Part shown: piece after piece, positions 1 through 64,000 of the stretch | How positions within the stretch are numbered: the first letter of the stretch is position 1 | Layout: the number at the start of each line of letters is the position of its first letter | Assembly: GCF_000019665.1 (NCBI RefSeq) | Contig: NC_010794.1 | Span: forward strand, 1,984,001-2,048,000 | From: Methylacidiphilum infernorum V4 | GTDB lineage: Bacteria; Verrucomicrobiota; Verrucomicrobiia; Methylacidiphilales; Methylacidiphilaceae | Length of the DNA stretch: 64,000 nucleotides | Reading direction: 5' to 3' | Position numbers and translations under genes: made by a program | Notes under the pieces: model-generated | What the model saw: only the letters and a program-made list of their open reading frames with translations | Databases searched by the model: none | What the model was told of the DNA's origin: nothing

Positions 1-135
1 AATCGAGAAAGAAACGTCGTCAACGGCTTTCACAAACTCTTTTGCCCTGCCGAAAAGCCCCTTGCGCAAGGGAAAGTACACTTTAAGCCTATCGACGCTA
101 AGTAGGGGGGGAGTACTTGAAGAGGGGGATGTCAT
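1..135 (-). CDS. oppF: Oligopeptide/dipeptide ABC transporter ATP-binding protein, OppF/DppF type (partial, N-terminus only)
   Basis: Only the first 45 codons are in the window; the gene continues past base 1. The ATG at 135-133 overlaps the TGA of the upstream oppD gene by an ATGA, a sign of translational coupling. The peptide has an N-terminal extension rich in Ser and Pro and then LKVYFPLRKGLFGRAKEFVK followed by AVDDVSFSI. This is the classic start of the second ATPase of peptide importers, where the strand precedes the Walker A motif. The Walker motifs lie outside the window. Identity rests on this signature plus the gene order oppB-C-D-F, which is strong. The transported peptide or other substrate cannot be told from here. 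Confidence 0.8.
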   Translation of the reverse strand, partial: MTSPSSSTPPLLSVDRLKVYFPLRKGLFGRAKEFVKAVDDVSFSI

Positions 136-974
136 AGCTTGAGGGAAGATTCGATCGTGCTATAATCTATGGCTTTCAACCTTTTTCCTTTTTCTCCCAG
201 TTTTGGAACGCAATCGATCAGGGCCCGAGTATAAGGATGGAGAGGGGAGTAAATGACTTTCTCGGTTGGTCCTTCTTCAACTACTCTTCCTCTGAACATC
301 ACCACGACCCGATCGGCAAATCCTTTGACTATGCCAAAGTTATGGGTAATGAGCAGGACGGACATCCCTAATTCTTTCTGGATCTTGGCAAACAACTCCA
401 GTATCTGGGCTTGAATGGTCACATCAAGAGCCGTCGTGGGTTCATCGGCAACCAAAAGTTTCGGTTTACACAACAGGGCCATGGCGATCATTACCCTTTG
501 TTGCATCCCTCCACTCAATTCATGAGGATAGCAACTCCAGACCCTTTGGCAATCCCCAATTCCCACTTTTTTGAGAACATCCATGCCCAGGGATTTCTTA
601 TCCTTGACTTGAGGCTGGTGAAGCTCGATCGCCTCCATGAGCTGAAACCCGATCGAATAAACGGGATTTAAAGAAGTTGAAGGCTCCTGGAAAACGTAGG
701 CAATTTCCCCTCCTCGATATTTCCGCAGTTGCTTCGGCGCCAGTTTCAAAAGATCAACCCCTTCGTAGAGAATTTTTCCTCTTTTATAGAGGGCCGGAGG
801 ACTATCCAGGAGTTTTGTCAACGAAAGAGCGGTTACCGACTTGCCGCTGCCGCTTTCTCCGACAATGGCCACCGACTCCATTTTTCCAATGCCGAAACTC
901 ACCCCGGAGAGGGCCGGCTGCTCTCCCGAAGGAGTCAAGAAACTGACGTGAAGATCTTCTACCTGCAGAAGCAT
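132..974 (-). CDS. oppD: Oligopeptide/dipeptide ABC transporter ATP-binding protein, OppD/DppD type
   Basis: This is one of the two cytoplasmic ATPases that power a peptide (or nickel/opine-type) importer. I start it at the ATG at 974, giving 280 residues beginning MLLQVEDLHV. The longer reading upstream has no family similarity and overlaps oppC. Walker A is GESGSGKS near residues 39-46, followed by the Q-loop (YVFQEPSTSLNP), signature LSGGMQQR, Walker B LLVADEPTTALD and switch histidine in LLITHNF. The C-terminus carries HPYTRAL, characteristic of the oligopeptide subfamily extension. It sits 29 bases after oppC and overlaps oppF by 4 bases, so all four genes are probably one transcript. 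No substrate-binding protein gene is visible in the window. Confidence 0.93.
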   Translation of the reverse strand: MLLQVEDLHVSFLTPSGEQPALSGVSFGIGKMESVAIVGESGSGKSVTALSLTKLLDSPPALYKRGKILYEGVDLLKLAPKQLRKYRGGEIAYVFQEPSTSLNPVYSIGFQLMEAIELHQPQVKDKKSLGMDVLKKVGIGDCQRVWSCYPHELSGGMQQRVMIAMALLCKPKLLVADEPTTALDVTIQAQILELFAKIQKELGMSVLLITHNFGIVKGFADRVVVMFRGRVVEEGPTEKVIYSPLHPYTRALIDCVPKLGEKGKRLKAIDYSTIESSLKL

Positions 975-1003
975 GGTTTTATCCTCAATGCATGCATAAA
1001 ATA

Positions 1004-2071
1004 TCACCCTCTTTTTGCCTGATACAGGCGAAACTTCGGGTCCACAAGGTCCCTTAGCACATCGCCCAGCATATTGAACGCTATAACCGTAATCAAAATT
1101 GCGACTCCGGGAGTCAACAGCCACCAGAAGTTCAACATGAAGACCTTCATATCCTGGGCCTGAGCGAGCATCAAACCCCAGGAAGAGGAGGGTTCTTGTA
1201 TTCCAAGACCCAGGAAACTCAAGGCCGCTTCACCAAGAATATACCCGGGGATAGACAAAGCCGCCGACACGAGCAGGTAACTTGCCAAGTTGGGAAGCAA
1301 ATGCTTAAGGAGAATGCGCAAGGAAGATTGACCGAGAACGACGGCGGCATCGACAAAAGTCTGTGAACGGAGGGAAAGGACCAGTCCCCTTATGACCCGT
1401 GCAAACCCTGACCAACCGATGAAGCTCAATATGATCACGATAAGAAAATAAACTTGGGCTGAGCTAAACTTAACCCCGAAGACTCCCCTTAAAGCCAGGA
1501 GTAAATACAAGCCGGGAACGGCCATGAGAAATTCCGTAAGCCGCATCACCACGTTGTCGAACCATCCCCCATAATACCCGGACAACCCTCCAATCAAAAG
1601 CCCCAAGACCAAGGTTAGGCTAACGCCGATTACCCCTATGCTTAAGGAAACCTGCGAACCATAAACAAGCCGAGAAAAAACGTCTCTGCCGGTGCTATCA
1701 CTGCCCAAAAGATAAACCCGATCGGGTTTATCTACTCCGAAAAGATGGATATCCGCGGGGATTATGCCCATAAAGCGGTAGGAATATCCATGGATAAACC
1801 ATTTCAAGGGAGAGCATTCCCCGGGTATCTCTTTATAGCTGGCAGAGGTCGGATCGACATTCCTGTAGCGAGCCACTTGCCACCGTCCATCCTTCCAGTA
1901 TATCTTTGTCGGGGGATGGTAAGTCCTCTTAAGGTCTTGATCCGAGGGTTCGTAAGGAGCAAGAAAGGGAGCTAAAAACGCGGTCAAATAGAGAATAAGC
2001 AGAATAAAAGAAGAGAGCGCCCCCAGGGGGTGGCCTAAGACTTCTTTAATAAATGATCTTTTATCTTTCAT
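1004..2071 (-). CDS. oppC: Oligopeptide/dipeptide ABC transporter permease, OppC/DppC type
   Basis: This is an inner-membrane permease subunit of the peptide importer, pairing with OppB. The chosen start is the ATG at 2071 (MKDKRSFIKEV), which overlaps the oppB end by 11 bases. About 355 residues follow. The order is a first membrane helix near residues 17-38, a roughly 90-residue extracytoplasmic segment (from YEPSDQDLK to about VYLLGSDSTGRD), then five further helices. The cytoplasmic EAA loop reads EAALSFLGLGIQEPSSSWG, the site that contacts the ATPase. The long segment after the first helix is seen in a subset of OppC proteins and is not by itself unusual. The family call is firm; the substrate is unknown. 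Confidence 0.93.
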   Translation of the reverse strand: MKDKRSFIKEVLGHPLGALSSFILLILYLTAFLAPFLAPYEPSDQDLKRTYHPPTKIYWKDGRWQVARYRNVDPTSASYKEIPGECSPLKWFIHGYSYRFMGIIPADIHLFGVDKPDRVYLLGSDSTGRDVFSRLVYGSQVSLSIGVIGVSLTLVLGLLIGGLSGYYGGWFDNVVMRLTEFLMAVPGLYLLLALRGVFGVKFSSAQVYFLIVIILSFIGWSGFARVIRGLVLSLRSQTFVDAAVVLGQSSLRILLKHLLPNLASYLLVSAALSIPGYILGEAALSFLGLGIQEPSSSWGLMLAQAQDMKVFMLNFWWLLTPGVAILITVIAFNMLGDVLRDLVDPKFRLYQAKRG

Positions 2072-3032
2072 GACGAACAACCCGTGGATCCACCCATGCC
2101 AATAGAATATCCGCTGCAAGATTACCGACCACGAGCAATACACAACTAAAGACGACCGATCCCAGGACGACAAATTGATCTTGTTTCATTAATGCCGAAT
2201 AGATCAGTTGACCAATCCCAGGGTAATTCATTATGTTTTCGACCAGCAAGGATCCGCTCAACAACCCGGCAATGACGTAACCAAATGTGCTGATCAAGGG
2301 GTTGATGGCATTACGGAAAACATGCCTGAACATGACCAGGCTTTCCGGTAGACCTTTTGCCCTGGCCGTCAAGACATATTCAGCTCGGATCGCATCCAAG
2401 AAACTCCCTCTCATGATCCGCATCATGTTCGCTATCCCTCCCACGCTCAGGACAACCGTGGGCAGCACCAAATGATAAGCTATATCTAGCCACTGATCCA
2501 ACGGGGAAAGAAAGGGATATTCTATGGATGTTAATCCGCCGATGGGGAACCATCCCGTTCTTGCAGCAAAGTAGACGGCCAATAGGGCGAGAAAAAATTC
2601 AGGGAAAGAAATCGAAATATAGGCAAAAAAAGAACTGAGCCGATCTATAAAAGAATCTTTATACATAGCCGCCAAAACCCCAACCGGTATGGCGATACAC
2701 CAAGCCAGGGCCAAGGAAGAAAGATTCAACAACAGGGTGGCTTGGACCCTTTGCAAAAGCAATTCAATGACCGACATTTTGTAAGTCCAGGAATAACCGA
2801 AGTCCCCATGAATGACGTTCATCAACCAGAGCAAATAGCGTTCATACCAGGGCTTATCGAGACCGAATTTCTTTTCAAGAGCGGCAATCATTTCTGGACT
2901 GATATCCCTTTCGGCTTTCAGTGGAGTCAAGTAATTGGTTTGGGTCAAGGACATCAAGAAAAAAACCATGAAGGTCACCCCGAGTAAAAGGGGAATAAGG
3001 GCTAAAAGTCTGCGGATAATAAAAAGGATCAT
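2061..3032 (-). CDS. oppB: Oligopeptide/dipeptide ABC transporter permease, OppB/DppB type
   Basis: This is the first gene of the minus-strand peptide-importer operon, 323 residues. It starts MILFIIRRLLALIPLLLG, a typical OppB N-terminal membrane helix, followed by the conserved periplasmic region (LGLDKPWYERYLLWL in the form KFGLDKPWYERYLLWLMN) and MSVIELLLQRVQATLLL. Several further helices follow, with the EAA-type loop around LTARAKGLPESLVMFRHVFR near residue 230. The C-terminus (AWVDPRVVRHER) is a classic OppB ending. The start lies only about 100 bases from the divergent AsmA-like gene, so promoters for both probably share that gap; none is obvious there. Translation of oppC begins inside its last codons. 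Confidence 0.93.
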   Translation of the reverse strand: MILFIIRRLLALIPLLLGVTFMVFFLMSLTQTNYLTPLKAERDISPEMIAALEKKFGLDKPWYERYLLWLMNVIHGDFGYSWTYKMSVIELLLQRVQATLLLNLSSLALAWCIAIPVGVLAAMYKDSFIDRLSSFFAYISISFPEFFLALLAVYFAARTGWFPIGGLTSIEYPFLSPLDQWLDIAYHLVLPTVVLSVGGIANMMRIMRGSFLDAIRAEYVLTARAKGLPESLVMFRHVFRNAINPLISTFGYVIAGLLSGSLLVENIMNYPGIGQLIYSALMKQDQFVVLGSVVFSCVLLVVGNLAADILLAWVDPRVVRHER

Positions 3033-3133
3033 AATCCACTTGTAAAGAAAAAGAGGCTTAAAGCCCCCACTTGCAGATCAACGGCTAAAGGCTATGATAG
3101 AAAAAACTCTTGCATAATTTGAAATCAAACTCA

Positions 3134-4498
3134 ATGTACAAGAAACTACCCTATGTCTTACTCATTGCTTTATTTCTTGGTTTAGGAATTATTATCGTGG
3201 CTTTTCTTTCTATCATCAATTTTTATCTTTCGAGTCAAGGCTTTAGAGATTTTCTCTCCCAAAAAATCCAAAACGTTATTCAGGTTAAAGGACAATTTAG
3301 CCCCATTTATATCCAAGGCAACAGCCTTTCCGCCCAAAAATACCAGGGTTACGGGGAACCTTCCAGTCCCATAAAAGAGATAGAGGCTAGTTCTATCGAC
3401 TGCCAGCTTCTTTTGCGCAAGCTTTTCTCCAGGCTACTCTATATCCAAGAACTGAAAGTAGAGAATCTCCAAGTCCAATTCAAAGAACAGGATTTAACCA
3501 CCCAACCGTCCTCCCCATCCCTTGTCCCTCCTTCAACCCTCAAAGAAAAGGAAGAAAAAACAGCTCCCTTTTACAAAAATTTTGTTCCCAGAAAAGTAGA
3601 ATGGGGGCGGATCATCATCCAGAACAGCCTGATCAGGTGGCCTAAAAGCATTGCCGGGGGAGGAAGGCTAGAGAATGCCGCTCTTGAGCTGGACAAATCC
3701 GAAGGAACGGACATGTGGATAGGCCGGGGAACGGGAGGAAATCTTTATATCAGCAGCTACCCCCCTTTCAAAGTAAAGGAACTTTTTTTCAAGCTCTTTT
3801 CTGACCATTGTTACATCCAAAGGCTGGTTCTTCTCAACGAACAAAAGGGTGAAGTCGAGTTAAGCGGCCGGTGGAATTGGGAAAACAAGGAAAAAAACAT
3901 CGAAATTCACTTGAAGGCCCTTCCCCTTCCCTTGTTCCTTCCCCCCTCCTGGAAAGGCAAAATCGACGGCAACCTCTACGGGAAAACTTTTTTGTGTGAA
4001 TCCCGGAGCATGGAAACTTCCCTGGAAGGAGAGATCCATTTAGAAAACGGTCTCATTGGCGAACTGCCCCTGCTGGCCTCCTTGGCTTTATTTGGGACAA
4101 AAAATACTGTTCCCCTTGACTTGGCCAAGGCCGATCTTTTTGTGTCGAAGAGCAAAACCGAATTTAATCACATCACACTGGAGGCCAGGGGAAAAATGAA
4201 ATTAGAAGGCCAAGTAGAAATAGAGGGAGATCAAATTCGAGGACAACTCTTGGCAGGACTAAACCCTAAACAACTCGAACTTTTACCCGGGGCCAAGCAG
4301 AAAGTTTTTGTCCAGGAAAAAGAGGGCTATCAATGGACAACGGTAAACATCTCAGGCTCTGTAGAGGATCCCAAAGAAGATCTTACCCCAAGATTAACGG
4401 CTGCTGCCGCGGCCGCACTAAAGGAAAGTGCAAGCCAAATACTTAAATCGACTTTGGATTTTTTAAAAAAAATCCAAACCCCTAACTCTTCTCCATGA
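3134..4498 (+). CDS. AsmA-like / TamB-like membrane-anchored protein
   Basis: A protein of about 454 residues with one N-terminal membrane helix (YVLLIALFLGLGIIIVAFLS) and a long periplasmic region of alternating beta-type segments. The pattern just after the helix (DFLSQKIQNVIQVKG, then an island of IEASSIDCQLLLRK and LYIQELKVENLQVQF) resembles the AsmA N-terminal fold, as do the later stretches ending LNPKQLELLPGAKQ. I infer membership in the AsmA/TamB group involved in lipid or outer-membrane homeostasis in the envelope. No catalytic residues are expected. An upstream TTG at 3110 is possible, but the ATG at 3134 sits directly before the helix. An alanine-rich helix (AAAAAALKESASQ) is near the C-terminus. 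Exact function unknown. Confidence 0.6.
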   Translation: MYKKLPYVLLIALFLGLGIIIVAFLSIINFYLSSQGFRDFLSQKIQNVIQVKGQFSPIYIQGNSLSAQKYQGYGEPSSPIKEIEASSIDCQLLLRKLFSRLLYIQELKVENLQVQFKEQDLTTQPSSPSLVPPSTLKEKEEKTAPFYKNFVPRKVEWGRIIIQNSLIRWPKSIAGGGRLENAALELDKSEGTDMWIGRGTGGNLYISSYPPFKVKELFFKLFSDHCYIQRLVLLNEQKGEVELSGRWNWENKEKNIEIHLKALPLPLFLPPSWKGKIDGNLYGKTFLCESRSMETSLEGEIHLENGLIGELPLLASLALFGTKNTVPLDLAKADLFVSKSKTEFNHITLEARGKMKLEGQVEIEGDQIRGQLLAGLNPKQLELLPGAKQKVFVQEKEGYQWTTVNISGSVEDPKEDLTPRLTAAAAAALKESASQILKSTLDFLKKIQTPNSSP

Positions 4499-4532
4499 AG
4501 GCCCACTTGAGGAGGCGGCGGCAATAAAGGAT

Positions 4533-5267
4533 CTATCCCTCCCTGGGAATTTCTTTCCTGCGGCGATTTTTTTCTATCATGAAGCCCCGTTTACCTTGGT
4601 CAAGTTTTCCGGCCAACTTGTAGTTTATCCCGTAGCCTTCCAATTCTCGATCCAGGGCCGTATCTCCAGGACGGCCGCCTAGAGTTTTGCTGAAGTGCAA
4701 AGCCCCGTTGTATGAGAGGGCCAGGGAGCGGGAATTGTCCTTGGCGATCTTGTAGCGGTTCCTGCCCATCACCTTCTCTCTGCAGCTGATGAATCCAGGG
4801 ATAAGGAATTCGGCCCCTGCACAAAAATCCTTAAAATCTCCCCATGTCCAATCCCTCAAGGGTAAACCTACACAGAAAATACGCATGGGATGATGAATCT
4901 CTAGCCCATGGAGAGGAGTGTTTTCGCCTGGAATATGGCGATCCCTGTCCGGAGAAAGGACATGATCAAAGATGTTCAAAAATTGGTCTGATACTTGGGA
5001 AATCTCATCTTTTCTTTGATCAAAAAGTTCCTTGTTTTCCCTTTCAAGATATTCCGTTAAAAAGCTTTTGAATCGGTCCCTAAGTTCCCTTTTTTCTTTT
5101 CCCAAAGGAAGGTTTTTCATCCGTTCCCGGTAGCGGTCCACTCCTGGCTGGAGCTCTTCCGGCAGCTTGACTTGAATATACAGCTCTCCCTCATCTATCG
5201 CCTTGAGTTGATCCGCCAAGGGCGAATCGATCCATAAAAACGCTTCCCTTTTCTTTCCTTCCGCCAT
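4533..5267 (-). CDS. Hypothetical protein, unrecognised
   Basis: 244 residues, no family recognised. It is charged and soluble with no signal or membrane helix. The N-terminal third is rich in Lys/Glu/Arg and probably helical (LPEELQPGVDRYRERMKNLP, then KEKRELRDRFKSFL). The C-terminal half has aromatic and glycine-rich turns (RDWTWGDFKDFCAGAEFL, then LALSYNGALHFSKTLGGRPG). It ends 34 bases from the converging AsmA-like gene. Just upstream (5275-5704) are out-of-frame coding remnants, one of which contains LELPPEFQPYVDRIL. That resembles this protein's LPEELQPGVDRY segment, so this gene may be the surviving part of a larger or duplicated locus now in decay. Confidence 0.5.
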   Translation of the reverse strand: MAEGKKREAFLWIDSPLADQLKAIDEGELYIQVKLPEELQPGVDRYRERMKNLPLGKEKRELRDRFKSFLTEYLERENKELFDQRKDEISQVSDQFLNIFDHVLSPDRDRHIPGENTPLHGLEIHHPMRIFCVGLPLRDWTWGDFKDFCAGAEFLIPGFISCREKVMGRNRYKIAKDNSRSLALSYNGALHFSKTLGGRPGDTALDRELEGYGINYKLAGKLDQGKRGFMIEKNRRRKEIPREG

Positions 5268-5274
5268 TCCACCG

Positions 5275-5704
5275 TCAGGCGGCTTTGAGAATTTCCTTGC
5301 ATTCCTTGTTTAAGAAAATCCGGTAATCTGCCAGCCCTGCGATTTCCCCTTGGATTTTTCTGACTTCGTCATCTCTCTCGTCTTTTTTTTTTCTTTAGGA
5401 AGTCGGTCGTCATTCTCCTAAAGGTGAAGGATCCGGTCCACGTAGGGCTGGAATTCGGGAGGAAGCTCGAGGGCTATCCCCCCTCATTTTCTTTTCGAAA
5501 GAGGTTTGGAAGCTGCTCGAGAAGAAGCTTCCAGTAGTCGTGGGGTTCGTTATTCTCATCACCGCAAGCATGCCTTTCCCCCACCAAGTGGACGGGGCCA
5601 AGCTTGGGTCTTTGCCAGGGGAAAAGGGGTAGCCCGTTTTCCCCGAAGATTTCCCGGAGAGCGGTCCATAAGACGGCAAGGTCGAGGAAGAGGGTCTTAT
5701 TTTA
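5275..5704 (-). pseudogene. Frameshifted coding remnants upstream of the 4533-5267 gene
   Basis: On the minus strand three stretches read like real protein but in different frames. The first runs from about 5704 to 5475 and contains LFLDLAVLWTALREIFGENG and later NEPHDYWKLLLEQLPNLF before a stop. The second, near 5405-5480, reads IALELPPEFQPYVDRILHL and stops. The third, ending at 5275, reads DDEVRKIQGEIAGLADYRIF and then LNKECKEILKAA and stops 8 bases before the next ATG. Together they look like one gene broken by at least two frameshifts, one beside an A/T homopolymer around 5385. I cannot name the ancestor. Sequencing error in the homopolymer is the alternative explanation. Confidence 0.45.
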
Positions 5705-5949
5705 ATCTATAGGGATGGATTAAAGCAAAACGCTCCTTTTCCAATTCAGCCTCTCGACAAGAAGGATCTCTGTAGCCTTGATTTTCAGGTCTCTTCCCCC
5801 ACCGATGCTTATCCTGTTTCTTATGCCGCTCATTTCTACTTCTCAGCCGCCTGCCAGGGAAACCTCTCCCAACTAGGCGTTTTTTCCCTATAATCTTTTC
5901 ACCAAGCCAAGGGGAAGAGGAGATGAAAAAGAGAAACCCATTGAGGCTG

Positions 5950-6111
5950 TTATTTGCTTTTTTCTCCAACAATTTGCCACAGCGGCCCCTGTTTTCCCTC
6001 AACCACCACCTTTTCTTTCCTTGTGATTTTGTTATAGCTCACCAGGGCCACTACCGCCATAAAGATGAGAAGGATGAGAAAATCAAAAAGTCGAAGAATG
6101 AACCTGCTCAT
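5950..6111 (-). CDS. Small single-pass membrane protein (53 aa), hypothetical
   Basis: A short reading frame from ATG 6111 to TAA 5950. It has a basic start (MSRFILRLFDF), one hydrophobic helix (FLILLIFMAVVALVSYNKI, residues about 11-29) and a basic 24-residue tail ending WQIVGEKSK. The topology and codon choice look coding, but there is no close Shine-Dalgarno; the nearest purine run is about 17 bases upstream. It lies upstream of the decaying patch at 5275-5704 and could be part of the same former operon. Function unknown. Confidence 0.4.
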   Translation of the reverse strand: MSRFILRLFDFLILLIFMAVVALVSYNKITRKEKVVVEGKQGPLWQIVGEKSK

Positions 6112-6449
6112 AAAAGTCGAGTATTTTGCCTCTCCAAGGCCTTAAGAAAAAGAAGGAGATAGCGGAATTTTAGCCCAGGCCTGAAGAGTTAAGCTGTAAT
6201 AAAGGACGGTTTTGATTCGTTGTCAAACTTTAATATGGAACCATAAAAGGCTAAGCCCGGCTTTTTCGGATCGATCTTGATTTTTTCTTTGAACTTCTTT
6301 TCCTGTTCCTTTACATTGATTACCTTTTATTAAAAAGGTCTTTGCCGCTTGGATAAGCTGCAAGGAAAAGACATAAAGAAAATTTAAGGGGGAGGCCCTT
6401 TAATGGGATGAGCCAGCTAGCTTGCTCCCTTTTTTCACCAACCTGAAAG
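6112..6449. other. Intergenic stretch with no gene seen
   Basis: About 340 bases between the small minus-strand frame and nrnA. It is A/T-rich, with several stops in all frames. No clear promoter box pair, terminator or RNA fold stood out. It presumably contains the nrnA-truB-ribF promoter. Confidence 0.4.
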
Positions 6450-7430
6450 ATGCAACCCAAAGAGGATCTAGCTGCAATTAAAGCTTTATTCGAAGAGAAT
6501 GGTTCTTTTGTCATTCTTTCCCATTGCAGGCCCGACGGCGATGCCTACGGTTCGGCCATCGGCCTAGCACTCGTATTAAAAGGTATCGGTAAAAAAGTTG
6601 AAGTGTACGTAGAAGAAGGACTGCAAGAACACTTTCAATTTTTACCCGGCTCCTCGCTTCTTAAACCCACGCCCAAGGAAGCTCCAGGACCTTCTACAAA
6701 AATTATCCTTGTGGATTGTTCCAACGAGCGCCGCCCCGGTCTTTATTTCGAGTCCTGGCGTCGGAAAGCCGATCTGAATTTCGATCATCACATCGATAAC
6801 ACGCGATTTGCTTCCCTGAACGTGGTCGAGCCCCAAGCCTCCTCGACAAGCGAAGTGATCTTTAAATGCATCGAAAGGCTGTCGCTGCCCTGTTCGAAGG
6901 AGGCGGCCTCCAACTTTTACGTCGGGCTGCTGACCGATACCAACGGATTTTGTTTTCGCTCCTTGCTGCCGGAAACCTTTGAACTGGCGGCAAAACTGGT
7001 GCGGCTGGGCGCCGATCCCGAAGAGCTTTCCCTTCGTTCTTTTAGGAATTACCCCCTGTCCCGGTTTTTCCTGTTGAGAGAAGTTTTAAATCAAACCCAA
7101 TTTGTAGAGAACGCCCAAGTCGCCTATTACATCCTTACCCAGGATATGTACCAGAGAACGGGATCGAGCCCTGGAGAATCTGAAAATTTTCTTTATTATC
7201 TTCAAATGGTCAATTCGGTCGCTGTTGCCTTCATGCTCGAAGAGCTTTCGCCCGTGCTCACCCGTTTAAGCTTGCGTTCTTCAAAACAGTTTGACGTGCG
7301 CACCGTCGCTTCCAAGTTTGGGGGAGGCGGGCATAAGCAGGCCGCGGGAGCACGCTTGAAACTGGGACTAAAAGACGCTCTAAAAGCCGTTTTATCTGAA
7401 ATCCAGGCTTTGCTCAATTCAACATGCTAA
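6450..7430 (+). CDS. nrnA: DHH-family phosphoesterase, NrnA-type oligoribonuclease / pAp phosphatase
   Basis: 326 residues. NrnA-type enzymes degrade very short RNAs to nucleotides and may dephosphorylate 3'-phosphoadenosine 5'-phosphate, in the cytoplasm. The DHH domain motifs are in order: SHCRPDGDAYGSAIGL near residue 26 (motif I, the DGDA metal site), LVDCSN (motif II), FDHHIDN (motif III, the DHH itself) and GLLTDTNGF (motif IV). The C-terminal DHHA1 domain carries GGGGHKQAAGA, the substrate-binding glycine loop. Length fits the family. It precedes truB by 24 bases; nrnA, truB and ribF adjacency is common beside the infB-rbfA region of many bacteria, though those genes are not here. The start is an ATG with a weak ribosome-binding site. 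Confidence 0.9.
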   Translation: MQPKEDLAAIKALFEENGSFVILSHCRPDGDAYGSAIGLALVLKGIGKKVEVYVEEGLQEHFQFLPGSSLLKPTPKEAPGPSTKIILVDCSNERRPGLYFESWRRKADLNFDHHIDNTRFASLNVVEPQASSTSEVIFKCIERLSLPCSKEAASNFYVGLLTDTNGFCFRSLLPETFELAAKLVRLGADPEELSLRSFRNYPLSRFFLLREVLNQTQFVENAQVAYYILTQDMYQRTGSSPGESENFLYYLQMVNSVAVAFMLEELSPVLTRLSLRSSKQFDVRTVASKFGGGGHKQAAGARLKLGLKDALKAVLSEIQALLNSTC

Positions 7431-7454
7431 AAACAACTCTTCAAGACACAGCAC

Positions 7455-8168
7455 ATGGATATAGACGGGGTATTACTGGTAGATAAACCTAAAGGCTTTA
7501 CGTCCCATGACGTGGTCGATTTTGTAAGGAAAAAATTCAAAATTAAAAAAGTCGGTCATTGCGGGACCTTGGATCCCCTGGCTACAGGGTTGCTTGTGCT
7601 CGTTTTAGGGAAAGCCACCAAGATTCAAGATTTGCTCATGTCTGAAGACAAGCGCTACGAAGGGGTATTGCGGCTCGGGCAATCAACATTAACCCAAGAT
7701 TCCGATGGGCAACTCGTCGAAGAAAAGCCCGTTCCCCCCCTTTCTTTGGAAGAAATTAAGAAAGTTTTTGATCGCTATGTCGGGGATTTTTACCAGGTCC
7801 CGCCCATGATCTCGGCTATCAAAAGCCATGGTGTGCCCCTCTACAAGCTGGCCAGGGAAGGAAAAGAAATCGAAAGGAAGCCCCGCCTCGTCCACGTTTA
7901 CAGCTATGAGATTAAGAAATGGGATTCTCCCTTCATACATTTTGAAGTTGTTTGCGGAAAGGGATTTTACGTCCGCACCTACTGCCATGACATTGGGCAG
8001 GATTTGGGTTGTGGAGGGCACCTTTTTTCTCTAGTACGCCTCCAATCCGGAAATTTCAAGTTGAACCAGGCTCTTTCTTTTGATTTCCTTAATTCTTTAA
8101 AGAGCCCCGAAGAACTTTTAAACCATGTGCTTACCCTCCCCCAAGTCTCAAGAATCCGCAGGCAATGA
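7455..8168 (+). CDS. truB: tRNA pseudouridine(55) synthase TruB
   Basis: 237 residues. TruB makes the pseudouridine at position 55 in the T-loop of all elongator tRNAs. It starts MDIDGVLLVDKPKGFTSHDV, and the catalytic motif reads VGHCGTLDPLATGLL with the nucleophilic aspartate in TLDPLA. Later family blocks RYEGVLRLG, QVPPMISAIKSHGVPLYKLAREG and CGKGFYVRTYCHDIG are all present. At this length the C-terminal PUA domain of longer TruB proteins is missing or very short, which is common outside the gamma-proteobacteria. It overlaps the annotated ribF frame by 44 bases and is probably co-transcribed with nrnA and ribF. Confidence 0.95.
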   Translation: MDIDGVLLVDKPKGFTSHDVVDFVRKKFKIKKVGHCGTLDPLATGLLVLVLGKATKIQDLLMSEDKRYEGVLRLGQSTLTQDSDGQLVEEKPVPPLSLEEIKKVFDRYVGDFYQVPPMISAIKSHGVPLYKLAREGKEIERKPRLVHVYSYEIKKWDSPFIHFEVVCGKGFYVRTYCHDIGQDLGCGGHLFSLVRLQSGNFKLNQALSFDFLNSLKSPEELLNHVLTLPQVSRIRRQ

Positions 8169-9129
8169 AAAAGACGTTCCCTTGGCTGACGATCCTCAAC
8201 AAGTAGAGGTCTTCTCCTTTTTTGCCCTTGGAGAAAATCCCCAAATAGAGAATATCGCCATAGGGGTTTTTGACGGTCTCCACCTGGGCCATCAGAAGAT
8301 CCTAGAAAGACTGCTTTCCTTGGGCACTGCGGAAAACTGCCTTGTTTTAAGCTTCGATCCCCACCCCTTGGCGGTTATTTCCCCCGAGCAGGCTCCCCCT
8401 TCACTGCTTTCCCTATCCCAGAAAAAAAACCTCCTCCATTTATACGGGATCAAGCATATCCTGTTTGTTCAGTTCGATCAAAGATTGAGGCAACTTCGAG
8501 CGGAACTCTTTTTAATCACGCTGAAAAAAATCTTTCCAAGACTGCGAGCTGTCGTCGTGGGCGAAGATTTTCGATTTGGCTTGAATGCCGAGGGCAACGT
8601 GGCTTTCTTAAAGGAAAGGGGAAGAAATTTAAGGGTTCAAACCGTGGTTGTTCCTCCTTTAATCCGATACGGAGAACCGATCTCCAGTACAAGAATCAGA
8701 AAAGCGATCGTCCAAAGAAACTTCTGGCTTGCCTCGGAGCTGCTCGGCCGCAGTTACAAAATCGAGGGATATGTTGCGGCGGGACGGGGTGCAGGCAAGG
8801 AAATAGGCTTCCCGACAGCCAATCTCGAGGGCATTGCCCAGCTCCTGCCTCCTCCCGGGGTATACGGCTGCCAAGTTGAATACAAAAATGAATTTTTTTT
8901 CGGCGTTGCCAACTACGGTCGAAGACCAACAGTACAGGATGGGGGGGAGCTTGTGCTGGAAGTTCATCTCCTCAATTTCAGTGGAGATCTCTACGGTGAG
9001 AAACTTTCCCTGTTCAACTTCCAGTTCCTGAGGGAAGAAAAAAAATTTCTTTCCTTACCCGAGCTTAAATCGCAGATAGAAAAAGATATCCAGAAAGCAA
9101 AGGAATTTTTTATGCCGAAGTTCTTTTAA
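8125..9129 (+). CDS. ribF: Bifunctional riboflavin kinase / FAD synthetase RibF
   Basis: Up to 334 residues. RibF converts riboflavin to FMN and then to FAD. The N-terminal FAD synthetase domain has GVFDGLHLGHQKIL (the nucleotidyltransferase GxxDGxHxGH site), SFDPHP and the later ISSTRIRKAI motif. The C-terminal flavokinase domain has GRGAGKEIGFPTANL, GVYGCQVEY and NYGRRPTV, the typical riboflavin kinase blocks. The start is uncertain: the ATG at 8125 lies inside truB and gives a 40-residue poorly conserved leader. A TTG near 8182 would remove most of that overlap. Cytoplasmic; presumably co-transcribed with truB. Confidence 0.93.
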   Translation: MCLPSPKSQESAGNEKDVPLADDPQQVEVFSFFALGENPQIENIAIGVFDGLHLGHQKILERLLSLGTAENCLVLSFDPHPLAVISPEQAPPSLLSLSQKKNLLHLYGIKHILFVQFDQRLRQLRAELFLITLKKIFPRLRAVVVGEDFRFGLNAEGNVAFLKERGRNLRVQTVVVPPLIRYGEPISSTRIRKAIVQRNFWLASELLGRSYKIEGYVAAGRGAGKEIGFPTANLEGIAQLLPPPGVYGCQVEYKNEFFFGVANYGRRPTVQDGGELVLEVHLLNFSGDLYGEKLSLFNFQFLREEKKFLSLPELKSQIEKDIQKAKEFFMPKFF

Positions 9130-9191
9130 TTATCCCAAAAGGGCTTTGGCCGTAGCCTGGGTTATGCTAAAAAAAACCTTGCCCCTCTCTC

Positions 9192-9734
9192 ATGTTCAAC
9201 CCTGCTAAAATCCCTACCCTTGTATTTTGGGTCCGGCTTTCAAAGGTCCTCATCCTTTTGTTCTTTTCCCTTTATTTTCTCTTGACCGCTCTTGATAATG
9301 TGCTGGACTACGAAGCCAACTTCCAGTTTGTCCATCACATCTTGTTCATGGATTCCATTCCCCAAGGCTCTCCCCTTCACTCTCGCGCCTGGAAATCCCA
9401 CAACCTGGAGCTTCTCATCTACAACTGCCTTATCGCGTGGGAGGGAAGTTGCGGGAGTATCCTTTTTTGGGGCACAGGACTGCTTTTTAAAAACCTTTTT
9501 AGATCGAGGGAGGATTTTCATCGTGCCAAAAGCTGGGGAACCATCGGCCTTTTTCTTGGACTTTGTGGATGGCTCTTTTTTTTCATTCTTGGAGGGGGGG
9601 AATGGTTCCAGATGTGGAGGAGCCCGGCGTTCAATGCCTTGCCCCAAGCTTTTAGAATGGCTATTTTAACCCTGGTTTTTTTCTTTTTCTTTGTGCAACC
9701 CGAACCCGAAGAGAACCGCTTCCTTCAGATGTAA
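9192..9734 (+). CDS. DUF2165-family small integral membrane protein
   Basis: 180 residues with four predicted membrane helices (near residues 14-36, 70-92, 112-132 and 152-166). The first loop has DNVLDYEANFQFVHHILFMD and a following tract with Leu/Ile/Trp/Glu (LLIYNCLIAWEGSCGSIL). These match the pattern of the DUF2165 predicted inner-membrane proteins. Family function is unknown. It follows ribF after 62 bases and precedes the efflux operon promoter at 9754. It ends with a short charged tail. Confidence 0.7.
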   Translation: MFNPAKIPTLVFWVRLSKVLILLFFSLYFLLTALDNVLDYEANFQFVHHILFMDSIPQGSPLHSRAWKSHNLELLIYNCLIAWEGSCGSILFWGTGLLFKNLFRSREDFHRAKSWGTIGLFLGLCGWLFFFILGGGEWFQMWRSPAFNALPQAFRMAILTLVFFFFFVQPEPEENRFLQM

Positions 9735-9753
9735 AATTTTTTTACAAAAAAAT

Positions 9754-9782
9754 TTGACAACTCTTTTTTAAAAGAATATTCG
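9754..9782 (+). promoter_or_regulatory. Predicted sigma-70-type promoter for the 9910 efflux gene
   Basis: TTGACA at 9754-9759, 17-base spacer, TATTCG at 9777-9782. The -35 box is perfect and the -10 box weak. It would give a leader of about 120 nt containing the repeated motif at 9861-9888. Confidence 0.45.
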
Positions 9783-9860
9783 CTAGCAAGAAAACGAAAT
9801 CCCTGGCAATGGAGTTTGCCGTCCCGCCGGTTCGAAGTACTTGGGAAAACCTCCTTTCTT

Positions 9861-9888
9861 GAAAAGAAAGGCTGATAACTCCTACTTC
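9861..9888 (+). repeat. Leader motif of the efflux operon, copy 1
   Basis: The core GGCTGATAACTCCTACTTC is preceded by AAAGAAA. A near-identical copy (GGCTGATAGCTCCTACCTC, preceded by AAAGAA) occurs at 11788-11813. Both lie downstream of a predicted promoter and upstream of an efflux gene. The copy here is about 22-49 bases before the ATG of the outer-membrane factor. It could be an operator or RNA regulatory site; this is inference. Confidence 0.4.
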
Positions 9889-9909
9889 AACAACCTGGGA
9901 TGCAAACAG

Positions 9910-11667
9910 ATGAAATTCATACGAAGGGGCAAGCCAAAAAAAGTTATCCTCCTTCCCTTTTTGCACGGCCCTCCTCCCCTCCTTCTTCTTTTCTCCCCAT
10001 GGATTTTGGGCTCAACTTTTATTAGCCTCGTGGGCTGTTCGGTCGGTCCCGATTACAAGCCTCCCAAGCTCGAGGTTCCCCAAAACTGGAAATGGGGAGA
10101 ACAAAAACCCGATCCCAAAGGCTCCCATTCCAGGGAAAAGCCGCAAATCGAAGAGAAAAAAACAGCCTGGGGAGGCAATGACCTGCAAGGCGAAGAAAAT
10201 ATAAAAAGAGCGATTGAAGAAGCCAGGAAAAACCCGGGAAAGTGGAAGTTGGCTGCCCCCAAGGATTTCGTCAAAAAAGGGCAGTGGTGGAAGATCTTCA
10301 ACGATCCGGTCCTTGATCAACTCGAAGCCGAGGCCGAAGTAGCAAACCAACAGATTAAAATGGCAATGGCCAACGTCATTGAAGCCCGTGCAGGAGTAGG
10401 AGCGGCCTTAAGTGCTTTTTTCCCCCATACCAATTTCACTCCCAGCTACCAGCGCTGGAAACTCAAAACCCATCTTCCCTGGCTTCCTTTCATTTTGCCT
10501 GAACCTATTTTTTCCACCGTTCCCTTGCTGGGCCAGAATGGCATCCCTATCCCTTCGGGCTCCATCATCGGATCGACCCAATACTATGGTTTTCAGCCTA
10601 CCCTGAACATGTGGCAGGTCTACCTTAACTCCAACTGGGAACTCGACATATGGGGGAAATTAAGAAGGCAGCTCGAAGCGGCCAAGGCCGAGGCTCAAGC
10701 TTCGCAAGCCGAACTGGAAGGAATGAAACTGACGATCCATGCCGACGTGGCCCAGGCTTATTACCTGTTGCGATATATCGACAGCCAGCTCGAAGTCATG
10801 GAGCGGATGATCCATGTTTACGAAGACAACCTGAAAAGAGTTGAAATTCGGTTCAAAAGCGGGCTATCCAACGAGTTGGATCTAGCCAGGGCAAAAACCG
10901 ATCTTTCCCGGATAAAAGCACAGTATATAGCCCTGGAAAGCCATAGGGCGAAAGTAGAAAACTCCATTGCCCGGCTCCTGGGCCAACCCGCTTCAACCTT
11001 CCATTTTCCAAGGAAACCCCTTAAAGAAGATCCTCCTCATGTTCCCCAAAGTCTACCCTCGGACATTTTAGAGCAAAGGCCGGATATAGCCCAGGCTGAA
11101 AGGGAAATGGCGGCGACCAACGCCATGATCGGGGTAGCCTATGCCGCTTATTTTCCCTCGGTCAATCTCAATGCTTATTTTGGTTTTTTCAATACCGACT
11201 TTGGCCAGCTCTTTACCTGGCCTTCCAATTCATGGATTTATGGACCTTTAATCGATCTGCCGATTTTTGAAGGCGGCCGATTATTGGCCAACTTGATGCA
11301 GGCCCGGGCGGCGTATGAAAAAGCGGTTGCTTCCTATAGAGAAACCATTCTTTCGGCGTTTGAAGAAGTAGAAAATGCTTTAATAGGCATGCGGTTGCTG
11401 GAAGAAGAGCAAAAAGTCGAAGACGAAGTGGTAGCCTCCGCAAAAAAACAGTATGACCTGGCCCTAGACAGGTTTCAAAGAGGTCTTTCCCATTACATCG
11501 AAGTCGATACCACCGAAAGCGTCTGGCTTAATGCCATACTTACGGATATCGCCTTGCGCGGGGAAAGATTCATCGTCAGGATTGCCCTCATTCGAGCCTT
11601 TGGTGGAGGATGGGCGGACAGTTCAATGAAAAAACCATCCTTCCAACAAAACCAGTCCAAAAACTGA
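9910..11667 (+). CDS. Outer-membrane efflux lipoprotein, TolC/NodT (OprM) family
   Basis: About 585 residues from the ATG at 9910 (MKFIRRGKPKK). A TTG 69 bases upstream is less likely. A basic N-terminus and hydrophobic run end in a lipobox (ISLVGC), then the family start CSVGPDYKPP. A charged 70-residue insert precedes GQWWKIFNDPVLDQLEAEAE, the usual OEP block. Two alternating TolC repeats follow, including QRPDIAQAEREM and FPSVNLNAYFGFF. The protein forms the outer-membrane exit duct of a tripartite pump. It is followed by an EmrB-type MFS pump and an EmrA-type adaptor, so it almost certainly serves them. It is a paralogue of the gene at 46966-48612. Confidence 0.88.
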   Translation: MKFIRRGKPKKVILLPFLHGPPPLLLLFSPWILGSTFISLVGCSVGPDYKPPKLEVPQNWKWGEQKPDPKGSHSREKPQIEEKKTAWGGNDLQGEENIKRAIEEARKNPGKWKLAAPKDFVKKGQWWKIFNDPVLDQLEAEAEVANQQIKMAMANVIEARAGVGAALSAFFPHTNFTPSYQRWKLKTHLPWLPFILPEPIFSTVPLLGQNGIPIPSGSIIGSTQYYGFQPTLNMWQVYLNSNWELDIWGKLRRQLEAAKAEAQASQAELEGMKLTIHADVAQAYYLLRYIDSQLEVMERMIHVYEDNLKRVEIRFKSGLSNELDLARAKTDLSRIKAQYIALESHRAKVENSIARLLGQPASTFHFPRKPLKEDPPHVPQSLPSDILEQRPDIAQAEREMAATNAMIGVAYAAYFPSVNLNAYFGFFNTDFGQLFTWPSNSWIYGPLIDLPIFEGGRLLANLMQARAAYEKAVASYRETILSAFEEVENALIGMRLLEEEQKVEDEVVASAKKQYDLALDRFQRGLSHYIEVDTTESVWLNAILTDIALRGERFIVRIALIRAFGGGWADSSMKKPSFQQNQSKN

Positions 11668-11698
11668 TCAAAAATGCAAAGAAAAGAGAACTTTTGAG

Positions 11699-11727
11699 TT
11701 GAAAATAAATCAATCCAAGCTTATAAA
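11699..11727 (+). promoter_or_regulatory. Predicted sigma-70-type promoter for the emrB-emrA pair
   Basis: TTGAAA at 11699-11704, 17-base spacer, TATAAA at 11722-11727. It gives a roughly 200-nt leader before the emrB ATG, containing the second copy of the leader motif. So the pump and adaptor can be transcribed apart from the outer-membrane factor. Confidence 0.5.
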
Positions 11728-11787
11728 AAAAACAGCTTACTCTTATTGGGCGATGGGGCTCGCCGACCGTTAACCGCCGTTCTTTTC

Positions 11788-11813
11788 AAAGAAGGCTGAT
11801 AGCTCCTACCTCT
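11788..11813 (+). repeat. Leader motif of the efflux operon, copy 2
   Basis: Matches copy 1 at 9861-9888 with about three differences over 25 bases (core GGCTGATAGCTCCTACCTC). It lies roughly 60 bases downstream of the predicted promoter at 11699. A weaker relative, GGCTGACAGCTGCT, is at 55997-56010 before the response regulator. Confidence 0.4.
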
Positions 11814-11932
11814 AAACTAAAAAAAACAATGAGAATGGGGCGGAAAACGGTCAACTTTAGAATCAATTTCAACTCCTTCTTTTTTTTCTTTTCCTTGTTC
11901 CAAGGGAAAGGGCTGGGTTTTAGCCACCGGCA

Positions 11933-13456
11933 ATGAATAATTCCCCTAAACTTTTTCTTCTTTTCAGCCTCTATTTTATCCTCCAGTGTTTCTGTTTTTT
12001 TCAATCCGGCTCCTATACCGACATCATTCCCTATGCCACGGCTGAACTGGGACAAAGCCAAAGCCATGGAGCATGGACCAATGGATTTTTCTTCCTGGGG
12101 CAAGGTCTCGGACTGTTGATGGCCACCCCTCTTAGCCTTCGCTACGGAAGAAAAAAAACGGTCCTTTTCTTTTCTTCTTTTCTTGCGGCCAGCAGCCTTT
12201 TCTGCGCATGGGCCCCTGATTTCTACCTATTTTTGGGAGGACGATTCCTGCAAGGCCTCAGTTGTGGCCTGCTGATCATCAACTCTCAAAGCCTCATGTT
12301 TGAAAATACCCCTGATCCATGGAGGGTATTTCCCTTGATGCTCGGGGCCGTGGCCAGCGTTCTTCCTTTTACGATCGGGCCCTCCCTCGGCGGCTATGGC
12401 AAAGAGTATTGGGGAAGGGAAGCAAGCAGTTGGAGATATTGGTTCTATGGAACTGCCCTTCTCTTTGTCATCCTTAGCTTTCTTTTCCACATCCTGTTTA
12501 AAGAAACCGAAGCGGTTGCAAAAAAGAAGCCCTGGGATTGGGCAGGATTTATCCTTCTTTTTCTAAGCCTGGGCGCTGCACAAACGATTTTCAACATGGG
12601 GGATGATTACGAGTGGTTTATTTCTCCGATTATCAAGTTTTTATTCCTGTTGGGGATCGGTTGTCTTCTGAGTCTTTTTGTCGTGGAATTGAACCGGAAA
12701 AACCCTTTTATCCCGGTTCGGCTTTTTTTAAGAAAAAATTTTTTTATCGGCTCCCTATGCTTAACGGTTGGCTTTCTCTTTTTTTACGGCCTATGGACAA
12801 CGCTCCTTGTCCGGCTTCAAAACCAAAACCTTTTCCCTCCTCACCGGGCGGGAACCCTTTTTGTGGGCATGGCCCTGTTTTCTACCCCAATCTCTTTCCT
12901 CCTTCCCAGGCTTGCGGGGAAAATGAGAAGTCCTCTCTATGCTTTCATCGTATTCGTTCTCCTGGGTGTTCTATACACCTGGATGGGATATTTCGACTTC
13001 TACCAGAAAAGGTGGTTTTGGATGCAGTCCCCCTTGATTTTTGTTATCCAGGGAATCGCCTTAGGCCTTTTTTTTATTCCCCTGACAAACCTGATCATTT
13101 CAGGCCTTTGCCCTAAAAACCAACTCCAGGCCATTGAACTTTCCAGCAGCATGCGGATCATCGGCCAGGGCTGGGCTTCCCCGATCATCGGTACGATCCT
13201 CTACCACCGGATCGTCTTTCACAAGATGCGCCTGGATGAATGGTTGCATGCCGGCCATCCCTACTTGATGGAGTATTATTCAAAGTTCAAAGAGCAAGGA
13301 ATCGGTAGAGAAATAGCTTTAAAAATTCTCGATCAATCCGCCCTCTCTCACGCCTTTATCCTGAGCCTCAACGACGCCTTTCGATTTTGCGGAATCGGTT
13401 TCCTTGTTTTATCCGGAGTAATCCTATTGGCCAAAGAACGACGAGATCAAATCTAG
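11933..13456 (+). CDS. emrB: MFS drug/proton antiporter, DHA2 (EmrB/QacA) family
   Basis: 507 residues with about 14 hydrophobic helices, the size and topology of DHA2 exporters. Between helices 2 and 3 is the MFS motif A equivalent (PLSLRYGRKKTVLF), followed by the motif B region GGRFLQGLSCGLLIINSQS. The long C-terminal loop before the last helix (YYSKFKEQGIGREIALKILD) is typical of EmrB. It would export hydrophobic drugs or other small molecules across the inner membrane using the proton gradient, an advantage in an acidic habitat (inference). Its stop is 1 base before the adaptor gene, so the pair is translationally linked. The substrate cannot be predicted. Confidence 0.88.
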   Translation: MNNSPKLFLLFSLYFILQCFCFFQSGSYTDIIPYATAELGQSQSHGAWTNGFFFLGQGLGLLMATPLSLRYGRKKTVLFFSSFLAASSLFCAWAPDFYLFLGGRFLQGLSCGLLIINSQSLMFENTPDPWRVFPLMLGAVASVLPFTIGPSLGGYGKEYWGREASSWRYWFYGTALLFVILSFLFHILFKETEAVAKKKPWDWAGFILLFLSLGAAQTIFNMGDDYEWFISPIIKFLFLLGIGCLLSLFVVELNRKNPFIPVRLFLRKNFFIGSLCLTVGFLFFYGLWTTLLVRLQNQNLFPPHRAGTLFVGMALFSTPISFLLPRLAGKMRSPLYAFIVFVLLGVLYTWMGYFDFYQKRWFWMQSPLIFVIQGIALGLFFIPLTNLIISGLCPKNQLQAIELSSSMRIIGQGWASPIIGTILYHRIVFHKMRLDEWLHAGHPYLMEYYSKFKEQGIGREIALKILDQSALSHAFILSLNDAFRFCGIGFLVLSGVILLAKERRDQI

Positions 13457-13457
13457 C

Positions 13458-14816
13458 ATGAAAATGCCGGGAAATGAGAAAAAAAGAAACATTTTTTTTT
13501 CTTTCCTTCTTGGGAACAAAGAAAGGATAAGAAATAAGGGGAGTTTCCAGCGCCTATTCCAAGTCCTATGGCGCTCTTGGAAAAGGGATCTTTTTTCTTT
13601 TGCTTTCAATAAATACCGCCCTTTTTTAGTTTTTTTCCTGATCCTTTGCCTTGTTGCCCTATGGTGGTTTTTCTTTACCGGCCGCTGGGTTGCAACCAAC
13701 GATGCCTACGTGACGGGTAATGTCATTCCCGTCAAGGCCCAGACATCAGGAAGGGTAGTAGAGGTTCTCGTCGAATCCACCCAGTTTGTCCAAAAAAACC
13801 AACTACTCGTCCGGTTGGATTCACTCAAACAACAGGTCGCCTTTGAAAGCGCCCAACACAACCTGGCCATGGCGGTGCGCAGGGTGGAAGATCTCTTCAA
13901 TAAAGCTAGATCCCTCCGCCATAAAATAGCGGCACAAAAAGCGATCCTGGGCCGACAGCGTTACGACCTCGGACTTTATTCCTCGGGAAGCAAAGCGGGG
14001 GTCGTTTCCGTTCAAGATGCCGTGGATGCACAATGGAAAGTGGCGGAAATCGAATCGACGATCAGGCAACTCGAAGATGAACTGCGATCAACGGAGGCTT
14101 GGATCCAGAAAACGACGATTTGGGACAACCCGATTGTGCTTAAGGCTGCCGTGGAACTTAAAGATGCCTACCTGGCCTTGTACCGGTGCCAGATCGTAGC
14201 TCCAGTAGCCGGTTACATAGCCAGGAGATCTGTCCAGGTTGGAGATGAAGTAAGCCCCGAAAAGTTGCTCATGTCCGTGGTCCCCTTGGACTATTACTGG
14301 GTGGTAGCCAATTACAGGGAAACAGAGCTGAGAAGGATCAGGCCCGGTCAACCGGTTAAAATAAGAGCGGACATCTACGGGCGGCATTACCTCTACCATG
14401 GAATAGTCGAAGGGATCGAGCCGGGTTCAGGAACCGTTTTTTCCCTTTTACCCCCGGACAACGCCACGGGCAACTACATTCACGTTGTCGAAAGGGTGCC
14501 TGTAAGAATAAAACTCGATCCCACAGAACTGCGCAAACATCCCCTGAGGCTTGGCTTATCGGTTGTAACCAAGGTCAACGTATCCTACCAAGGGCAGTCG
14601 GTTCTCAAACCGCTGACGGAAATTCCGCCCGAAGCCAAGAAAACCGATTACAGCTCTCCCTATTTTACCGAAGAACTCGCAGGGGTAGATCATTTAATCA
14701 AGTCGATCATTGAACAAAACCGCTATTCTCAAGACCAAGCTGAAAACCCAAACCAAGCCGAAAATTCTTTGAGTCAAAAACAACAGGAAATTTTTCCTTC
14801 CCCACCCTCCAACTGA
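13458..14816 (+). CDS. emrA: HlyD/EmrA-family membrane fusion (adaptor) protein
   Basis: 452 residues. One membrane helix lies near residues 53-72 (FLVFFLILCLVALWWFFFTG), after a long basic cytoplasmic start. Then comes the barrel-sandwich half motif RWVATNDAYVTGNVIPVKAQ, a coiled-coil hairpin (residues about 130-215), and the second lipoyl half YRCQIVAPVAGYIARRSVQVG. The beta-barrel region contains YYWVVANYRETELRRIRPGQ. This is the periplasmic bridge between the EmrB-type pump and the TolC-like duct. A Gln/Asn/Ser-rich tail ends the protein. Together with 9910 and 11933 it completes a tripartite exporter. Confidence 0.9.
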   Translation: MKMPGNEKKRNIFFSFLLGNKERIRNKGSFQRLFQVLWRSWKRDLFSFAFNKYRPFLVFFLILCLVALWWFFFTGRWVATNDAYVTGNVIPVKAQTSGRVVEVLVESTQFVQKNQLLVRLDSLKQQVAFESAQHNLAMAVRRVEDLFNKARSLRHKIAAQKAILGRQRYDLGLYSSGSKAGVVSVQDAVDAQWKVAEIESTIRQLEDELRSTEAWIQKTTIWDNPIVLKAAVELKDAYLALYRCQIVAPVAGYIARRSVQVGDEVSPEKLLMSVVPLDYYWVVANYRETELRRIRPGQPVKIRADIYGRHYLYHGIVEGIEPGSGTVFSLLPPDNATGNYIHVVERVPVRIKLDPTELRKHPLRLGLSVVTKVNVSYQGQSVLKPLTEIPPEAKKTDYSSPYFTEELAGVDHLIKSIIEQNRYSQDQAENPNQAENSLSQKQQEIFPSPPSN

Positions 14817-14907
14817 CCCCTCTTTTAGGTCCAGTCTTAGCCCGTTTTTAGGTTTTTTTTTTTTGAGCGTTATCTCCCTATACCGATATATTTAGAAGGG
14901 CTAAAAA

Positions 14908-15315
14908 ATGACCTTAGAAAAAATCCTCGTCGGTTATGACGGATCGGAGAAAGCCAAGAAAGCTTTAAGCTTGGCTTTGAAAATGGCCAAGGCCTGGGGA
15001 TCAAAAATCACCGTCCTTGCCGTCAGCCATCCTCCCGAATTTGATCAAGACACCCAATTTGATCTCGAAAGGAGGAAAATTGTTTCAGAACTGAAATGGG
15101 CAATGGAAAAAGCGGCGGAAGAAAAGGTCGAGGTGGAGATAAAAACAACCATGGGGGATCCTGCAGACAACATTATCCGGCTGGCCCGTGAAGGAAAATT
15201 CGATCTTGTGGTATTGGGTCGAAGAGGACTTTCCAGGATCGGGTACTGGCTGACGGGCTCCGTTTCCGAACGGGTTCTTCGTCATAGCCCCTGCTCGATC
15301 CTGATCGTCGAATAA
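14908..15315 (+). CDS. Universal stress protein, UspA family
   Basis: 135 residues of one Usp domain. It starts MTLEKILVGYDGSEKAKKAL, with the first strand and the Asp of the nucleotide fold. The C-terminal part has LGRRGLSRIGYWLTGSVSER, an exact G-x2-G-x9-G-S pattern, so it is predicted to be an ATP-binding member. Such proteins help survival under starvation or other stress; the exact role is unknown. It follows the efflux operon by 91 bases, with an ATG preceded by GAAGGGCTAAAAA, a modest ribosome-binding site. Confidence 0.9.
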   Translation: MTLEKILVGYDGSEKAKKALSLALKMAKAWGSKITVLAVSHPPEFDQDTQFDLERRKIVSELKWAMEKAAEEKVEVEIKTTMGDPADNIIRLAREGKFDLVVLGRRGLSRIGYWLTGSVSERVLRHSPCSILIVE

Positions 15316-15558
15316 TCGCCCTGTCCGATTCGCCCGGGAACTTATGGGTTAAAACGTTTCCCCCCGTTTGCCGTTTTTTTTGCCGTTTATGCCCAAAGAG
15401 TGAAGGAGCGGTTTTAAGATTTTCTTCCGATAAGAAGATCCATGTCTTGAATAGGTAAAAAAGGGATGATCTCCCCCCCGCTCCTCATCGGCTCGAACAA
15501 GCCAAAAAAATCTAAACGTTTTTCCAAGAACAATTTCTTCATTAAAACATTAATTTTA
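15316..15558. other. Intergenic stretch before the sulfur operon
   Basis: About 240 bases, A/T-rich with runs of C (15357-15364 and 15473-15479). No gene or convincing hairpin seen. The predicted dsrE promoter follows at 15559. Confidence 0.35.
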
Positions 15559-15598
15559 TTGAACAGGATTTCGTTATCTTTTATAATTGTTATAACAA
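15559..15598 (+). promoter_or_regulatory. Strong predicted promoter and operator-like palindrome of the dsrE-tusA-sqr operon
   Basis: TTGAAC at 15559-15564, 17-base spacer, TATAAT at 15582-15587. The perfect 12-base palindrome TTGTTATAACAA at 15587-15598 overlaps the -10 box edge and the expected start of transcription, where a repressor would block initiation. The ribosome-binding site GGAAG follows immediately. The regulator is not encoded nearby. Confidence 0.55.
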
Positions 15599-15608
15599 GG
15601 AAGTGCTT

Positions 15609-16022
15609 ATGGAAGAAAAAATATCGATTATCCTTTTTTCAGGAACCGTAGATAAGCTTCTTGCCGCAGCAACAATCGCTTCCGGTGCCGCAGCGATGCA
15701 AAAAAAGGTGCAGATTTTTGTTACCTTTTACGGGCTTTTAGCTTTTAAAAAAGATGATTGGAAAACCAATAGGCGGCTGAGCAAGGATTTTGAAGATTTT
15801 GCCACCGAGGCCCTAAAAGCGATGGAAGCTAAGAAAGTTCCCAGTTGGCTGGATACTTTGAAGGGAGCCATGGAAATTGGGGATGTTACCGTTCATGCCT
15901 GTGGGCTTACCATGGATCTTTTGGCGATTAAGCTTGAAGATCTGGAACCCGTGGTAAGTGACATCGTCGGGGTAGGCACTTTTATCGAAAATGCATCGGG
16001 AGGCCAAATTCTCTTTCTCTAA
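15609..16022 (+). CDS. DsrE/DsrF-family sulfur-carrier-type protein
   Basis: 137 residues from the ATG at 15609, with GGAAG about 5 bases upstream; the GTG two codons earlier is less likely. It has the DsrE-like fold pattern: the first strand ISIILFSGTVDKLLAAATIA, a helix with alternating small residues, and near residue 98 the segment VTVHACGLTMDLLAIK. The cysteine there is at the position expected to bind persulfide in DsrE2-type proteins. The neighbours (TusA-like protein and sulfide:quinone oxidoreductase) support a role in passing sulfane sulfur after sulfide oxidation. Cytoplasmic or membrane-associated; the precise partner is inferred from context only. Confidence 0.82.
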   Translation: MEEKISIILFSGTVDKLLAAATIASGAAAMQKKVQIFVTFYGLLAFKKDDWKTNRRLSKDFEDFATEALKAMEAKKVPSWLDTLKGAMEIGDVTVHACGLTMDLLAIKLEDLEPVVSDIVGVGTFIENASGGQILFL

Positions 16023-16034
16023 CAGGAGGTGATT

Positions 16035-16277
16035 ATGGAAGGCATTAAGATTACCAAAGAAGTGGATGCGCGAGGGAGTTTTTGCCCTGGACCCTTGATG
16101 GAAATGATCAGGCTTATCCGGTCCGCAAACGTGGGAGATGTCGTGGCCGTGATTTCGGGAGATGAAGGCACAAAAAAAGATCTTCCCGCGTGGATTAAAA
16201 AGGCCAAGCATGAACTCATTGCCGAAGAACCCCTTGAAGGCGGGGCCACGCGTTTCATCTGCAAAAAACTCCACTAA
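16035..16277 (+). CDS. TusA/SirA-family sulfurtransferase-like protein
   Basis: 80 residues from the ATG at 16035, with a near-perfect AGGAGGT at 16024-16030. TusA-type proteins carry sulfur as a cysteine persulfide. The signature CPGPLMEM (CPxP) follows DARGSF near residue 15, so the carrier cysteine is intact. The C-terminal half GDVVAVISGDEGTKKDLPAW fits the family. It begins 12 bases after dsrE and ends 24 bases before sqr, making a tight three-gene sulfur operon. Its role in thiosulfate or sulfide handling rather than tRNA thiolation is inferred from these neighbours. Confidence 0.88.
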   Translation: MEGIKITKEVDARGSFCPGPLMEMIRLIRSANVGDVVAVISGDEGTKKDLPAWIKKAKHELIAEEPLEGGATRFICKKLH

Positions 16278-16301
16278 GTCGAATCGATTGAGAGGTGTGC
16301 A

Positions 16302-17447
16302 ATGGCAAAAAAAGTCGTGATTTTGGGTGGAGGGACAGGAGGTTCTATCGTCGCTAATATTTTGGCGAGGTCTTTAAAGAGCCAAGAGGCGGAAATAACG
16401 GTCATTACCGCTTCCCCTCTCCATGTCTATCAACCTTACCAGCTTTACATTCCTTTCGGTTATCAAGATCCCAGGAAAATTGCACGCTCTGAACGATCCC
16501 TTTTGAACCGGAGGGTTTCCCTCGTAATTGACCCCGTCGAACAACTGGACACGAAAAACCGGCAAGTCGTGGGCCATTCCAAGAAAACCTATCCTTACGA
16601 CTACTTGGTTATCGCCACGGGCTCCGTTGTCGATGAACAGCAGATAGCCGGCTTTAAAGAAGGTGCCGATCATTTTTATACCCCCGAGGCGGCTTTTGCA
16701 CTCTATGAGAAGCTTCAAAATTTCAACGGGGGAAGGATCGTGGTCGGCATCGGAGGGTTACCATACAAGTGTCCCGTCGCTCCCATCGAGTTTACCTTCA
16801 TGCTGGAAGAATACTTGACGAAAAAAGGACTTCGCCAGCGCACGGAGATTATCTATACCTTTCCTCTCAACGATGTTTTCAATATCAAGACGGCCGCGGA
16901 TTTCATCCGCAGTGATTTTGAAAAACGAAATATCAAGACTGAACTTTTCTTCAACCTGGCTGAAGTCCATCCTGAAAAAAAGGTGGTGGAGAGTTTAGAA
17001 GGCACCGAGCTTCCTTACGATCTACTCGTCATGACTCCTCCCCATAAAGGAGCGGCTTTTCTAAGGGGACACGAAATCGCGGATGCCGATGGATGGATAA
17101 ATACAGACAGGCATTCGCTTAAAGTATCAAGTCTAGAAAATGTTTGGGCCCTTGGAGACACAACCAATTTGCCGATAAGCAAGGCGGGCAGCACGGCCCA
17201 TTTCCAGGCTCCTGTTATTGCAAGCCAAATATGCTCGGCCCTTAGGCAGGCTAGCGCAGAAGAGGGGAAAAACCGTTACAACGGGCATGTTGCCTGTTTT
17301 ATCGAATCGGGGTATGGAAAGGCCACCATGCTTGATTTCGATTATGAACACCCGCCCCAACCTCCACCCCCTTCCGAGTTTATCCATTTTCAAAAACAAG
17401 CTCTTAACAAATTTTACTGGTATCTTATTCCCAAGGCGATCATCTAA
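16302..17447 (+). CDS. sqr: Sulfide:quinone oxidoreductase-family FAD protein
   Basis: 381 residues. SQR oxidises sulfide to zero-valent sulfur and feeds electrons to quinone at the membrane. The N-terminal FAD fold is VVILGGGTGGSIVAN, followed by SPLHVYQPYQLYIPFG and the mid-protein ATGS motif. Redox cysteines are in GLPYKCPVAPIE near residue 155 and in the later HVACFIESGYGK. The second FAD contact is VWALGDTTNLPISKAGSTAH. A third conserved cysteine of some SQR types is not obvious, so the subtype is uncertain. GAGGTG precedes the ATG. Sulfide oxidation by SQR is known for Methylacidiphilum, consistent with the proposed host. Confidence 0.85.
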   Translation: MAKKVVILGGGTGGSIVANILARSLKSQEAEITVITASPLHVYQPYQLYIPFGYQDPRKIARSERSLLNRRVSLVIDPVEQLDTKNRQVVGHSKKTYPYDYLVIATGSVVDEQQIAGFKEGADHFYTPEAAFALYEKLQNFNGGRIVVGIGGLPYKCPVAPIEFTFMLEEYLTKKGLRQRTEIIYTFPLNDVFNIKTAADFIRSDFEKRNIKTELFFNLAEVHPEKKVVESLEGTELPYDLLVMTPPHKGAAFLRGHEIADADGWINTDRHSLKVSSLENVWALGDTTNLPISKAGSTAHFQAPVIASQICSALRQASAEEGKNRYNGHVACFIESGYGKATMLDFDYEHPPQPPPPSEFIHFQKQALNKFYWYLIPKAII

Positions 17448-17502
17448 AACAAGGAAGCCTGAGCTGGACTTAAAGACCCGCAGGGCCTTGTTGAGTTTTT
17501 TT
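17448..17502 (+). terminator. Terminator-like hairpin after sqr
   Basis: AACAAGG at 17448-17454 pairs with CCTTGTT at 17486-17492. An inner CCTG/CAGG helix lies between them, and TTTTTTT follows at 17496-17502. It begins directly at the sqr stop codon and probably ends the sulfur operon. The loop is long for a classic terminator. Confidence 0.5.
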
Positions 17503-17850
17503 GTAGGCAGTCGCATCAAGAGATCCCCCCTGGGTTTTTTGGTAGCCTTGGCGGGCTATCGGGGATGCTTTCCTATTCTCACTTTATAAAGGTTCAAGTT
17601 CTTTTTCCCCGCCTCCAACAAAGCCGCTCCAGAAAAAGCTCGAAGAGGAGGGATAAAACTCTAGCCAAGCCCGGTGTTCTATCCTCCCAGCAAGGTCCAA
17701 GCGAGAGTCCCCGCCAGGCCCCTTTCATTGTTGGATAGAACCCTACTGGGAAGAATCCCCCTGGGAAAGCTGGTCCCGTCGTTTTTTAAAAAGCTTTCTT
17801 TCCTTGGCTTTCCCCAGTGCGTCAAAAGGGGAACATAAACGGACTCAAGC
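17503..17850. other. Intergenic stretch with an inverted repeat
   Basis: About 350 bases between the terminator and the convergent methyltransferase gene, with no coding frame I would support. It contains GTTCTATCC at 17676-17684 and its exact inverse GGATAGAAC at 17733-17741, separated by 48 bases. CCCAG/CTGGG segments lie close to each arm. It could be a remnant mobile-element end or a small RNA. Confidence 0.35.
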
Positions 17851-18474
17851 TTACCTTTTTACCGCCTCTATCCATTTAACGATGTCCAAGTAGATGTTTT
17901 CTTCCCTGGTGATCCGAAATCCGCTGTTGCGAACGGCTGACACCGTATCCCTGTTCAAATCAGGGCCAAAGCGTCGAGACAGAGGGGTAAGGAGATCAAG
18001 AAGGATACCCAGGGGACCTATGCGACTCCTCACATGCTCGAAAAGATAGAATTTCCCATCGGGTCGCAATACCCGGTAAATTTCCCTCATTCCTTGAAGA
18101 GGGTCGGGAACAGAACAAAACGTGCAAACGCTAAGAACGGTGTCGAAAGATTCATCGGGGAAATCCAAGGCACAGACATCGGCTTCCTTGAGTTCGATGG
18201 TCCCCGGGAAACATTGCGCTTTCAATGCTGCCCTTTCAAGCATTTTTGGACTGATGTCGATGGCTACAATTTCTCCATCATGGGGTAAAAAGCGGAAGTC
18301 CTTGCCCGTACCCGCACCTACGAGTAGAGTCTTTCCCCTTACTTTTTGAAACAACCTGTATTTAAACGGGGAAAAACGTTGATCATCGGCCCAAGTAATC
18401 CAATCGAAAAAACGACTGGCCAGGTCCCACTTTTCTCGGACCTGCCGTGCTTGAGGACGGCTATTCATCTCCAT
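17851..18474 (-). CDS. Class I SAM-dependent methyltransferase (UbiE/Methyltransf_11 type)
   Basis: About 207 residues from the ATG at 18474 (MEMNSRPQARQV), with an AGGGAGAAAGGAAAA purine run just upstream. The longer frame would overlap the preceding gene much more. Motif I is KTLLVGAGTGKDFRFLP, the SAM-binding loop. Then come the acidic strand IVAIDISPKMLERAA, EADVCALDFPDESFDTVLSV (motifs II/III) and the post-motif RVLRPDGKFYLFEHV. The substrate is unknown; quinone, lipid and small-molecule methylation are all possible. It overlaps the 3' end of the membrane-protein gene 18461-18883, so the two are probably co-expressed. Confidence 0.82.
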   Translation of the reverse strand: MEMNSRPQARQVREKWDLASRFFDWITWADDQRFSPFKYRLFQKVRGKTLLVGAGTGKDFRFLPHDGEIVAIDISPKMLERAALKAQCFPGTIELKEADVCALDFPDESFDTVLSVCTFCSVPDPLQGMREIYRVLRPDGKFYLFEHVRSRIGPLGILLDLLTPLSRRFGPDLNRDTVSAVRNSGFRITREENIYLDIVKWIEAVKR

Positions 18475-18883
18475 TTTTCCTTTCTCCCTGTAAAACTCGA
18501 TCATAAATATGAAAGCCAGCCACGACGAGCGCTCCGAATAGAGCGCCAACAAAGAGCGCTTCATGAAGAGACCGGGAACCGGCTCCCATCGAATCCCTCA
18601 TGGCAAAGAGCATACCTCCATACATCCCGATCATTGAGCCCGGGACCATGGTTTGAAACATTCCCAGCAGTGGAGCGAGGAAAAACCCAATCCCTAAGTG
18701 GAGGAGCATCCCTACGGCCATTCCCAGGATCATGGCTAAAACCATGTCCACTCCCGGAGACACGACAAGTCGCACTGCCCACGCCACAAGGACTCCCGTA
18801 AGTATCCCCCCAATATAATCCCCTATAACAAATCCTACCGGGTTGAGCCGTTTTGAAGAGGAGAAGTTTTCCTTATCTTTCAT
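18461..18883 (-). CDS. Hypothetical integral membrane protein (140 aa)
   Basis: 140 residues with about four hydrophobic helices: VIGDYIGGILTGVLVAWAV, MVLAMILGMAVGMLLHLGI, a Gly/Met-rich segment GSMIGMYGGMLFAM, and ALFVGALFGALVVAGFHIYD. Both ends are charged, and the C-terminus (RVLQGERKNGDE) is cytoplasmic in style. The many Gly and Met residues inside the helices suggest a compact bundle. No family recognised. It starts 5 bases after the GNAT gene and overlaps the methyltransferase, so all three form one minus-strand operon. Confidence 0.65.
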   Translation of the reverse strand: MKDKENFSSSKRLNPVGFVIGDYIGGILTGVLVAWAVRLVVSPGVDMVLAMILGMAVGMLLHLGIGFFLAPLLGMFQTMVPGSMIGMYGGMLFAMRDSMGAGSRSLHEALFVGALFGALVVAGFHIYDRVLQGERKNGDE

Positions 18884-18888
18884 CTTTT

Positions 18889-19443
18889 TTATCCATGTTG
18901 AGCATTTTCTTCGATTTCCCCGGCTAATAGGCCATATACGAGGAGATCTTCATAAATGCCCCTGACCTTAAGATGTTTTCTTAAACAACCCTCGAACTTC
19001 ATCCCGAGTTTCCGTATCATACTTACAGACGGGGCATTGCGGGCCAGGCAGTAAGCAGAAACTTTATTCAGCTTTAATTTTTCGAATGCATAATCGATCA
19101 CCGCCCGGCAGGCTTCAGAACCATATCCTTTGTAGCGGTAAGGCTTGCCGATCCAACAACCGATTTCAGCTCGATCATGATTGGGCTCAAAAAAAAGGAT
19201 CACCGCACCCACCAAAACAGGTTGCTCCCTGGAAATGATAGCCAAGCTCAAAGTCTCTCCTCTTTCGGTCATAGCCCTGTGTTCTTTAAGCCATGATGGA
19301 GCCTTTTCAGGGCTTTCCGGATAAGTGATCGGTCGCGTTCCCCAAGAGGCATCCGGATCTCCCGAGAGTTCTACAATGCTTTTCTCGTCACTTTCTTCAA
19401 AAGGCCTGAGCCAGACTCGTTCAAGAACAAGCGGAAAGATCAC
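18889..19443 (-). CDS. GNAT-family N-acetyltransferase (RimJ/RimL-like)
   Basis: 184 residues starting at a GTG. It begins with LERVWLRPFEESDEKSIVEL, the usual RimJ/L-type opening. Strand 4 is LVGAVILFFEPNHDRAEIGC, and the acetyl-CoA loop is IGKPYRYKGYGSEACRAVID (the [Q/R]xxGx[G/A] pattern reads RYKGYG). Near the C-terminus is LARNAPSVSMIRKLGMKFEG, the standard end block. It would transfer an acetyl group to a protein N-terminus or small amine; the substrate is unknown. First gene of the 19443-17851 operon. Confidence 0.82.
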   Translation of the reverse strand: MIFPLVLERVWLRPFEESDEKSIVELSGDPDASWGTRPITYPESPEKAPSWLKEHRAMTERGETLSLAIISREQPVLVGAVILFFEPNHDRAEIGCWIGKPYRYKGYGSEACRAVIDYAFEKLKLNKVSAYCLARNAPSVSMIRKLGMKFEGCLRKHLKVRGIYEDLLVYGLLAGEIEENAQHG

Positions 19444-19607
19444 CGTTTCAATCGGTTAAAAGCAATCGTTTCAAACAAAGAAAAACTACTTGATTTTTTC
19501 AACCCTGCCACCGTTTTTTGTGGTAATTTTTTTCCACCTCCATTTTTATATAAAGGAGACGAAAAGAGAAGGAAATAAAGGCTGAATCCATCCACAGAGA
19601 GAGTGTC

Positions 19608-20285
19608 ATGATAACCATTGGCGAAATTCGAGAAACTCTTCTATTAATGGCGAGCATTGCAGCCCGCAATCTCCAACTTGCTCTCAAGGCTTTAATAGAA
19701 CGCAATGATGCCTTGGCCCAAAGCGTCATCAAGGGAGATGAAGATCTCGATACCCTGGAAATTAAAATCGACGATCAGATCATCACTTTTATTGCTACCC
19801 ATAGCCCGGTAGCGATTGACTGCCGGCTGGCTCTTGTCGCTTCAAAAATTTCCAGTGATCTTGAACGCATTGGAGACCAAGCGGTCACGATTTCTCGGAT
19901 CGCCCTTCAACTCAATGAAAAACCACCCCTTAAATCTTTTTTCAACATCGACAAGATGGCCGAAATCGCCAGAAAAATGTATCAAGAAGCCATCGATAGC
20001 TTTATTTCGGGAAACCCCAAGGAAACATTAAGCGTGGTCCGGGAAGACAAAATCGTGGATCGAATGAACAAGGAACTTTTTAGCACCCTTGTAAAAATCA
20101 TGAGGGAAGATCCCGATGCCATTCCTCAAGGGCTTAATCTCATGCTCGTTTCCCGGGCTATAGAACGAGCAGCCGATCACGCCAAAAACATCGCCGAAGA
20201 AGTCTACTATCTTTATAGGGCAAAAGACATACGCCACAAGACCAGCCTCATCAATGTCAAAAAGGCGACGGGAGAAGAAAGCTAA
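19608..20285 (+). CDS. phoU: PhoU-family phosphate signalling protein
   Basis: 225 residues of two repeated three-helix PhoU domains. Characteristic blocks are DEDLDTLEIKIDDQIITFIA and the first metal motif region SDLERIGDQAVTISR, with its counterpart in the second half, RAIERAADHAKNIAEEVYYL (the E/DxxxD patterns). PhoU normally links the Pst phosphate transporter to the PhoR kinase and holds the regulon off when phosphate is plentiful. Here it stands alone with no pst or phoBR genes in the window, so they must be elsewhere or the protein has drifted in role. The start is an ATG with weak AGAGAG upstream. Confidence 0.9.
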   Translation: MITIGEIRETLLLMASIAARNLQLALKALIERNDALAQSVIKGDEDLDTLEIKIDDQIITFIATHSPVAIDCRLALVASKISSDLERIGDQAVTISRIALQLNEKPPLKSFFNIDKMAEIARKMYQEAIDSFISGNPKETLSVVREDKIVDRMNKELFSTLVKIMREDPDAIPQGLNLMLVSRAIERAADHAKNIAEEVYYLYRAKDIRHKTSLINVKKATGEES

Positions 20286-20301
20286 CCGTTTTTTTTTGCG
20301 A

Positions 20302-20472
20302 TCAAAGGTAAATCCACCGATGCCAGAGGAAAAGGAGAACCAAGCAAAGCAAGAGGAAGAGTAAAATAAAGTTTCTTCGATCTTTTCTTTTCTTGGCTCT
20401 ATGAGCAAAAGCCGAGGAATAAAGCTCGGCTCTCAATAAGTATTCTTTAACTTCTTCTTCGTTTTTTTCCAT
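20302..20472 (-). CDS. Small single-pass membrane protein (56 aa), hypothetical
   Basis: Reads ATG 20472 to TGA 20302. The N-terminus is acidic then basic (MEKNEEEVKEYLLRAELYSS, then AFAHRAKKRKDRRN). It is followed by one strong membrane helix (FILLFLLLCLVLLFLWHRWI) ending 2 residues from the C-terminus. This is a tail-anchored layout like that of the next gene (20497-21069), 24 bases upstream on the same strand, which suggests a co-expressed pair. The phoU gene ends 16 bases away on the other strand. No family recognised. Confidence 0.6.
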   Translation of the reverse strand: MEKNEEEVKEYLLRAELYSSAFAHRAKKRKDRRNFILLFLLLCLVLLFLWHRWIYL

Positions 20473-20496
20473 GGGCGTTTTTTTGCGGTTAGTGGA

Positions 20497-21069
20497 TCAT
20501 TTTTTTAGAACCCATATCACCAAGCCTGCAATGAGCACTAAAATCAAGGGCAGGGAATAGGCAAATCCACTCAAGACCTTGTTCCAAAATTGGAAGGGAA
20601 CTTCCTCTTCCTCTTCTTCTTCCTCATCCAGTTTTTCTTGGTTAACCCCTAACTTGTCTCGATATTGAGTGTAGATAGATTTTGCCTGTTCGACCGTGAC
20701 CAGGGCCTTGTTCAGTTCATCCTCGAGGTTCATCGGATCCCAACTCGAAGGCTGAATATTTTCTATTGCCTTGAGCTGCTCGCTAAATTGGGAATGGATG
20801 GTTTCGATTTCCTCAAGCTGTCTTTTTAACTCCCCGGCCTGTCTTTCAAGCAGGACAAGGCCCCTCGTCAACAAATCCACGGTCGTTTTGTGACCTTCCT
20901 CAAAAGTCCTCTGTTTTTGTCGAAGCTCTTCGAGCTGCTTTTTTTGACGCTCAATCTCTTCCTTTCTTCTCTCCAGGTCGAGAAGGATTTCTTGAGCTTG
21001 CTGAACTTTTATGTTCAAATCATCCAAGGAAAAACGATTTTCGTCGTCCTCGCTCACGGCCGCCTCCAT
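20497..21069 (-). CDS. Coiled-coil, tail-anchored membrane protein, hypothetical
   Basis: 190 residues. From about residue 18 to 105 there is a near-continuous heptad pattern (QQAQEILLDLERRKEEIERQ and on), with a second helical part at residues 110-140. Then comes an acidic run of eight glutamates (residues about 152-159) and one C-terminal membrane helix (SLPLILVLIAGLVIWVLKK). It would sit on the cytoplasmic or periplasmic face of the inner membrane by its tail. Acidic run plus anchor suggests scaffolding or a spacer function, but that is a guess. It is first in a two-gene unit with the 56-residue protein. Confidence 0.7.
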   Translation of the reverse strand: MEAAVSEDDENRFSLDDLNIKVQQAQEILLDLERRKEEIERQKKQLEELRQKQRTFEEGHKTTVDLLTRGLVLLERQAGELKRQLEEIETIHSQFSEQLKAIENIQPSSWDPMNLEDELNKALVTVEQAKSIYTQYRDKLGVNQEKLDEEEEEEEEVPFQFWNKVLSGFAYSLPLILVLIAGLVIWVLKK

Positions 21070-21301
21070 AAGATGTAGACTTCGAGAATAATCTTACAAG
21101 GACTTTTCCTAAAGATCAAATAAGGCATTCGATTCTCTATCCAAGTACAACGTAGTATTATCTTTTAATCCTAGGGCTGTCAAAAAGAATAAACAGATTT
21201 AATCGTTTTATTCTTTTCCTATTTTTTTCTTTGTCCAGGAGTCCAAGCAACAGCCTCTTTTTTGAAAAGATATCCCGACGATAAATGTCCTTTTTATCCC
21301 A

Positions 21302-21329
21302 TTGAAAAACAACCGGGTTGCGCTACAAT
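21302..21329 (+). promoter_or_regulatory. Predicted promoter of the glycine cleavage operon
   Basis: TTGAAA at 21302-21307, 16-base spacer, TACAAT at 21324-21329. Transcription would start near 21336, which is the GTG I assign as the gcvT start. The mRNA may therefore be leaderless. No glycine riboswitch pattern was seen upstream. Confidence 0.45.
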
Positions 21330-21335
21330 GGAGTT

Positions 21336-22457
21336 GTGTCGAGCTCAACTCCTCCTGTTCCCCTCGTTACCTTCCTTTATAAACACCATATCGAGCTTGG
21401 AGCACACATGGGGATGTTCGCCGGTTGGTGGATGCCCATCTATTATCATTCAGCCCTCGTGGAACATAGAGCCGTAAGGGAAAATGCAGGGCTGTTCGAT
21501 CTTTGTCATATGGGGCAATTTTTCGTCGAAGGACCGAAAGCCACCGAATGGCTTAATAGCATTGTGACAAACGATTTATCGGTTTTAAAAGACGGCCAGA
21601 GTCAATATAACCTGCTGTTAACAGAAGAGGGAGGAATTATCGATGATCTTCTCCTTTACCGTATTTCTTCCACCGCCTATCTCCTTGTTGTCAATGCCAA
21701 CGCTGCCGAAAAAGATCACCATCTACTCCGGCTCCTCTTGCCCCCAGAGGGAGTCAGTCTCATTGACAATCGGCAGAAATGGGGCTGTATAGCCATCCAA
21801 GGACCCCAATCCTGGAGCATTCTTCAAAGAGTTTTTTCGATCGATCCCCTCCCCAAGCATACTCTTAGAAAAATCATTTTCGAAAAACAGTTCTTGTACA
21901 TCGCCAGCACCGGGTACACGGGAGAGCCGGGAGCTGAATTATTTTTTCCCGGCTCGATCGCATCTGCCCTATGGAATAGACTTCTTGAAGAAGGCAAAAA
22001 AAACGATGCCCTCCCTTGCGGCCTGGCGAGTCGAAACATTCTCAGGCTTGAAGCTTCCCTTCCTTTAAATGGCACCGACCTTAGGGAAGACAAAAATCCA
22101 TGGGAAGCCGGGTTGTCCAAGGCGGTGTGCTTATCGAAGCCCTCTTTTTTTCCAGGGAAAACTGCTCTCCTCCGGCTCAAGGACACTTTTCAAGATCTTC
22201 TCGTCGCCTTTGTAGCCGTTTGTGAGGGCTGCCCACAACCCAAAACCGGGTCTCCCATTTTTTCCATGGGTGAAAAAAAAGGCGAGGTCACCAGCGGGGT
22301 ATGGTCCCCTTCGTTGGGCCGCATGATAGGGATGGGATATATCCTTAAATCCCATGCCAGGGAAGGCACCCCTATTGAAATAGAGATCAGGGGCAAGTAT
22401 CATCCTTTCCAAGTTCAGAAAAAACCTCTTTACAGCAAAAGGAGTCCCCGGTCATAG
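21336..22457 (+). CDS. gcvT: Glycine cleavage system T protein (aminomethyltransferase)
   Basis: 373 residues from the GTG at 21336; a TTG at 21318 is the other choice. GcvT takes the aminomethyl group from the lipoyl H protein, giving methylene-tetrahydrofolate and ammonia. The N-terminal block is HHIELGAHMGMFAGWWMPIY, followed by VRENAGLFDLCHMGQFFVEG. Mid-protein QYNLLLTEEGGIIDDLL and the later GYTGEPGAELFFP and GLASRNILRLEASLPLNGTD (usual form GLGARDxLRLEAG) match the family. The C-terminal OB part has GEVTSGVWSPSLGRMIGMGY. The gcvT-gcvH-gcvP order supports one operon. Cytoplasmic one-carbon metabolism. Confidence 0.93.
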   Translation: MSSSTPPVPLVTFLYKHHIELGAHMGMFAGWWMPIYYHSALVEHRAVRENAGLFDLCHMGQFFVEGPKATEWLNSIVTNDLSVLKDGQSQYNLLLTEEGGIIDDLLLYRISSTAYLLVVNANAAEKDHHLLRLLLPPEGVSLIDNRQKWGCIAIQGPQSWSILQRVFSIDPLPKHTLRKIIFEKQFLYIASTGYTGEPGAELFFPGSIASALWNRLLEEGKKNDALPCGLASRNILRLEASLPLNGTDLREDKNPWEAGLSKAVCLSKPSFFPGKTALLRLKDTFQDLLVAFVAVCEGCPQPKTGSPIFSMGEKKGEVTSGVWSPSLGRMIGMGYILKSHAREGTPIEIEIRGKYHPFQVQKKPLYSKRSPRS

Positions 22458-22484
22458 TCAAGTTTCGTGAGTTAGGTTTCTACT

Positions 22485-22871
22485 ATGAATATTCCAAGCG
22501 ATCGGTTGTACACGGACACCCATGAATGGGTCAACGTCAGTGGTGATGTGGCCACCGTGGGCATTACCGAACATGCTCAAAGGGAACTATCGGATATCGT
22601 CTATATTGAACTTCCCAAGGTAGGAGAACGTTTTAACCAGAAGGCGGTGGTCGGGGTTGTCGAATCGGTAAAAGCGGCAAGCGATCTTTACGCCCCGGTC
22701 AGCGGTGAAATTTTAGCCGTGAATACCCAGTTGGTTGAACAACCCTCTTTAATCAATAGCAACCCCTATGGAGAAGGATGGATATTCAAGATGAAAATGA
22801 CCAACCCCGATGAACTTTCCTCCCTTAAGGATGCCGAAGCTTACCAGGAATTGTTACAAGATAAGGAATGA
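22485..22871 (+). CDS. gcvH: Glycine cleavage system H protein
   Basis: 128 residues, the standard H protein length. It starts MNIPSDRLYTDTHEWVNVSG, and the lipoyl-lysine site is GVVESVKAASDLYAPVSGEI near residue 65 (the lysine in VKA). The swinging lipoyl arm shuttles the aminomethyl group between P and T proteins. The C-terminal helix block DAEAYQELLQDKE is usual. It lies 27 bases after gcvT. Before gcvP there is a 658-base interval, odd for this operon. Confidence 0.96.
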   Translation: MNIPSDRLYTDTHEWVNVSGDVATVGITEHAQRELSDIVYIELPKVGERFNQKAVVGVVESVKAASDLYAPVSGEILAVNTQLVEQPSLINSNPYGEGWIFKMKMTNPDELSSLKDAEAYQELLQDKE

Positions 22872-23529
22872 ATTCTAAAGGGGGGGAGTACCTAGCTCTA
22901 CAGAGAACCAACAAGCTTGATTATTTTCTCCCCAGCTCCAAGATGATTGACAAGAATAACGATTTTCTTTTGCTTACAATGGTTACTGCCGCCAAGGCAA
23001 AGGAGGAGAGCCTGCTTTTGGATAGCCTTGACTCTAACAGGACAGCTGAGGGCAATCCAAGGAATAGGCCAAAAGACCGCTTGGTCTTCCCCTTTCATGG
23101 ACGTCTCCGTTCCCTGGACAGGGAAGGCGGATATCTCCCAAAGAAAAGGACCGGGGAGAGCAAAAGTCTCCGGTGCCGGCTGCAAGAGATCCCTTTTAGG
23201 AGATCGGTTTGCCTAGAAGAAAAACAGTTTCTCCCTATCTTCGGAGGGGGGAAAGATTCCGCAGGAGCCGATGATTTCAGGGATGAGCCTACCCCTTCGG
23301 ATGGAAGCAAGCGGGGAGTCCCTGCAGATGCCGATCATGGGATTGCCGTCCCTGGCTTCATGACTTGCCCGGCAAGGCCGCAAGGCTTTCCAGGGGGACG
23401 GAGCGGCCAGGGCCATCTTGGTCCTTCCCGTGATGAAACCATGGCAAAAAGGATGACTTCAGCCGGCGGGCTACGGCCTTGAGCCCGATCTTGGACATAG
23501 TCGTAAGAATAAAAGGATGAGATCATACC
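22872..23529. other. Long interval between gcvH and gcvP, no convincing gene
   Basis: 658 bases inside an otherwise compact operon. A plus-strand frame (22868-23482, 204 codons) overlaps the gcvH stop by ATGA, but its composition (many Gly/Arg/Pro/Ser, no folding pattern) does not look coding. On the minus strand one frame reads through 23416-22898 with a single stop, containing stretches such as NPMIGICRDSPLASIRRGRL, so a decayed gene is possible. GC is higher than in neighbouring spacers. I cannot assign it. Confidence 0.35.
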
Positions 23530-26355
23530 ATGGATTCCTTCATAAAAAGACATATCGGTTCTTCTGAAGAAGAAATTCAACAGATGCTTGAATTTCTCCG
23601 GCTCAAAAGCTTGGATGAGTTGATTGAAAAAGTCATCCCTTCTTGTTGCCGTACTTCTACCGGACTTCATCTGCCCGATGAAGCTTCAGAAGAGGAGGCC
23701 TTGAGAGAACTCAAGCAAATCGGCTCCGAAAACAAGGTTTTTCGCTATTTCATCGGGATGGGCTTTACAGAAACCCTTTGTCCCAGCGTCATTCGGCGCA
23801 TGGTATTGGAAAACCCCGAGTGGTACACTCCCTATACCCCCTACCAGTCAGAAATCTCGCAAGGCCGGCTAGAAGCCTTGTTAAACTTTCAAACCTTGGT
23901 CAGCGATCTGACCGCCCTGCCTGTAGCCAATGCTTCACTTCTGGACGAAGCCTCCGCCTGTGCCGAAGCCATGCTCATGTGCAACAGGCTTTCAGCAAGT
24001 AACAACCGGAAGAAGTTTTTCCTCTCCAAGGATTGTCATCCCCAGATCCTTTCCGTGATGGTTACCCGTTCTTCTCCCCTGGGAATAGAGCTCGTGATCG
24101 AGGATTGGCAGAAGGCAAAAATAGATGAGAGCTTTTTTGGGGCATTGGTGGCTTACCCCGATACCCAGGGAAGAATTTTCGATTACGGCGGATTTTGTGA
24201 AGAACTCCACCGGAAAGGCTTGGTTGTGGCCGTCAACACGGATCTGCTGGCCTTATGCCTTTTCAAGGCTCCTGGAGAGTTTGGTGCAGACATAGCGGTA
24301 GGCTCTGCCCAAAGATTCGGGCTTCCCCTTTCCTTTGGAGGTCCCCATCCCGCGTTCATCGCGGCAAGAAAAGGAATGGAAAGAAAGATGCCCGGCAGGA
24401 TTGTCGGCGTTTCCAAGGACGCCTTCGGCAATCCGGCCTTAAGACTTGCCCTCCAGACGCGAGAACAACATATCCGCAGGGAAAAGGCCACGAGCAATAT
24501 CTGCACCGCCCAGGTTCTTCCCGCGGTTGTCGCCTCGATGTATGCGGTTTATCACGGTGCTGAAGGACTAAAAGCCCTAGCCAAGAAGATCCTTTCCTAC
24601 AGCTATTACCTCTACCGGCAGTTTTCTTTTTCGGGGTTTTCCCCTTCTTCCTTCCCGTTTTTTGATACCCTCAAAGTTCCCCTCAAAAAGGAACAAATGG
24701 AGGAAATCAAAAAACGAGCCTTGAGTTGCGGCTACCTTTTCAGGGAATTCAAGGATGAAACCGCCCTAGGAATCACCCTCGGAGAAAAAACGACCCTTGA
24801 GGACCTGGGTTGTATTCTCAATATCTTTGCCGTTGGAGAAAAAAAGGTTGCTCCTTCTTGTGCCGATATCAAGCTTCCTGAAATTCCTCGTTCTCTTGAG
24901 CGGCAAACGGAATTTCTAAACCAAGGGGTATTTAAAAACTACCGCACCGAAACAAAACTGGGCCGTTACATCAAGAGACTTGCCGCTAAAGATATCAACC
25001 TGACCACTTCGCTTATCCCGCTGGGCTCCTGTACAATGAAACTGAATCCCGCCTCGGCAATGATTCCCATCCTGTGGGACTGCTTCACAGAACCCCATCC
25101 TTTTGCGCCCGAGGAGACGACCCAGGGACACCATAAGCTGGCCGCCGATCTTGGCCGGTGGCTTGCCGAAATCACCGCCATGGACCATGTTTCATTACAA
25201 CCAAACGCGGGCTCCCAGGGAGAATTAGCCGGCCTTTTGGCCATAAGGCTCTACCTTCGTTCCATCGGGGAGGACCGGAGGACAATCTGCCTGATCCCTA
25301 CCTCGGCCCACGGGACAAATTGTGCCAGTGCCGCCCTCGCCGGGTTAACGATTGAAGAAGTCAAGTGCGACAATAGAGGACGGTTGGATCTGGAAGATCT
25401 CGAACAGAAGGCCAACCGATATGCCTCCGAGCTGGCCGCCATCATGATCACCTTTCCCTCCACCTATGGGATTTTTGAAGAAACCCTCGTTGAAGCTTCA
25501 CGGATCGTTCATGACCATGGGGGTCAAGTTTACCTGGATGGAGCCAACGCCAATGCTTTCCTTGGATTATGTAAGCCCGGAGAACTAGGAGTAGACGTTT
25601 GTCATCTCAATCTCCATAAAACTTTTTGCATCCCGCACGGGGGAGGGGGTCCGGGAGTAGGACCGATAGCCGTTAAAAAGCATTTGCAGCCCTTTGTGCC
25701 CTCAACCCGGATCGATCTTCCTTCCCAAGGTAAAATGGGCCTTCTCTGTTCTTCACCCTTGGGCAATGCCGGGGTTCTTCCCGTCAGTTGGATGTTTATC
25801 CGGATGGCGGGCAAAAACGGCCTCAAATTGTGCTCTCAACTGGCCATTTTAAATGCCAATTACATGGCAAAAAGGCTCGAAAGCTCTTTCGACATCTTGT
25901 ACAAAGGCGAACATGGCTATGTCGGCCATGAATTCATCATCGATTTAAGGCCCTGGAAAGAATATGGAATAGAGGTAGAAGATGTCGCCAAAAGACTCAT
26001 GGATTATGGCTTTCATGCCCCTACCATTTCCTGGCCTGTCCATGGGACAATGATGATAGAACCCACGGAGTCAGAATCAAAAGATGAACTCGACCGCTTT
26101 TGCGAAGCTTTAATCCTTATCCGCAAAGAACTCGAAGACATTAAAAAGGGCGTTTATCCCCTAGGCAACAATCCTCTTAAAAATTCTCCGCACCCGCACC
26201 ATGCCGTATGTGCCGACCGGTGGGCTTTGCCCTATCCACGAAAGCTAGCGGCCTACCCGGCTCCTTGGCAAAAAGAATTCAAGTACTGGCCGCCCACGGG
26301 CAGGATCGACAACGTTTACGGGGATAGAAATTTTGTGTGCCGCATAGAAAAATAG
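23530..26355 (+). CDS. gcvP: Glycine dehydrogenase (decarboxylating), P protein
   Basis: 941 residues, full-length single-chain P protein rather than the split GcvPA/GcvPB form. It decarboxylates glycine with pyridoxal phosphate and hands the aminomethyl group to GcvH. It opens FIKRHIGSSEEEIQQMLEFL, has GMGFTETLCPSVIRRMVLEN, and the first half ends at the conserved joint with QTREQHIRREKATSNICTAQ. The PLP lysine is in CHLNLHKTFCIPHGGGGPGV near residue 700, and QPNAGSQGELAGL precedes it. The C-terminal RWALPYPRKLAAYPAPW block is intact. ATG with AAAGGATGAG upstream. Together with T and H it lacks only dihydrolipoyl dehydrogenase, encoded elsewhere. Confidence 0.97.
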   Translation: MDSFIKRHIGSSEEEIQQMLEFLRLKSLDELIEKVIPSCCRTSTGLHLPDEASEEEALRELKQIGSENKVFRYFIGMGFTETLCPSVIRRMVLENPEWYTPYTPYQSEISQGRLEALLNFQTLVSDLTALPVANASLLDEASACAEAMLMCNRLSASNNRKKFFLSKDCHPQILSVMVTRSSPLGIELVIEDWQKAKIDESFFGALVAYPDTQGRIFDYGGFCEELHRKGLVVAVNTDLLALCLFKAPGEFGADIAVGSAQRFGLPLSFGGPHPAFIAARKGMERKMPGRIVGVSKDAFGNPALRLALQTREQHIRREKATSNICTAQVLPAVVASMYAVYHGAEGLKALAKKILSYSYYLYRQFSFSGFSPSSFPFFDTLKVPLKKEQMEEIKKRALSCGYLFREFKDETALGITLGEKTTLEDLGCILNIFAVGEKKVAPSCADIKLPEIPRSLERQTEFLNQGVFKNYRTETKLGRYIKRLAAKDINLTTSLIPLGSCTMKLNPASAMIPILWDCFTEPHPFAPEETTQGHHKLAADLGRWLAEITAMDHVSLQPNAGSQGELAGLLAIRLYLRSIGEDRRTICLIPTSAHGTNCASAALAGLTIEEVKCDNRGRLDLEDLEQKANRYASELAAIMITFPSTYGIFEETLVEASRIVHDHGGQVYLDGANANAFLGLCKPGELGVDVCHLNLHKTFCIPHGGGGPGVGPIAVKKHLQPFVPSTRIDLPSQGKMGLLCSSPLGNAGVLPVSWMFIRMAGKNGLKLCSQLAILNANYMAKRLESSFDILYKGEHGYVGHEFIIDLRPWKEYGIEVEDVAKRLMDYGFHAPTISWPVHGTMMIEPTESESKDELDRFCEALILIRKELEDIKKGVYPLGNNPLKNSPHPHHAVCADRWALPYPRKLAAYPAPWQKEFKYWPPTGRIDNVYGDRNFVCRIEK

Positions 26356-26439
26356 GCTGGCTCTTTTATTCCTAACTTCTTTATTCTTTTTGTTGCTTTT
26401 TTAGTTCATTCTAACAGGCAGAATGATCGGTCTTTTTTT

Positions 26440-27447
26440 ATGAGCGACAAGACACCCACCGCCAAGCAAAAGAAGGATTGGCTATCGGTAGTTTTGCGCT
26501 CCGCCGTTTCGACCGGCATTCTCTCCTTTCTTTTCTTTAAGGTTGATTGGACAAAAATAGCAGCCGTAGTCGAGAGATCTAACCCGATCGATATTCTCTT
26601 GGGCTTGTTTTTTGGAGGAGGCCAGATTTTTTTTTCTGCCGTCCGCTGGAAGATCTTGTTGCAAACCCAGGAAATATTTATCCCGGCCGTCAAGGCCTTT
26701 GAATTAACCCTCATCGGCCAATTTTTTAATGCTTTTTTGCTGGGTTCTACCGGGGGAGATATCGTTCGGATTTATTACATCGTGCAACTGTATCCCCAGA
26801 AAAAAGCCGCCGGATCTCTTTCTGTTATTTATGACCGGGTTATAGGGCTACTGGGGTTGATTTTAATCGGCCAACTCTTAGCCCTAAACTTTTTCAAGTT
26901 ATTCGAGGCCAACCCCATCACTCGCCATGCCGTTTGGTTGTTTCTGTCCATTTCTCTATTTATCCTCCTTCTTTTCGGACTCATTCTTTTCTTCCCCAAC
27001 ATCTTTTCCTTTGAGAAAAGAAAAAAGGAAAAATCCAACTTCCTTTCCAAGCAGGATTTCAACAATCTCGTTCATGCTATAAGCCGTTACCGGCACGGAA
27101 AAAAAGAGAATTTTTTGGCTCTTTGTTACTCCTTTGCCAGCCACGCCTCGACCTTGGTCATGGCCTATTTTGCCACCCGTTCTCTTCATCTCGATATACC
27201 CTTTTTATTTTTAGCTTCCATTTTAGCCATAGTCAGCGTGCTTATATCTATTCCGGTAACCATATCCGGATTAGGGGTCCGGGAAGGTCTGATCGTGGTG
27301 TTTTTCCAACTGTTGGGAATAAAAGTCGAACCCGCCTTAAGCTTTTCCTTGCTTGTTTTTGCCATGAGCCTATTTTGGAGCCTTATCGGGGGAATTGTCT
27401 ATTTACGCTATAAAAAGCCCAAAACTGATGATACAATTAACCGATGA
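26440..27447 (+). CDS. Lysylphosphatidylglycerol synthase TM-region/flippase-like protein (UPF0104)
   Basis: 335 residues with about eight membrane helices. The first loop has FFGGGQIFFSAVRWKILLQT (the RW motif of the family). It continues FNAFLLGSTGGDIVRIYYIV, where the SxxGGDxxR pattern is the family hallmark, and TISGLGVREGLIVVFFQLLG near the end. These match the AglD/MprF-type flippase-like membrane domain. The MprF synthase domain is absent, so it is a transporter or glycolipid-handling protein of unknown substrate. The cca gene begins inside its stop codon (ATGA overlap at 27444-27447), so the two are translationally coupled. Confidence 0.82.
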   Translation: MSDKTPTAKQKKDWLSVVLRSAVSTGILSFLFFKVDWTKIAAVVERSNPIDILLGLFFGGGQIFFSAVRWKILLQTQEIFIPAVKAFELTLIGQFFNAFLLGSTGGDIVRIYYIVQLYPQKKAAGSLSVIYDRVIGLLGLILIGQLLALNFFKLFEANPITRHAVWLFLSISLFILLLFGLILFFPNIFSFEKRKKEKSNFLSKQDFNNLVHAISRYRHGKKENFLALCYSFASHASTLVMAYFATRSLHLDIPFLFLASILAIVSVLISIPVTISGLGVREGLIVVFFQLLGIKVEPALSFSLLVFAMSLFWSLIGGIVYLRYKKPKTDDTINR

Positions 27448-28775
27448 AAGAAGAGGCGATCCGGATTGTCCGCATTCTTCAAAAGGCCGGTTTTACGGCT
27501 TTCTTTGCAGGAGGATGCGTAAGGGATATCCTGCTTAAAAAAGAACCCCACGATATCGATATCGCCACGTCGGCTACTCCCGACCAAGTTCAAAATCTCT
27601 TCAAAGAAAAAGCCTCAGGACTGATTGGCAAATCCTTTGGTGTCATCCGGGTCAAATCGGGCGCCCATTTCTTTGAGGTGGCCACGTTTCGCACCGACAT
27701 CGGCTCCCAAGGAGGGAGATGGCCCAAGGCGGTCCAATTTTCTACACCCAAGGAAGATGCCCTTAGAAGGGATTTTACGATCAATGGAATTTTTTACGAT
27801 CCCCTCACAGGTACAATCATCGATTATGTTGGGGGGAGCGAAGATATCGAAAAAAAAAGGATAAGAGCCATCGGAGATCCCAAAATAAGATTTGAAGAAG
27901 ATCACCTGCGCCTGCTCAGGGCGATTCGTTTTGCCGTCCGGTTGGGATTTTCCATCGAAGAAAAGACCTGGGAAGCGATTCAAAGTTCAGCTCACAAGAT
28001 CACCCAAATAAGCCCGGAAAGAATAAGAGAAGAACTGGACAAAATTTTTACCGGTCCCGATCCGGCAAAGGGACTAGAGCTTCTTGATCAGAGTGGGCTC
28101 CTGCGCTTTATTCTTCCCGAAATTTCCAATTTACACGGGGTAGAACAACCCAAGGAGTTTCATCCTGAAGGCGATGTCTTCAACCATGTTTTGCTCTTGT
28201 TAAGTCATCTTCATAATCCCAGCCTAGAGCTTGCCTTAGCCGCCCTTTTTCACGATGTAGGCAAGGCCGTGACTTTCAGCCGAGACAACACCGGGCAGAT
28301 CCATTTTTATGGTCATGAAACGGTTGGTGCCCAGATAACCGAAAAAATCATGACCCGGTTGAGATACAGCAAAGATATTATAAAAAAAGTTGTGGAATGC
28401 GTAAGAAATCATATGTCCTTCAAAGATGTCCCAAGGATGAAAAAATCGACTCTTAAAAAACTGATATTAAAACCGACTTTCCCCATTGAACTTGAGCTAC
28501 ATCGGATAGACTGTTTATCCTCGCATGGAAATCTTTCAATCTATAATTTTCTTAATAAAATAAAAGAACAGTACTCTGCCGAAAGTTTATCCCCACCTAA
28601 ACTCATCACCGGATTCGACTTGCTGGCTTTAGGCTTGAAACCAGGGAAAAAGGTCGGCGAAATCTTAGAGCTCATTAGAGAAGCCCAATTAGAGGATAAA
28701 ATTTCTTCGCGTGCTGAAGCCCTATTAATGGCTGAAGATCTTATTCGCAATGAATTAGTTAAAAAAAATCATTAA
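27444..28775 (+). CDS. cca: CCA tRNA nucleotidyltransferase (with HD domain)
   Basis: 443 residues. The enzyme adds or repairs the CCA end of tRNA. The class II nucleotidyltransferase head is AFFAGGCVRDILLKKEPHDI, followed by the catalytic DID. The template-reading part is RRDFTINGIFYDPLTGTIID, and then come GDPKIRFEEDHLRLLRAIRF and the neck helix. A C-terminal HD phosphohydrolase domain has FHPEGDVFNHVLLLLSH and LAALFHDVGKAVTFS (the HD pair). Domain order and length match the bacterial Cca/PcnB family; a poly(A) polymerase is the alternative, but the motif NDxxF-type cues favour CCA addition. Follows the UPF0104 gene with ATGA overlap. Confidence 0.9.
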   Translation: MKEEAIRIVRILQKAGFTAFFAGGCVRDILLKKEPHDIDIATSATPDQVQNLFKEKASGLIGKSFGVIRVKSGAHFFEVATFRTDIGSQGGRWPKAVQFSTPKEDALRRDFTINGIFYDPLTGTIIDYVGGSEDIEKKRIRAIGDPKIRFEEDHLRLLRAIRFAVRLGFSIEEKTWEAIQSSAHKITQISPERIREELDKIFTGPDPAKGLELLDQSGLLRFILPEISNLHGVEQPKEFHPEGDVFNHVLLLLSHLHNPSLELALAALFHDVGKAVTFSRDNTGQIHFYGHETVGAQITEKIMTRLRYSKDIIKKVVECVRNHMSFKDVPRMKKSTLKKLILKPTFPIELELHRIDCLSSHGNLSIYNFLNKIKEQYSAESLSPPKLITGFDLLALGLKPGKKVGEILELIREAQLEDKISSRAEALLMAEDLIRNELVKKNH

Positions 28776-28834
28776 TTTTAAATAATCAATATTTTTGTCT
28801 TTTTATTTTTGATCTTTTGTTTCAATATATTTAT

Positions 28835-28852
28835 TGACTAAATAATTAGTCA
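28835..28852 (+). promoter_or_regulatory. Operator-like inverted repeat upstream of the HU gene
   Basis: TGACTAA at 28835-28841 and TTAGTCA at 28846-28852 are perfect inverse arms with a 4-base centre. A TTGACT at 28834-28839 overlaps the left arm and could be the -35 box. The site lies 35 bases before the HU ATG. Confidence 0.45.
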
Positions 28853-28886
28853 TAGTAAACCCTAATCAAAACGAAAGGAGCAAATC

Positions 28887-29186
28887 ATGGCAAACGAAGA
28901 AAAAAAAAGATTTAATAAAGCGAGTCTTGTGGAAGTCGTCCAAAAAAATATGGGGAAAGACACCACCAAGGCCTTGGCTGAAAAATCCGTGGATGCCGTC
29001 ATTAACGGCCTAAAGACCGGAGTACTGAAAAACGGGATTGTCCAGTTAATCGGTTTTGGGACATTCCGTGTCATTACAAGAAAAGCAAGAATGGGGGTCA
29101 ATCCTAAAACGGGAGAAAAAATCAAAATCAAGGCTTCCAAAACCGTGCGTTTTTCTCCGGGCAAAGAATTAAAAGAAAAGTTATAA
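28887..29186 (+). CDS. HU-family nucleoid DNA-binding protein
   Basis: 99 residues. HU/IHF proteins bend DNA and compact the nucleoid. After a charged start (MANEEKKRFNKASLVEVVQK) it has the helical part with AEKSVDAVINGLKTGVLKNG. Next is the beta-arm IQLIGFGTFRVITRKARMGV in the form VQLIGFGTF, with NPKTGEKIKIKASKTVRFSP, the DNA-contacting arm (consensus RxGRNPxTG, here RMGVNPKTG). The end is GKELKEKL. The AAAGGAG ribosome-binding site is 6 bases before the ATG. It is preceded by an operator-like palindrome and followed by a structured RNA/terminator at 29233-29380. Confidence 0.94.
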   Translation: MANEEKKRFNKASLVEVVQKNMGKDTTKALAEKSVDAVINGLKTGVLKNGIVQLIGFGTFRVITRKARMGVNPKTGEKIKIKASKTVRFSPGKELKEKL

Positions 29187-29232
29187 CCTTTTTCTGAAAG
29201 CGGGAATCGTTATTCAACCGGTAAGGCAAAAA

Positions 29233-29380
29233 AGGGGGATGGATATCCATACAATAGTAAGTAATTACTTATTTCCTATTTAATATCATTGAGCTAGCAG
29301 CTTATAGATAAACTTTTATCATTATGAAATTATGAAATCTGCCGGCTTTAGTCCGGCAGCCATCCCCCTCTCTCTTTTTT
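29233..29380 (+). ncRNA. Candidate structured RNA or long terminator downstream of HU
   Basis: AGGGGGATGG at 29233-29242 pairs perfectly with CCATCCCCCT at 29360-29369, closing a domain of about 137 nt. Inside are hairpins CTGCCGG/CCGGCAG (29339-29359, loop CTTTAGT), GATAAA/TTTATC (29307-29320) and the palindrome TAAGTAATTACTTA (about 29258-29271). The right arm is followed within a few bases by TCTCTTTTTT. It could be the 3' end of the HU mRNA, an independent small RNA, or both. Not matched to a known family. Confidence 0.45.
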
Positions 29381-30029
29381 CACGGAGGGTTATCGTCTTT
29401 CTTTTTTAACTTTTTTAGTTATTCTAGCACACGGGACGACATATCGTAGAATAATTAATATTATTAATAATGTTGGGTGAGATTTTATAATTCACTTCAT
29501 TAAAGGGGGCACGACAGCAGGCTTGGGTTATAGTTTTATTAAAGGATTAAACCTTGGGTTTCCCAGGCCGGTTTTTCATTGGAAAAGGGAAGGACCAGCA
29601 TAGCGGCTGTTCCTTATCCGATCACCGAAGTGGGCTAGAAAAAAATCAACCTAAGGGCTTGTTTGCCGGCGTTCGCTAAGCAAGCTTTTATAAGAAAAAA
29701 TCTAAACAAGCTTTTTTTCTCTTTTACCTCGAGATTGGATTGCGATAGGGCCTGGGTAGAACCGCTCTTACCCAATAGGCTTCTTTCCAAGGCCTAGAGG
29801 CTTTGTAAGGTCTTCTCTTTTAGCACTTCCATGGAACCTATTGAGCCTTTATCGTGCAAGGAGTAGTCTTCGCTTCTTTTTTTATCCATGCGGGGGAAAA
29901 AAATCCCCAACTTGACATGGTTTATACCGTTTTGCCGATGCTAAGAAAAAGGCTAGAGACGATTTCTCCCGGAATAGAACGGAAGAATTTTTCTCCTGCT
30001 CAATGGGATGGTCGCCCACGCTTTGAAGC
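29381..30029. other. Intergenic stretch between HU and the groEL terminator
   Basis: About 650 bases with no gene I would support. Coding-looking frames are short, and one overlaps the groEL terminator. An A/T-rich part (29440-29495, with TTAATATTATTAATAATG) could hold a promoter or a protein-binding site. Otherwise nothing recognised. Confidence 0.35.
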
Positions 30030-30063
30030 AAAAAAACAAGCCAGGAAAAATTTCCTGGCTTGT
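30030..30063 (-). terminator. Rho-independent terminator of the dnaK-groES-groEL cluster
   Basis: A 13-base perfect stem (ACAAGCCAGGAAA at 30036-30048 with TTTCCTGGCTTGT at 30051-30063). On the minus strand it is followed by seven T. It lies 23 bases beyond the groEL stop. This is the clearest terminator in the window. Confidence 0.85.
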
Positions 30064-30085
30064 CTTTGCTTGCCCTAATTTTAAA

Positions 30086-31720
30086 TCAATATTCCATGTC
30101 TCCCATTCCTCCCGCACCCGCAGGCGTGGCCGGTTTCTTTTCCTTTTCAGGAATTTCTGTGACCATGGCCTCGGTTGTCAGGAGCAAACCGGCGATGGAA
30201 GCTGCATTCTCAAGGGCCGTCCTCGTTACCTTCGTCGGATCCACGATGCCGGCTTCGAACATGTCCACGTAGGAACGTTTCGCAACGTCAAAGCCTTCGT
30301 TCCCTTTCTTGGCTTTCACCTCGTTGACGATGACGCTTCCCTCAAGTCCAGCATTATCGGCAAGAGTTTTCAGAGGGTATTCTAAAGCCTTATAAACGAT
30401 ATTGGCTCCAATCTGCTCATCTCCTTTTAGAGAAAGCCCCTCGATGGCTTTCTGGCAACGCAGGAGAGCCACTCCACCACCGGGAACGATACCCTCTTCA
30501 ACAGCGGCTCTCGTTGCATGCAGGGCATCCTCAACCCTGGCTTTCTTCTCCTTGAGCTCGGTTTCTGTAGCCGCACCCACGTGTATAACGGCAACTCCAC
30601 CGGCTAACTTGGCGAGCCTTTCCTGGAGTTTTTCACGATCGTAATCAGAAGTCGTTTCTTCGATCTGTCTTCTGATCTGGTTAATTCTCCCTTGGATCTC
30701 GCTTCTTGATCCCGAGCCTTCGATAATCGTCGTATTTTCTTTCTCCACGATTATCCTCTTTGCCCTACCCAGGTCTTCAAGCTGAACGTTTTCCAGCTTT
30801 ATGCCCAGGTCTTCGGTCAAGCAACGGCCTCCCGTTAAAATAGCGATATCCTCGAGCATCGCCTTGCGCCTGTCCCCGAAGCCAGGGGCTTTAACGGCAC
30901 AAACTTGCAGTGTCCCCCTTAACTTGTTCACCACAAGCGTAGCCAAGGCTTCGCCTTCTACATCCTCGGCAATAATCAGCAAGGGCCTGCCCGCCTTGGC
31001 AATTTTTTCAAGCAGGGGCAAAAGATCCTTCAGGTTGGAGATCTTTTTCTCATGGATCAGGATGTAGGCATTCTCCAACACCGCCTCTAGCTCTTCGGCA
31101 TTCGTTACAAAGTAGGGTGAAATATAACCCCTGTCGAACTGCATTCCTTCAACCACTTCAAGAGTCGTTTCTATGTGCTTGGCTTCTTCAACCGTTACCG
31201 TCCCATCTTTACCTACTTTATCCAGGGCATCGGCAATAATCTCTCCGATCGAAGTATCCCAATTAGCGGAAACGGTCGCCACCTGCTTGATTTCCTCTTT
31301 CCCTTTTACAATGTGGGATATTTCTTTAAGCTGTTTGACAACGGCTTGAACTGCCTTGTCAACCCCCCGCTTAAGATCCATGGGGTTAGCGCCTGCCGTG
31401 ACGTTCTTTAATCCCTCCTTGTAGATGGATTCAGCAAGAACGGTGGCCGTCGTTGTTCCATCCCCGGCAACGTCACTTGTTTTCGAGGCCACCTCTTTTA
31501 CAAGCTGTGCCCCCATATTTTCCCACGGATCTTCCAATTCAACTTCTTTAGCTACGGTTACCCCATCCTTAGTGATCGTTGGAGAACCAAATTTCTTGTC
31601 GAGAATCACGTTACGTCCTGCAGGTCCAAGCGTGCACTTTACCGCCTTGCTTAACTTCTCAACACCACGCAACAAGGCATGCCTTGCAGATTCATCAAAA
31701 ATCAGTTGTTTAGCAGCCAT
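30086..31720 (-). CDS. groL: Chaperonin GroEL (60 kDa)
   Basis: 544 residues, standard length. GroEL forms a 14-subunit double ring that folds proteins with GroES and ATP. The ATP-binding blocks are [20 protein letters not shown] and [20 protein letters not shown]. The hinge block is [20 protein letters not shown] in the form KNVTAGANP. The end part has [16 protein letters not shown] and the flexible C-terminal Gly/Met tail ([10 protein letters not shown]). The start is an ATG with AGGAGG upstream, 17 bases after groES. It shares a transcript with groES and probably dnaK. No second GroEL seen here. Confidence 0.97.
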
Positions 31721-31737
31721 TGTTTACCTCCTTTCTT

Positions 31738-32037
31738 TTATCCTTCAATAATGGCTAAAATGTCATCTTCACGAAGAATCTGGAAGGATTCTCCATCGAT
31801 TTTGACTTCCGTTCCCCCATACTTGCTAATGAGGACCTTGTCCCCTTTCTTTACCTCGATAGGAATCCTTTTCCCATTTTCATCCAATTTCCCGGGGCCA
31901 ACAGCGATAACCGTGGCTTCCTGGGGTTTTTCCTTGGCTGTATCTGGGATAATGATTCCCCCTTTTCTTACTTCCTGTTCTTCGATGAGCTTGACTAAAA
32001 CACGCTCACCTAAAGGACGAATTTTTGGTTCAACCAT
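31738..32037 (-). CDS. groS: Co-chaperonin GroES (10 kDa)
   Basis: 99 residues. It caps the GroEL cavity as a heptamer. The core reads [20 protein letters not shown], with the mobile loop [20 protein letters not shown] (the GroEL-binding IIIP segment), then [20 protein letters not shown]. The C-terminal [20 protein letters not shown] is the standard end. AAAGGAGG precedes the ATG at 32037. Standard groES-groEL order, 94 bases after dnaK. Confidence 0.97.
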
Positions 32038-32131
32038 CTTGACCTCCTTTCATAAATTTTATGCTTTTAAAACCGAGATATATGCTTTTTTCCCTTTCAC
32101 CGGCGCTTCAACAGCCGGCGAAAAAACCTGG

Positions 32132-34057
32132 CTAAGCTTGGGGTTTATCCTTATCCACCTTTTCAAATTCGGCATCGATAACATCCGATTTCTGCCCTCC
32201 AGCTCCCGGAGGAGGGGGAGGAGAAGAAGCCGCAGAAGCCTTGGATGAAGCAGCCCTATACATTTCCACGGATATGGCCTGAACCTTTTCATTAAGTTCA
32301 TCCATGGCTCTTTTGATGGCCTCGGTATCATCCCCTTTTATGACCTCCCGCACCTTTTCGATACACTTTTCAACCTCCATTTTCTTAGCCGAATCGACTT
32401 TATCCCCGTATTCGCGCAAAAGCTTTTCTGCCTGGTATGCGGCATTGTCCGCATTGTTTTTTGCCTCGGCTCTCTCCTTGTTCTTCAGGTCTTGCTCCCT
32501 GTAAGCCTCGGCTTCCTTGGTCATTCTCTCGATTTCTTCCTTGGAAAGTCCACTGGAGCCCGTAATGGTAATTTTTTGTTCTCTTCCCGTTCCCAGGTCC
32601 TTCGCAGAAACATGAAGAATCCCGTTGGCATCGATATCGAAGGTCACTTCGATTTGGGGCACTCCGCGGGGAGCCGGCGGTATGCCGTCGAGGTGAAACA
32701 CCCCCAAAAGCTTGTTATCCCTGGCCATCGGCCTTTCCCCTTGAAGGACCTTGATCTCCACGCTCGGCTGGTTATCCGAAAAGGTACTGAAAATTTGCGA
32801 TTTCCGGGTAGGTATGGTCGTATTGCGAGGAATCATCGGGGTGGCAATGCCTCCGGCCGTCTCTATGGAAAGAGTAAGGGGAGTCACATCCAAAAGAAGA
32901 ACATCTTTGACCTGGCCCTTGAGCACCGCTCCCTGGATGGCCGCTCCGACCGCTACGACCTCATCGGGATTGACCCCTTTATGAGGTTCTCTGCCGATCA
33001 GCTTTCGGGCGATCTCGATGATTTTAGGCATCCGGGTCATGCCTCCAACCAAGACAAGCTCATCGATATCCGCGGCGGTTAACTTGGCATCCTTCAAGCA
33101 ATTCAAAACGGGCTGCACAGTCCTTTCGGCAAGATGTTCGGTCAACTGTTCAAGCTTCGCCCGGGTTAATTTCTTTTGAATATGCTTTGGACCCGTTTGA
33201 TCGGCGGTAATAAAGGGTAGGTTTATTTCGTATTCGAGCGCCGAGGATAGGGCGATCTTTGCCTTCTCAGCTTCTTCTTTAATCCTCTGCACCGCATCGG
33301 GTTGCCCGTGAAGATCTATGCCCGTTTCCTTTTTAAAATCACTGATAATCCACTCCATAATGGCGGCATCCCAGTCATCACCTCCCAAATGGGTATCCCC
33401 ATTCGTGGCCTTGACCTCAAAGACCCCTTCGCCAATCTCCAAGACAGAAATATCGAAAGTTCCTCCCCCAAGATCATACACCGCGATTCTTTCATCTTTC
33501 TTTTTATCCAACCCATAAGCCAAGGAAGCGGCCGTCGGTTCGTTGATGATCCTCAACACTTCCAAACCGGCAATTTCTCCCGCAGCTTTAGTCGCCTGTC
33601 TTTGACTGTCGTTAAAATAAGCAGGTACGGTGATCACCGCCTGTGTAATCTTTTCCCCCAGTTTAGATTCGGCATCCGCTTTCAATTTCATTAAGATAAA
33701 AGCGGATATTTCCTGGGGGGTATAAACCCTTCTCTCTCCCGCTACCTCGACTTCAACCGCGCAATCTCCATTTTTGCCTTCTATGACCTTGTAAGGAACC
33801 CTTTTAATTTCTTCTTGAACTTCACTAAACTTCCTTCCAATAAACCTCTTGATAGAATAAATGGTGTTTTTGGAATTGGTGATCGCCTGTCTTTTCGCCG
33901 CCTGGCCAACCAATCTTTCCCCACTTTTGGTAAAAGCAACAATGGAAGGAGTGGTTCTCGCTCCTTCCGAATTCTCCAAGACAACGGGTTGTCCTCCCTC
34001 GACGATCGCCATGCAGGAGTTCGTCGTTCCTAAATCGATACCGAGTACATGTGCCAT
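32132..34057 (-). CDS. dnaK: Molecular chaperone DnaK (Hsp70)
   Basis: 641 residues. Hsp70 binds unfolded segments in an ATP-driven cycle with DnaJ and GrpE (encoded elsewhere). The ATPase start is [20 protein letters not shown], and the mid-domain has [18 protein letters not shown] and the hinge [20 protein letters not shown]. The substrate-binding domain contains [20 protein letters not shown]. The lid is helical, with a Ser/Ala/Pro/Gly-rich linker, and the C-terminus is [14 protein letters not shown], the EEVD-like bacterial end. No CIRCE element or clear HrcA site was seen before it. A TTGTCA box lies near 34092, with a weak -10. Confidence 0.98.
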
Positions 34058-34163
34058 GCCTTTATTTAAGCAAAAAGCATGCCATTTTTGACAAGTTATT
34101 CAAATACATGGACTTAAATAAAACGATCCCGGGAACAAGGAAAGGAAAAGCGGATATTGTGGG

Positions 34164-35615
34164 TCATTTTGTCCCATGGGATTGGTCAAAATGATCCTTT
34201 TTATTGTTCAATATTTCAACCAGCCGATAAGGGATCCCATGGAAGGAGCCGTTGCTAAAAAATACAACAATGTCTCCAGCTCTTAAAACTTCGAGCAGCT
34301 TTTGAAGGATTTCTTGAGGGGAAGCACAGAAAAAGGAAGGTATTCCCTTTTTGCCGAGTTCCTGGGCGATCTGTTCAGGCTTGAGTCTTTCGGAAGGGGA
34401 TAATCCGTCCTTGTTCGCCACTTCACTGATAACCACTCCATCGGCTCCAGCCAGGGCTTGGGGTAACTCTTGCTGAAAAACAGCCCTCCGGGTCGTATTG
34501 CTCCTGGGTTCAAAAACGGCCCACAGCCTTCTAGAGGGATAACGTTGTCTTACAGCCTGGATCGTTTTATATATTGCCGTCGGATGATGACCAAAATCGT
34601 CTAATACTTGTATGCCGCAGGCTTCTCCCAAAACCTCCAGCCTACGCTTTACACCCAGGAACGAAGCAAATCCTTGGGAAATTTGCTCAGGCTTTATCCC
34701 GTAAAGCTTGGCCGCAGCAAGGCACATCGCCGCATTCCTGACATTATATTCACCGGGAACAGGCAAAAAAAACTCTTCGCCAAGCATCCGAAAGCGACTT
34801 CCCCTTTGATCATAGAGCACATCTGTAATTCTAAATTCCGCTTCTTTCCCAAAGCCTACGGTATATACCGGGGCAAGAGAACTCTTGGCGAGTTCAACAA
34901 TGTTGGGATCATCCTCAGGAATAATCAAATGCCCGTTTCTCGGAATAAGCTGGATCAGTCTCTTAAAAGCAAGCAGAATCTCTCCCAGGTTGGCGAATAT
35001 GTCGGCATGGTCATATTCTATGTTGTTTATAATCACAGTCTGGGGAAGATAATGCAGAAACTTGCTCCTTTTATCAAAATAGGCCGTGTCGTACTCATCC
35101 CCTTCTAAAATCCAATAATCTCCCCGGGTATATCGACATCCCGAAGTAAAGTTTTTGGGCAATCCCCCGATAAGGAACGAAGGATTGAGGGAGGCCGATT
35201 CAAAAATCCACGCCAAGAGGGAGCTCGTCGTCGTTTTGCCATGAGTGCCACTGACAACGATATTCTGTTTGCCTTGAAGAAAGAAAAATTTCAAGACTTC
35301 CGGCAAGGATAAAAAGAGGTATTTTTTTTCTAAAACCGCTTCTAATTCAGGGTTTCCTCTTTTAATGACATTTCCCACAACGACAACGGTTCCCGCTCTA
35401 TCTTGGGGAAGATTCTGGGCCTTATAGCCTTCCTTGATGCTAATGCCTTGCTGGGTCAAAAAAGTGGATAGGGGAGGATAGACATTTTCATCGGAGCCGC
35501 CTACCTCGTAGCCCAATTCCTTGAGCATCGAGGCTACCGCACCCATGGCCGTTCCGCAAATGCCTAGGAAATGAAAACGCAAATCTTTACTAAAGAGCAG
35601 GTCTATTGTGGCCAT
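34164..35615 (-). CDS. mpl: UDP-N-acetylmuramate:L-alanyl-gamma-D-glutamyl-meso-diaminopimelate ligase
   Basis: 483 residues. Mpl re-attaches the murein tripeptide to UDP-MurNAc in peptidoglycan recycling. The N-terminal nucleotide fold is FHFLGICGTAMGAVASMLKE, and the ATP loop is VVSGTHGKTTTSSLLAWIFE. Residues GGLPKNF and the DEYDTAYFDKRSKFLHY block are typical of Mpl rather than MurC. The C-terminal domain has LDDFGHHPTAIYKTIQAVRQ (usual form DDFAHHPTAI), then RLWAVFEPRSNTTRRAVFQ. That combination distinguishes it from MurC and MurE. Cytoplasmic. It stands between dnaK and the DICT-like gene on the minus strand. Confidence 0.9.
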   Translation of the reverse strand: MATIDLLFSKDLRFHFLGICGTAMGAVASMLKELGYEVGGSDENVYPPLSTFLTQQGISIKEGYKAQNLPQDRAGTVVVVGNVIKRGNPELEAVLEKKYLFLSLPEVLKFFFLQGKQNIVVSGTHGKTTTSSLLAWIFESASLNPSFLIGGLPKNFTSGCRYTRGDYWILEGDEYDTAYFDKRSKFLHYLPQTVIINNIEYDHADIFANLGEILLAFKRLIQLIPRNGHLIIPEDDPNIVELAKSSLAPVYTVGFGKEAEFRITDVLYDQRGSRFRMLGEEFFLPVPGEYNVRNAAMCLAAAKLYGIKPEQISQGFASFLGVKRRLEVLGEACGIQVLDDFGHHPTAIYKTIQAVRQRYPSRRLWAVFEPRSNTTRRAVFQQELPQALAGADGVVISEVANKDGLSPSERLKPEQIAQELGKKGIPSFFCASPQEILQKLLEVLRAGDIVVFFSNGSFHGIPYRLVEILNNKKDHFDQSHGTK

Positions 35616-35657
35616 GGAGAATTAAAAAGCCCATTTCTACTCCAGCGGAAGAAAATT

Positions 35658-36380
35658 TCAAGACTTTTCTGAAAAATAGGAGTTTAGCTTGGTATTGATG
35701 AAATTTTCAATTTCTTGAATCCTAAACGTGGGCCAAAGAAAGAATTTCTCCCAGTGATTAATGATCTTTTCTATGCCAGAGCTCAAAAGATAGAACTTCC
35801 ACCGCAAGGAATGAACAATAAAAGGATCAAAACTGCAAAACCCGATAAATTTTTGGGCGCTAATTTCGGTAGCTCGATTGAGCTGTTTACAGACAAATAC
35901 AACTTCAAGCTTCAAGTTCCTAAACAAATAAAACCGGTATTTCGTTAGCCGGGGATGGACAGGATGAATGAGATCAATATTGGGGGGAAGCCCTTCGAGG
36001 GGCCCAATGCTCCATATTCTTATGCGATCGAGCTTCTTGGATAGAACCTCGTACCTTTTCTTCTGGTGCGAAAAGTTCTTCGCCCCGTCCAACAACAGGG
36101 TGAGCTCCCCTCCTTGATCACCATTTTCCATGGCTAGGTCTTCAATCGTATAACCCAGCGCTCTCTGCACGTACCCATTGAAAAAATGCAGATGGTCGGT
36201 TTTGGGAATTTCTACAAGCTCATTAGGCAATATGCCATTGGTCGGACAATATCTTAATTTAACCGAGTAACTGGCTAGGCAACTCCGCTTGAGGTTTTCA
36301 TGGAACTTTTTTTGAAAGAGCAAATGAATATCCGTTGACGATCTTACACCACTTGTGTCATGAACGGGTTTTTCTTCCAT
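35658..36380 (-). CDS. Probable DICT-domain sensory protein
   Basis: About 240 residues from the ATG at 36380 (MEEKPVHDTSGVR). A TTG at 36404 would overlap tadA. It has no signal peptide. The middle reads FSHQKKRYEVLSKKLDRIRI, WSIGPLEGLPPNIDLIHPVH and later FIGFCSFDPFIVHSLRWKFY. These follow the layout of the DICT sensory domain found with diguanylate cyclases and two-component proteins. No output domain (kinase, GGDEF, HTH) is attached, so it may act with a partner. Two cysteines in the N-terminal half are not obviously metal sites. The family call is by pattern recognition and moderate. Confidence 0.5.
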   Translation of the reverse strand: MEEKPVHDTSGVRSSTDIHLLFQKKFHENLKRSCLASYSVKLRYCPTNGILPNELVEIPKTDHLHFFNGYVQRALGYTIEDLAMENGDQGGELTLLLDGAKNFSHQKKRYEVLSKKLDRIRIWSIGPLEGLPPNIDLIHPVHPRLTKYRFYLFRNLKLEVVFVCKQLNRATEISAQKFIGFCSFDPFIVHSLRWKFYLLSSGIEKIINHWEKFFLWPTFRIQEIENFINTKLNSYFSEKS

Positions 36381-36390
36381 GATATTGACA

Positions 36391-36912
36391 TTAACTAATA
36401 CCAATATTGCAACGTGGCAACTCCCTTTTTTTATTTCTTAGAATAAAAAAAAATTGATGCATTAACTCTAAAGATTCTTGGGACCTGACTCCCGGTAGAA
36501 TTTCAGGTTTCTTTCTTGCCGTAAAAAAATCTTTAATACAACAAAAATCCGCCTGTTTAGGATCAGAAATTCCAAAGACGACCCGTTCTATCCTGCTCAA
36601 AAAAACAGCCCCCCAGCACATGAGGCAGGGCTCTTTAGTCACATACAGGGTCGTCGAATCAAGCCGCCAATCCCCAACCCGTTGTTGACTCTGTCGAATG
36701 GCCTCCATTTCAGCATGAGCGGTAACATCCCGGTGGCGTTCAACCCGGTTGCGGCCAAAACCCAATATTTCCTCTCCCCGGACGATCACGGCTCCAACGG
36801 GAACTTCACCGTTATCGAAAGCCTCCTTGGCTTTCTCCAGGGCTAGTCCCATAAAATAGTAATCCCGACTCAACCTTTCATCGCCACCCTGTGCAGTCAT
36901 TTCTTTTCCCAT
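36391..36912 (-). CDS. tadA: tRNA adenosine(34) deaminase TadA-type nucleoside deaminase
   Basis: 173 residues. The enzyme converts A34 to inosine in tRNA-Arg(ACG). The zinc sites are TAHAEMEAIRQ (HAE, catalytic glutamate) and KEPCLMCWGAVFLSRIERVV (PCxxC). The opening MGLALEKAKEAFDNGEVPVG and GAVIVRGEEILGFGRN match TadA. A C-terminal extension (about residues 140-173, basic) is longer than in the E. coli enzyme. Other deaminases share the core, but the PCLMCWGA block fits TadA. ATG at 36912 or M5 at 36900. Divergent from the RNA-like element. Confidence 0.88.
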   Translation of the reverse strand: MGKEMTAQGGDERLSRDYYFMGLALEKAKEAFDNGEVPVGAVIVRGEEILGFGRNRVERHRDVTAHAEMEAIRQSQQRVGDWRLDSTTLYVTKEPCLMCWGAVFLSRIERVVFGISDPKQADFCCIKDFFTARKKPEILPGVRSQESLELMHQFFFILRNKKRELPRCNIGIS

Positions 36913-37066
36913 GAGTTTTTCCTTCTTTCTCCATGCCGTTGCTTTTTACTTTATAGTTAAAACAACTTCAGCCAATTCCCAACCTTGGGATTACTTCTCC
37001 TTCTCCGCCGTCATCTTAACCGGCACGAACACAAGGTTGAAGTTTTACAAAGGCTCAACTCAAAGA

Positions 37067-37097
37067 TTGACCCAAGGCTTTCTCTCCTTAATATAAT
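37067..37097 (+). promoter_or_regulatory. Predicted promoter upstream of the structured RNA and ygfZ
   Basis: TTGACC at 37067-37072 and TATAAT at 37092-37097, with a 19-base gap, or TAATAT at 37089-37094 with a 16-base gap. Transcription would begin near 37104, about 58 bases before the first helix of the RNA-like segment. Confidence 0.4.
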
Positions 37098-37161
37098 AAA
37101 GAAACAAATAAATAGCTTATCGCTGTTTATGCCTCTTTTCCCTAGAATAGGAAATCAAGAA

Positions 37162-37517
37162 TGTCAACCACCCCCGACTGAATTCGGAGGCTTGCCTTAC
37201 GGCCATGCCTGGGTTGACAAGGAAAAGCGGTACCCAACCCGCTGCGTTGCAAGGAGTAGAGGAGACCCTCGTCGGGATGCTTCCTCAGTCCCGACCTCTA
37301 GAAGCCGGGGTTGCAGACAACCCTGAGAGCATGGGCGCTGGCGGGCTCCGGCAGACGGCCGACATGCAACATTCCCGAAGGGGAGACGCCCCGAAAGGGG
37401 TGCCTCAGTTGGCCCGCAAGGGCAAAAAAAAACGGCCACCCCAGAAGACCTGGGGGAGCTTTAACCAAAGGAGGACGCGCTTTCCTCCCCAGTCTGAATG
37501 CTGGGGTCTCAAGCGCG
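37162..37517 (+). ncRNA. GC-rich multi-hairpin RNA-like element, possibly a stand-alone HEARO/omega-RNA
   Basis: About 356 nt of much higher GC than its surroundings, holding at least ten stem-loops. TGTCAACC (37162-37169) pairs with GGTTGACA (37212-37219) and encloses CCGA/TCGG. AGCGG/CCGCT is at 37226-37243. TAGAG/CTCTA enclosing GTCGGGA/TCCCGAC is at 37257-37300. GGGTTG-CAGA-CAACCC is at 37308-37323. TCCC-GAAG-GGGA is at 37373-37384. CGCCCC-GAAA-GGGGTG is at 37387-37402 and GCCC-GCAA-GGGC at 37412-37423; these two have GNRA tetraloops. CCCCAG/CTGGGG occurs at 37439-37455 and again at 37487-37506. The last is nested in CGCGCTT (37476-37482)/AAGCGCG (37511-37517), which ends just before the ygfZ ribosome-binding site. 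I found no match to RNase P, tmRNA, SRP RNA or common riboswitches. The class is inference. Confidence 0.55.
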
Positions 37518-37525
37518 GAAAGGCG

Positions 37526-38401
37526 ATGAACGAAAAAAAACTCTATGAAAGCTTGGTCCAAGGGAATCCCGGATGGTGTGAGCTTTCCGGTCAAGCGATT
37601 TGGAGAATCTCGGGAAGGGATAGGATCAAGTATCTCAATGGGCAACTCCCGGCGGATATCGCTTCTCTGCCCCCAGGCTGCGCGCTGCAAACGGCGGCAC
37701 TCAACCGCAAGGGAAGAATGGATTGCGAACTCTGGATAGCCCATCATCCCGAGTTCCTCTTTGTAGACTGCCCAAAAGAGATTGAAGAAGCAACGGAAAA
37801 GCGGCTAACAAGTTTTCTTGTAGCGGATAAAGTTACCATAGAGAAGCTCGGCGGCCAGTTTTATCTCTACCATTATTTCAGTCCCGATCCACCCAAGGGT
37901 TTCTCCTTTTGTTTCCAAAACAAAAGGTTTGGCATTCCCGGATGGGATGTCTGGTCGGAGAGGAGACTGGAAGACTTTGGCTGCCCAGAAGTTCCTCCTG
38001 GCGTGCAAGAAAGCCTGCGGCTCGAGAACATGATTCCCCGGTGGGGCAAGGAGTTAACCTCCAACACCCTGGCCTTGGAAGCTTTTTTATCCAAGGATTC
38101 CATAAGTTTTACAAAAGGCTGTTATGTGGGACAAGAAATTATATCCAGGATTCATCACATAGGTGAGATAAACCAGCTTTTAACTCTCCTTATCGCTTTA
38201 GATGAAAGCATACCCCAGCTCGGGCAACTTTACTATCAATCCCGGCCTGCAGGCCGACTCACCTCTAGCGGCTATTCATACGGCTACAATAAAGCCGTTG
38301 CCCTAGGCTATATCCGCAAAGAGTACAGGAAGGAACAAGGGATCGTTCAAATAGCCGGCCAGTCCCTGAAAATCCTCAAGGCTCCACCCCCTATTGGCTA
38401 G
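37526..38401 (+). CDS. ygfZ: YgfZ/CAF17-family folate-binding protein
   Basis: 291 residues from the ATG at 37526 (MNEKKLYESLVQ), with GGAAAGG 4 bases upstream. A longer upstream frame runs through the GC-rich RNA element and is not coding. The family helps iron-sulfur cluster assembly using tetrahydrofolate and is related to GcvT. The signature is FTKGCYVGQEIISRIHHIGE (the KGCYxGQE motif, with the functional cysteine). The early block RDRIKYLNGQLPADIASLPP and NRKGRMDCELWI (GcvT-like sheet) agree. Expression is probably affected by the structured segment directly in front. It ends 20 bases from the convergent 38422 gene, with an AATAGT/ACTATT hairpin between them. Confidence 0.85.
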   Translation: MNEKKLYESLVQGNPGWCELSGQAIWRISGRDRIKYLNGQLPADIASLPPGCALQTAALNRKGRMDCELWIAHHPEFLFVDCPKEIEEATEKRLTSFLVADKVTIEKLGGQFYLYHYFSPDPPKGFSFCFQNKRFGIPGWDVWSERRLEDFGCPEVPPGVQESLRLENMIPRWGKELTSNTLALEAFLSKDSISFTKGCYVGQEIISRIHHIGEINQLLTLLIALDESIPQLGQLYYQSRPAGRLTSSGYSYGYNKAVALGYIRKEYRKEQGIVQIAGQSLKILKAPPPIG

Positions 38402-38421
38402 TCGAATAGTCACAAAAAGAA

Positions 38422-38877
38422 CTATTGGTCGTTTTTTAACGGCTCGTTTTCTAAAGGTTTTTCCTTTGTCTTCTCCCTTTCAACCCGGGATTCATCAAAT
38501 CCATAATGACCTTTAGATAATTTTATGATTCCTGGAGTTTTCTTGCCTGTCGTATAAAACCAACAGTATAAATTATTTACTTTTACTCCTAACTGTCGAG
38601 AAAGTTCTTTAACAGTCAATCCTTGACTCCCTGAATTTTTTAAAGCCTCTATTATTGAACTTTTGAGCCTTCCCGGAATGGTTCCTTTCTCCGGTCCTCG
38701 TTTTTTTTCTGTTATTTGCGTCCTTACCCCTCTTTTCCCAGGGACTTTAGTGCCGACTTTCCATAAATTCTGGATCTTTTGCTCGATCTCTGAAACCTTT
38801 CTCTGCAGCGCTTCTTTTTCCTGTACGAGCTTTGCTAGTTCTTTAATATCTGCACTCGTAAGTTGTTTTAGCTTCAT
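38422..38877 (-). CDS. Putative coiled-coil/winged-HTH DNA-binding protein
   Basis: 151 residues. The first 45 are a coiled coil (SADIKELAKLVQEKEALQRK), followed by a basic linker with PGKRG and EKKRGPEKGTIPGR. A helix-turn-helix-like region then reads IIEALKNSGSQGLTVKELSR, QLGVKVNNLYCWFYTTGKKT and SKGHYGF. The arrangement (helix, LTVKELSRQLGVK, a recognition helix with NLYCWF and a wing) fits a small DNA-binding regulator of H-NS/KorB style; the family is not named. The basic C-terminus is Lys/Glu-rich. Upstream (38878-38974) is a very A/T-rich region, possibly its own regulatory site. Confidence 0.6.
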   Translation of the reverse strand: MKLKQLTSADIKELAKLVQEKEALQRKVSEIEQKIQNLWKVGTKVPGKRGVRTQITEKKRGPEKGTIPGRLKSSIIEALKNSGSQGLTVKELSRQLGVKVNNLYCWFYTTGKKTPGIIKLSKGHYGFDESRVEREKTKEKPLENEPLKNDQ

Positions 38878-38974
38878 GTTATTAATTATGCATCATTCTT
38901 TTATTTAAACACTTATTACATTATTATGTTGTCTATCTTTCTCAAATATTTTCAACTAAAATTTATAAAACTTT

Positions 38975-39298
38975 TTATGATTTATTTTTCCACGATAAGA
39001 TTCGAGCCCTGAGAGAAGCTTTTTCAGCTTCGATCTTGTTTCCCATCCTTATATAAGCCAAAGAGAGACTGGTCCACACCATAGAATCATTGGGGCGTAA
39101 TTCGATCGCTTTTTTATTGGCGTTGACCGCTTTTTCGTATTCTCCCAGTTTATAATAAGCCATCGCCAACGCTTGCCATCCTTCAAAATAGGAAGGATCG
39201 CATTCTACACTCTTTTCATAATAAAACCTTGCTTTTTCGAGCTCTCCCACAGCGAGGGCCTCGTTGCCCAATTCATAAAATTCCATTTTTGATTCCAT
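38975..39298 (-). CDS. Small TPR-repeat protein
   Basis: 107 residues of three tetratricopeptide repeats. Typical repeat positions are visible (GNEALAVGELEKARFYYEKS, then GWQALAMAYYKLGEYEKAVN, then VWTSLSLAYIRMGNKIEAEK), with W/A/Y at the expected places. No signal peptide or other domain. TPR domains bind partner proteins; the partner is unknown. It starts 21 bases after the cobA-hemD stop, so it may be the tail gene of the haem operon. AAAATTCC precedes the ATG. Confidence 0.8.
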   Translation of the reverse strand: MESKMEFYELGNEALAVGELEKARFYYEKSVECDPSYFEGWQALAMAYYKLGEYEKAVNANKKAIELRPNDSMVWTSLSLAYIRMGNKIEAEKASLRARILSWKNKS

Positions 39299-39319
39299 AA
39301 AAATTAAAGCTATAAACTG

Positions 39320-40864
39320 TTAATCTTTCTTCTTCTTTCTTTTAATTTCCTCAAGGAGAGTCTCAATCAAGCCGTCGATAGTGTGGATTTTTGATTCGCG
39401 ATAAACTTCTTGATGAAGGTCTTGGAGAGCTCGAGTCGTTTGTGGTCCAATGCTTATAACCTTGGGTAATAGAGAGGTATCATGACAACTGAGATTAAGC
39501 CTGTTCCAATATTTAACAGAACTGGCACTGGCAAATAAAATCCAGTCTGCTCCTTCTTTTTGAAATTTCTCTCTACCGCCTCGAAAATCTTCGGTTTCCG
39601 GCTGGATATCGTAAAGAGCCCATTGTTCCACGCAAGCTCCAAGACTCGTTAAAAACTTCACAATGCCCTCATCAGCCATGGTGCTGCGGGGAAGCAAAAA
39701 ACGTTCTCCTTCTATATTTTTCCCTAAAAAACAGCGGGCGAGATCCATGGAGGTAAACTTTTCAGGAATCACCTCTACGGCGAGATGATAACGGCCGATA
39801 GCTTGAGCCGTAGTTAAACCGATAGCCCCGATCTTGATGCCTTTCAGCCCTCGAATATCCCCCGTAAGCCGGAGATAGTGTCCAAAAAATATTTCTACTC
39901 CCGTTGGACTAGTAAAAAGGAGCCAATCGTAAAAGGCCTCAATTTTTTTTAACCTCCGGATTTGCTCATCCCCTAAAGAGCTGGGAACGATTCGGATCGT
40001 GGGGATTTCTAGAACTTCGGCACCGAGTTCCTGTAGCTTTTTGGCTATCCTAGCCGAACCTTCCTTGGTTCTTGTCACAACGACCCTCTGTCCATAGAGT
40101 GGTTTTTTTTCAAACCATTGCAATTCCTCCCTCAGGCGAACCACCTCTCCCATCACGATCACAGCGGGGGGGTCAAACCCGGGATGCCTGCCTTGGACGA
40201 TATCCTCTAGACTTAATGTAACCACCTTCTGGCTGGGTAAAGTCCCCCAAGTAATCACCGCAACCGGTGTTTGAGGATTCATTCCCCGCTCGATAAGGTT
40301 ACGAGCTATTGAAGCGAGTCGTTCCACCCCCATCAAGATCACCTTGGTACCCTTTACTTGCGCAAGGGCTTCCCAGTCCACCGACGTCGCCCCTTTTTGC
40401 GGATCTTCATGCCCCGTAACAATCGTCAGCATCGATGCCCAATTCCGGTGCGTGAGCGGAATGCCGGCATAAGCAGGAACAGCCAAAGCGGAACTCACTC
40501 CAGGAACAATTTCGAAATCGATCCCCGCCCTCTTCAAAGCTTCCGCTTCTTCCCCGCCTCGACCGAATAAAAAGGGATCTCCTCCTTTCAGCCGAACGAC
40601 CAACTGGCCTTCCGTTGCCTTGGCTATGAGCATCTCTTCTATGTCCCTTTGAGAATAGGCGGCTTTCCCCGCCATTTTCCCTACATAGACCTTGGTGCAA
40701 TGGTCGGAAGCCCAATCCAAGATTTCGGGATTACAAAGATAATCGTATAACAGGATATCGGCTTTTTCGATAAGCTCCTTTGCCTTGAGGGTTAACAACG
40801 AGGGATCCCCCGGACCCGCTCCTACGAGATATACCTTGCCACGGCTTCCCTCTTTTATTTCCAT
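39320..40864 (-). CDS. cobA-hemD: Fused uroporphyrinogen-III C-methyltransferase (CobA) / uroporphyrinogen-III synthase (HemD)
   Basis: 514 residues. Residues about 9-245 are the SUMT methyltransferase that makes precorrin-2 for sirohaem and B12: GKVYLVGAGPGDPSLLTLKA, VVRLKGGDPFLFGRGGEEAE and ASMLTIVTGHEDPQKG are present. Residues about 257-505 are HemD, which closes and inverts the last pyrrole ring of uroporphyrinogen III: GQRVVVTRTKEGSARIAKKL, DWLLFTSPTGVEIFFGHYLR and a C-terminal DWILFASASSVKYWN. This fusion is known from several phyla. The domain join is near residue 250. It follows hemC by 53 bases on the minus strand. Both products sit at the haem/sirohaem branch point. Confidence 0.93.
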   Translation of the reverse strand: MEIKEGSRGKVYLVGAGPGDPSLLTLKAKELIEKADILLYDYLCNPEILDWASDHCTKVYVGKMAGKAAYSQRDIEEMLIAKATEGQLVVRLKGGDPFLFGRGGEEAEALKRAGIDFEIVPGVSSALAVPAYAGIPLTHRNWASMLTIVTGHEDPQKGATSVDWEALAQVKGTKVILMGVERLASIARNLIERGMNPQTPVAVITWGTLPSQKVVTLSLEDIVQGRHPGFDPPAVIVMGEVVRLREELQWFEKKPLYGQRVVVTRTKEGSARIAKKLQELGAEVLEIPTIRIVPSSLGDEQIRRLKKIEAFYDWLLFTSPTGVEIFFGHYLRLTGDIRGLKGIKIGAIGLTTAQAIGRYHLAVEVIPEKFTSMDLARCFLGKNIEGERFLLPRSTMADEGIVKFLTSLGACVEQWALYDIQPETEDFRGGREKFQKEGADWILFASASSVKYWNRLNLSCHDTSLLPKVISIGPQTTRALQDLHQEVYRESKIHTIDGLIETLLEEIKRKKKKD

Positions 40865-40917
40865 AGCTTCAGCCTTTTTTCAGGTCATTCCTAGAAAAAC
40901 CGATCCGTTCCGAAAAT

Positions 40918-41814
40918 CTACAGGTTTTTTAAGAGATCGGCTAACTTCTTCCCCAGGTCCTCGGCTCGATGGATTTCTCCCACGACTTTTCCCTCTTTCG
41001 GTTCGATAGCTTGCTGTGGCCACCAGATTCCTTCCAGGACCAATCGAGAACCTTCGACTTCCGCTCTAGCTCCAACAGCCGTTCTACATCCTCCGCCCAA
41101 TTCATGGAGAAATACCCTTTCAGCCGTAACCGCGCAAGCCGTCGAAAAATCGTTCAGGTGCTTGACGAGACTCTGGGTGTGTTTATCTTCAATGCGCGCT
41201 TGGAGAGCTAAAGCGCCTTGTCCTGGAGCAGGCAACATCCAATCCATGCTCAAGGGCGTACAAAAAAATGAAGAAATATCGATCCCTAACCTCTTTATTC
41301 CCGCCAAGGCCAGTACCGTTCCCTGCCATTGTCGATTTTCTCTTAGTTTTCTAAGGCGGCTTTCGACATTGCCCCGGACAGGGACAATCCTTAAATCCGG
41401 TCTTTTTCGTAAAAGTTGATTCGCCCTCCTGGGACTGCCTGTAACGACGATCGCGCCAGCCTGAAGAGAAGAAGGATGAGGGTGTTGCAGGCTTATCCAA
41501 CAATCGCGAGGATCTTCTCTAGGGGGGATCGCTGCAATCACAAGCCGGGGATGCAATTCTACTTGGAGATCTTTCAAGCTGTGAACGGCAAGGTCGATTT
41601 CCCCTTCCAAGAGCTTGTTTTCGATTTCCTTTGTGAAAATCCCCCTTTGGTCGATATCCCTAATAGGCTGCGCCTCCAAGTGGTCCCCCGTCGTCTTGAT
41701 CACTCGGATCTGGATATCCAGTAGAGGATATTCTTTCTTCAGGCTGTCGACAATGAGCTGAGCCTGGATTAAAGCCAATCGACTTCCTCGACTACCAATA
41801 ATAAGGGGTTTCAC
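40918..41814 (-). CDS. hemC: Hydroxymethylbilane synthase (porphobilinogen deaminase)
   Basis: 298 residues. It links four porphobilinogens using a dipyrromethane cofactor on a cysteine. The opening is IIGSRGSRLALIQAQLIVDS, followed by IKTTGDHLEAQPIRDIDQRG (the aspartate-containing loop), LAVHSLKDLQVELHPRLVIA, and the cofactor-cysteine block LGGGCRTAVGARA near residue 238. Length is standard. The ATG overlaps the hemA stop by ATGA (41811-41814), showing translational coupling. Confidence 0.96.
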   Translation of the reverse strand: MKPLIIGSRGSRLALIQAQLIVDSLKKEYPLLDIQIRVIKTTGDHLEAQPIRDIDQRGIFTKEIENKLLEGEIDLAVHSLKDLQVELHPRLVIAAIPPREDPRDCWISLQHPHPSSLQAGAIVVTGSPRRANQLLRKRPDLRIVPVRGNVESRLRKLRENRQWQGTVLALAGIKRLGIDISSFFCTPLSMDWMLPAPGQGALALQARIEDKHTQSLVKHLNDFSTACAVTAERVFLHELGGGCRTAVGARAEVEGSRLVLEGIWWPQQAIEPKEGKVVGEIHRAEDLGKKLADLLKNL

Positions 41815-42875
41815 GCCATTCGAAAATTCCTGATAAACTGCGAGTCTTGAGAATTGATCGATTCCACAAGCCAGCTATAAAACCGCTCGATATGAGGTTC
41901 AATCAGTCTCTTGCATTTATCAACCTCTGCAAGGCGATCTTTTAAATTCTGATCCGCTATCGTTTGCAGGTCATCAATGTTATAACAATAAACCTCTTCG
42001 AAATCCTCGACGGCAGGATCAATGTCCCGCGGAACGGCAAGGTCGATTAAAAAAAGGGGTCTTCCTGCCCGCCTCCCTATGTGGGCTGCCAGTTTTTCCT
42101 TGGTAATCACGTAGTGGGGAGCGGACGTAGAGCTGATCAGTATATCGACCTTGGCAATCCGTGAAGGAAATTCAGACCAAGGTATGGCTTCCGCCTCTAT
42201 CTCTTTACTCAACTCCAATGCCTTTTCATAAGTACGGTTGGCCACAAAAATAACGTTTGCCCCTTTTTTCTGGAGAGCCCGAGCCGTAGCCTCGCTCACC
42301 GCCCCGGCGCCAACAAGGATGATGGAACATCCCGTTAACTTTCCAAAAAGTTTCTCGGCCAAATCAACGGCCACCGCGCTGACCGAGATACTTCCCCGAG
42401 TTATCCAGGTCGATGACCTTACCGACTTGGCTGCAGAAAAACTGGCTTGAAAAAGCCTGTTTAGGTATTTCTGGGTCATTCCCCGCTCCTTGGCGATCAT
42501 GTAGGCTTCCTTTAACTGCCCTAGTATTTCGGTTTCTCCAACGACCATGGATTTCAAACCACTGGCCAGCTCAAAAAGGTGACTGATGCAATATTTCCCG
42601 GTGTAGATCTGGGAATAGGATTCGAAGGGAAAATTTTTCTTATGATAAAATCTCAGAAACTGTCCCCATCCCTTCGAAACTGCATCGAGATTTTTACAAA
42701 CGGAAAAGAATTCCACCCGGTTGCAGGTCGAAAGTAAAACCCCCTCTTCCAGGTGCATGATATCTTTCATCAGGGATAGGGCCTGGGGATATTCCTCGGC
42801 GCGAAACGCCACTTGTTCGCGCAACTCTATGGGCGAAGTGTCGAAAGCCAGGCCACCTCCAACAAGAACTCTCAT
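41811..42875 (-). CDS. hemA: Glutamyl-tRNA reductase
   Basis: 354 residues from the ATG at 42875 (MRVLVGGGLAFDTSPIELRE). A TTG four codons upstream would overlap the preceding gene. HemA reduces glutamyl-tRNA-Glu to glutamate-1-semialdehyde, the first committed step of C5 haem synthesis. The catalytic cysteine is in VLLSTCNRVEFFSVCK near residue 47, followed by ASGLKSMVVGETEILGQLKE (the ELASGLxSxVxGExEIxxQ block), and the NADPH fold has GCSIILVGAGAVSEATARAL. Shorter than many homologues at the C-terminus. It sits 8 bases after the HemX/CcsA-like gene. Confidence 0.95.
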   Translation of the reverse strand: MRVLVGGGLAFDTSPIELREQVAFRAEEYPQALSLMKDIMHLEEGVLLSTCNRVEFFSVCKNLDAVSKGWGQFLRFYHKKNFPFESYSQIYTGKYCISHLFELASGLKSMVVGETEILGQLKEAYMIAKERGMTQKYLNRLFQASFSAAKSVRSSTWITRGSISVSAVAVDLAEKLFGKLTGCSIILVGAGAVSEATARALQKKGANVIFVANRTYEKALELSKEIEAEAIPWSEFPSRIAKVDILISSTSAPHYVITKEKLAAHIGRRAGRPLFLIDLAVPRDIDPAVEDFEEVYCYNIDDLQTIADQNLKDRLAEVDKCKRLIEPHIERFYSWLVESINSQDSQFIRNFRMA

Positions 42876-42883
42876 GTTATAAC

Positions 42884-43693
42884 TCAAAATTTGTGTATTT
42901 GACTCAAGGTGTTAATTCCCCAAAAGGTTAAGAAAATAAATAAAAAGCCTCCAATGGACAAAAGAGAGAGCCGTCTCATTCCCGACCGGGAAAAAAAACA
43001 ACAGAACACCAAGTAGAGATAAAATAACCAGACCCCAACCGACCAACCGATTTTTACCCAGTCCCACGTGCTTTTCGGAGAAATAAAAACCCCTCCCATC
43101 AGGCCGGCGGTAAGCAACACAAGTCCCACTAACAGTATTCTTTTCTGGATGCAAGAGAGGTCCCCTATAGGGGGGAACCAGAAAAAAAGAGAAGAAAGTT
43201 TATGCGTTTTCAACTCCTTTGCCTCCAACAAGTAAATAGACGCCGATAGGGCTGCGATCGCAAATATCGCATAAGCCAACAGGGAAAAAGCGACATGCAG
43301 TTCAAGCATCCATCCCAGTTCAGGCAATATCTTAGGATTATCCGGACGAAGGATTAACCCGGTAAGATTGATTAAACAGCAGGCCGGAGCCGTAAAAAAG
43401 CCAAGGATAGACATGCGGTAGGCCGAACCGATGATGAAATACATCAACAGCAAAGCCCAGGACAAGAACACCCATGTTTCAAGAAAATTGGTTATAGGGC
43501 AATGGTTGATCGCCATTCCCCTCAAGTAGAGGAAAAGGGTTTCGAAGAAAAAAGCCACAAGCAGCAGGGCAAAAGTCAGTTGATCCCCACCCGCTTGTCT
43601 TTTAGCTCTCAAGACAAAAAAACCGTAAAGAGAGATAAAAAACTCAACGCACAGGGCAAGCACTAACCATATTTTTTCTTGACCCAAGATCAT
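42884..43693 (-). CDS. HemX/CcsA-family cytochrome c assembly-type membrane protein
   Basis: 269 residues with about eight membrane helices. The conserved core is PELGWMLELHVAFSLLAYAI, followed by FAIAALSASIYLLEAKELK. Another block is FLETWVFLSWALLLMYFIIG. I see no WWD-type haem-binding motif, so it is probably of the HemX group (which modulates glutamyl-tRNA reductase levels in some Gram-positives) rather than a full cytochrome-c assembly protein. Its position directly in front of hemA supports that. Membrane-bound; mechanism unknown in this group. Confidence 0.78.
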   Translation of the reverse strand: MILGQEKIWLVLALCVEFFISLYGFFVLRAKRQAGGDQLTFALLLVAFFFETLFLYLRGMAINHCPITNFLETWVFLSWALLLMYFIIGSAYRMSILGFFTAPACCLINLTGLILRPDNPKILPELGWMLELHVAFSLLAYAIFAIAALSASIYLLEAKELKTHKLSSLFFWFPPIGDLSCIQKRILLVGLVLLTAGLMGGVFISPKSTWDWVKIGWSVGVWLFYLYLVFCCFFSRSGMRRLSLLSIGGFLFIFLTFWGINTLSQIHKF

Positions 43694-43756
43694 GAGCCCC
43701 CATCCTTATCCTTCAAAAAAAACTCTAAATAAAAAAACATCGGCCATGGAAAAAAA

Positions 43757-44203
43757 TCAGTTTAAATACTTCTTTGCTATTTCCTGGAGTTTTTTCCCAT
43801 CGGCCCTTCCACCTGCATGGGATAAAGCTGTTTTCATCACCACTCCCAAATCTTTTTTGTCCTTGGCTTGAGTTTCCTCGATCACTTTCTTGACGAGTTC
43901 CTCCATTTCCGCCTCGCTCATCGGCTCGGGCAAAAACTCTTTCAATACCGCGATCTCTACCTTTTCTTTTTCGGCCAGCTCCGGCCTATGAGCTTTTTCA
44001 TACTCAACGATCGACTCCTCCCTTTTTTTAATCTCCTTGGCGATGACTCCGATGACCTCTTGATCGGTAAGTTCCTTATGAGCTTTCTGTATTGAAGCAT
44101 AACTAATGGCGGCTTTGAGAAGCCTCAAAACCGAGGTTCTCTCCAAGTCTTTCTTCTTCATCGCCTCTTTAAGCTGCTGATCTATTTGAACCAACAATGA
44201 CAT
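43757..44203 (-). CDS. yqeY: GatB/YqeY domain protein
   Basis: 148 residues. The family is a stand-alone version of the tRNA-binding tail of GatB. Its typical features are present: LLVQIDQQLKEAMKKKDLER, TSVLRLLKAAISYASIQKAH, EIKKREESIVEYEKAHRPEL and AVLKEFLPEPMSEAEMEELV, with a short DKKDLGVVMKTALSHAGGRA near the end. It may help tRNA amidation or another RNA-linked process, but the role is not established. Stands between hemX and the LptF/G-type gene (divergent). Confidence 0.9.
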   Translation of the reverse strand: MSLLVQIDQQLKEAMKKKDLERTSVLRLLKAAISYASIQKAHKELTDQEVIGVIAKEIKKREESIVEYEKAHRPELAEKEKVEIAVLKEFLPEPMSEAEMEELVKKVIEETQAKDKKDLGVVMKTALSHAGGRADGKKLQEIAKKYLN

Positions 44204-44329
44204 ACGTTTTTCCCTTTCGTTTCTTTAAAGTTGCATCGAATTGCCGATTCCTCGATATTCTACCTCTATGGAAAGTATAAAAGACAGAGTGAGCATTTTA
44301 AACATTATTTTATTTTATTCTGCTCTTTC

Positions 44330-45448
44330 ATGAGAACAATTTATAAATTTCTTTTTCTAGAGCTGTTCAAAAATTCTCTTATTACCACCTCGATTTTGAC
44401 TTTTTTCTTGGTCATCGCCAACGCCTTCCGCGACCTCTCCGACCTGCTGGTCAACAACGAAGTCCCTTTGTGGATCTCCGTGAAACTGCTTGTATCCCTT
44501 ATTCCCTTTGTCTTGACCTTCACGTTGCCCTGGGGGCTACTGGTCGCCGTGATCCTGCTTTTTGGCAAGATGTCCCAGGACAGGGAGCTTACGGCTTTAA
44601 AAAGCGCAGGAATAAGCCTGGGGGCAATCATGGCCCCGGTCATATGGTTTGCCCTTCTTTATAGCGTGCTGAGCTTCGCCATCAATGCTTATATCGGACC
44701 TAAGAGTCGTCACGCTTTCAAAGAAATATTCTCCGACGTTATGCTTCACAACCCCCTTTCCTTTTTTAAAAGCAATAAAACCATCGACCAGTTCGATGGT
44801 TTCCGCTTGTATGCAACCAACCGCATTGGGGCCAGGCTTGAAGACGTCTACATTTGGGAGACCGATGCCGATCTGCGTCCCTTGCGTTCCATCCGGGCTT
44901 CAGAGGCAGAAATCGAACCGGATTTAGCCCATCAAAGAATTCTTTTAACCCTTTGGAATGCTCGGCAAGAGGAAAGAAACGTTTCTGATCCGCAAAATGT
45001 CAAGTTGGTCATGCCCGGGTCCCGGGCCACCCAACTTCCTTATGAAATATCCCTTGCCCAGCTTTTTGATCGGCTCACCGTCCGAAAAAGCATAGGGCTT
45101 TCTACCCTTGATGAAATCGGCCGTTCGATTGTTGCCGCCGACCTGTTCGGCTTCACTTCCAATCCTACCCCGGTCTTGACTGAATTCCAGAAAAGATTGG
45201 CTTTTTCTCTTTCTTGTTTTACCTTCGTTCTCGTGGGCGCTCCCTTGGCTATTCAAGTCCAAAGAAAAGAAACTTCCATCGGGGTGGCTTTAAGTTTGCT
45301 CATCGTTCTGTCCTATTACGTGATCGTGCTTCTTGCCGAAGCCCTCAAAGCAAAAACCAACCTTTTCCCCGAGCTCATTATTTGGCTACCCAACATTATT
45401 TTTCAATCCTTGGGATTTTGGCTCATCTGGAGAGTCAATAGAAGATAA
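44330..45448 (+). CDS. LptF/LptG-family lipopolysaccharide export permease
   Basis: About 372 residues from the ATG at 44330 (MRTIYKFLFLELFK). An earlier frame start has no family similarity. Six membrane helices in two groups of three flank a periplasmic jelly-roll-like domain, the LptF/G layout. Family cues are LLIALVF-type helices, DRELTALKSAGISLGAIMAP (the cytoplasmic loop contacting LptB) and QVQRKETSIGVALSLLIVLS near the end. LptF and LptG pull lipid A from the inner membrane with LptB. No second copy is in the window, so which of the two it is cannot be told. Confidence 0.85.
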   Translation: MRTIYKFLFLELFKNSLITTSILTFFLVIANAFRDLSDLLVNNEVPLWISVKLLVSLIPFVLTFTLPWGLLVAVILLFGKMSQDRELTALKSAGISLGAIMAPVIWFALLYSVLSFAINAYIGPKSRHAFKEIFSDVMLHNPLSFFKSNKTIDQFDGFRLYATNRIGARLEDVYIWETDADLRPLRSIRASEAEIEPDLAHQRILLTLWNARQEERNVSDPQNVKLVMPGSRATQLPYEISLAQLFDRLTVRKSIGLSTLDEIGRSIVAADLFGFTSNPTPVLTEFQKRLAFSLSCFTFVLVGAPLAIQVQRKETSIGVALSLLIVLSYYVIVLLAEALKAKTNLFPELIIWLPNIIFQSLGFWLIWRVNRR

Positions 45449-45641
45449 GCTTGCCCAATCATCCAAGGAAGCAATAGCTTTATGCTCCTAAGCCTCACCC
45501 GCTTGCCCAACACCTCCCTGGATGGATAGGACATGTATAGAACAAGGTGTTGCCTTGATTTTTTTTGGGCTTTGTTCTTCTCGCTGCCCTGCAAGCCCCT
45601 ATTTTTTCCAATCGTCCAGAGGCAATGAAGGCCACGGACAA

Positions 45642-45785
45642 CTAGGGCAATTCTCCCGGAGGCATGGTTGGGCCGGGGAATCCCGGTATGGCCGGTGGAG
45701 AAGGGGCACTGGGTTCAGGAGCTTCATCCGGAGCTTTGGGCTCGTTTTCCTGCAAGGGAGGAAGCCAAAATAAAAACATGTTCAT
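45642..45785 (-). CDS. Small proline-rich protein (47 aa), hypothetical
   Basis: ATG at 45785 to TAG at 45642, preceded by a purine-rich AAGGAAAGAAG about 4-14 bases upstream, an acceptable ribosome-binding site. The sequence starts MNMFLFWLPPLQENEPKAPD and continues with Pro/Glu/Ala/Ser repeats to MPPGELP. It has no clear signal or membrane helix beyond the short FLFWLP. It follows the M24 peptidase gene by 54 bases on the same strand. No family recognised; coding status is likely but unproven. Confidence 0.45.
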   Translation of the reverse strand: MNMFLFWLPPLQENEPKAPDEAPEPSAPSPPAIPGFPGPTMPPGELP

Positions 45786-45839
45786 ATCTTCTTTCCTTCT
45801 TTAATTTCAGAAAGCCTACTCTTTATATTATGCCCCTGT

Positions 45840-46943
45840 TCAAGCTATTTCCAATACTTCTTCAATTTGGGTCAAATTTTCCACCCCATTTTCTTTAATG
45901 ACGACCATGTCCTCCAGTCTTACCCCTCCAATTTCGGGATAATACAAGCCGGGCTCAACAGTCAGGACCTGGTTTTTCTTGAATGTCGCCTTTCTAAACC
46001 TGGGGGGTTCATGGATTTCAAGTCCCACACCATGTCCTAGTCCATGGAAAAAACCGACCCACCTTCCTCCACGCATTTCGGTGGGATACCCTTTCCGGGT
46101 GAATGTATCCCTGAGCTCCTTCTCTATGTTTTTCCCTTTCAAACCCTCCCGCAAGATGCTTAAAACCCACTGTTTACCCTCCTTAACCGTTGCATATAAC
46201 CGAGAAAGCTCCTTGGAAGGTTCTCCCTTGACAACCGTTCGGCTGAGATCTCCATAATATCCCGTAGTCCTATCCCTGGGGAAAATATCGATGACGATGG
46301 CCTGATTCGCCCTCAGCTTTCCTTTGCCCACCTCGTGAGGATCGCATGCTTCTATTCCGCAGGCTACTATGGTGCCTGTTGCCGTTGCTCCTTCTCTCAT
46401 TATCCTTATTTCAATTTCTTCCCTGAGGATCTTTGAATCAAGAATCTTCTCCTGCCAGCGGAGCAAGCCCTCGGCTGTTATCTTGCTTTCCTTCAGCACC
46501 TCCATAGCCCTCTGCATCCCTTTTTCGGCGACGCGCAGGGCGGATCTGACCGCCTCGATTTCGGCCGGGGTCTTTATAGACCTTTCAGGGAAAAATTCTG
46601 TTTTGCTCGCTATGACATTTAAACCTTGTTTTCTGAGGGCTTCGGCTAAGCCTAAAGGAAAATTGGAGGGAACTTGCAGCCGGCTGACTCGGAGTTTCTT
46701 GCAGACCGTTTTGATCAGCAGGGGTACTGTCAACTTCTCTTCTTTAATTCCACTGGCTTCCTCGTAAGAAAGGATCACATCGGCTTTTGCCTCTCTTTTT
46801 GCCCGATCGATTTCAAGCTTGCTTAAAAAAATATAACTCTTGGAATTGACCTCTATCCAAAGAAAGGGATCGGGAACCATCATCCGCGTCGCATAAAGCA
46901 TGTTCGCATCTTTTTCCGATGCGGCAAACATCATTCGAGCCAT
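45840..46943 (-). CDS. M24-family metallopeptidase (Xaa-Pro aminopeptidase/dipeptidase-like)
   Basis: 367 residues. The enzyme cleaves peptides beside proline using two metal ions. The creatinase-type N-terminal domain spans about residues 1-120. In the C-terminal pita-bread domain the metal ligands are visible: AIVIDIFPRD (Asp), YYGDLSRTVVKG (Asp), GLGHGVGLEIHEPP (His), LTVEPGLYY (Glu) and IGGVRLEDMVVI (Glu). All five are present. An N-terminal motif MARMMFAASEKDANMLYATR follows the ATG. It sits 22 bases after the efflux lipoprotein gene on the same strand and upstream of the small Pro-rich gene. Cytoplasmic. Confidence 0.9.
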   Translation of the reverse strand: MARMMFAASEKDANMLYATRMMVPDPFLWIEVNSKSYIFLSKLEIDRAKREAKADVILSYEEASGIKEEKLTVPLLIKTVCKKLRVSRLQVPSNFPLGLAEALRKQGLNVIASKTEFFPERSIKTPAEIEAVRSALRVAEKGMQRAMEVLKESKITAEGLLRWQEKILDSKILREEIEIRIMREGATATGTIVACGIEACDPHEVGKGKLRANQAIVIDIFPRDRTTGYYGDLSRTVVKGEPSKELSRLYATVKEGKQWVLSILREGLKGKNIEKELRDTFTRKGYPTEMRGGRWVGFFHGLGHGVGLEIHEPPRFRKATFKKNQVLTVEPGLYYPEIGGVRLEDMVVIKENGVENLTQIEEVLEIA

Positions 46944-46965
46944 AGAATTTTCCTATCCTCTCTTA

Positions 46966-48612
46966 TTAAGACCCCCGGGAGACAGATTTAGTCGATGCCC
47001 CCACCGGCCTCATGCTGTAATCCTCCCATCCTCCCCCAAGAGCCCTTATCAGCGCTACTGTCGAAATAAATCTCTCCCCAAGGATCTGGAGATTGAGCAG
47101 CTGGGCATTGAGCCAAACCTGCTCGGTGGTATCGACTTCGATGTAATTCACTAATCCTTCCTTGAACCTTACCAGGGAGACATCGAACTGTTCTTTAGAA
47201 AAAGCCACCGTTCTTTGCTGCGCTTCTTGTTGGGCTTCAAGGATTTTTAGAGCCGCAAGGGCATTTTCCACTTCCTGGAAGGCAACCAGCACTCCCTGCC
47301 TATAATTAGCTACCGCAGCCTGGTAGGCGGCCTTGGCCTGCTGCAGTCCTGCCACAAGCTGGCCGCCTTCGAAAATAGGAAGACTGACGAAGGGTCCAAG
47401 GGTCCAAAAACGGCTTGAACCGTTGAAAAGCATCTCGATGGTGGAACTGAGCAGTCCAACCGAGGCAAGAAGATTCACCGAAGGGAAAAAGGCACCCAGG
47501 GCCACCCCGATATCGGCGTTGGCCGCTGCCATCTGTCTTTCAGCCTGAGCCACGTCGGGTCTCCTCTGCAAAAGATCCGAAGGCAGGTATTCAGGCAAAA
47601 CCGGTACCGAACCCGAAATGGGATTAGGGGCAATTTTTACGGAAGAAGCGGGTTTACCGAGGAGAACGGCGATCGCATTTTCGATTTGCGCCCTGGTGTT
47701 TTCTAAGCCGATATACTGGGATTGGAGATTGGCCAGGTCGGTTTTTGCCCTGGCCAGGTCCAGTTCGTTGGCCAACCCTCCATCGTAACGGCTCTGAACC
47801 AGGTAAAGGTTATCCCTAAAGACATCGATCATGTAGCGATAGACGGCTAATTGGGCATCGATGTAGCGGATGGAAAAATAATCGGTTGCCAGTTCCGCAT
47901 GCAAAGTAAGAAGCAGGGATTCATAGGCGGCTTGCGTTGCTTGTGCAGAGGCTTTGGCCGCTTCCAGCTCACGCCGGTACCTTCCCCAGATATCCGCCTC
48001 GTAAGAGGCCGCCAAGGGAAGAGCCCATTCATTCCAGTAAATAGGCAGACCTGTTTGAAACTGGGTAAAACCGATCTGCTGACCGCTCGTATTAAAAACG
48101 GGAGCCAATACAGGGTGTTGGAGAAAGAAAAAGGGTTGGTTTTGGGAAAATCTTAACCTTGAGTAAAAAGGATAGAACCCAATATGGGGGAAGAAATTGG
48201 AAAGGGATTGGGTCACCAGGGACCTGGCCTCGACCACTTGAGCGTAAATACCTTTCAGTTGTTGGTTACCCACCAAGAGTTGGGCTTCCAGTTGATCCAA
48301 CAGGGGATCTTTAAAAATTTTCCACCACTCTCCCCTGGCGATGGCATCCTGGGGAAGGGCTTTCTTCCAACGGATGTTCTCTAGCCTCTTGCCCGAGGCC
48401 GTTTGTTCTTCGGTAGGGGTGGCTCCCTCTTCACCCGTTGTCGGTTTTTCGGCGCCCGGGCTCTCCCCCCATTTAAAGGCTAGAGGCGTTTCGACAGCAG
48501 GCCTATGATAATCAGGGCCGACTGCACAACTAGAGAGAACCAAGACCAGGGGAAGAAAGAAAAAGCTCCAACCTGTTCTTCCCTTCTCCCCTGGAATCAA
48601 AGTCCATTTCAT
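46966..48612 (-). CDS. Outer-membrane efflux lipoprotein, TolC/NodT family (second copy)
   Basis: 548 residues. A signal peptide ends in a lipobox (LVLSSC), then the family start CAVGPDYHRPAVETPLAFKW. The block RGEWWKIFKDPLLDQLEAQL and the OEP repeats follow, with LLQRRPDVAQAERQMAAANA and FFPSVNLLASVGLL. It is a paralogue of 9910-11667, sharing many motifs in the same order. No inner-membrane pump or adaptor gene is next to it, so its partner lies elsewhere or it can serve several pumps. First gene in a minus-strand unit with the M24 peptidase and the small Pro-rich gene. A divergent 180-base gap separates it from uvrA. Confidence 0.88.
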   Translation of the reverse strand: MKWTLIPGEKGRTGWSFFFLPLVLVLSSCAVGPDYHRPAVETPLAFKWGESPGAEKPTTGEEGATPTEEQTASGKRLENIRWKKALPQDAIARGEWWKIFKDPLLDQLEAQLLVGNQQLKGIYAQVVEARSLVTQSLSNFFPHIGFYPFYSRLRFSQNQPFFFLQHPVLAPVFNTSGQQIGFTQFQTGLPIYWNEWALPLAASYEADIWGRYRRELEAAKASAQATQAAYESLLLTLHAELATDYFSIRYIDAQLAVYRYMIDVFRDNLYLVQSRYDGGLANELDLARAKTDLANLQSQYIGLENTRAQIENAIAVLLGKPASSVKIAPNPISGSVPVLPEYLPSDLLQRRPDVAQAERQMAAANADIGVALGAFFPSVNLLASVGLLSSTIEMLFNGSSRFWTLGPFVSLPIFEGGQLVAGLQQAKAAYQAAVANYRQGVLVAFQEVENALAALKILEAQQEAQQRTVAFSKEQFDVSLVRFKEGLVNYIEVDTTEQVWLNAQLLNLQILGERFISTVALIRALGGGWEDYSMRPVGASTKSVSRGS

Positions 48613-48792
48613 CGTCGGTTCTTCTTATCGATTAGAAAAGAGTTGACTCCATTGAGCCATCGTTTGCTTGTTTTCCCTTTTCCTGTTTCTTTTCCCTCAA
48701 ATCCCTATATCTTTAGTTCAATGTCAAGTCCGCTTGCAAGAAAAACGCATAACAGAACAAAACCGAGTATATCATGGAAAGTATAAATCAAA

Positions 48793-51700
48793 ATGGAATC
48801 CATCCGGTTGCGAAAAATTTCTGTTCATAATTTAAAAAACATCGATTTGGACATTCCCCACTCTACTTTAACCGTCATTACAGGGCTTAGCGGTTCGGGG
48901 AAATCTTCGCTTGCCTTTGATACCCTTTTTGCCGAAGGCCAAAGCCGTTACATTGAAACTTATCCCCCCTATATAAGGCAATTTCTTTTGCGGGTTGAAA
49001 AGCCAAAAGCGGAATCCATAGAAGGCATTTTGCCCGCCATCGCTGTCGAACAGGATAGAACTACCGCCAACTCCAGGAGTACGGTAGCCACCATGACGGG
49101 GATTGCCGACTACTTGAAGCTTCTCTATGCCAGGGTTTCCATTCCCATCTGTCCCCGATGCCGTCAACCGGTTAAAAAATCCACCCCCAAAGGAATTCTC
49201 GAACTGCTCTTTAGCGCCTACCTTCACAAAAGTTTCCTTATCGGCTATCCCGTTCGATTCGCTCCCCATACCTCTTTCAAAGAAGCCTGCCAGATGCTTC
49301 TTTCCCAGGGATATTCCAAGATATGGTTGGATAACCGCATCGTAAGAATCGATGAGGAATTCGCTTTGCCCCTACCCCCTGATTTTCAAGAAATTCTCGT
49401 CATCCATAGTCTTGAGAAAGTTGAATATGAGAGGGAAAGCCGACTTTTAGAAAGTTTAGAAGAAAGTTTCAAGCTCGGCCGCGGTATTATCCATACCCTT
49501 TTCCTCCCCGAAAACCAGGTTCTTTCATTCTCCAACCAACTGGTTTGCCCCCAAGATAAAATCGCCTTTGAGGACCCTTTCCCGGCCCTTTTCTCGTTTA
49601 ACAACCCTAAAGGAGCATGTCCGTCCTGCCATGGATTTGGCCGTATCATTTCAATCGATTATGACAAGGTAATCCCGGAAAAAAATCTTTCGGTAGAAGG
49701 GGGAGCCATTCGCCCTTTTCAATCAGCCCATTTTGCCCATTGGCAAATCTTTTTGGAAAGAATGCTTAAAAAAAGACGCATCTCCCCTTCCAAGAAAATC
49801 TCCGCCTACGATAGCCGCGAGTGGGAATACTTGTTAAAAGGGGAAGATCCTTCCGCAGATCCAGACACCTTGATCGAGCAGGACCTGTGGTGCGGGCTCG
49901 AGGGATTTTTCTCAATCCTAGAAAAAAAGACCTACCAAACCCATATCCGGGTCTTTCTCTCCCGGTACCGGCTTTATACCCTATGCCCCGACTGCCAAGG
50001 GAGCCGCTTCAACAAAAAAACTCTCGACTACAAAATTTTCTTTGGGCAAACCCCTCTTTCCATTGGAGAATTTCTGCACTCACCCATAAGCGAACTTATC
50101 CCCATTGTCGATAAGCTCGATGTTCCCCAATCGGATAAAGCTACGCTAAAGATCAAAGAAGAGATCGCCAGCCGGCTCGGCTACTTAGATCACATAGGCC
50201 TGGGTTACCTTACCTTGGATAGGCCGAGTAGGACCCTTTCCGGTGGAGAAACAAGGAGGGCAAACCTGACCATCTGCTTAGGCAACAAGCTGACCCACAC
50301 CCTTTTTGTCCTGGATGAACCTACAATCGGTCTCCACCCTAAAGATTCATCCAGGTTGGTCGAACTGATTAAAAAGCTTAGAGATCAAGGCAACACCGTC
50401 GTCGTGGTCGAACACGATGAGACGGTAATAAAAAATGCGGATTACATAGTAGAACTCGGACCCGGAACTGGAGAGGAAGGAGGAGAAGTTGTTTATGCAG
50501 GCAACCTGGAAGGGTTGCTCTTGAAGGAAGATTCCTTGACCGGGGCTTATCTCAGTGGAAGAAAAACCCTTCCTTTGCCCCAAAAAAGGAGAGAACCCCG
50601 CCAAGGCAAGCTTGAAATTCGCAAGGCCCATGTTCATAACCTCCATGGACTTGACGTCGACATTCCTCTTGGATTATTCGTAACCGTTACCGGGGTGAGC
50701 GGATGCGGTAAAAGCAGCCTCGTTCACGATATTATCGCCCATGGTCTTTATAGAATAAAAGAGCTGAATCCCCCCCAAGGAACATTTTTTAGCGGCAGGG
50801 CCCACTTGAACGGATGGGAGAAGATTGGAGAAGTCATCGAGATCGATCAAACGCCTATTTTCAAAACTCCCAGGTCCAACATCGCCCTTTACCTAGGTAT
50901 TTGGCAATACGTAAGAAAACTGTTTGCCTCTACAGATGAGGCCCAAAGCCAAGGAATAGGAGAAGGAAGTTTCTCGATGAATTCCGGCGATGGACGTTGT
51001 CCGAGATGTCTTGGACTGGGATATGAAAAAATAGAAATGCAATTCCTTTCGGATGTTTTCGTTCCCTGCTCGGTTTGCGAAGGCAAGAGGTTCCAACCTC
51101 CCATTCTTGCCATCCGTTACCGGGGAAAATCCATTGATCAAATCTTTGAAATGACCGTTAAAGAAGCTTCTCTTTTTTTCTGTCCGAAACAGGACAATGC
51201 CGACCCTCAATCGGTTCTTTGCAAAAGGATTGTCGACCGGCTGGGAATGCTGAGCGAGGTGGGACTGGATTACCTGCGGCTAGGTCATCCTCTCAACCAG
51301 CTTTCCGGGGGAGAGTCTCAGCGCCTTAAAATTCTAGCCATTCTCGGCGAAAAACACTTCGGTTCTCCTGCGGATCCTTCTCCGGGGAAAATGAAGCCCG
51401 GGAAAGACCGTCAAAGGATCATTATACTCGATGAGCCGACAACAGGCCTCCATATGGATGATGTAAAACGGCTGATCGGTCTTTTACAAAAACTTGTTGA
51501 GCTGGGCAACTCCTTGATCGTCGTCGAGCACAACCTGGACGTTATTCTTTCCAGTGACTGGGTTATCGATCTTGGACCTTTGGGCGGCAAACAGGGGGGT
51601 AAAATCATAGCCCAGGGTCCTCCCGAAACCATTGCCGCAACTGCTGGGAGTTTTACCGGCTTTTTCCTTAACGAGAAGCTGAAAGCCAAATCCCCTTTTT

Positions 51701-54315
51701 TGCCCTCTTCCTCCTTTTATTTTACTCCCCCGGCAAAAAAGCAAACCTTATCCATTCGGGGAGCCCGCCACCACAATCTCAAGTCGATTTCCCTGGAAAT
51801 CGACTTGGAGAAAACAACGGTGCTGACGGGAATCAGCGGATCGGGCAAATCTACCCTGGCTTTCGATGTCCTTTTTGCCGAGAGCCGGAGGCGGTTTCTT
51901 GATTCTCTTTCAGGTTACGGCCGGCAGTTCATTCAATCACTTGAAAAGCCCCAAGTTGATGACATCGAAGGGCTTCCTCCATCGATTGCTATTGAGCAAA
52001 GATCCACGATTCCCGGCTCCAAGAGCACCGTAGGCACTCTATCCGAAATCCATCCCTTCCTCAGGTTGCTTTTTGCTAAAACAGGGATTCCTTTTGATCC
52101 CGATACCCTTGAAGAAGCTATCCAGCAAAGCCCGGAAGAAATTTTAAGTTCGGTTCGCTCTTTATTGATGCCAGATCGGAAGTTGCGGATTTTAGCTCCC
52201 TTGGTTAGGGACAGAAAAGGGCTTTATTCCTCTCTAGCCAAATGGGCACAAAAAAAAGGCTATCCCGGGTTTCGTATCGATGGCTGTTGGTATGAACCGG
52301 GAAGCTTTCCTCGACTTTCTCGTTTTAAAAACCATACGATCGACCTCTGGCTAGGCACCGTAACTGCCCAAAGCTCTCTTGAGGAACTGGCAAAAAACGT
52401 TTCCACAGCCCTCGGCCTTGGGAAAGAATCGGTCATTTTCTTCGATGAAACGCAAAATCGAGACTACCTTTACAGCACCAAGTTTCATTGTCCCCGGAGC
52501 GGTAAAAGCTTTGACGCCCTCGATCCAAGATTGTTTTCCTTTCATTCTCCACTGGGCTGGTGCTGCCGCTGCCTGGGAAACGGAAAAATCGAAGAAAGCG
52601 AGGATCAACCCCCCATCCTCTGCCCCGACTGCCAAGGTAAAAGAATCAATCTTGGGGCCAGGTCGGTCAGTCTTCCTTGGCCGCTGAAAGGATCAAAACC
52701 CACGATCGACCTTCTTTGTTCCCTGCCTATTTCTTTATTGCTCGATTACTTTAAATCGATTGAACCCTCCTCTTCTCAACAAAAAGCCATAGTAGAAAAA
52801 ATCGTTCCTGCAATCATCAAAAGGCTCAAATTCATCGAAGAGATGGGTCTTCATTACTTGAGCCTCGATCGTGAAGCCCAGTCCCTATCGGCGGGCGAAT
52901 TACAGAGGTTGTACTTATGTTCCCAACTGGGGTCGAATCTCCAGGGTGTTCTTTACATTCTTGATGAACCCACGATCGGGTTGCATCCCACTGAAAATCA
53001 AAAACTTTTAGACTGCCTGGAAGAACTCAAAAGCAAGGGCAATACCCTGCTCATCGTTGAACATGACACGGAGGCCATGAAAAGGGCGGACAAAATCGTC
53101 GATCTAGGGCCAGGAGCAGGGGTAGACGGGGGAGAAATCATCTTTGAAGGCAACTATTCTCAACTGTTGCTCTGTAAAAATTCTACTACCGCCCGCTATC
53201 TCTGCCGGCCGATGCATCATCCTTTAAAAGGAAGCGATCGAAGAAGCTGTAAAGAACACCCATCCTGGCTCAAGATCCTGGGGATAAGGGTGCATAATCT
53301 CAAGGATCTTGACATCGAAATTCCCTTGGGTCGTTTTGTCGTCATTTGCGGGGTCAGCGGATCGGGGAAAAGCACTCTTTTAAGAGAAGTGATTTTTGCG
53401 GCGGTCAAGAAACTGCTCAATAAATCCCCCAAAAAGATCCAAAAGGAATGCTGGAGTAAAGTTATTGGTGCCGAAGCCCTCGGTGATGTCTGCTTTGTTG
53501 ATCAGACTCCTATAGGAAAAAATCCTCGGTCAACCCCCTTGACCTATCTTGGCCTGTTCGACAGGATTAGAGAACTCTTTGCCCAAACTCCCCTTTCCCG
53601 ACAGCGGGGCTACACCAAAAGCCGTTTCAGCTATAACTCCAAGGAAGGCCGGTGCCCCGATTGCGAGGGGAATGGAACCATCCCGGTTAGCATGCCCCTG
53701 CTCCCCCTTTTCTTTCTCCCCTGCGAATCTTGCGAGGGCAAGAGGTACAATCCACAAACCCTTGAAGTCCGGTACAAGGAAAAATCGATTCATGATATCC
53801 TTTGCATGACGGCTGCCGAGGCCTGCAGCTTTTTCTCCCCAATCGAAAAACTGCACAAACCCTTTTCCATCCTCTGCGATATCGGGCTTTCTTACCTCCG
53901 GCTAGGGCAGCCTACCCCCACTCTTTCAGGCGGTGAAGCCCAGAGGATAAAGCTCGCCAAGGATCTCATCGCCATGGAGCAAAAGGTAATTCAAAAGGAA
54001 TTTCACTGGGGTCCATCCCGGCAATCCAAGATCCTTTATCTCCTTGAAGAACCCACGATCGGACTGCATTTAGCCGACATCGAAAAATTTCTCCATCTTT
54101 GCCAAAGACTGGTGGAGCTTGGTCATACCGTAGTCGTCATCGAACACCACCCGGAGGTGATTGCCGAAGCCGATTACGTGATAGAACTGGGACCGGGAGC
54201 CGGAGAAAAAGGAGGAAAAATCATCGGCCAAGGGCCGCCAGAAAGCTTGGCGAAAGCCGCCAACAGCCCGACCGCCCCTTTCCTTAAAGGGGTCATCGGC
54301 CCGGCGGTAAAATGA
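48793..54315 (+). CDS. uvrA: Excinuclease ABC subunit UvrA, tandem (double-length) form
   Basis: 1840 residues, about twice the usual 940. It is two complete UvrA units in one chain, so it has four ATPase modules. Walker A sites are near residues 31 (GLSGSGKSSLAF), 633 (GVSGCGKSSLV), 1012 (GISGSGKSTLAF) and 1520 (GVSGSGKSTLLR). Signatures are LSGGETRR (about 481), LSGGESQR (about 837), LSAGELQR (about 1366, altered) and LSGGEAQR (about 1711). Walker B/D-loops read LDEPTIGLHP, LDEPTTGLHM, LDEPTIGLHP and LEEPTIGLHL, the last with Glu instead of Asp. Zinc-finger cysteines GRCPRCLGLGYEK/CSVCEGKRF and GRCPDCEGNG/CESCEGKRY occur near 736 and 1621. Such double UvrA proteins are known from Chlamydiae. 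The role is damage recognition in nucleotide excision repair with UvrB and UvrC. Confidence 0.95.
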   Translation: MESIRLRKISVHNLKNIDLDIPHSTLTVITGLSGSGKSSLAFDTLFAEGQSRYIETYPPYIRQFLLRVEKPKAESIEGILPAIAVEQDRTTANSRSTVATMTGIADYLKLLYARVSIPICPRCRQPVKKSTPKGILELLFSAYLHKSFLIGYPVRFAPHTSFKEACQMLLSQGYSKIWLDNRIVRIDEEFALPLPPDFQEILVIHSLEKVEYERESRLLESLEESFKLGRGIIHTLFLPENQVLSFSNQLVCPQDKIAFEDPFPALFSFNNPKGACPSCHGFGRIISIDYDKVIPEKNLSVEGGAIRPFQSAHFAHWQIFLERMLKKRRISPSKKISAYDSREWEYLLKGEDPSADPDTLIEQDLWCGLEGFFSILEKKTYQTHIRVFLSRYRLYTLCPDCQGSRFNKKTLDYKIFFGQTPLSIGEFLHSPISELIPIVDKLDVPQSDKATLKIKEEIASRLGYLDHIGLGYLTLDRPSRTLSGGETRRANLTICLGNKLTHTLFVLDEPTIGLHPKDSSRLVELIKKLRDQGNTVVVVEHDETVIKNADYIVELGPGTGEEGGEVVYAGNLEGLLLKEDSLTGAYLSGRKTLPLPQKRREPRQGKLEIRKAHVHNLHGLDVDIPLGLFVTVTGVSGCGKSSLVHDIIAHGLYRIKELNPPQGTFFSGRAHLNGWEKIGEVIEIDQTPIFKTPRSNIALYLGIWQYVRKLFASTDEAQSQGIGEGSFSMNSGDGRCPRCLGLGYEKIEMQFLSDVFVPCSVCEGKRFQPPILAIRYRGKSIDQIFEMTVKEASLFFCPKQDNADPQSVLCKRIVDRLGMLSEVGLDYLRLGHPLNQLSGGESQRLKILAILGEKHFGSPADPSPGKMKPGKDRQRIIILDEPTTGLHMDDVKRLIGLLQKLVELGNSLIVVEHNLDVILSSDWVIDLGPLGGKQGGKIIAQGPPETIAATAGSFTGFFLNEKLKAKSPFLPSSSFYFTPPAKKQTLSIRGARHHNLKSISLEIDLEKTTVLTGISGSGKSTLAFDVLFAESRRRFLDSLSGYGRQFIQSLEKPQVDDIEGLPPSIAIEQRSTIPGSKSTVGTLSEIHPFLRLLFAKTGIPFDPDTLEEAIQQSPEEILSSVRSLLMPDRKLRILAPLVRDRKGLYSSLAKWAQKKGYPGFRIDGCWYEPGSFPRLSRFKNHTIDLWLGTVTAQSSLEELAKNVSTALGLGKESVIFFDETQNRDYLYSTKFHCPRSGKSFDALDPRLFSFHSPLGWCCRCLGNGKIEESEDQPPILCPDCQGKRINLGARSVSLPWPLKGSKPTIDLLCSLPISLLLDYFKSIEPSSSQQKAIVEKIVPAIIKRLKFIEEMGLHYLSLDREAQSLSAGELQRLYLCSQLGSNLQGVLYILDEPTIGLHPTENQKLLDCLEELKSKGNTLLIVEHDTEAMKRADKIVDLGPGAGVDGGEIIFEGNYSQLLLCKNSTTARYLCRPMHHPLKGSDRRSCKEHPSWLKILGIRVHNLKDLDIEIPLGRFVVICGVSGSGKSTLLREVIFAAVKKLLNKSPKKIQKECWSKVIGAEALGDVCFVDQTPIGKNPRSTPLTYLGLFDRIRELFAQTPLSRQRGYTKSRFSYNSKEGRCPDCEGNGTIPVSMPLLPLFFLPCESCEGKRYNPQTLEVRYKEKSIHDILCMTAAEACSFFSPIEKLHKPFSILCDIGLSYLRLGQPTPTLSGGEAQRIKLAKDLIAMEQKVIQKEFHWGPSRQSKILYLLEEPTIGLHLADIEKFLHLCQRLVELGHTVVVIEHHPEVIAEADYVIELGPGAGEKGGKIIGQGPPESLAKAANSPTAPFLKGVIGPAVK

Positions 54316-54363
54316 CTAAAAAAGAAAGTTTATAGAAAGCCCTTTTTAGAGTAAAACCTAATC

Positions 54364-55983
54364 ATGACCACGATTCAATTCTTGGCCCAGCAACTGCTTG
54401 CCCATAACGTTAAACATCTATTCTGCGTTCCCGGTGATTATTCCTTAAAAATTCTCGACGGCTTTGCCAAGGAAGGCATCCGCATCATCAATACCTGTGA
54501 TGAACAGGGAGCGGGATTTGCGGCCGATGCCTACGGGCGGCTTAACGGCCTAGGTGCTGTGTGTATAACCTACTGCGTGGGGGGACTGAAAGTGACCAAT
54601 CCCGTCGCCGAAGCCTTCGCCGAGAAATCACCCGTGGTGGTCATCAGTGGCGCCCCGGGATTAAGGGAAAGGCAAAAAGACCCTCTGCTCCACCACAAGG
54701 TCAAGGATTTTGACACCCAGTTAAACGTTTTTAAAGCACTAACCGTTTTTGCAACCATTCTTGAAAACCCAAGAGATATCGGGGCGCAGATTCTTCAAGC
54801 CGTCGAGCTGGCCCTTCAATATAAAAGACCCGTTTACCTGGAAATCCCAAGGGACATCGTTGCCGCCGAAATAGAAATCCCCAAAAACGGATTTTCCGCA
54901 GGCTTTTTGCAGTCCAATCCTAAAGCTTTGGATGAAGCTCTGAAAGAAGCTAAAGCAATGATCGAGTCTTCATCCCAACCTCTCATCCTGGCCGACGTAG
55001 AGATCCAAAGATTCGGGTTGCAAAAAGAACTCGAAATGCTTACCACCCAGACCGGAATTCCGGTGTGCGCTACCCTTTTGGGTAAATCGGTGATCGCCGA
55101 AACCCATCCCCATTACATCGGTGTCTATGAAGGAGCAACGGGAAGCGAAGAAGTCTGTGCTTATTTTGACCGGAGCGACTGTCTTATTTTGCTTGGCGTA
55201 TTCATGACGGATATCACCTTGGGGTCCACGAAATCCGCCCTGGACATGAGTAAATGCATCTATGCCACGAGCGAAAAGTTGACCATAAGATACCATTCGT
55301 TTGAGGAGGTGCGGTTTGAGGATTTCGTCAAAGGATTGCTGGCTTTAAATATTCGAAAAAGCTTGCCCAAGCAACTGCCCCATCCTCCCTCCCCTCTTCT
55401 TAGCCGCATCGATGAAAATGCAAGCATTTCGGTCAATTCCTTTTTTGGCCTGGTTAACAGCTTTCTTTCCCCAAAAACCGTCGTCATCGCTGACGTGGGG
55501 GAATCCCTTTTTGGGGCTATAGATCTTGTCATTCATGAAAGCACCGAGTTTATCAGCCCGGCCTACTACGCCTCGGTGGGATTTTCTATTCCAGCCTCCA
55601 TAGGAGCTGAACTGGCCAAACCCCATCTCATCCCCTTCGTAATCTGCGGAGATGGAGCATTCCAAATGACGGGCATTGAACTTTCAACCACTTGCCGGTA
55701 CAACCTCCGTCCCGTCGTTTTCTTGTTGAACAACGGAGGTTACTCTACCGAGCGGATTTTCCTGGACGGTCCTTTTAACAATCTTTTGAACTGGAACTAT
55801 AGTAAAATAACCGAACTTTTGGGATGCGGGCGGTCCTGCAGCGTTAAAACCAACAGAGAGCTTAAGGAGGCGATCGAAAAAGCCATGTCGGATCGAGATT
55901 CTTTCTGGCTTATTGAAGTCATGTTGTCTTCTGCGGACCATTCCCTGGCTTTACAAAGGATGGCCCAACGCATCATGCCCTAA
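54364..55983 (+). CDS. Thiamine-diphosphate-dependent 2-oxo-acid decarboxylase (pyruvate/indolepyruvate decarboxylase type)
   Basis: 539 residues. The N-terminal Pyr domain has VKHLFCVPGDYSLKILDGFA and the activating glutamate in NTCDEQGAGFAADAYGRLNG near residue 50. The mid (regulatory) domain is FGLQKELEMLTTQTGIPVCA. The C-terminal PP domain has FVICGDGAFQMTGIELSTTC then LRPVVFLLNNGGYSTERIFL, the GDG-(X)-NN motif that binds Mg-TPP. The overall layout with the GDYSLKILD opening is that of pyruvate and indolepyruvate decarboxylases rather than acetolactate synthase. The substrate is unknown; no alcohol dehydrogenase lies beside it. It begins 48 bases after uvrA. Confidence 0.85.
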   Translation: MTTIQFLAQQLLAHNVKHLFCVPGDYSLKILDGFAKEGIRIINTCDEQGAGFAADAYGRLNGLGAVCITYCVGGLKVTNPVAEAFAEKSPVVVISGAPGLRERQKDPLLHHKVKDFDTQLNVFKALTVFATILENPRDIGAQILQAVELALQYKRPVYLEIPRDIVAAEIEIPKNGFSAGFLQSNPKALDEALKEAKAMIESSSQPLILADVEIQRFGLQKELEMLTTQTGIPVCATLLGKSVIAETHPHYIGVYEGATGSEEVCAYFDRSDCLILLGVFMTDITLGSTKSALDMSKCIYATSEKLTIRYHSFEEVRFEDFVKGLLALNIRKSLPKQLPHPPSPLLSRIDENASISVNSFFGLVNSFLSPKTVVIADVGESLFGAIDLVIHESTEFISPAYYASVGFSIPASIGAELAKPHLIPFVICGDGAFQMTGIELSTTCRYNLRPVVFLLNNGGYSTERIFLDGPFNNLLNWNYSKITELLGCGRSCSVKTNRELKEAIEKAMSDRDSFWLIEVMLSSADHSLALQRMAQRIMP

Positions 55984-56034
55984 ACGAAAAAAGAGGGCTG
56001 ACAGCTGCTTTTTTTGAAAGAATATTTCTTTAAG

Positions 56035-56715
56035 ATGAAGGTATTGATTGTGGAGGACGATCAAAAAGTCCGAAAGCACCTCAAAGGGGCATTACAGGCC
56101 GAAGGCTACACGGTTGAAGAATGCGAGGATGGCGAAGAAGCCCAGTGGCTTCTTGAAAACTACAATTATGACTTGGCCATTCTTGACTTGATGTTGCCAG
56201 CCAAAGATGGAATAAGCATCGTCAGGCAGCTTCGTCGCCAGGGTCTTTCCATTCCCGTTCTTTTTTTATCAGGCAGGTCCGCCGTTTCCGATCGCGTCCA
56301 TGGGCTAGATGCAGGCGGGGATGATTATCTTACCAAGCCCTTTTCGACCATCGAACTCTTAGCCCGTGTCCGAGCCCTTCTGCGCAGACGATCTCCCATT
56401 TCTCCGACCAAGCTGAAATTTGAAGACTTGGAAATGGATCTCGTCCGAAGGACGGTCAGCCGCGCCGGTCAACCCATAGAGCTCACCAACAGGGAATTCG
56501 AGTTGCTCAGGCTCCTGCTTGAATCCGCTCCCAATCCTGTAAACAAGGCGATCATTACCGAGAAAATCTGGGACCGGTGCTTTGACTCTGAAACCGCCCT
56601 GGTCAACGTCCACATCAACCACCTGCGTCAAAAAATCCATTTACCCGGCTTACCTCCTCTCCTTCATACGGTCAGGGGGGTAGGATTTATCCTGAAACAC
56701 CCAACCGACAAATGA
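56035..56715 (+). CDS. OmpR/PhoB-family response regulator
   Basis: 226 residues from the ATG at 56035 (MKVLIVEDDQKVRKHLKGAL); a TTG at 56014 is possible. The receiver domain has the acidic pocket EDD, the phospho-acceptor in YDLAILDLMLPAKDGISIV near residue 51, and the conserved lysine in DDYLTKPFSTIELLARV. The output is a winged helix: LTNREFELLRLLLESAPNPV, followed by VNVHINHLRQKIHLPGLPPL (recognition helix) and TVRGVGFIL. The sensor kinase follows 1 base after the stop. Downstream targets probably include the tonB/receptor genes (inference from location). Confidence 0.93.
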   Translation: MKVLIVEDDQKVRKHLKGALQAEGYTVEECEDGEEAQWLLENYNYDLAILDLMLPAKDGISIVRQLRRQGLSIPVLFLSGRSAVSDRVHGLDAGGDDYLTKPFSTIELLARVRALLRRRSPISPTKLKFEDLEMDLVRRTVSRAGQPIELTNREFELLRLLLESAPNPVNKAIITEKIWDRCFDSETALVNVHINHLRQKIHLPGLPPLLHTVRGVGFILKHPTDK

Positions 56716-56716
56716 A

Positions 56717-57679
56717 ATGTTAAGACGCTGGCATCTTTTCAGTGTTGTCTTTGGTTTCATTTTTCTCTTCCTCTCCGCCATTTTCCATTGGATGGCCACA
56801 GCCAAGGAAGCTCGTTTCCTCCAATCCCGTGAGCATCAAAGAGAGCTTGTCCGCTGGGAAGCTTCCTATGCCCTCGTTATGGTTGTCAGTTTTGGTATGG
56901 CAAGCTACCTCCTTGCCAAACTCCTCAACAGGCCTATTGTCCGTTTGCGTTCCGATATCGAATCGATCGACCCCCGCAATCCTTGGCAGCGGATTAAACC
57001 CGAAAACTATCCTCAGGAATATTTGGCCCTTATCCATGAAATCAACAGGCTTCTATCGAAGATTCAAAAGGTAGTCGAAGAATCCGATAAAGAGGCCGCC
57101 CAGTTAGCCCATGAATTAAAGGTTCCCTTGACCCTGGCAAAAATCAGGTTGGAAAAATCCCTTGAAAAGATGGATCCTGAAATCGCCGAGGAGATCGACT
57201 CCGAGCTCGAACGATTGAAACAACACATGGAAAGGGCGATCTTCCTCAATAAAGCCGAAAAAGGCAACTTGACTATTTCCTGGGGAAAAATGGAACTGGG
57301 GAAAACGGCAGAAATCATTATCGAAGGGTTTCGTTTACTTTGTGAAAACGAGCAGAGGCAGATCCACGTCGAAAAAGAAGAGGGAATTTTTATCGAGGCC
57401 GACGGCACCTATCTCAAGCAGATCCTTTACAACCTCCTGGCTAATGCCCTGAAACACGGCACCGGGGACATAACCGTGCGGATGAAAAAAAAAGGCGGCC
57501 AGGGAGCTCAACTTCTTGTTTTCAACAAGATCAAGCCTATAAGGAAGATGGGGAGCCTCGGGCTGGGCAAAAGAATCATCCAGGCCCTTGTTTCGGTCCA
57601 CGGCAACATGGCCATTCGCTATAAACAACTGGGTTCTCTTTACTGTGCCCGACTCTCCCTCTACCCCAGGAAAGCCTAA
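56717..57679 (+). CDS. Sensor histidine kinase
   Basis: 320 residues. An N-terminal helix (FSVVFGFIFLFLSAIFHWMA) and a second near residue 55 flank only about 20 residues outside, so it may sense within the membrane. The HAMP-like linker NRPIVRLRSDIESIDPRNPW follows. The H-box is AAQLAHELKVPLTLAKIRLE near residue 134 with the phosphorylated histidine, and the N-box is YNLLANALKHGTGDITVRMK. The ATP-lid region reads LLVFNKIKPIRKMGSLGLGK, lacking the usual DxGxG (G1) box but keeping the GLGK end (G2). It pairs with the upstream response regulator. Signal unknown; metal or nutrient limitation is plausible from the TonB neighbours. Confidence 0.88.
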   Translation: MLRRWHLFSVVFGFIFLFLSAIFHWMATAKEARFLQSREHQRELVRWEASYALVMVVSFGMASYLLAKLLNRPIVRLRSDIESIDPRNPWQRIKPENYPQEYLALIHEINRLLSKIQKVVEESDKEAAQLAHELKVPLTLAKIRLEKSLEKMDPEIAEEIDSELERLKQHMERAIFLNKAEKGNLTISWGKMELGKTAEIIIEGFRLLCENEQRQIHVEKEEGIFIEADGTYLKQILYNLLANALKHGTGDITVRMKKKGGQGAQLLVFNKIKPIRKMGSLGLGKRIIQALVSVHGNMAIRYKQLGSLYCARLSLYPRKA

Positions 57680-57748
57680 AGTTCCATTCCTTGAAGGCTT
57701 GATCAACTTTTTTTTTAGGCCTATCTAATTTTTCACTTTCTTCCCTAG

Positions 57749-57792
57749 AAAATTTAAGAAAAATTAAACTAGAGTTTTCGTTAAATTAAACT
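57749..57792 (+). promoter_or_regulatory. Direct repeats upstream of tonB, possible response-regulator site
   Basis: AAATTAAACT occurs at 57761-57770 and again at 57783-57792, exactly 22 bases apart (two helical turns). A related AAATTTAAG lies about 11 bases before the first. Phased direct repeats with 11-base register are the usual target of OmpR/PhoB-type regulators, and such a regulator is encoded just upstream. Confidence 0.4.
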
Positions 57793-57892
57793 TGGGCAGT
57801 TTATTTTGATGAAAAGGAGAGCTTTCTTCCCCTCCCCAGGAGAAGAAGAAAACAAATAAGGAAGAGTCTACGAAAAAGAAAGGGGGTGCAAA

Positions 57893-58591
57893 ATGATCAA
57901 AATACTGCTCAAAGATCAACACAAAAACTATTTTAGCTCCGAACCGCTTTTAACCCGGGATGAAGAAAGAGTGTTTTCTCCTGGAGAAATGGCTTATCAA
58001 AAACTGCTCAAGCCCATGCATTTCTCCACCGAAACTTGGGGATGGATATTGTCCTTTCTTTTCCATGCCCTTTTGCTTTTCGGCATCGGCTTGTCCCTTT
58101 TCCCCAAGTCTTCTCCCCAAATGCCGGCCTTGCCTCCATCCATGATCGAGCTTGTCCCTTCCCCCGAACCCCAACAGCCCCAATCCAAAACAGAACCCCA
58201 ACCTCCACCCCTCCGCCCCGATGACATGGTCAAGGCGGTCGTGCAAAAACCCAAGGCCTTGCAAAAAAAACCCGCGCCCAGGCCTCAACAACCTTCTCTT
58301 GCACAACGGGTAACGGCAATGGCCCTGCCCGACTACCTAAGGAATCCCCCTCCGATTTATCCCGAGGAAGCGAGGAGAAAAGGGGAACAGGGAGTTGTTT
58401 ATATCTGGGTAAAAATATCCCCTGCGGGAACCGTTGCTTCCTTGAGTATATACAGGAGTTCGGGATTTGCCGACCTGGATGCTTCGGCCGTTGACGCGGT
58501 AAAACGATGGAGATTTCATCCCGCCAAGTCGGGCAATACTCCCGTTGAATCCCAAGCAGTTGTTCCCGTCCAGTTCCACTTGACAAAGTAG
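57893..58591 (+). CDS. tonB: TonB-family energy transducer
   Basis: 232 residues. An N-terminal segment before the membrane helix (WILSFLFHALLLFGIGLSLF, residues about 44-63) is longer than usual. Then comes a Pro/Gln/Lys-rich periplasmic arm (PEPQQPQSKTEPQPPPLRPD). The C-terminal TonB domain has DYLRNPPPIYPEEARRKGEQ, GVVYIWVKISPAGTVASLSI and SGFADLDASAVDAVKRWRFH. It couples proton-motive force (via ExbB/ExbD, encoded elsewhere) to outer-membrane receptors. The next two genes are such receptors. GGGGGTG precedes the ATG. Confidence 0.92.
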   Translation: MIKILLKDQHKNYFSSEPLLTRDEERVFSPGEMAYQKLLKPMHFSTETWGWILSFLFHALLLFGIGLSLFPKSSPQMPALPPSMIELVPSPEPQQPQSKTEPQPPPLRPDDMVKAVVQKPKALQKKPAPRPQQPSLAQRVTAMALPDYLRNPPPIYPEEARRKGEQGVVYIWVKISPAGTVASLSIYRSSGFADLDASAVDAVKRWRFHPAKSGNTPVESQAVVPVQFHLTK

Positions 58592-58760
58592 TCTCTTTCT
58601 TAGCTTGGCTAGGCGAGGAGATCTTCCCGCTTAAGGAAAAAGTTAAGGCTTGATTATCCTTGATAAAGTATGGGATTAAAGAATCATTCCCAAAAGGTTC
58701 ATCATCACCAAGAGCCCGTAAACTTTACAACTTTAACCGTGGCAATGACTTAAGAATTGT

Positions 58761-61526
58761 ATGTTCTTCCGGAAAGAAAAATGGCCTTCTTTCTCTCTTT
58801 TCCCCTTGGCCTTGTTCTTTTTTTCCCCTTTTGTCCTCCTCGCCCAGCTTTCAAGCGAACCTTCGGTTCCGGCAACCCAGCAACAACCCCAAGCAGAACA
58901 ACCCAAGGCGACAGAATCCTCCCCATCCCAGGAACAAGAAGAGACCCAAGCCCCACAACTACCCTCCGCTCCCCCTTCTCCAGAACAAGCCCCAACCGGA
59001 CAAGCTCAGCCTGAAGTGCCTTCTTCTCCTCCTTCTCCTCCTGCTGCAATCACTCCTCCTGGACCTTCAGCCCAGCTTCCCCCTAATATCCCTGTCCTTT
59101 TGCCCATCCATGTCACCGCACAAGAAGAGTTGCCCGAGGAAGAAAACGTCGTGGAAACCAACATGGAAACGAATGTTCTTGGGACACCCATGAAGGTGAT
59201 CGACATCCCCAGGACGGTCCAGGTCGTAACCCGGCAGGAACTCAACACGATCAACGCCCAAACCGTAAACGACCTTGCCGCCTTCACCCCCGGGGTCAAC
59301 CCTACCCAGATGACGGGAAGCCCCGTGGCCGAACCCCTTATTCGCGGGCTGCCCGGGACAGTCTACCGTAACGGGATGCTCGTCGGATTCAGTCAATCAG
59401 CGCAATGGGGACCGCTCATGAACATGATGGCTTACGACAACTTGGACGTGGTAACCGGACCCGTAAGCATCGTCTACGGCCCCCAGGAGCTTGCCGGCGG
59501 CTTCGCCAACGAGGTCACCAAGCAACCTTACTTCGACAAGTTCCGCGGCAACGCCAGTTACACCCTGGGCATGTACGACACCAACTTCTGGAACATCGAC
59601 ATCGGGGGACCGATCCTCAAGGATAAGCTTGCTTACCGCTTCGACTACTTCGGCCAGGATGGCTACGCCCCCTATAACTACTACGATGGAGCTTATCTCC
59701 AAAGACAATGTTTTTATTTAGATCTCGGGGCTAAACCCTACGAAAACCTCTCTATCGATTTCAACACCGAGCTGGACATTAACCATTTCAACACCGTTGC
59801 AGGGCTCAACCGGCCCACTTCGGCCTTGATCAATGATGGGCTATACCAAACAGGAACTTGGGTCGGCTGGTACGGACCTCCCGGGGTTTTTCACCCCGGC
59901 ATCGGCACTGCACCCCCCGGGGCCGGTTATGCCGTCAGTTGGGGACCACTTGTTCCCATCAGCCCTAGGACCAATCTCTTCGCCAACCCCGAAAATTCTA
60001 CAAATCAAGCCTATTATGTAGCCCAAGCGATCGAAACCTTAAAAGTCAACGATTCTCTGACAGTTGTTAACAATTCCCTTTTTGAATATTTTAGTACTTT
60101 TATCGATCAGGCTATTCCTTCGACTTTCTGGGCTATTCTTCCCAACGGGTATGATTTTGACGATCGGCTCGAATTTCGTGCCAGTTTTGACCTCTATCCC
60201 CAAGGGAAAAACTCCGGGGAGCAAAACCCGTTGGCCGGCAACAACTCGGTTGAGCCCCACGGCCTTGAGTTTCACAACCTGATCGATGGAGGGGTAGAGT
60301 TTCGCTACTTTTCCGACACCGAATATTCGGGGGTATGGCATAGCCCTATAAACATTTGGAACTTAACCCAACCTCTAGGTTACAACGCTTTCTCTCCCCT
60401 CGTCTCTTTTGCCCAAGCCACTTCCCCCCTTTTCGCCAACCCTTATCTCACCGATATCCCCGTCCCGGGCTACCCGGGAGCTTTCTTCAACGTCTTCAAC
60501 TACCTCTCCACCGCCGATACCTTCTACGAGCTTTCTCCCTTTTACCAACACCAGGTCAATTTTACAGACAAATGGAGCCTCATGGTCGCCGCTAGAATGA
60601 ATAGCTACTTCGTCCAAGCTTCCCCTCCCCAAGGCACCCCAGCCATCCTGTCAGCGGTTGCTCCCTCCTTCGGCCTGCCCCCTTACACCTCCACCTCCAT
60701 GAACATCGTCCAGCCCGAAGTCACCATCAGCCCAAGCTACAAACCTTTCCCCTGGATGAACACCTACTTTACTTTCTTCTACGGGCAGACCACCCTCCTT
60801 TCCCAGTTCGGCAGCTTCGCCCCCGAGTTCCCTTCCGCCTACTACCACCAAAACAACTTCCTCTACGAAGTCGGCACAAAGTTTAACCTGCTCCACGACA
60901 AGCTCTTCCTGGGCCTGTCCGGTTACTACCAGACAGGGTTTATCCCCGCCCAGGTCATACCCGGGGGCCCCGTAGCCACCACCGCGGTGGCTATAAAAGG
61001 AGCCCAGCTCATGGGCAACTACCAACCCAACAAAAACTTCTGGCTTAACTTCGGCTACGCCTTCATCGTCGGCCAGGAACTCTGGCAGGGTTTGCCCATC
61101 GGCCCCCTGGCCGAACAACCCTACTCCTCGGCGGTTGCCAAGCAGCTTGGTCTGCCCGTCGACCCCCTGGTCAACGAGCCTCCCCTCAACTATCCCTTTA
61201 TCGGTTTTCCCACCAACTACGGCAACCTCATGGCCACCTACAAGTTCGACAGCGGCCTGGGGATATCGTTGTGGGCATTGGCCGAAAGCGGCAACTTCAT
61301 CTTCTATACCTACTCGACGAGAATCCCCTCCTGGTATACCCTCAATGCCCGCATCTTCTACACCTCCAAGAGATGGGAGGCCAGCCTCTACCTTTACAAC
61401 ATCACCGATGAACACTACTGGCTGCCCGGGGCTCCCGGTTTTAGCAATGCCCGCTTCATGAACTACGATTACATCGTGCCCCAACTTCCTTTCTGGATAC
61501 AGGGCACGCTGTCCATTTTCTTTTAA
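58761..61526 (+). CDS. TonB-dependent outer-membrane receptor (siderophore-receptor-like), copy 1
   Basis: 921 residues. A signal peptide (FSLFPLALFFFSPFVLLAQL) leads to a 70-residue Pro/Gln/Ser-rich spacer. The plug domain follows, with VIDIPRTVQVVTRQELNTIN, NDLAAFTPGVNPTQMTGSPV, LIRGLPGTVYRNGML and NLDVVTGPVSIVYGPQELAG, the siderophore-receptor-like plug block. A 22-strand-type barrel ends with an aromatic C-terminus (PFWIQGTLSIFF). It would take up a scarce ligand such as a metal chelate; the substrate is unknown. It follows tonB by 170 bases. The downstream gene copies large parts of it almost exactly. Confidence 0.92.
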   Translation: MFFRKEKWPSFSLFPLALFFFSPFVLLAQLSSEPSVPATQQQPQAEQPKATESSPSQEQEETQAPQLPSAPPSPEQAPTGQAQPEVPSSPPSPPAAITPPGPSAQLPPNIPVLLPIHVTAQEELPEEENVVETNMETNVLGTPMKVIDIPRTVQVVTRQELNTINAQTVNDLAAFTPGVNPTQMTGSPVAEPLIRGLPGTVYRNGMLVGFSQSAQWGPLMNMMAYDNLDVVTGPVSIVYGPQELAGGFANEVTKQPYFDKFRGNASYTLGMYDTNFWNIDIGGPILKDKLAYRFDYFGQDGYAPYNYYDGAYLQRQCFYLDLGAKPYENLSIDFNTELDINHFNTVAGLNRPTSALINDGLYQTGTWVGWYGPPGVFHPGIGTAPPGAGYAVSWGPLVPISPRTNLFANPENSTNQAYYVAQAIETLKVNDSLTVVNNSLFEYFSTFIDQAIPSTFWAILPNGYDFDDRLEFRASFDLYPQGKNSGEQNPLAGNNSVEPHGLEFHNLIDGGVEFRYFSDTEYSGVWHSPINIWNLTQPLGYNAFSPLVSFAQATSPLFANPYLTDIPVPGYPGAFFNVFNYLSTADTFYELSPFYQHQVNFTDKWSLMVAARMNSYFVQASPPQGTPAILSAVAPSFGLPPYTSTSMNIVQPEVTISPSYKPFPWMNTYFTFFYGQTTLLSQFGSFAPEFPSAYYHQNNFLYEVGTKFNLLHDKLFLGLSGYYQTGFIPAQVIPGGPVATTAVAIKGAQLMGNYQPNKNFWLNFGYAFIVGQELWQGLPIGPLAEQPYSSAVAKQLGLPVDPLVNEPPLNYPFIGFPTNYGNLMATYKFDSGLGISLWALAESGNFIFYTYSTRIPSWYTLNARIFYTSKRWEASLYLYNITDEHYWLPGAPGFSNARFMNYDYIVPQLPFWIQGTLSIFF

Positions 61527-64000
61527 CCAACCAGGCCCGGATCATGAATAATAAAAGTTAAAATGGTTAGCCCCTATAAATCTCTATTTTATCTCCTTCC
61601 CCCTATCTGTTAGTTATGGATTGGGTGACGTTAAGTCCTTTCATCGTGTTTTGCCCGCATAATGGGATAAATGTCCTTTTAAGGTACACTCTATTTTACT
61701 TCATATTTTTTATCCTCGGTTTATCTATGACCGGACTTTATGCCCAACCATTGCCCGATGAACAACAAAATGAAGAAACAACCGCTCCTCCAACCCAAAA
61801 CCCTTCTTCCAATGAATTTTCTCCTTTATCCCAATCACCCGGACCTGCCCTATCCAACCCCTCTTCTGCCGGTTCAACTCCCCCCAATATCCCCCTTCTT
61901 GCTCCCGTGATCGTCACCACCCAGGAAGAACTGCCCGAGGAAGAAAACGTCGTGGAAACCAACATGGAAATGAATGTTCTTGGGACACCCATGAAGGTGA
62001 TCGACATCCCCAGGACGGTCCAGGTCGTAACCCGGCAAGAACTCAACACGATCAACGCCCAAACCGTAAACGACCTTGCCGCCTTCACCCCCGGGGTCGT
62101 TCCCTCTCAACAAACAGGAAGTCCCATGGGTGAACCCATGATCAGGGGTCTTCCTGGAACCGTGTTTCGAAACGGGATGCTCGTCGGTTTTAGTCAGTCC
62201 GGCCAATATGGACCGCTCATGAACATGATGGCTTTTGAGAACTTGGACGTGGTAACCGGACCCGTAAGCATCGTCTACGGCCCCCAGGAGCTTGCCGGCG
62301 GCTTCGCCAACGAGCTCACCAAGCAACCTTACTTCGACAAGTTCCGCGGCAACGCCAGTTACACCCTGGGCATGTACGACACCAACTTCTGGAACATCGA
62401 CATCGGGGGACCGATCCTCAAGGATAAGCTTGCTTACCGCTTCGACTACTTCGGCCAGGATGGCTACGCCCCCTATAACTACTACGATGGAGCTTATCTC
62501 CAAAGACAATGTTTTTATTTAGATCTCGGGGCTAAACCCTACGAAAACCTCTCTATCGATTTCAACACCGAGCTGGACATTAACCATTTCAACACCGTTG
62601 CAGGGCTCAACCGGCCCACTTCGGCCTTGATCAATGATGGGCTGTACCAAACAGGAAGCTGGGTCGGCTGGTACGGACCTCCCGGGGTCTTTCACCCCGG
62701 CATCGGCACTGCACCTCCCGGGGCCGGTTATGCCGTCAGTTGGGGACCACTCGTAACCATCAGCCCTAGGACAAATCTCTTTGCCAACCCTGAAGATGAC
62801 GACCAGCAAGCCTATTATGTTGCCCAACTCATCACCTCCTTAAGGATAAACGATAACCTCAGCCTGGTTAACAACACCCTCTTTGAATATTATTCCGCCC
62901 TTATCGACCAGGCTATTCCCTCGGATTTTTGGGGAATCCTTCCCTCTGGATACAATTTTGATGACCGGCTTGAACTCCGCTTCGTTTTTGATCAACCCAT
63001 AAATGAAAAGGAAGGTTCTCAAGCCGCAAAAGGACAGGATCAACTTCCAGCTTTTTCTTTTCATCACTCGATCGATACCGGAATAGAATTCCGCTACTTT
63101 TCCGACACCGAATATGCAGGGGTGTGGCACCAACCCGTCAATATCTGGAACTTAACCCAACCTCTAGGTTACAACGCTTTCTCTCCCCTCGTCTCTTTTG
63201 CCCAAGCCACTTCCCCCCTTTTCGCCAACCCCTACCTCACCGATATCCCCGTCCCGGGCTACCCGGGAGCTTTCTACAACGTCTTCAACTACCTCTCCAC
63301 CGCCGATACCTTCTACGAGCTTTCTCCCTTTTACCAACACCAGATCGATTTTACAGACAAATGGAGCCTCATGGTCGCCGCTAGAATGAACAGCTACTTC
63401 ATCCAAGCTTCCCCTCCCCAAGGCACCCCGGCCATCCTGTCAGCGGTTGCTCCCTCCTTCGGCCTGCCCCCTTACAGCTCCACCTCCATGAACATCGTCC
63501 AGCCCGAAGTCACCATCAGCCCAAGCTACAAACCTTTCCCCTGGATGAACACCTACTTTACTTTCTTCTACGGGCAGACCACCCTCCTTTCCCAGTTCGG
63601 CAGCTTCGCCCCCGAGTTCCCTTCTGCCTACTACCACCAAAACAACTTCCTCTACGAAGTCGGCACAAAGTTTAACCTGCTCCACGACAAGCTCTTCCTG
63701 GGCCTGTCCGGTTACTACCAGACAGGGTTTATCCCCGCCCAGGTCATACCCGGGGGCCCCGTAGCCACCACCGCGGTGGCTATAAAAGGAGCCCAGCTCA
63801 TGGGCAACTACCAACCCAACAAAAACTTCTGGCTTAACTTCGGCTACGCCTTCATCGTCGGCCAGGAACTCTGGCAGGGTTTGCCCCTTGGACCCCTGGC
63901 TCTCCAACCTTACTCCTCGACGGTTGCCAAGCAGCTTGGTCTGCCCGTCGACCCCCTGGTCAACGAGCCTCCCCTTAACTATCCCTTTATCGGTTTTCCC
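59140..64000 (+). repeat. Tandem duplication of the receptor genes with near-identical blocks
   Basis: 59143-59296 matches 61943-62096. 59410-59870 matches 62210-62670 with few differences, and 60360-61200 matches 63150-63980 likewise. The repeat unit is about 2.8 kb. Between these blocks (roughly 59990-60340 against 62790-63120) the copies differ by length and sequence. The pattern points to recent duplication or gene conversion with a preserved or swapped variable cassette. Confidence 0.85.
61616..64000 (+). CDS. TonB-dependent outer-membrane receptor, copy 2 (runs past the window end)
   Basis: At least 795 residues are visible, in one frame from the ATG at 61616 with no stop before base 64000. 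A signal segment with RYTLFYFIFFILGLSMTGLY ends YAQP, and a short Pro/Ser-rich spacer leads to the plug (MKVIDIPRTVQVVTRQELNT, TPGVVPSQQTGSPMGEPMIR). The plug and much of the barrel are nearly identical to copy 1, in DNA as well as protein. A middle segment (about 62780-63110) is clearly different (RLELRFVFDQPINEKEGSQA). So the two may recognise different ligands. It would use the same TonB. The C-terminus is outside the window. Confidence 0.9.
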   Translation, partial: MDWVTLSPFIVFCPHNGINVLLRYTLFYFIFFILGLSMTGLYAQPLPDEQQNEETTAPPTQNPSSNEFSPLSQSPGPALSNPSSAGSTPPNIPLLAPVIVTTQEELPEEENVVETNMEMNVLGTPMKVIDIPRTVQVVTRQELNTINAQTVNDLAAFTPGVVPSQQTGSPMGEPMIRGLPGTVFRNGMLVGFSQSGQYGPLMNMMAFENLDVVTGPVSIVYGPQELAGGFANELTKQPYFDKFRGNASYTLGMYDTNFWNIDIGGPILKDKLAYRFDYFGQDGYAPYNYYDGAYLQRQCFYLDLGAKPYENLSIDFNTELDINHFNTVAGLNRPTSALINDGLYQTGSWVGWYGPPGVFHPGIGTAPPGAGYAVSWGPLVTISPRTNLFANPEDDDQQAYYVAQLITSLRINDNLSLVNNTLFEYYSALIDQAIPSDFWGILPSGYNFDDRLELRFVFDQPINEKEGSQAAKGQDQLPAFSFHHSIDTGIEFRYFSDTEYAGVWHQPVNIWNLTQPLGYNAFSPLVSFAQATSPLFANPYLTDIPVPGYPGAFYNVFNYLSTADTFYELSPFYQHQIDFTDKWSLMVAARMNSYFIQASPPQGTPAILSAVAPSFGLPPYSSTSMNIVQPEVTISPSYKPFPWMNTYFTFFYGQTTLLSQFGSFAPEFPSAYYHQNNFLYEVGTKFNLLHDKLFLGLSGYYQTGFIPAQVIPGGPVATTAVAIKGAQLMGNYQPNKNFWLNFGYAFIVGQELWQGLPLGPLALQPYSSTVAKQLGLPVDPLVNEPPLNYPFIGFP

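Follow-up and report, generated by a model that had tools for sequence, protein, structure and literature searches.

What is the function of the long, closed structure that lies directly behind hup, the gene of an HU-family DNA-binding protein, in Methylacidiphilum infernorum V4? The locus falls within a window of 64,000 nt, comprising bases 1984001-2048000 of the single-contig genome (2,287,145 bp). The initial annotation of this window described a domain enclosed by a 10-bp outer helix, containing several hairpins and ending in a U-tract, and proposed an independent or 3'-UTR-derived small RNA, with the remark that a plain terminator has no need of such a long-range helix. Judged by sequence comparison, the domain is a conserved RNA structure that is specific to the genus and new to Rfam 15. 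The explanation we prefer, with slightly better than even confidence, is a Methylacidiphilum-specific structured domain in the 3'-UTR of the hup mRNA, the long-range helix of which would serve both as the stem of the terminator and as a seal of the 3' end. The elements of the domain are collected in Table 1.

Table 1. Positions in the window of hup and of the structural elements of the domain that follows it.
Feature	Position	Strand	Remarks
hup, HU-family DNA-binding protein, 99 aa	28887-29186	+	Open reading frame list and homologues
Spacer from hup stop codon to domain, 46 nt	29187-29232	+	40-42 nt in relatives
P1 5' arm, AGGGGGATGG	29233-29242	+	Pairs 6-10 covary in ungapped register
P2, hairpin motif AGTAAGTAATTACT	29256-29269	+	AGTAAGYAWWTACT in 5/5 genomes
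P3, hairpin GATAA-NNNN-TTATC	29307-29320	+	Stem invariant, loop variable, 5/5 genomes
P4, G+C-rich hairpin CTGCCGG CTTTAGT CCGGCAG, directly before 3' arm	29339-29359	+	
P1 3' arm, CCATCCCCCT	29360-29369	+	Complementary to 5' arm
Pyrimidine/T-rich tract after P1, CTCTCTTTTTT, terminator-like	29370-29380	+	7-9 T in 12 bases, 5/5 genomes

HU is present in all five genomes of the genus that were compared, namely that of the window (G000) and four others (G001, G002, G003 and G004), whose proteins are 96-98% identical to the window's. The next gene after hup is groEL, which is convergent and ends at 30086; a strong groEL hairpin terminator (ACAAGCCAGGAAAAATTTCCTGGCTTGT) occupies 30036-30063, and G002 bears a similar one. 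Between the domain and this terminator lie approximately 650 nt of non-coding DNA (29381-30035), in a genome given as 91% coding in an extract of PMC2474590, and apart from the groEL terminator the gap does not resemble its counterpart in G002. At the G003 locus (L025, reverse strand), unrelated DNA starts about 40 nt behind the domain, with hup and the domain intact.

The 10-bp helix reported earlier across about 117 bases stands: its arms are perfectly complementary, lie 117 nt apart and enclose 137 nt overall, and the U-tract placed at the end of the domain does follow P1 directly. The minimum free energy of 29233-29380 is -44.6 kcal/mol, compared to -27.2 +/- 3.22 for shuffled sequences (z -5.40; 0/200 as stable), the 137-nt core reaches a z of -5.50 (0/300 as stable), and none of 512 background segments of that length, 256 taken from each strand of the window and each compared with 30 shuffles, had a z of -5 or lower. 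The bare helix is near chance for 64 kb, as perfect 10-bp helices with a G+C of at least 7 and a span of 80-180 nt occur at two places in the window (four counts over both strands) and shuffled sequence yields a mean of 2.2 counts. If 7 or more of the 12 bases that follow the 3' arm must in addition be T, a threshold picked after the sequence had been seen, the hup domain is the only such place in the window and 0/30 shuffles produce one. Directly behind the hup stop codon, the window offers no terminator candidate other than P1 with its T tract. Members of the genus grow at around 55-60 C, and at 60 C the pairing probability of P1 is 0.88-0.96 in each of the five genomes; on folding energy alone, the domain of G002 is the least convincing (z -2.21, with 11/300 shuffles as stable).

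The closed domain varies in length across the genus (137 nt in G000, 175 in G001, 150 in G002, 171 in G003 and 175 in G004), and so do the letters of P1. The arms read AGGGGAGGAT/ATCCTCCCCT in G001, G003 and G004, and GGGGGGGTGG/CCACCCCCTT in G002, where two of the pairs are G-U. In an ungapped register set by hand, on which this count rests, P1 pairs 6 to 10 (five of ten) change on both sides yet stay paired across three lineages, which is effectively the size of the sample since three of the five genomes are closely related. Swapping arms between G000 and G001, G003 or G004 leaves pairing at 6-7 of 10 positions, a loss of 3-4 pairs, and the 5' arm of G002 pairs with the 3' arm of G000 at all ten positions, eight of them Watson-Crick.

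When 93 kb of sequence are searched with R1, a covariance model trained on the closely related G001, G003 and G004, both the window (29.1 bits, E 5e-4) and G002 (41.3 bits, E 1.5e-6) are recovered, and a sequence-only model of the same three rows (R3) finds neither at E <= 10; a search of whole genomes with R1, which starts with a coarser pass, missed G000 and G002. The model-fitted alignment A4 leans towards structure by construction; 96.3% of its cells pair, 11 pairs carry changes on both sides compared to a shuffled mean of 4.0 (0/500 shuffles reach this number), and pairing falls to 39-54% once the partners are offset by 1-3 columns. The register of A4 for the window is 29231-29371, with three both-side changes in P1. 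The MAFFT alignments A1 and A2 place P1 out of register, with gaps in both arms, and RNAalifold run on A2 sees little covariation (term +3.32) because of that misplacement. A lack of conserved helices, which the initial annotation had named as an outcome that would speak against it, is thus not what is found, given the covariation of P1 and the R1 matches in relatives.

Inside P1, the motifs AGTAAGYAWWTACT and GATAANNNNTTATC occur in all five genomes while the surrounding letters change. The pairs of P3 never vary, and P3 therefore gives no evidence from covariation. The P4 hairpin of the window has a pairing probability of 0.99; a hairpin occupies this position in 4/5 genomes, with a sequence in G001, G003 and G004 that differs from the window's, and no P4 hairpin precedes the P1 3' arm in G002. 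For the window RNA at 37 C, the probabilities are 0.04 for P2 (AGUA...UACU) and 0.12 for P3 (GAUAA...UUAUC), the inner A+U-rich part having competing folds, and the A+U-rich hairpins of the minimum-energy structure overlap the conserved P2 and P3 only partly. Of the inner hairpins described at the outset, then, CTGCCGG/CCGGCAG is robust, whereas the A+U-rich ones coincide only in part with the conserved set. The folds predicted at 60 C for G001 and G002 reduce to P1, the P2-region and P3 hairpins, together with P4 in G001.

In all five genomes a gap of 40-46 nt separates the stop codon of hup from the domain, which is always on the same side of the gene. Beyond it, G000 and G002 alone have groEL in the 1.1-1.5 kb that follow, and groEL is not close downstream in the other three; the downstream non-coding DNA of G000, G002 and G004 shows no mutual alignment, and the sequences of G003 and G004 part some 250 nt beyond the hup stop codon. 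As hup and the domain are kept while the downstream DNA differs, the conserved unit is hup plus the domain. A covariance model from all five rows (R2) recovers the hup-linked domain in 5/5 genus genomes, its further matches being the reverse strand of the hup-linked place and one of chance level in G000 (E 9.6). R2 has no match in the other 8 genomes of the family nor, when 60 genomes of the order were searched under stricter filters, in the 55 from outside the genus. No homologue of the domain was seen after hup in sister genera: two Methylacidimicrobium loci (L030 and L031) carry, by eye, an ordinary hairpin followed by T-rich DNA, and 6 of 13 loci from outside the genus have some long-range helix, but among those listed none is followed by 12 bases with 7 or more T, in a scan whose strict helix rule also missed G002.

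Rfam 15 holds no match over the domain at the gathering threshold; at E <= 10, the interval 29150-29450 returns only RsaOG (15 bits versus 50) and snoF1_F2 (12.3 versus 60), and loci L022-L025 gave nothing near gathering. The domain also goes unmentioned in the titles and abstract openings of literature on Methylacidiphilum small RNA, noncoding RNA and Rho-independent termination. 6S RNA (RF00013) is alike in its long-range closing helix and its length of about 140-190 nt, but the hup domain is branched and without a 6S match, and this identity was rejected: the sole match in G000 (C1:2103430-2103605, minus strand) is below cut-off and away from the domain, and 6S matches lie elsewhere in 4/5 genus genomes, one of them over the cut-off. 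A repeat or mobile element was dismissed for want of a second genomic copy at useful E-values. As a transcription-factor palindrome, GATAANNNNTTATC occurs at 6 places in 2.29 Mb compared to about 4 hand-estimated from base composition, a closeness that leaves no sign of a regulon. A small protein is contradicted by stops in all three frames of spacer and domain in 5/5 genomes, and no peptide common to all lineages was seen there.

Other structured RNAs are located elsewhere in the window. A HEARO RNA (RF02033, 96.5 bits) lies at 37163-37390 (+) with no adjoining HNH/IscB-like open reading frame of at least 150 aa, and is overlapped by a frame at 37205-38401 (+) that looks, by eye, like a YgfZ/GcvT-type folate-binding protein. 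Two fluoride riboswitches are found at 9796-9891 and 11740-11815 (+). By eye, the first precedes an outer-membrane-efflux-like frame (9841-11667) whose listed TTG start falls inside the riboswitch, and the second precedes an MFS-like frame (11933-13456) and then an HlyD-like one (13458-14816); efflux pumps under the control of fluoride would make uncommon partners for such a riboswitch.

Folding energy does not pick the strand of the hup domain, the minus strand being better by z-score in 4/5 genomes; two features speak for the plus strand, its co-orientation with hup and, in 5/5 genomes, the T-rich tract behind P1. The hexamer that overlaps the end of hup at its stop codon is TATAAT in G001, G003 and G004, TATAAC in G000 and TGTAAT in G002; the succession of a Leu codon and a stop (TTA TAA) accounts for TATAAT in part. 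Promoters were assessed by consensus score only, and on this measure the window has no sigma-70-like site of at least 9/12 immediately before the domain. The signs of a promoter of the domain's own are weak, with no consistent sigma-70-like site and TATAAT in only 3/5 genomes. Neither Hfq nor ProQ was matched by family searches in any of the 5 genus genomes, although the controls were detected. Hence the first reading is upheld in part: the domain is structured, conserved and linked to HU, and is no chance helix, whereas an independent small RNA is a conjecture, the promoter not being conserved and Hfq and ProQ going unmatched. The contrast that it drew with a plain terminator may be a false one, given that a T-rich tract follows P1 in every genome.

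The closing helix may itself be the hup terminator. Under this explanation, RNA polymerase transcribing from the hup promoter would read past the stop codon into the domain, where P2, P3 and usually P4 would draw the distant arms of P1 together. The 10-bp, G+C-rich P1 would thereby form right before the U-rich tract, as the stem of an unusual intrinsic terminator at which transcription would end, and would then protect the 3' end of the HU message from 3' exonucleases at about 60 C, with the possible release of a stable RNA of 140-180 nt. Intrinsic terminators share with the domain a G+C-rich helix followed by a U-rich tract just past the stop codon, a combination seen in 5/5 genomes. They have short loops, however, whereas the stem halves of the hup domain are 117-155 nt apart and enclose several motif-bearing hairpins; there is no compact short-loop hairpin, and a consensus terminator scan (loop 3-8) passes the domain over. 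The formation of a terminator whose stem halves are separated by more than 100 nt would take long, and this counts against the explanation, as do the interrupted T-tracts of G001 and G003, the missing P4 of G002 and the strand-neutral folding energy.

A tentative alternative, of appreciably lower probability, is a small RNA acting in trans, either cleaved off the hup mRNA at its 3' end or transcribed from a promoter inside hup. Here P1 would seal the molecule, the conserved inner loops would be its working surface, and the output of HU would be linked to other mRNAs or to a protein. A plain terminator needs neither of the two motifs conserved inside P1, and the domain combines conservation beyond a terminator with linkage to a parental gene, as is expected of 3'-UTR-derived small RNAs. 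TATAAT over the stop codon of three genomes points the same way, but is not retained in G000 or G002; the lack of Hfq and ProQ matches also weighs against a small RNA, and pairing between the domain interior and the hup start region was rejected, with 98-182 of 200 shuffles as strong. The nearest parallel is RaiZ, a 3'-UTR-derived small RNA from raiA that represses hupA, according to an extract of PMC9438474. As far as that extract goes, RaiZ-type RNAs are alike in being structured, conserved sequence right after a coding gene with a terminator-like end, but hupA is a target of RaiZ, whereas hup would be the source gene of the present domain, which belongs to a genus without an Hfq or ProQ match.

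A bolder proposal, and an unlikely one, is that of a genus-restricted branched RNA family arising from the hup 3' end and abundant because HU is, which would bind HU or another partner through its AGUAAGYAWWUACU and GAUAA/UUAUC hairpins and thereby couple HU synthesis to nucleoid organisation in thermoacidophiles without detected Hfq or ProQ. HU prefers branched and cruciform nucleic acids, and it may bind to its own message at the branched domain, or to a cruciform in the DNA, and so tune its own expression or nucleoid structure. This we regard as more doubtful still. The strict linkage to hup in 5/5 genomes while downstream DNA changes would suit such an element, as would the preference of HU for cruciform DNA, but no domain was found after hup in the other family genomes. 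In E. coli, naRNA4 is likewise a structured RNA connected with HU; as described in an extract of PMC6907758, it is encoded by a REP repeat, not by hup, and works with HU by interaction, whereas the hup domain is tied to HU by gene linkage only. Least probable of all is a DNA-level element (a bidirectional terminator, cruciform or mobile-element remnant), for although both strands fold about equally well and, in the window, P1 is followed by T-rich sequence on the reverse strand too (TTTTTGCCTTAC), no such tail is seen in the spacers of G001, G003 and G004, these three genomes have no groEL close downstream, the domain keeps to one side of hup, and the genome shows no second copy at useful E-values.

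The reach of the hup domain is modest, as it is found in one genus only. If expressed, it would represent either a long-range-helix terminator that doubles as an RNA domain or an Hfq-independent 3'-UTR RNA. In either case, a conserved structure unmatched in Rfam 15 would end the message of a major nucleoid protein, in a genus with no detected Hfq or ProQ.

Follow-up and report, generated by a model that had tools for sequence, protein, structure and literature searches.

The hairpin-rich stretch directly in front of ygfZ in Methylacidiphilum infernorum V4 is a stand-alone HEARO, the omega-RNA of IscB, and the whole insert that carries it is a leftover mobile element with the guide RNA of this Cas9-like nuclease. 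We consider it likely that a non-autonomous IS200/IS605-type element, made up of the HEARO and a right end, landed precisely at the junction of the ygfZ leader and the ATGA with which the gene begins, and that the mechanism built on this reading below applies. The RNA family itself is already known, as a curated Rfam entry. The exact start-codon insertion, unseen by the preliminary description of this DNA, is the more interesting part, and what is new is the placement of such elements at start codons across the family, which goes beyond anything that description claimed. Coordinates refer to the window, the whole stretch of 64,000 nucleotides that was analysed.

Table 1. Features of the ygfZ locus, in window coordinates.
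Feature	Position	Strand	Basis
Promoter-like -35/-10 pair	37067..37094	+	motif scan, TTGACC-16-TAATAT; shared upstream block
Candidate omega-RNA guide position, ~17 nt	37146..37162	+	native ygfZ leader just left of insert; G008 aligns up to junction
Whole insertion, 363 bp, no target duplication	37163..37525	+	empty site in G008; five genome copies
HEARO / IscB omega-RNA core	37163..37390	+	RF02033, 96.5 bits, model 1-211; covariation, 24 relatives
Element interior, site of iscB in IscB-bearing relatives	37391..37475	+	hairpins only, no iscB remnant found
Conserved right end with terminal hairpin (37476-37517)	37476..37525	+	same end in 22 copies; fold
ATGA, target/TAM-like motif; ATG = ygfZ start codon	37526..37529	+	empty and occupied sites
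ygfZ-like gene, GCV_T / GCV_T_C folate-binding family, 291 aa	37526..38401	+	Pfam; orthologues in four sister species

A cmscan search of the whole window against Rfam, proposed as a check in the preliminary description, placed the core in HEARO (E 1.6e-18; gathering score 83) over the full length of the model. HEARO alone reached its threshold; a match to astro_FSE, at 16 bits against a required 70, is attributable to chance, and assignment to another RNA family was rejected. The labels "undescribed" and "another unknown RNA class" in that description therefore fall to a curated family matched from end to end, while the sequence features that it listed, high GC and many hairpins, are borne out. 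The strand from 37163 to 37530 has a minimum free energy of -165.2 kcal/mol (z = -3.8), and none of 100 shuffled sequences was equally stable. A CCCCAG/CTGGGG hairpin occurs twice, at 37439-37455 and at 37487-37506; the terminal hairpin is formed by the CGCGCTT/AAGCGCG helix. The GC content is 0.57-0.64 over 37150-37524; the excess claimed over both flanks is clear just upstream (0.39-0.43) and weaker downstream, inside ygfZ (0.46-0.57), so that the contrast is chiefly on the left side. The proposed covariation test gave changes on both sides with pairing kept in 20 of 42 predicted pairs of the HEARO core, among 24 relatives or copies; as divergence of the elements took place both before and after insertion, these changes do not by themselves prove selection in V4. 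The window copy shares with HEARO and IscB omega-RNAs the full-length covariance match, the GC-rich multi-helix fold and an RNA that starts at the left end of the element. It differs in that no iscB follows: short hairpins fill the interior, where iscB lies in elements of the relatives G009, G011 and G001.

The boundaries of the insert are defined by an empty site. Orthologues of ygfZ are found in four sister species at 64-71% identity, and in one of them (G008, 71%) the site reads ...CCCTAGGCATAGGGAAGAAAAAA directly followed by ATGAACG. In V4, ...CCCTAGAATAGGAAATCAAGAAT is followed by 363 bp and then ATGAACG. The junction thus falls exactly before the ATGA of ygfZ, and comparison with the G008 site shows no target duplication; the right end, earlier put at 37517, moves to 37525. 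No insert was found at ygfZ in the other 12 genomes compared. Since the insert sits exactly before this ATGA, the position of the 5' guide is occupied by the native ygfZ leader. The preliminary description had also noted a -35/-10 pair ahead of the element, and a single such pair was indeed found, against 0.1 expected. The block CTCAAAGATTGA around its -35 box recurs, with small changes, upstream of ygfZ in the four sister species; the pair is probably the native ygfZ promoter, and would transcribe the guide, the omega-RNA and ygfZ together.

From 37205 to 38401 a frame of 398 aa runs without a stop across most of the element and on into ygfZ, presumably by chance. This amends the earlier remark that no stop-free frame looked coding; the ygfZ orthologues begin at the ATG at 37526, so we do not read the frame as coding. 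That the element encodes an N-terminal extension of YgfZ, as the open frame might invite one to propose, is scarcely credible given the Rfam match, the covariation and the exact empty site, and was rejected on the common start of the orthologues together with that site.

The V4 genome (G000; one contig of 2,287,145 bases) contains five HEARO copies, scoring 88-104 bits and 72-90% identical to each other over the HEARO. Four lie in front of pgl, a sigma-like gene, ygfZ and a zinc alcohol dehydrogenase-like (ADH) gene, and the fifth (L003) lies at the 3' end of an RNase D-like gene. The search for homologous segments that had been suggested thus succeeded, with further copies in related genomes; the suggested search for iscB elsewhere in the genome detected none. 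No RRXRR domain was matched in V4, and the best hit of an IscB protein search (E 0.058, 29% identity over 55 residues) has counterparts in all five members of the genus. At the window locus the next gene is ygfZ, with no adjacent iscB. The earlier suggestion of a HEARO that has lost its nuclease and sits directly before ygfZ is therefore upheld: the locus is incomplete as an IscB locus but remains a member of the HEARO family. An adjacent iscB is not needed for such membership, and stand-alone copies are known. Y1 transposase (Y1_Tnp) likewise has no match in V4; it is present in most of its relatives, with 4-48 matches in the four sister species. V4 may carry a divergent transposase, a serine recombinase or a plasmid-borne IscB; the V4 genome paper lists about 20 IS605-class loci (PMC2474590).

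Two other roles for the V4 element have to be weighed against these data. An intact-looking omega-RNA could act in trans, guiding an unrecognised effector (a divergent IscB, a Cas protein or a plasmid-borne nuclease) to a target that it binds or cuts, and the presence of both an intact IscB and stand-alone HEAROs in G009 makes trans use possible in relatives. We regard this as very unlikely in V4, where RRXRR is absent and the weak IscB match is shared throughout the genus. Somewhat less improbable, though still unlikely, is that the HEARO was kept after the loss of IscB as a cis-acting regulator or stabiliser of the ygfZ mRNA. The V4 copies have retained their scores without any IscB, and four of the five are gene leaders. 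Yet the five stand at unrelated genes, the element is at ygfZ in no other species of the family examined, and the copies, similar over the HEARO as a whole, show no separate conserved regulatory core. The V4 element is most likely an immobile, nuclease-less fossil that serves as the ygfZ leader.

HEAROs occur together with RRXRR proteins in four relatives (G009, G011, G005 and G001), and eight genomes of the family have neither. A phylum-wide search of 388 genomes turned up HEARO in 4, of which three belong to the genus of V4, with almost none outside the Methylacidiphilaceae. The IscB-bearing IS200/IS605-type elements of these relatives (G009:C1:1050620, G011:C63:3724) have the same RNA and ATGA at the right junction; unlike them, the window copy has no nuclease, and V4 has no Y1 transposase. 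The right-end hairpin of the stand-alone copies is shared by the IscB elements of G011 (L112, L113), whereas the right end of the G009 IscB element (L110) differs. In one G009 copy (L009, G009:C1:1988120-1988263), IscB residues 1-20 are joined to residues 413-440. This copy is an in-frame iscB deletion, intermediate between the IscB-bearing and the stand-alone element, and it shows how stand-alone copies can arise. One genus displays the steps from an IscB-bearing element through an in-frame iscB deletion and repeats lacking the nuclease to a genome in which neither a nuclease nor a transposase was detected.

The junctions of other copies resemble that at ygfZ. When copies in G009 and G011 were compared with near-identical flanks in G010, the junction fell directly before ATGA in L009, L015, L021, L024, L030, L010 and L014, with a few bases differing at the left junction of L010. 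In the empty site of L018 the ATGA at the junction precedes a start codon by 24 bp, and those 24 bp are missing when the site is occupied. The left flanks of the V4 pgl, sigma-like and ADH copies are too diverged for base-exact comparison. ATGATGA follows three V4 copies (L001, L002 and L005), one ATG more than in the pgl and ADH relatives; the extra triplet either belongs to the end of the element or reflects a gain of 3 bp. The right end with its hairpin is the same in 22 copies from four genomes and two genera, and its low covariation would fit a DNA signal. A conserved subterminal hairpin and the absence of target duplication beside a fixed ATGA motif are as in IS200/IS605-type elements. 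Y1 is found neither in the element nor in the V4 genome, and the element is therefore at most a non-autonomous derivative. The right ends of L009 and L110 read GAGGAGGTTT and GAGGAGTTTT, each followed by ATG; that of L009 makes a good ribosome-binding site for the following membrane (ABC-2-like) protein. A Shine-Dalgarno sequence supplied by the element was rejected as a general rule, as no copy beyond these two has a well-placed one.

In a tree of HEAROs the copies cluster by genome, with those of G011 in two groups. In V4 (L005) and G009 (L030) the start of the ADH gene is occupied by elements that share only 53% identity. In G009 (L015) and G011 (L014) it is the start of a gene encoding a 77-aa small protein rich in Cys and Lys that is occupied, by elements 69% identical. 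Each of the four is far more like other copies in its own genome than its same-site counterpart. The simplest reading of these sequences would be independent insertion at the same start codon by different lineages; homogenisation within genomes after a single shared insertion is an alternative.

How general is placement at start codons? Of the 21 nuclease-less copies in four genomes whose right end is known, 16 abut a start codon (4/5 in V4, 6/7 in G009, 2/5 in G011 and 4/4 in G005, where starts rest on open frames only). One of three IscB-bearing copies does so, giving 17 of 24. The exceptions are L003, where the ATGA is at the very 3' end of the RNase D-like gene, L007, about 13 bp before a probable trpC start, and L027, L029, L112, L113 and L114. 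Of 556 ATGA sites in the window, 14 are predicted starts (up to 29 on a generous count), 64 are intergenic and 478 are coding. Starts thus make up 2.5-5% of all ATGA, or 18-31% once coding sites other than starts are set aside; both rates were derived from a single 64-kb window in which genes were called crudely. Against the 18-31% expectation, 16 of 21 has a p of 9e-9 to 3e-5, or 1e-7 to 2e-4 when L018 is not scored as a success, an excess measured in one family.

Part of this excess may reflect intolerance of coding insertions. Taken further, the ATGA motif and purifying selection might by themselves account for the family-wide pattern, leaders being the harmless places left; most ATGA sites are coding and no mid-gene insertion was seen, but 71-76% of copies lie at starts, well above their share of permitted sites. 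We hold this account to be a serious possibility, if somewhat short of an even chance; it concerns the family-wide pattern and is compatible with the identification of the element as such. To the bolder proposal, that IscB/HEARO elements of this family target start codons as a strategy, with ATG plus A serving as target and TAM and host promoters parasitised for guide RNA, we give the same tentative weight. If true, such targeting would put the 5' guide in a host-transcribed leader and spare coding sequence.

The mechanism we favour for the non-autonomous element at ygfZ starts from the native leader at the guide position and the ATGA on the other side. The IscB omega-RNA has a 5' guide, whose length of ~17 nt we take from IscB structures, and the TAM adjoins the target (PMC9640706). 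The RNA-guided nucleases encoded by IS200/IS605 elements cleave sites not occupied by the element, as shown for TnpB (PMC11870625). The element would have been moved by a Y1 transposase since lost from V4 or never resident there. From the native promoter, one RNA would then run through leader, omega-RNA and ygfZ; with an IscB present, this RNA would mark the uninterrupted ygfZ site (guide plus ATGA) for cleavage and so help the element to be retained. In V4, with no IscB, the RNA would be inert as a guide and act as a structured 5' leader only. Two factors could bias such elements towards start codons: the match of the target motif to ATG plus A, and the survival of those insertions that fall within transcribed leaders. 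The guide lies upstream of and outside the element and would therefore be made only if a host promoter reads in, which is why transcribed leaders would favour survival; landing between promoter and start codon would supply that transcription. Start-codon placement thus offers a concrete, testable answer to how a 5' guide encoded beyond the edge of an IscB element comes to be transcribed.

In the TnpB omega-RNA the guide forms the 3' end, so that a transcript initiated within the element extends into it. The IscB/HEARO guide, in contrast, forms the 5' end and would have to be transcribed from a promoter of the host. In both, as in the retention or gene-drive model for the TnpB omega-RNA, the guide records the insertion flank and would thereby lead to cutting of the empty site (PMC11870625). 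The window copy further agrees with previously described stand-alone HEAROs in its lack of an adjacent nuclease and its ATGA/GTGA-type target; it differs in its start-codon placement, of which the open papers searched, a set outside which the key HEARO/IscB papers fall, make no mention and which may have been described elsewhere. Stand-alone omega-RNAs or HEAROs without an adjacent nuclease, and an ATGA/GTGA target for HEARO, were reportedly described by Weinberg in 2009 and Altae-Tran in 2021. Apart from the HEARO, the window contains two fluoride riboswitches (RF01734) on the forward strand, at 9796-9891 and 11740-11815, about 1.9 kb apart.
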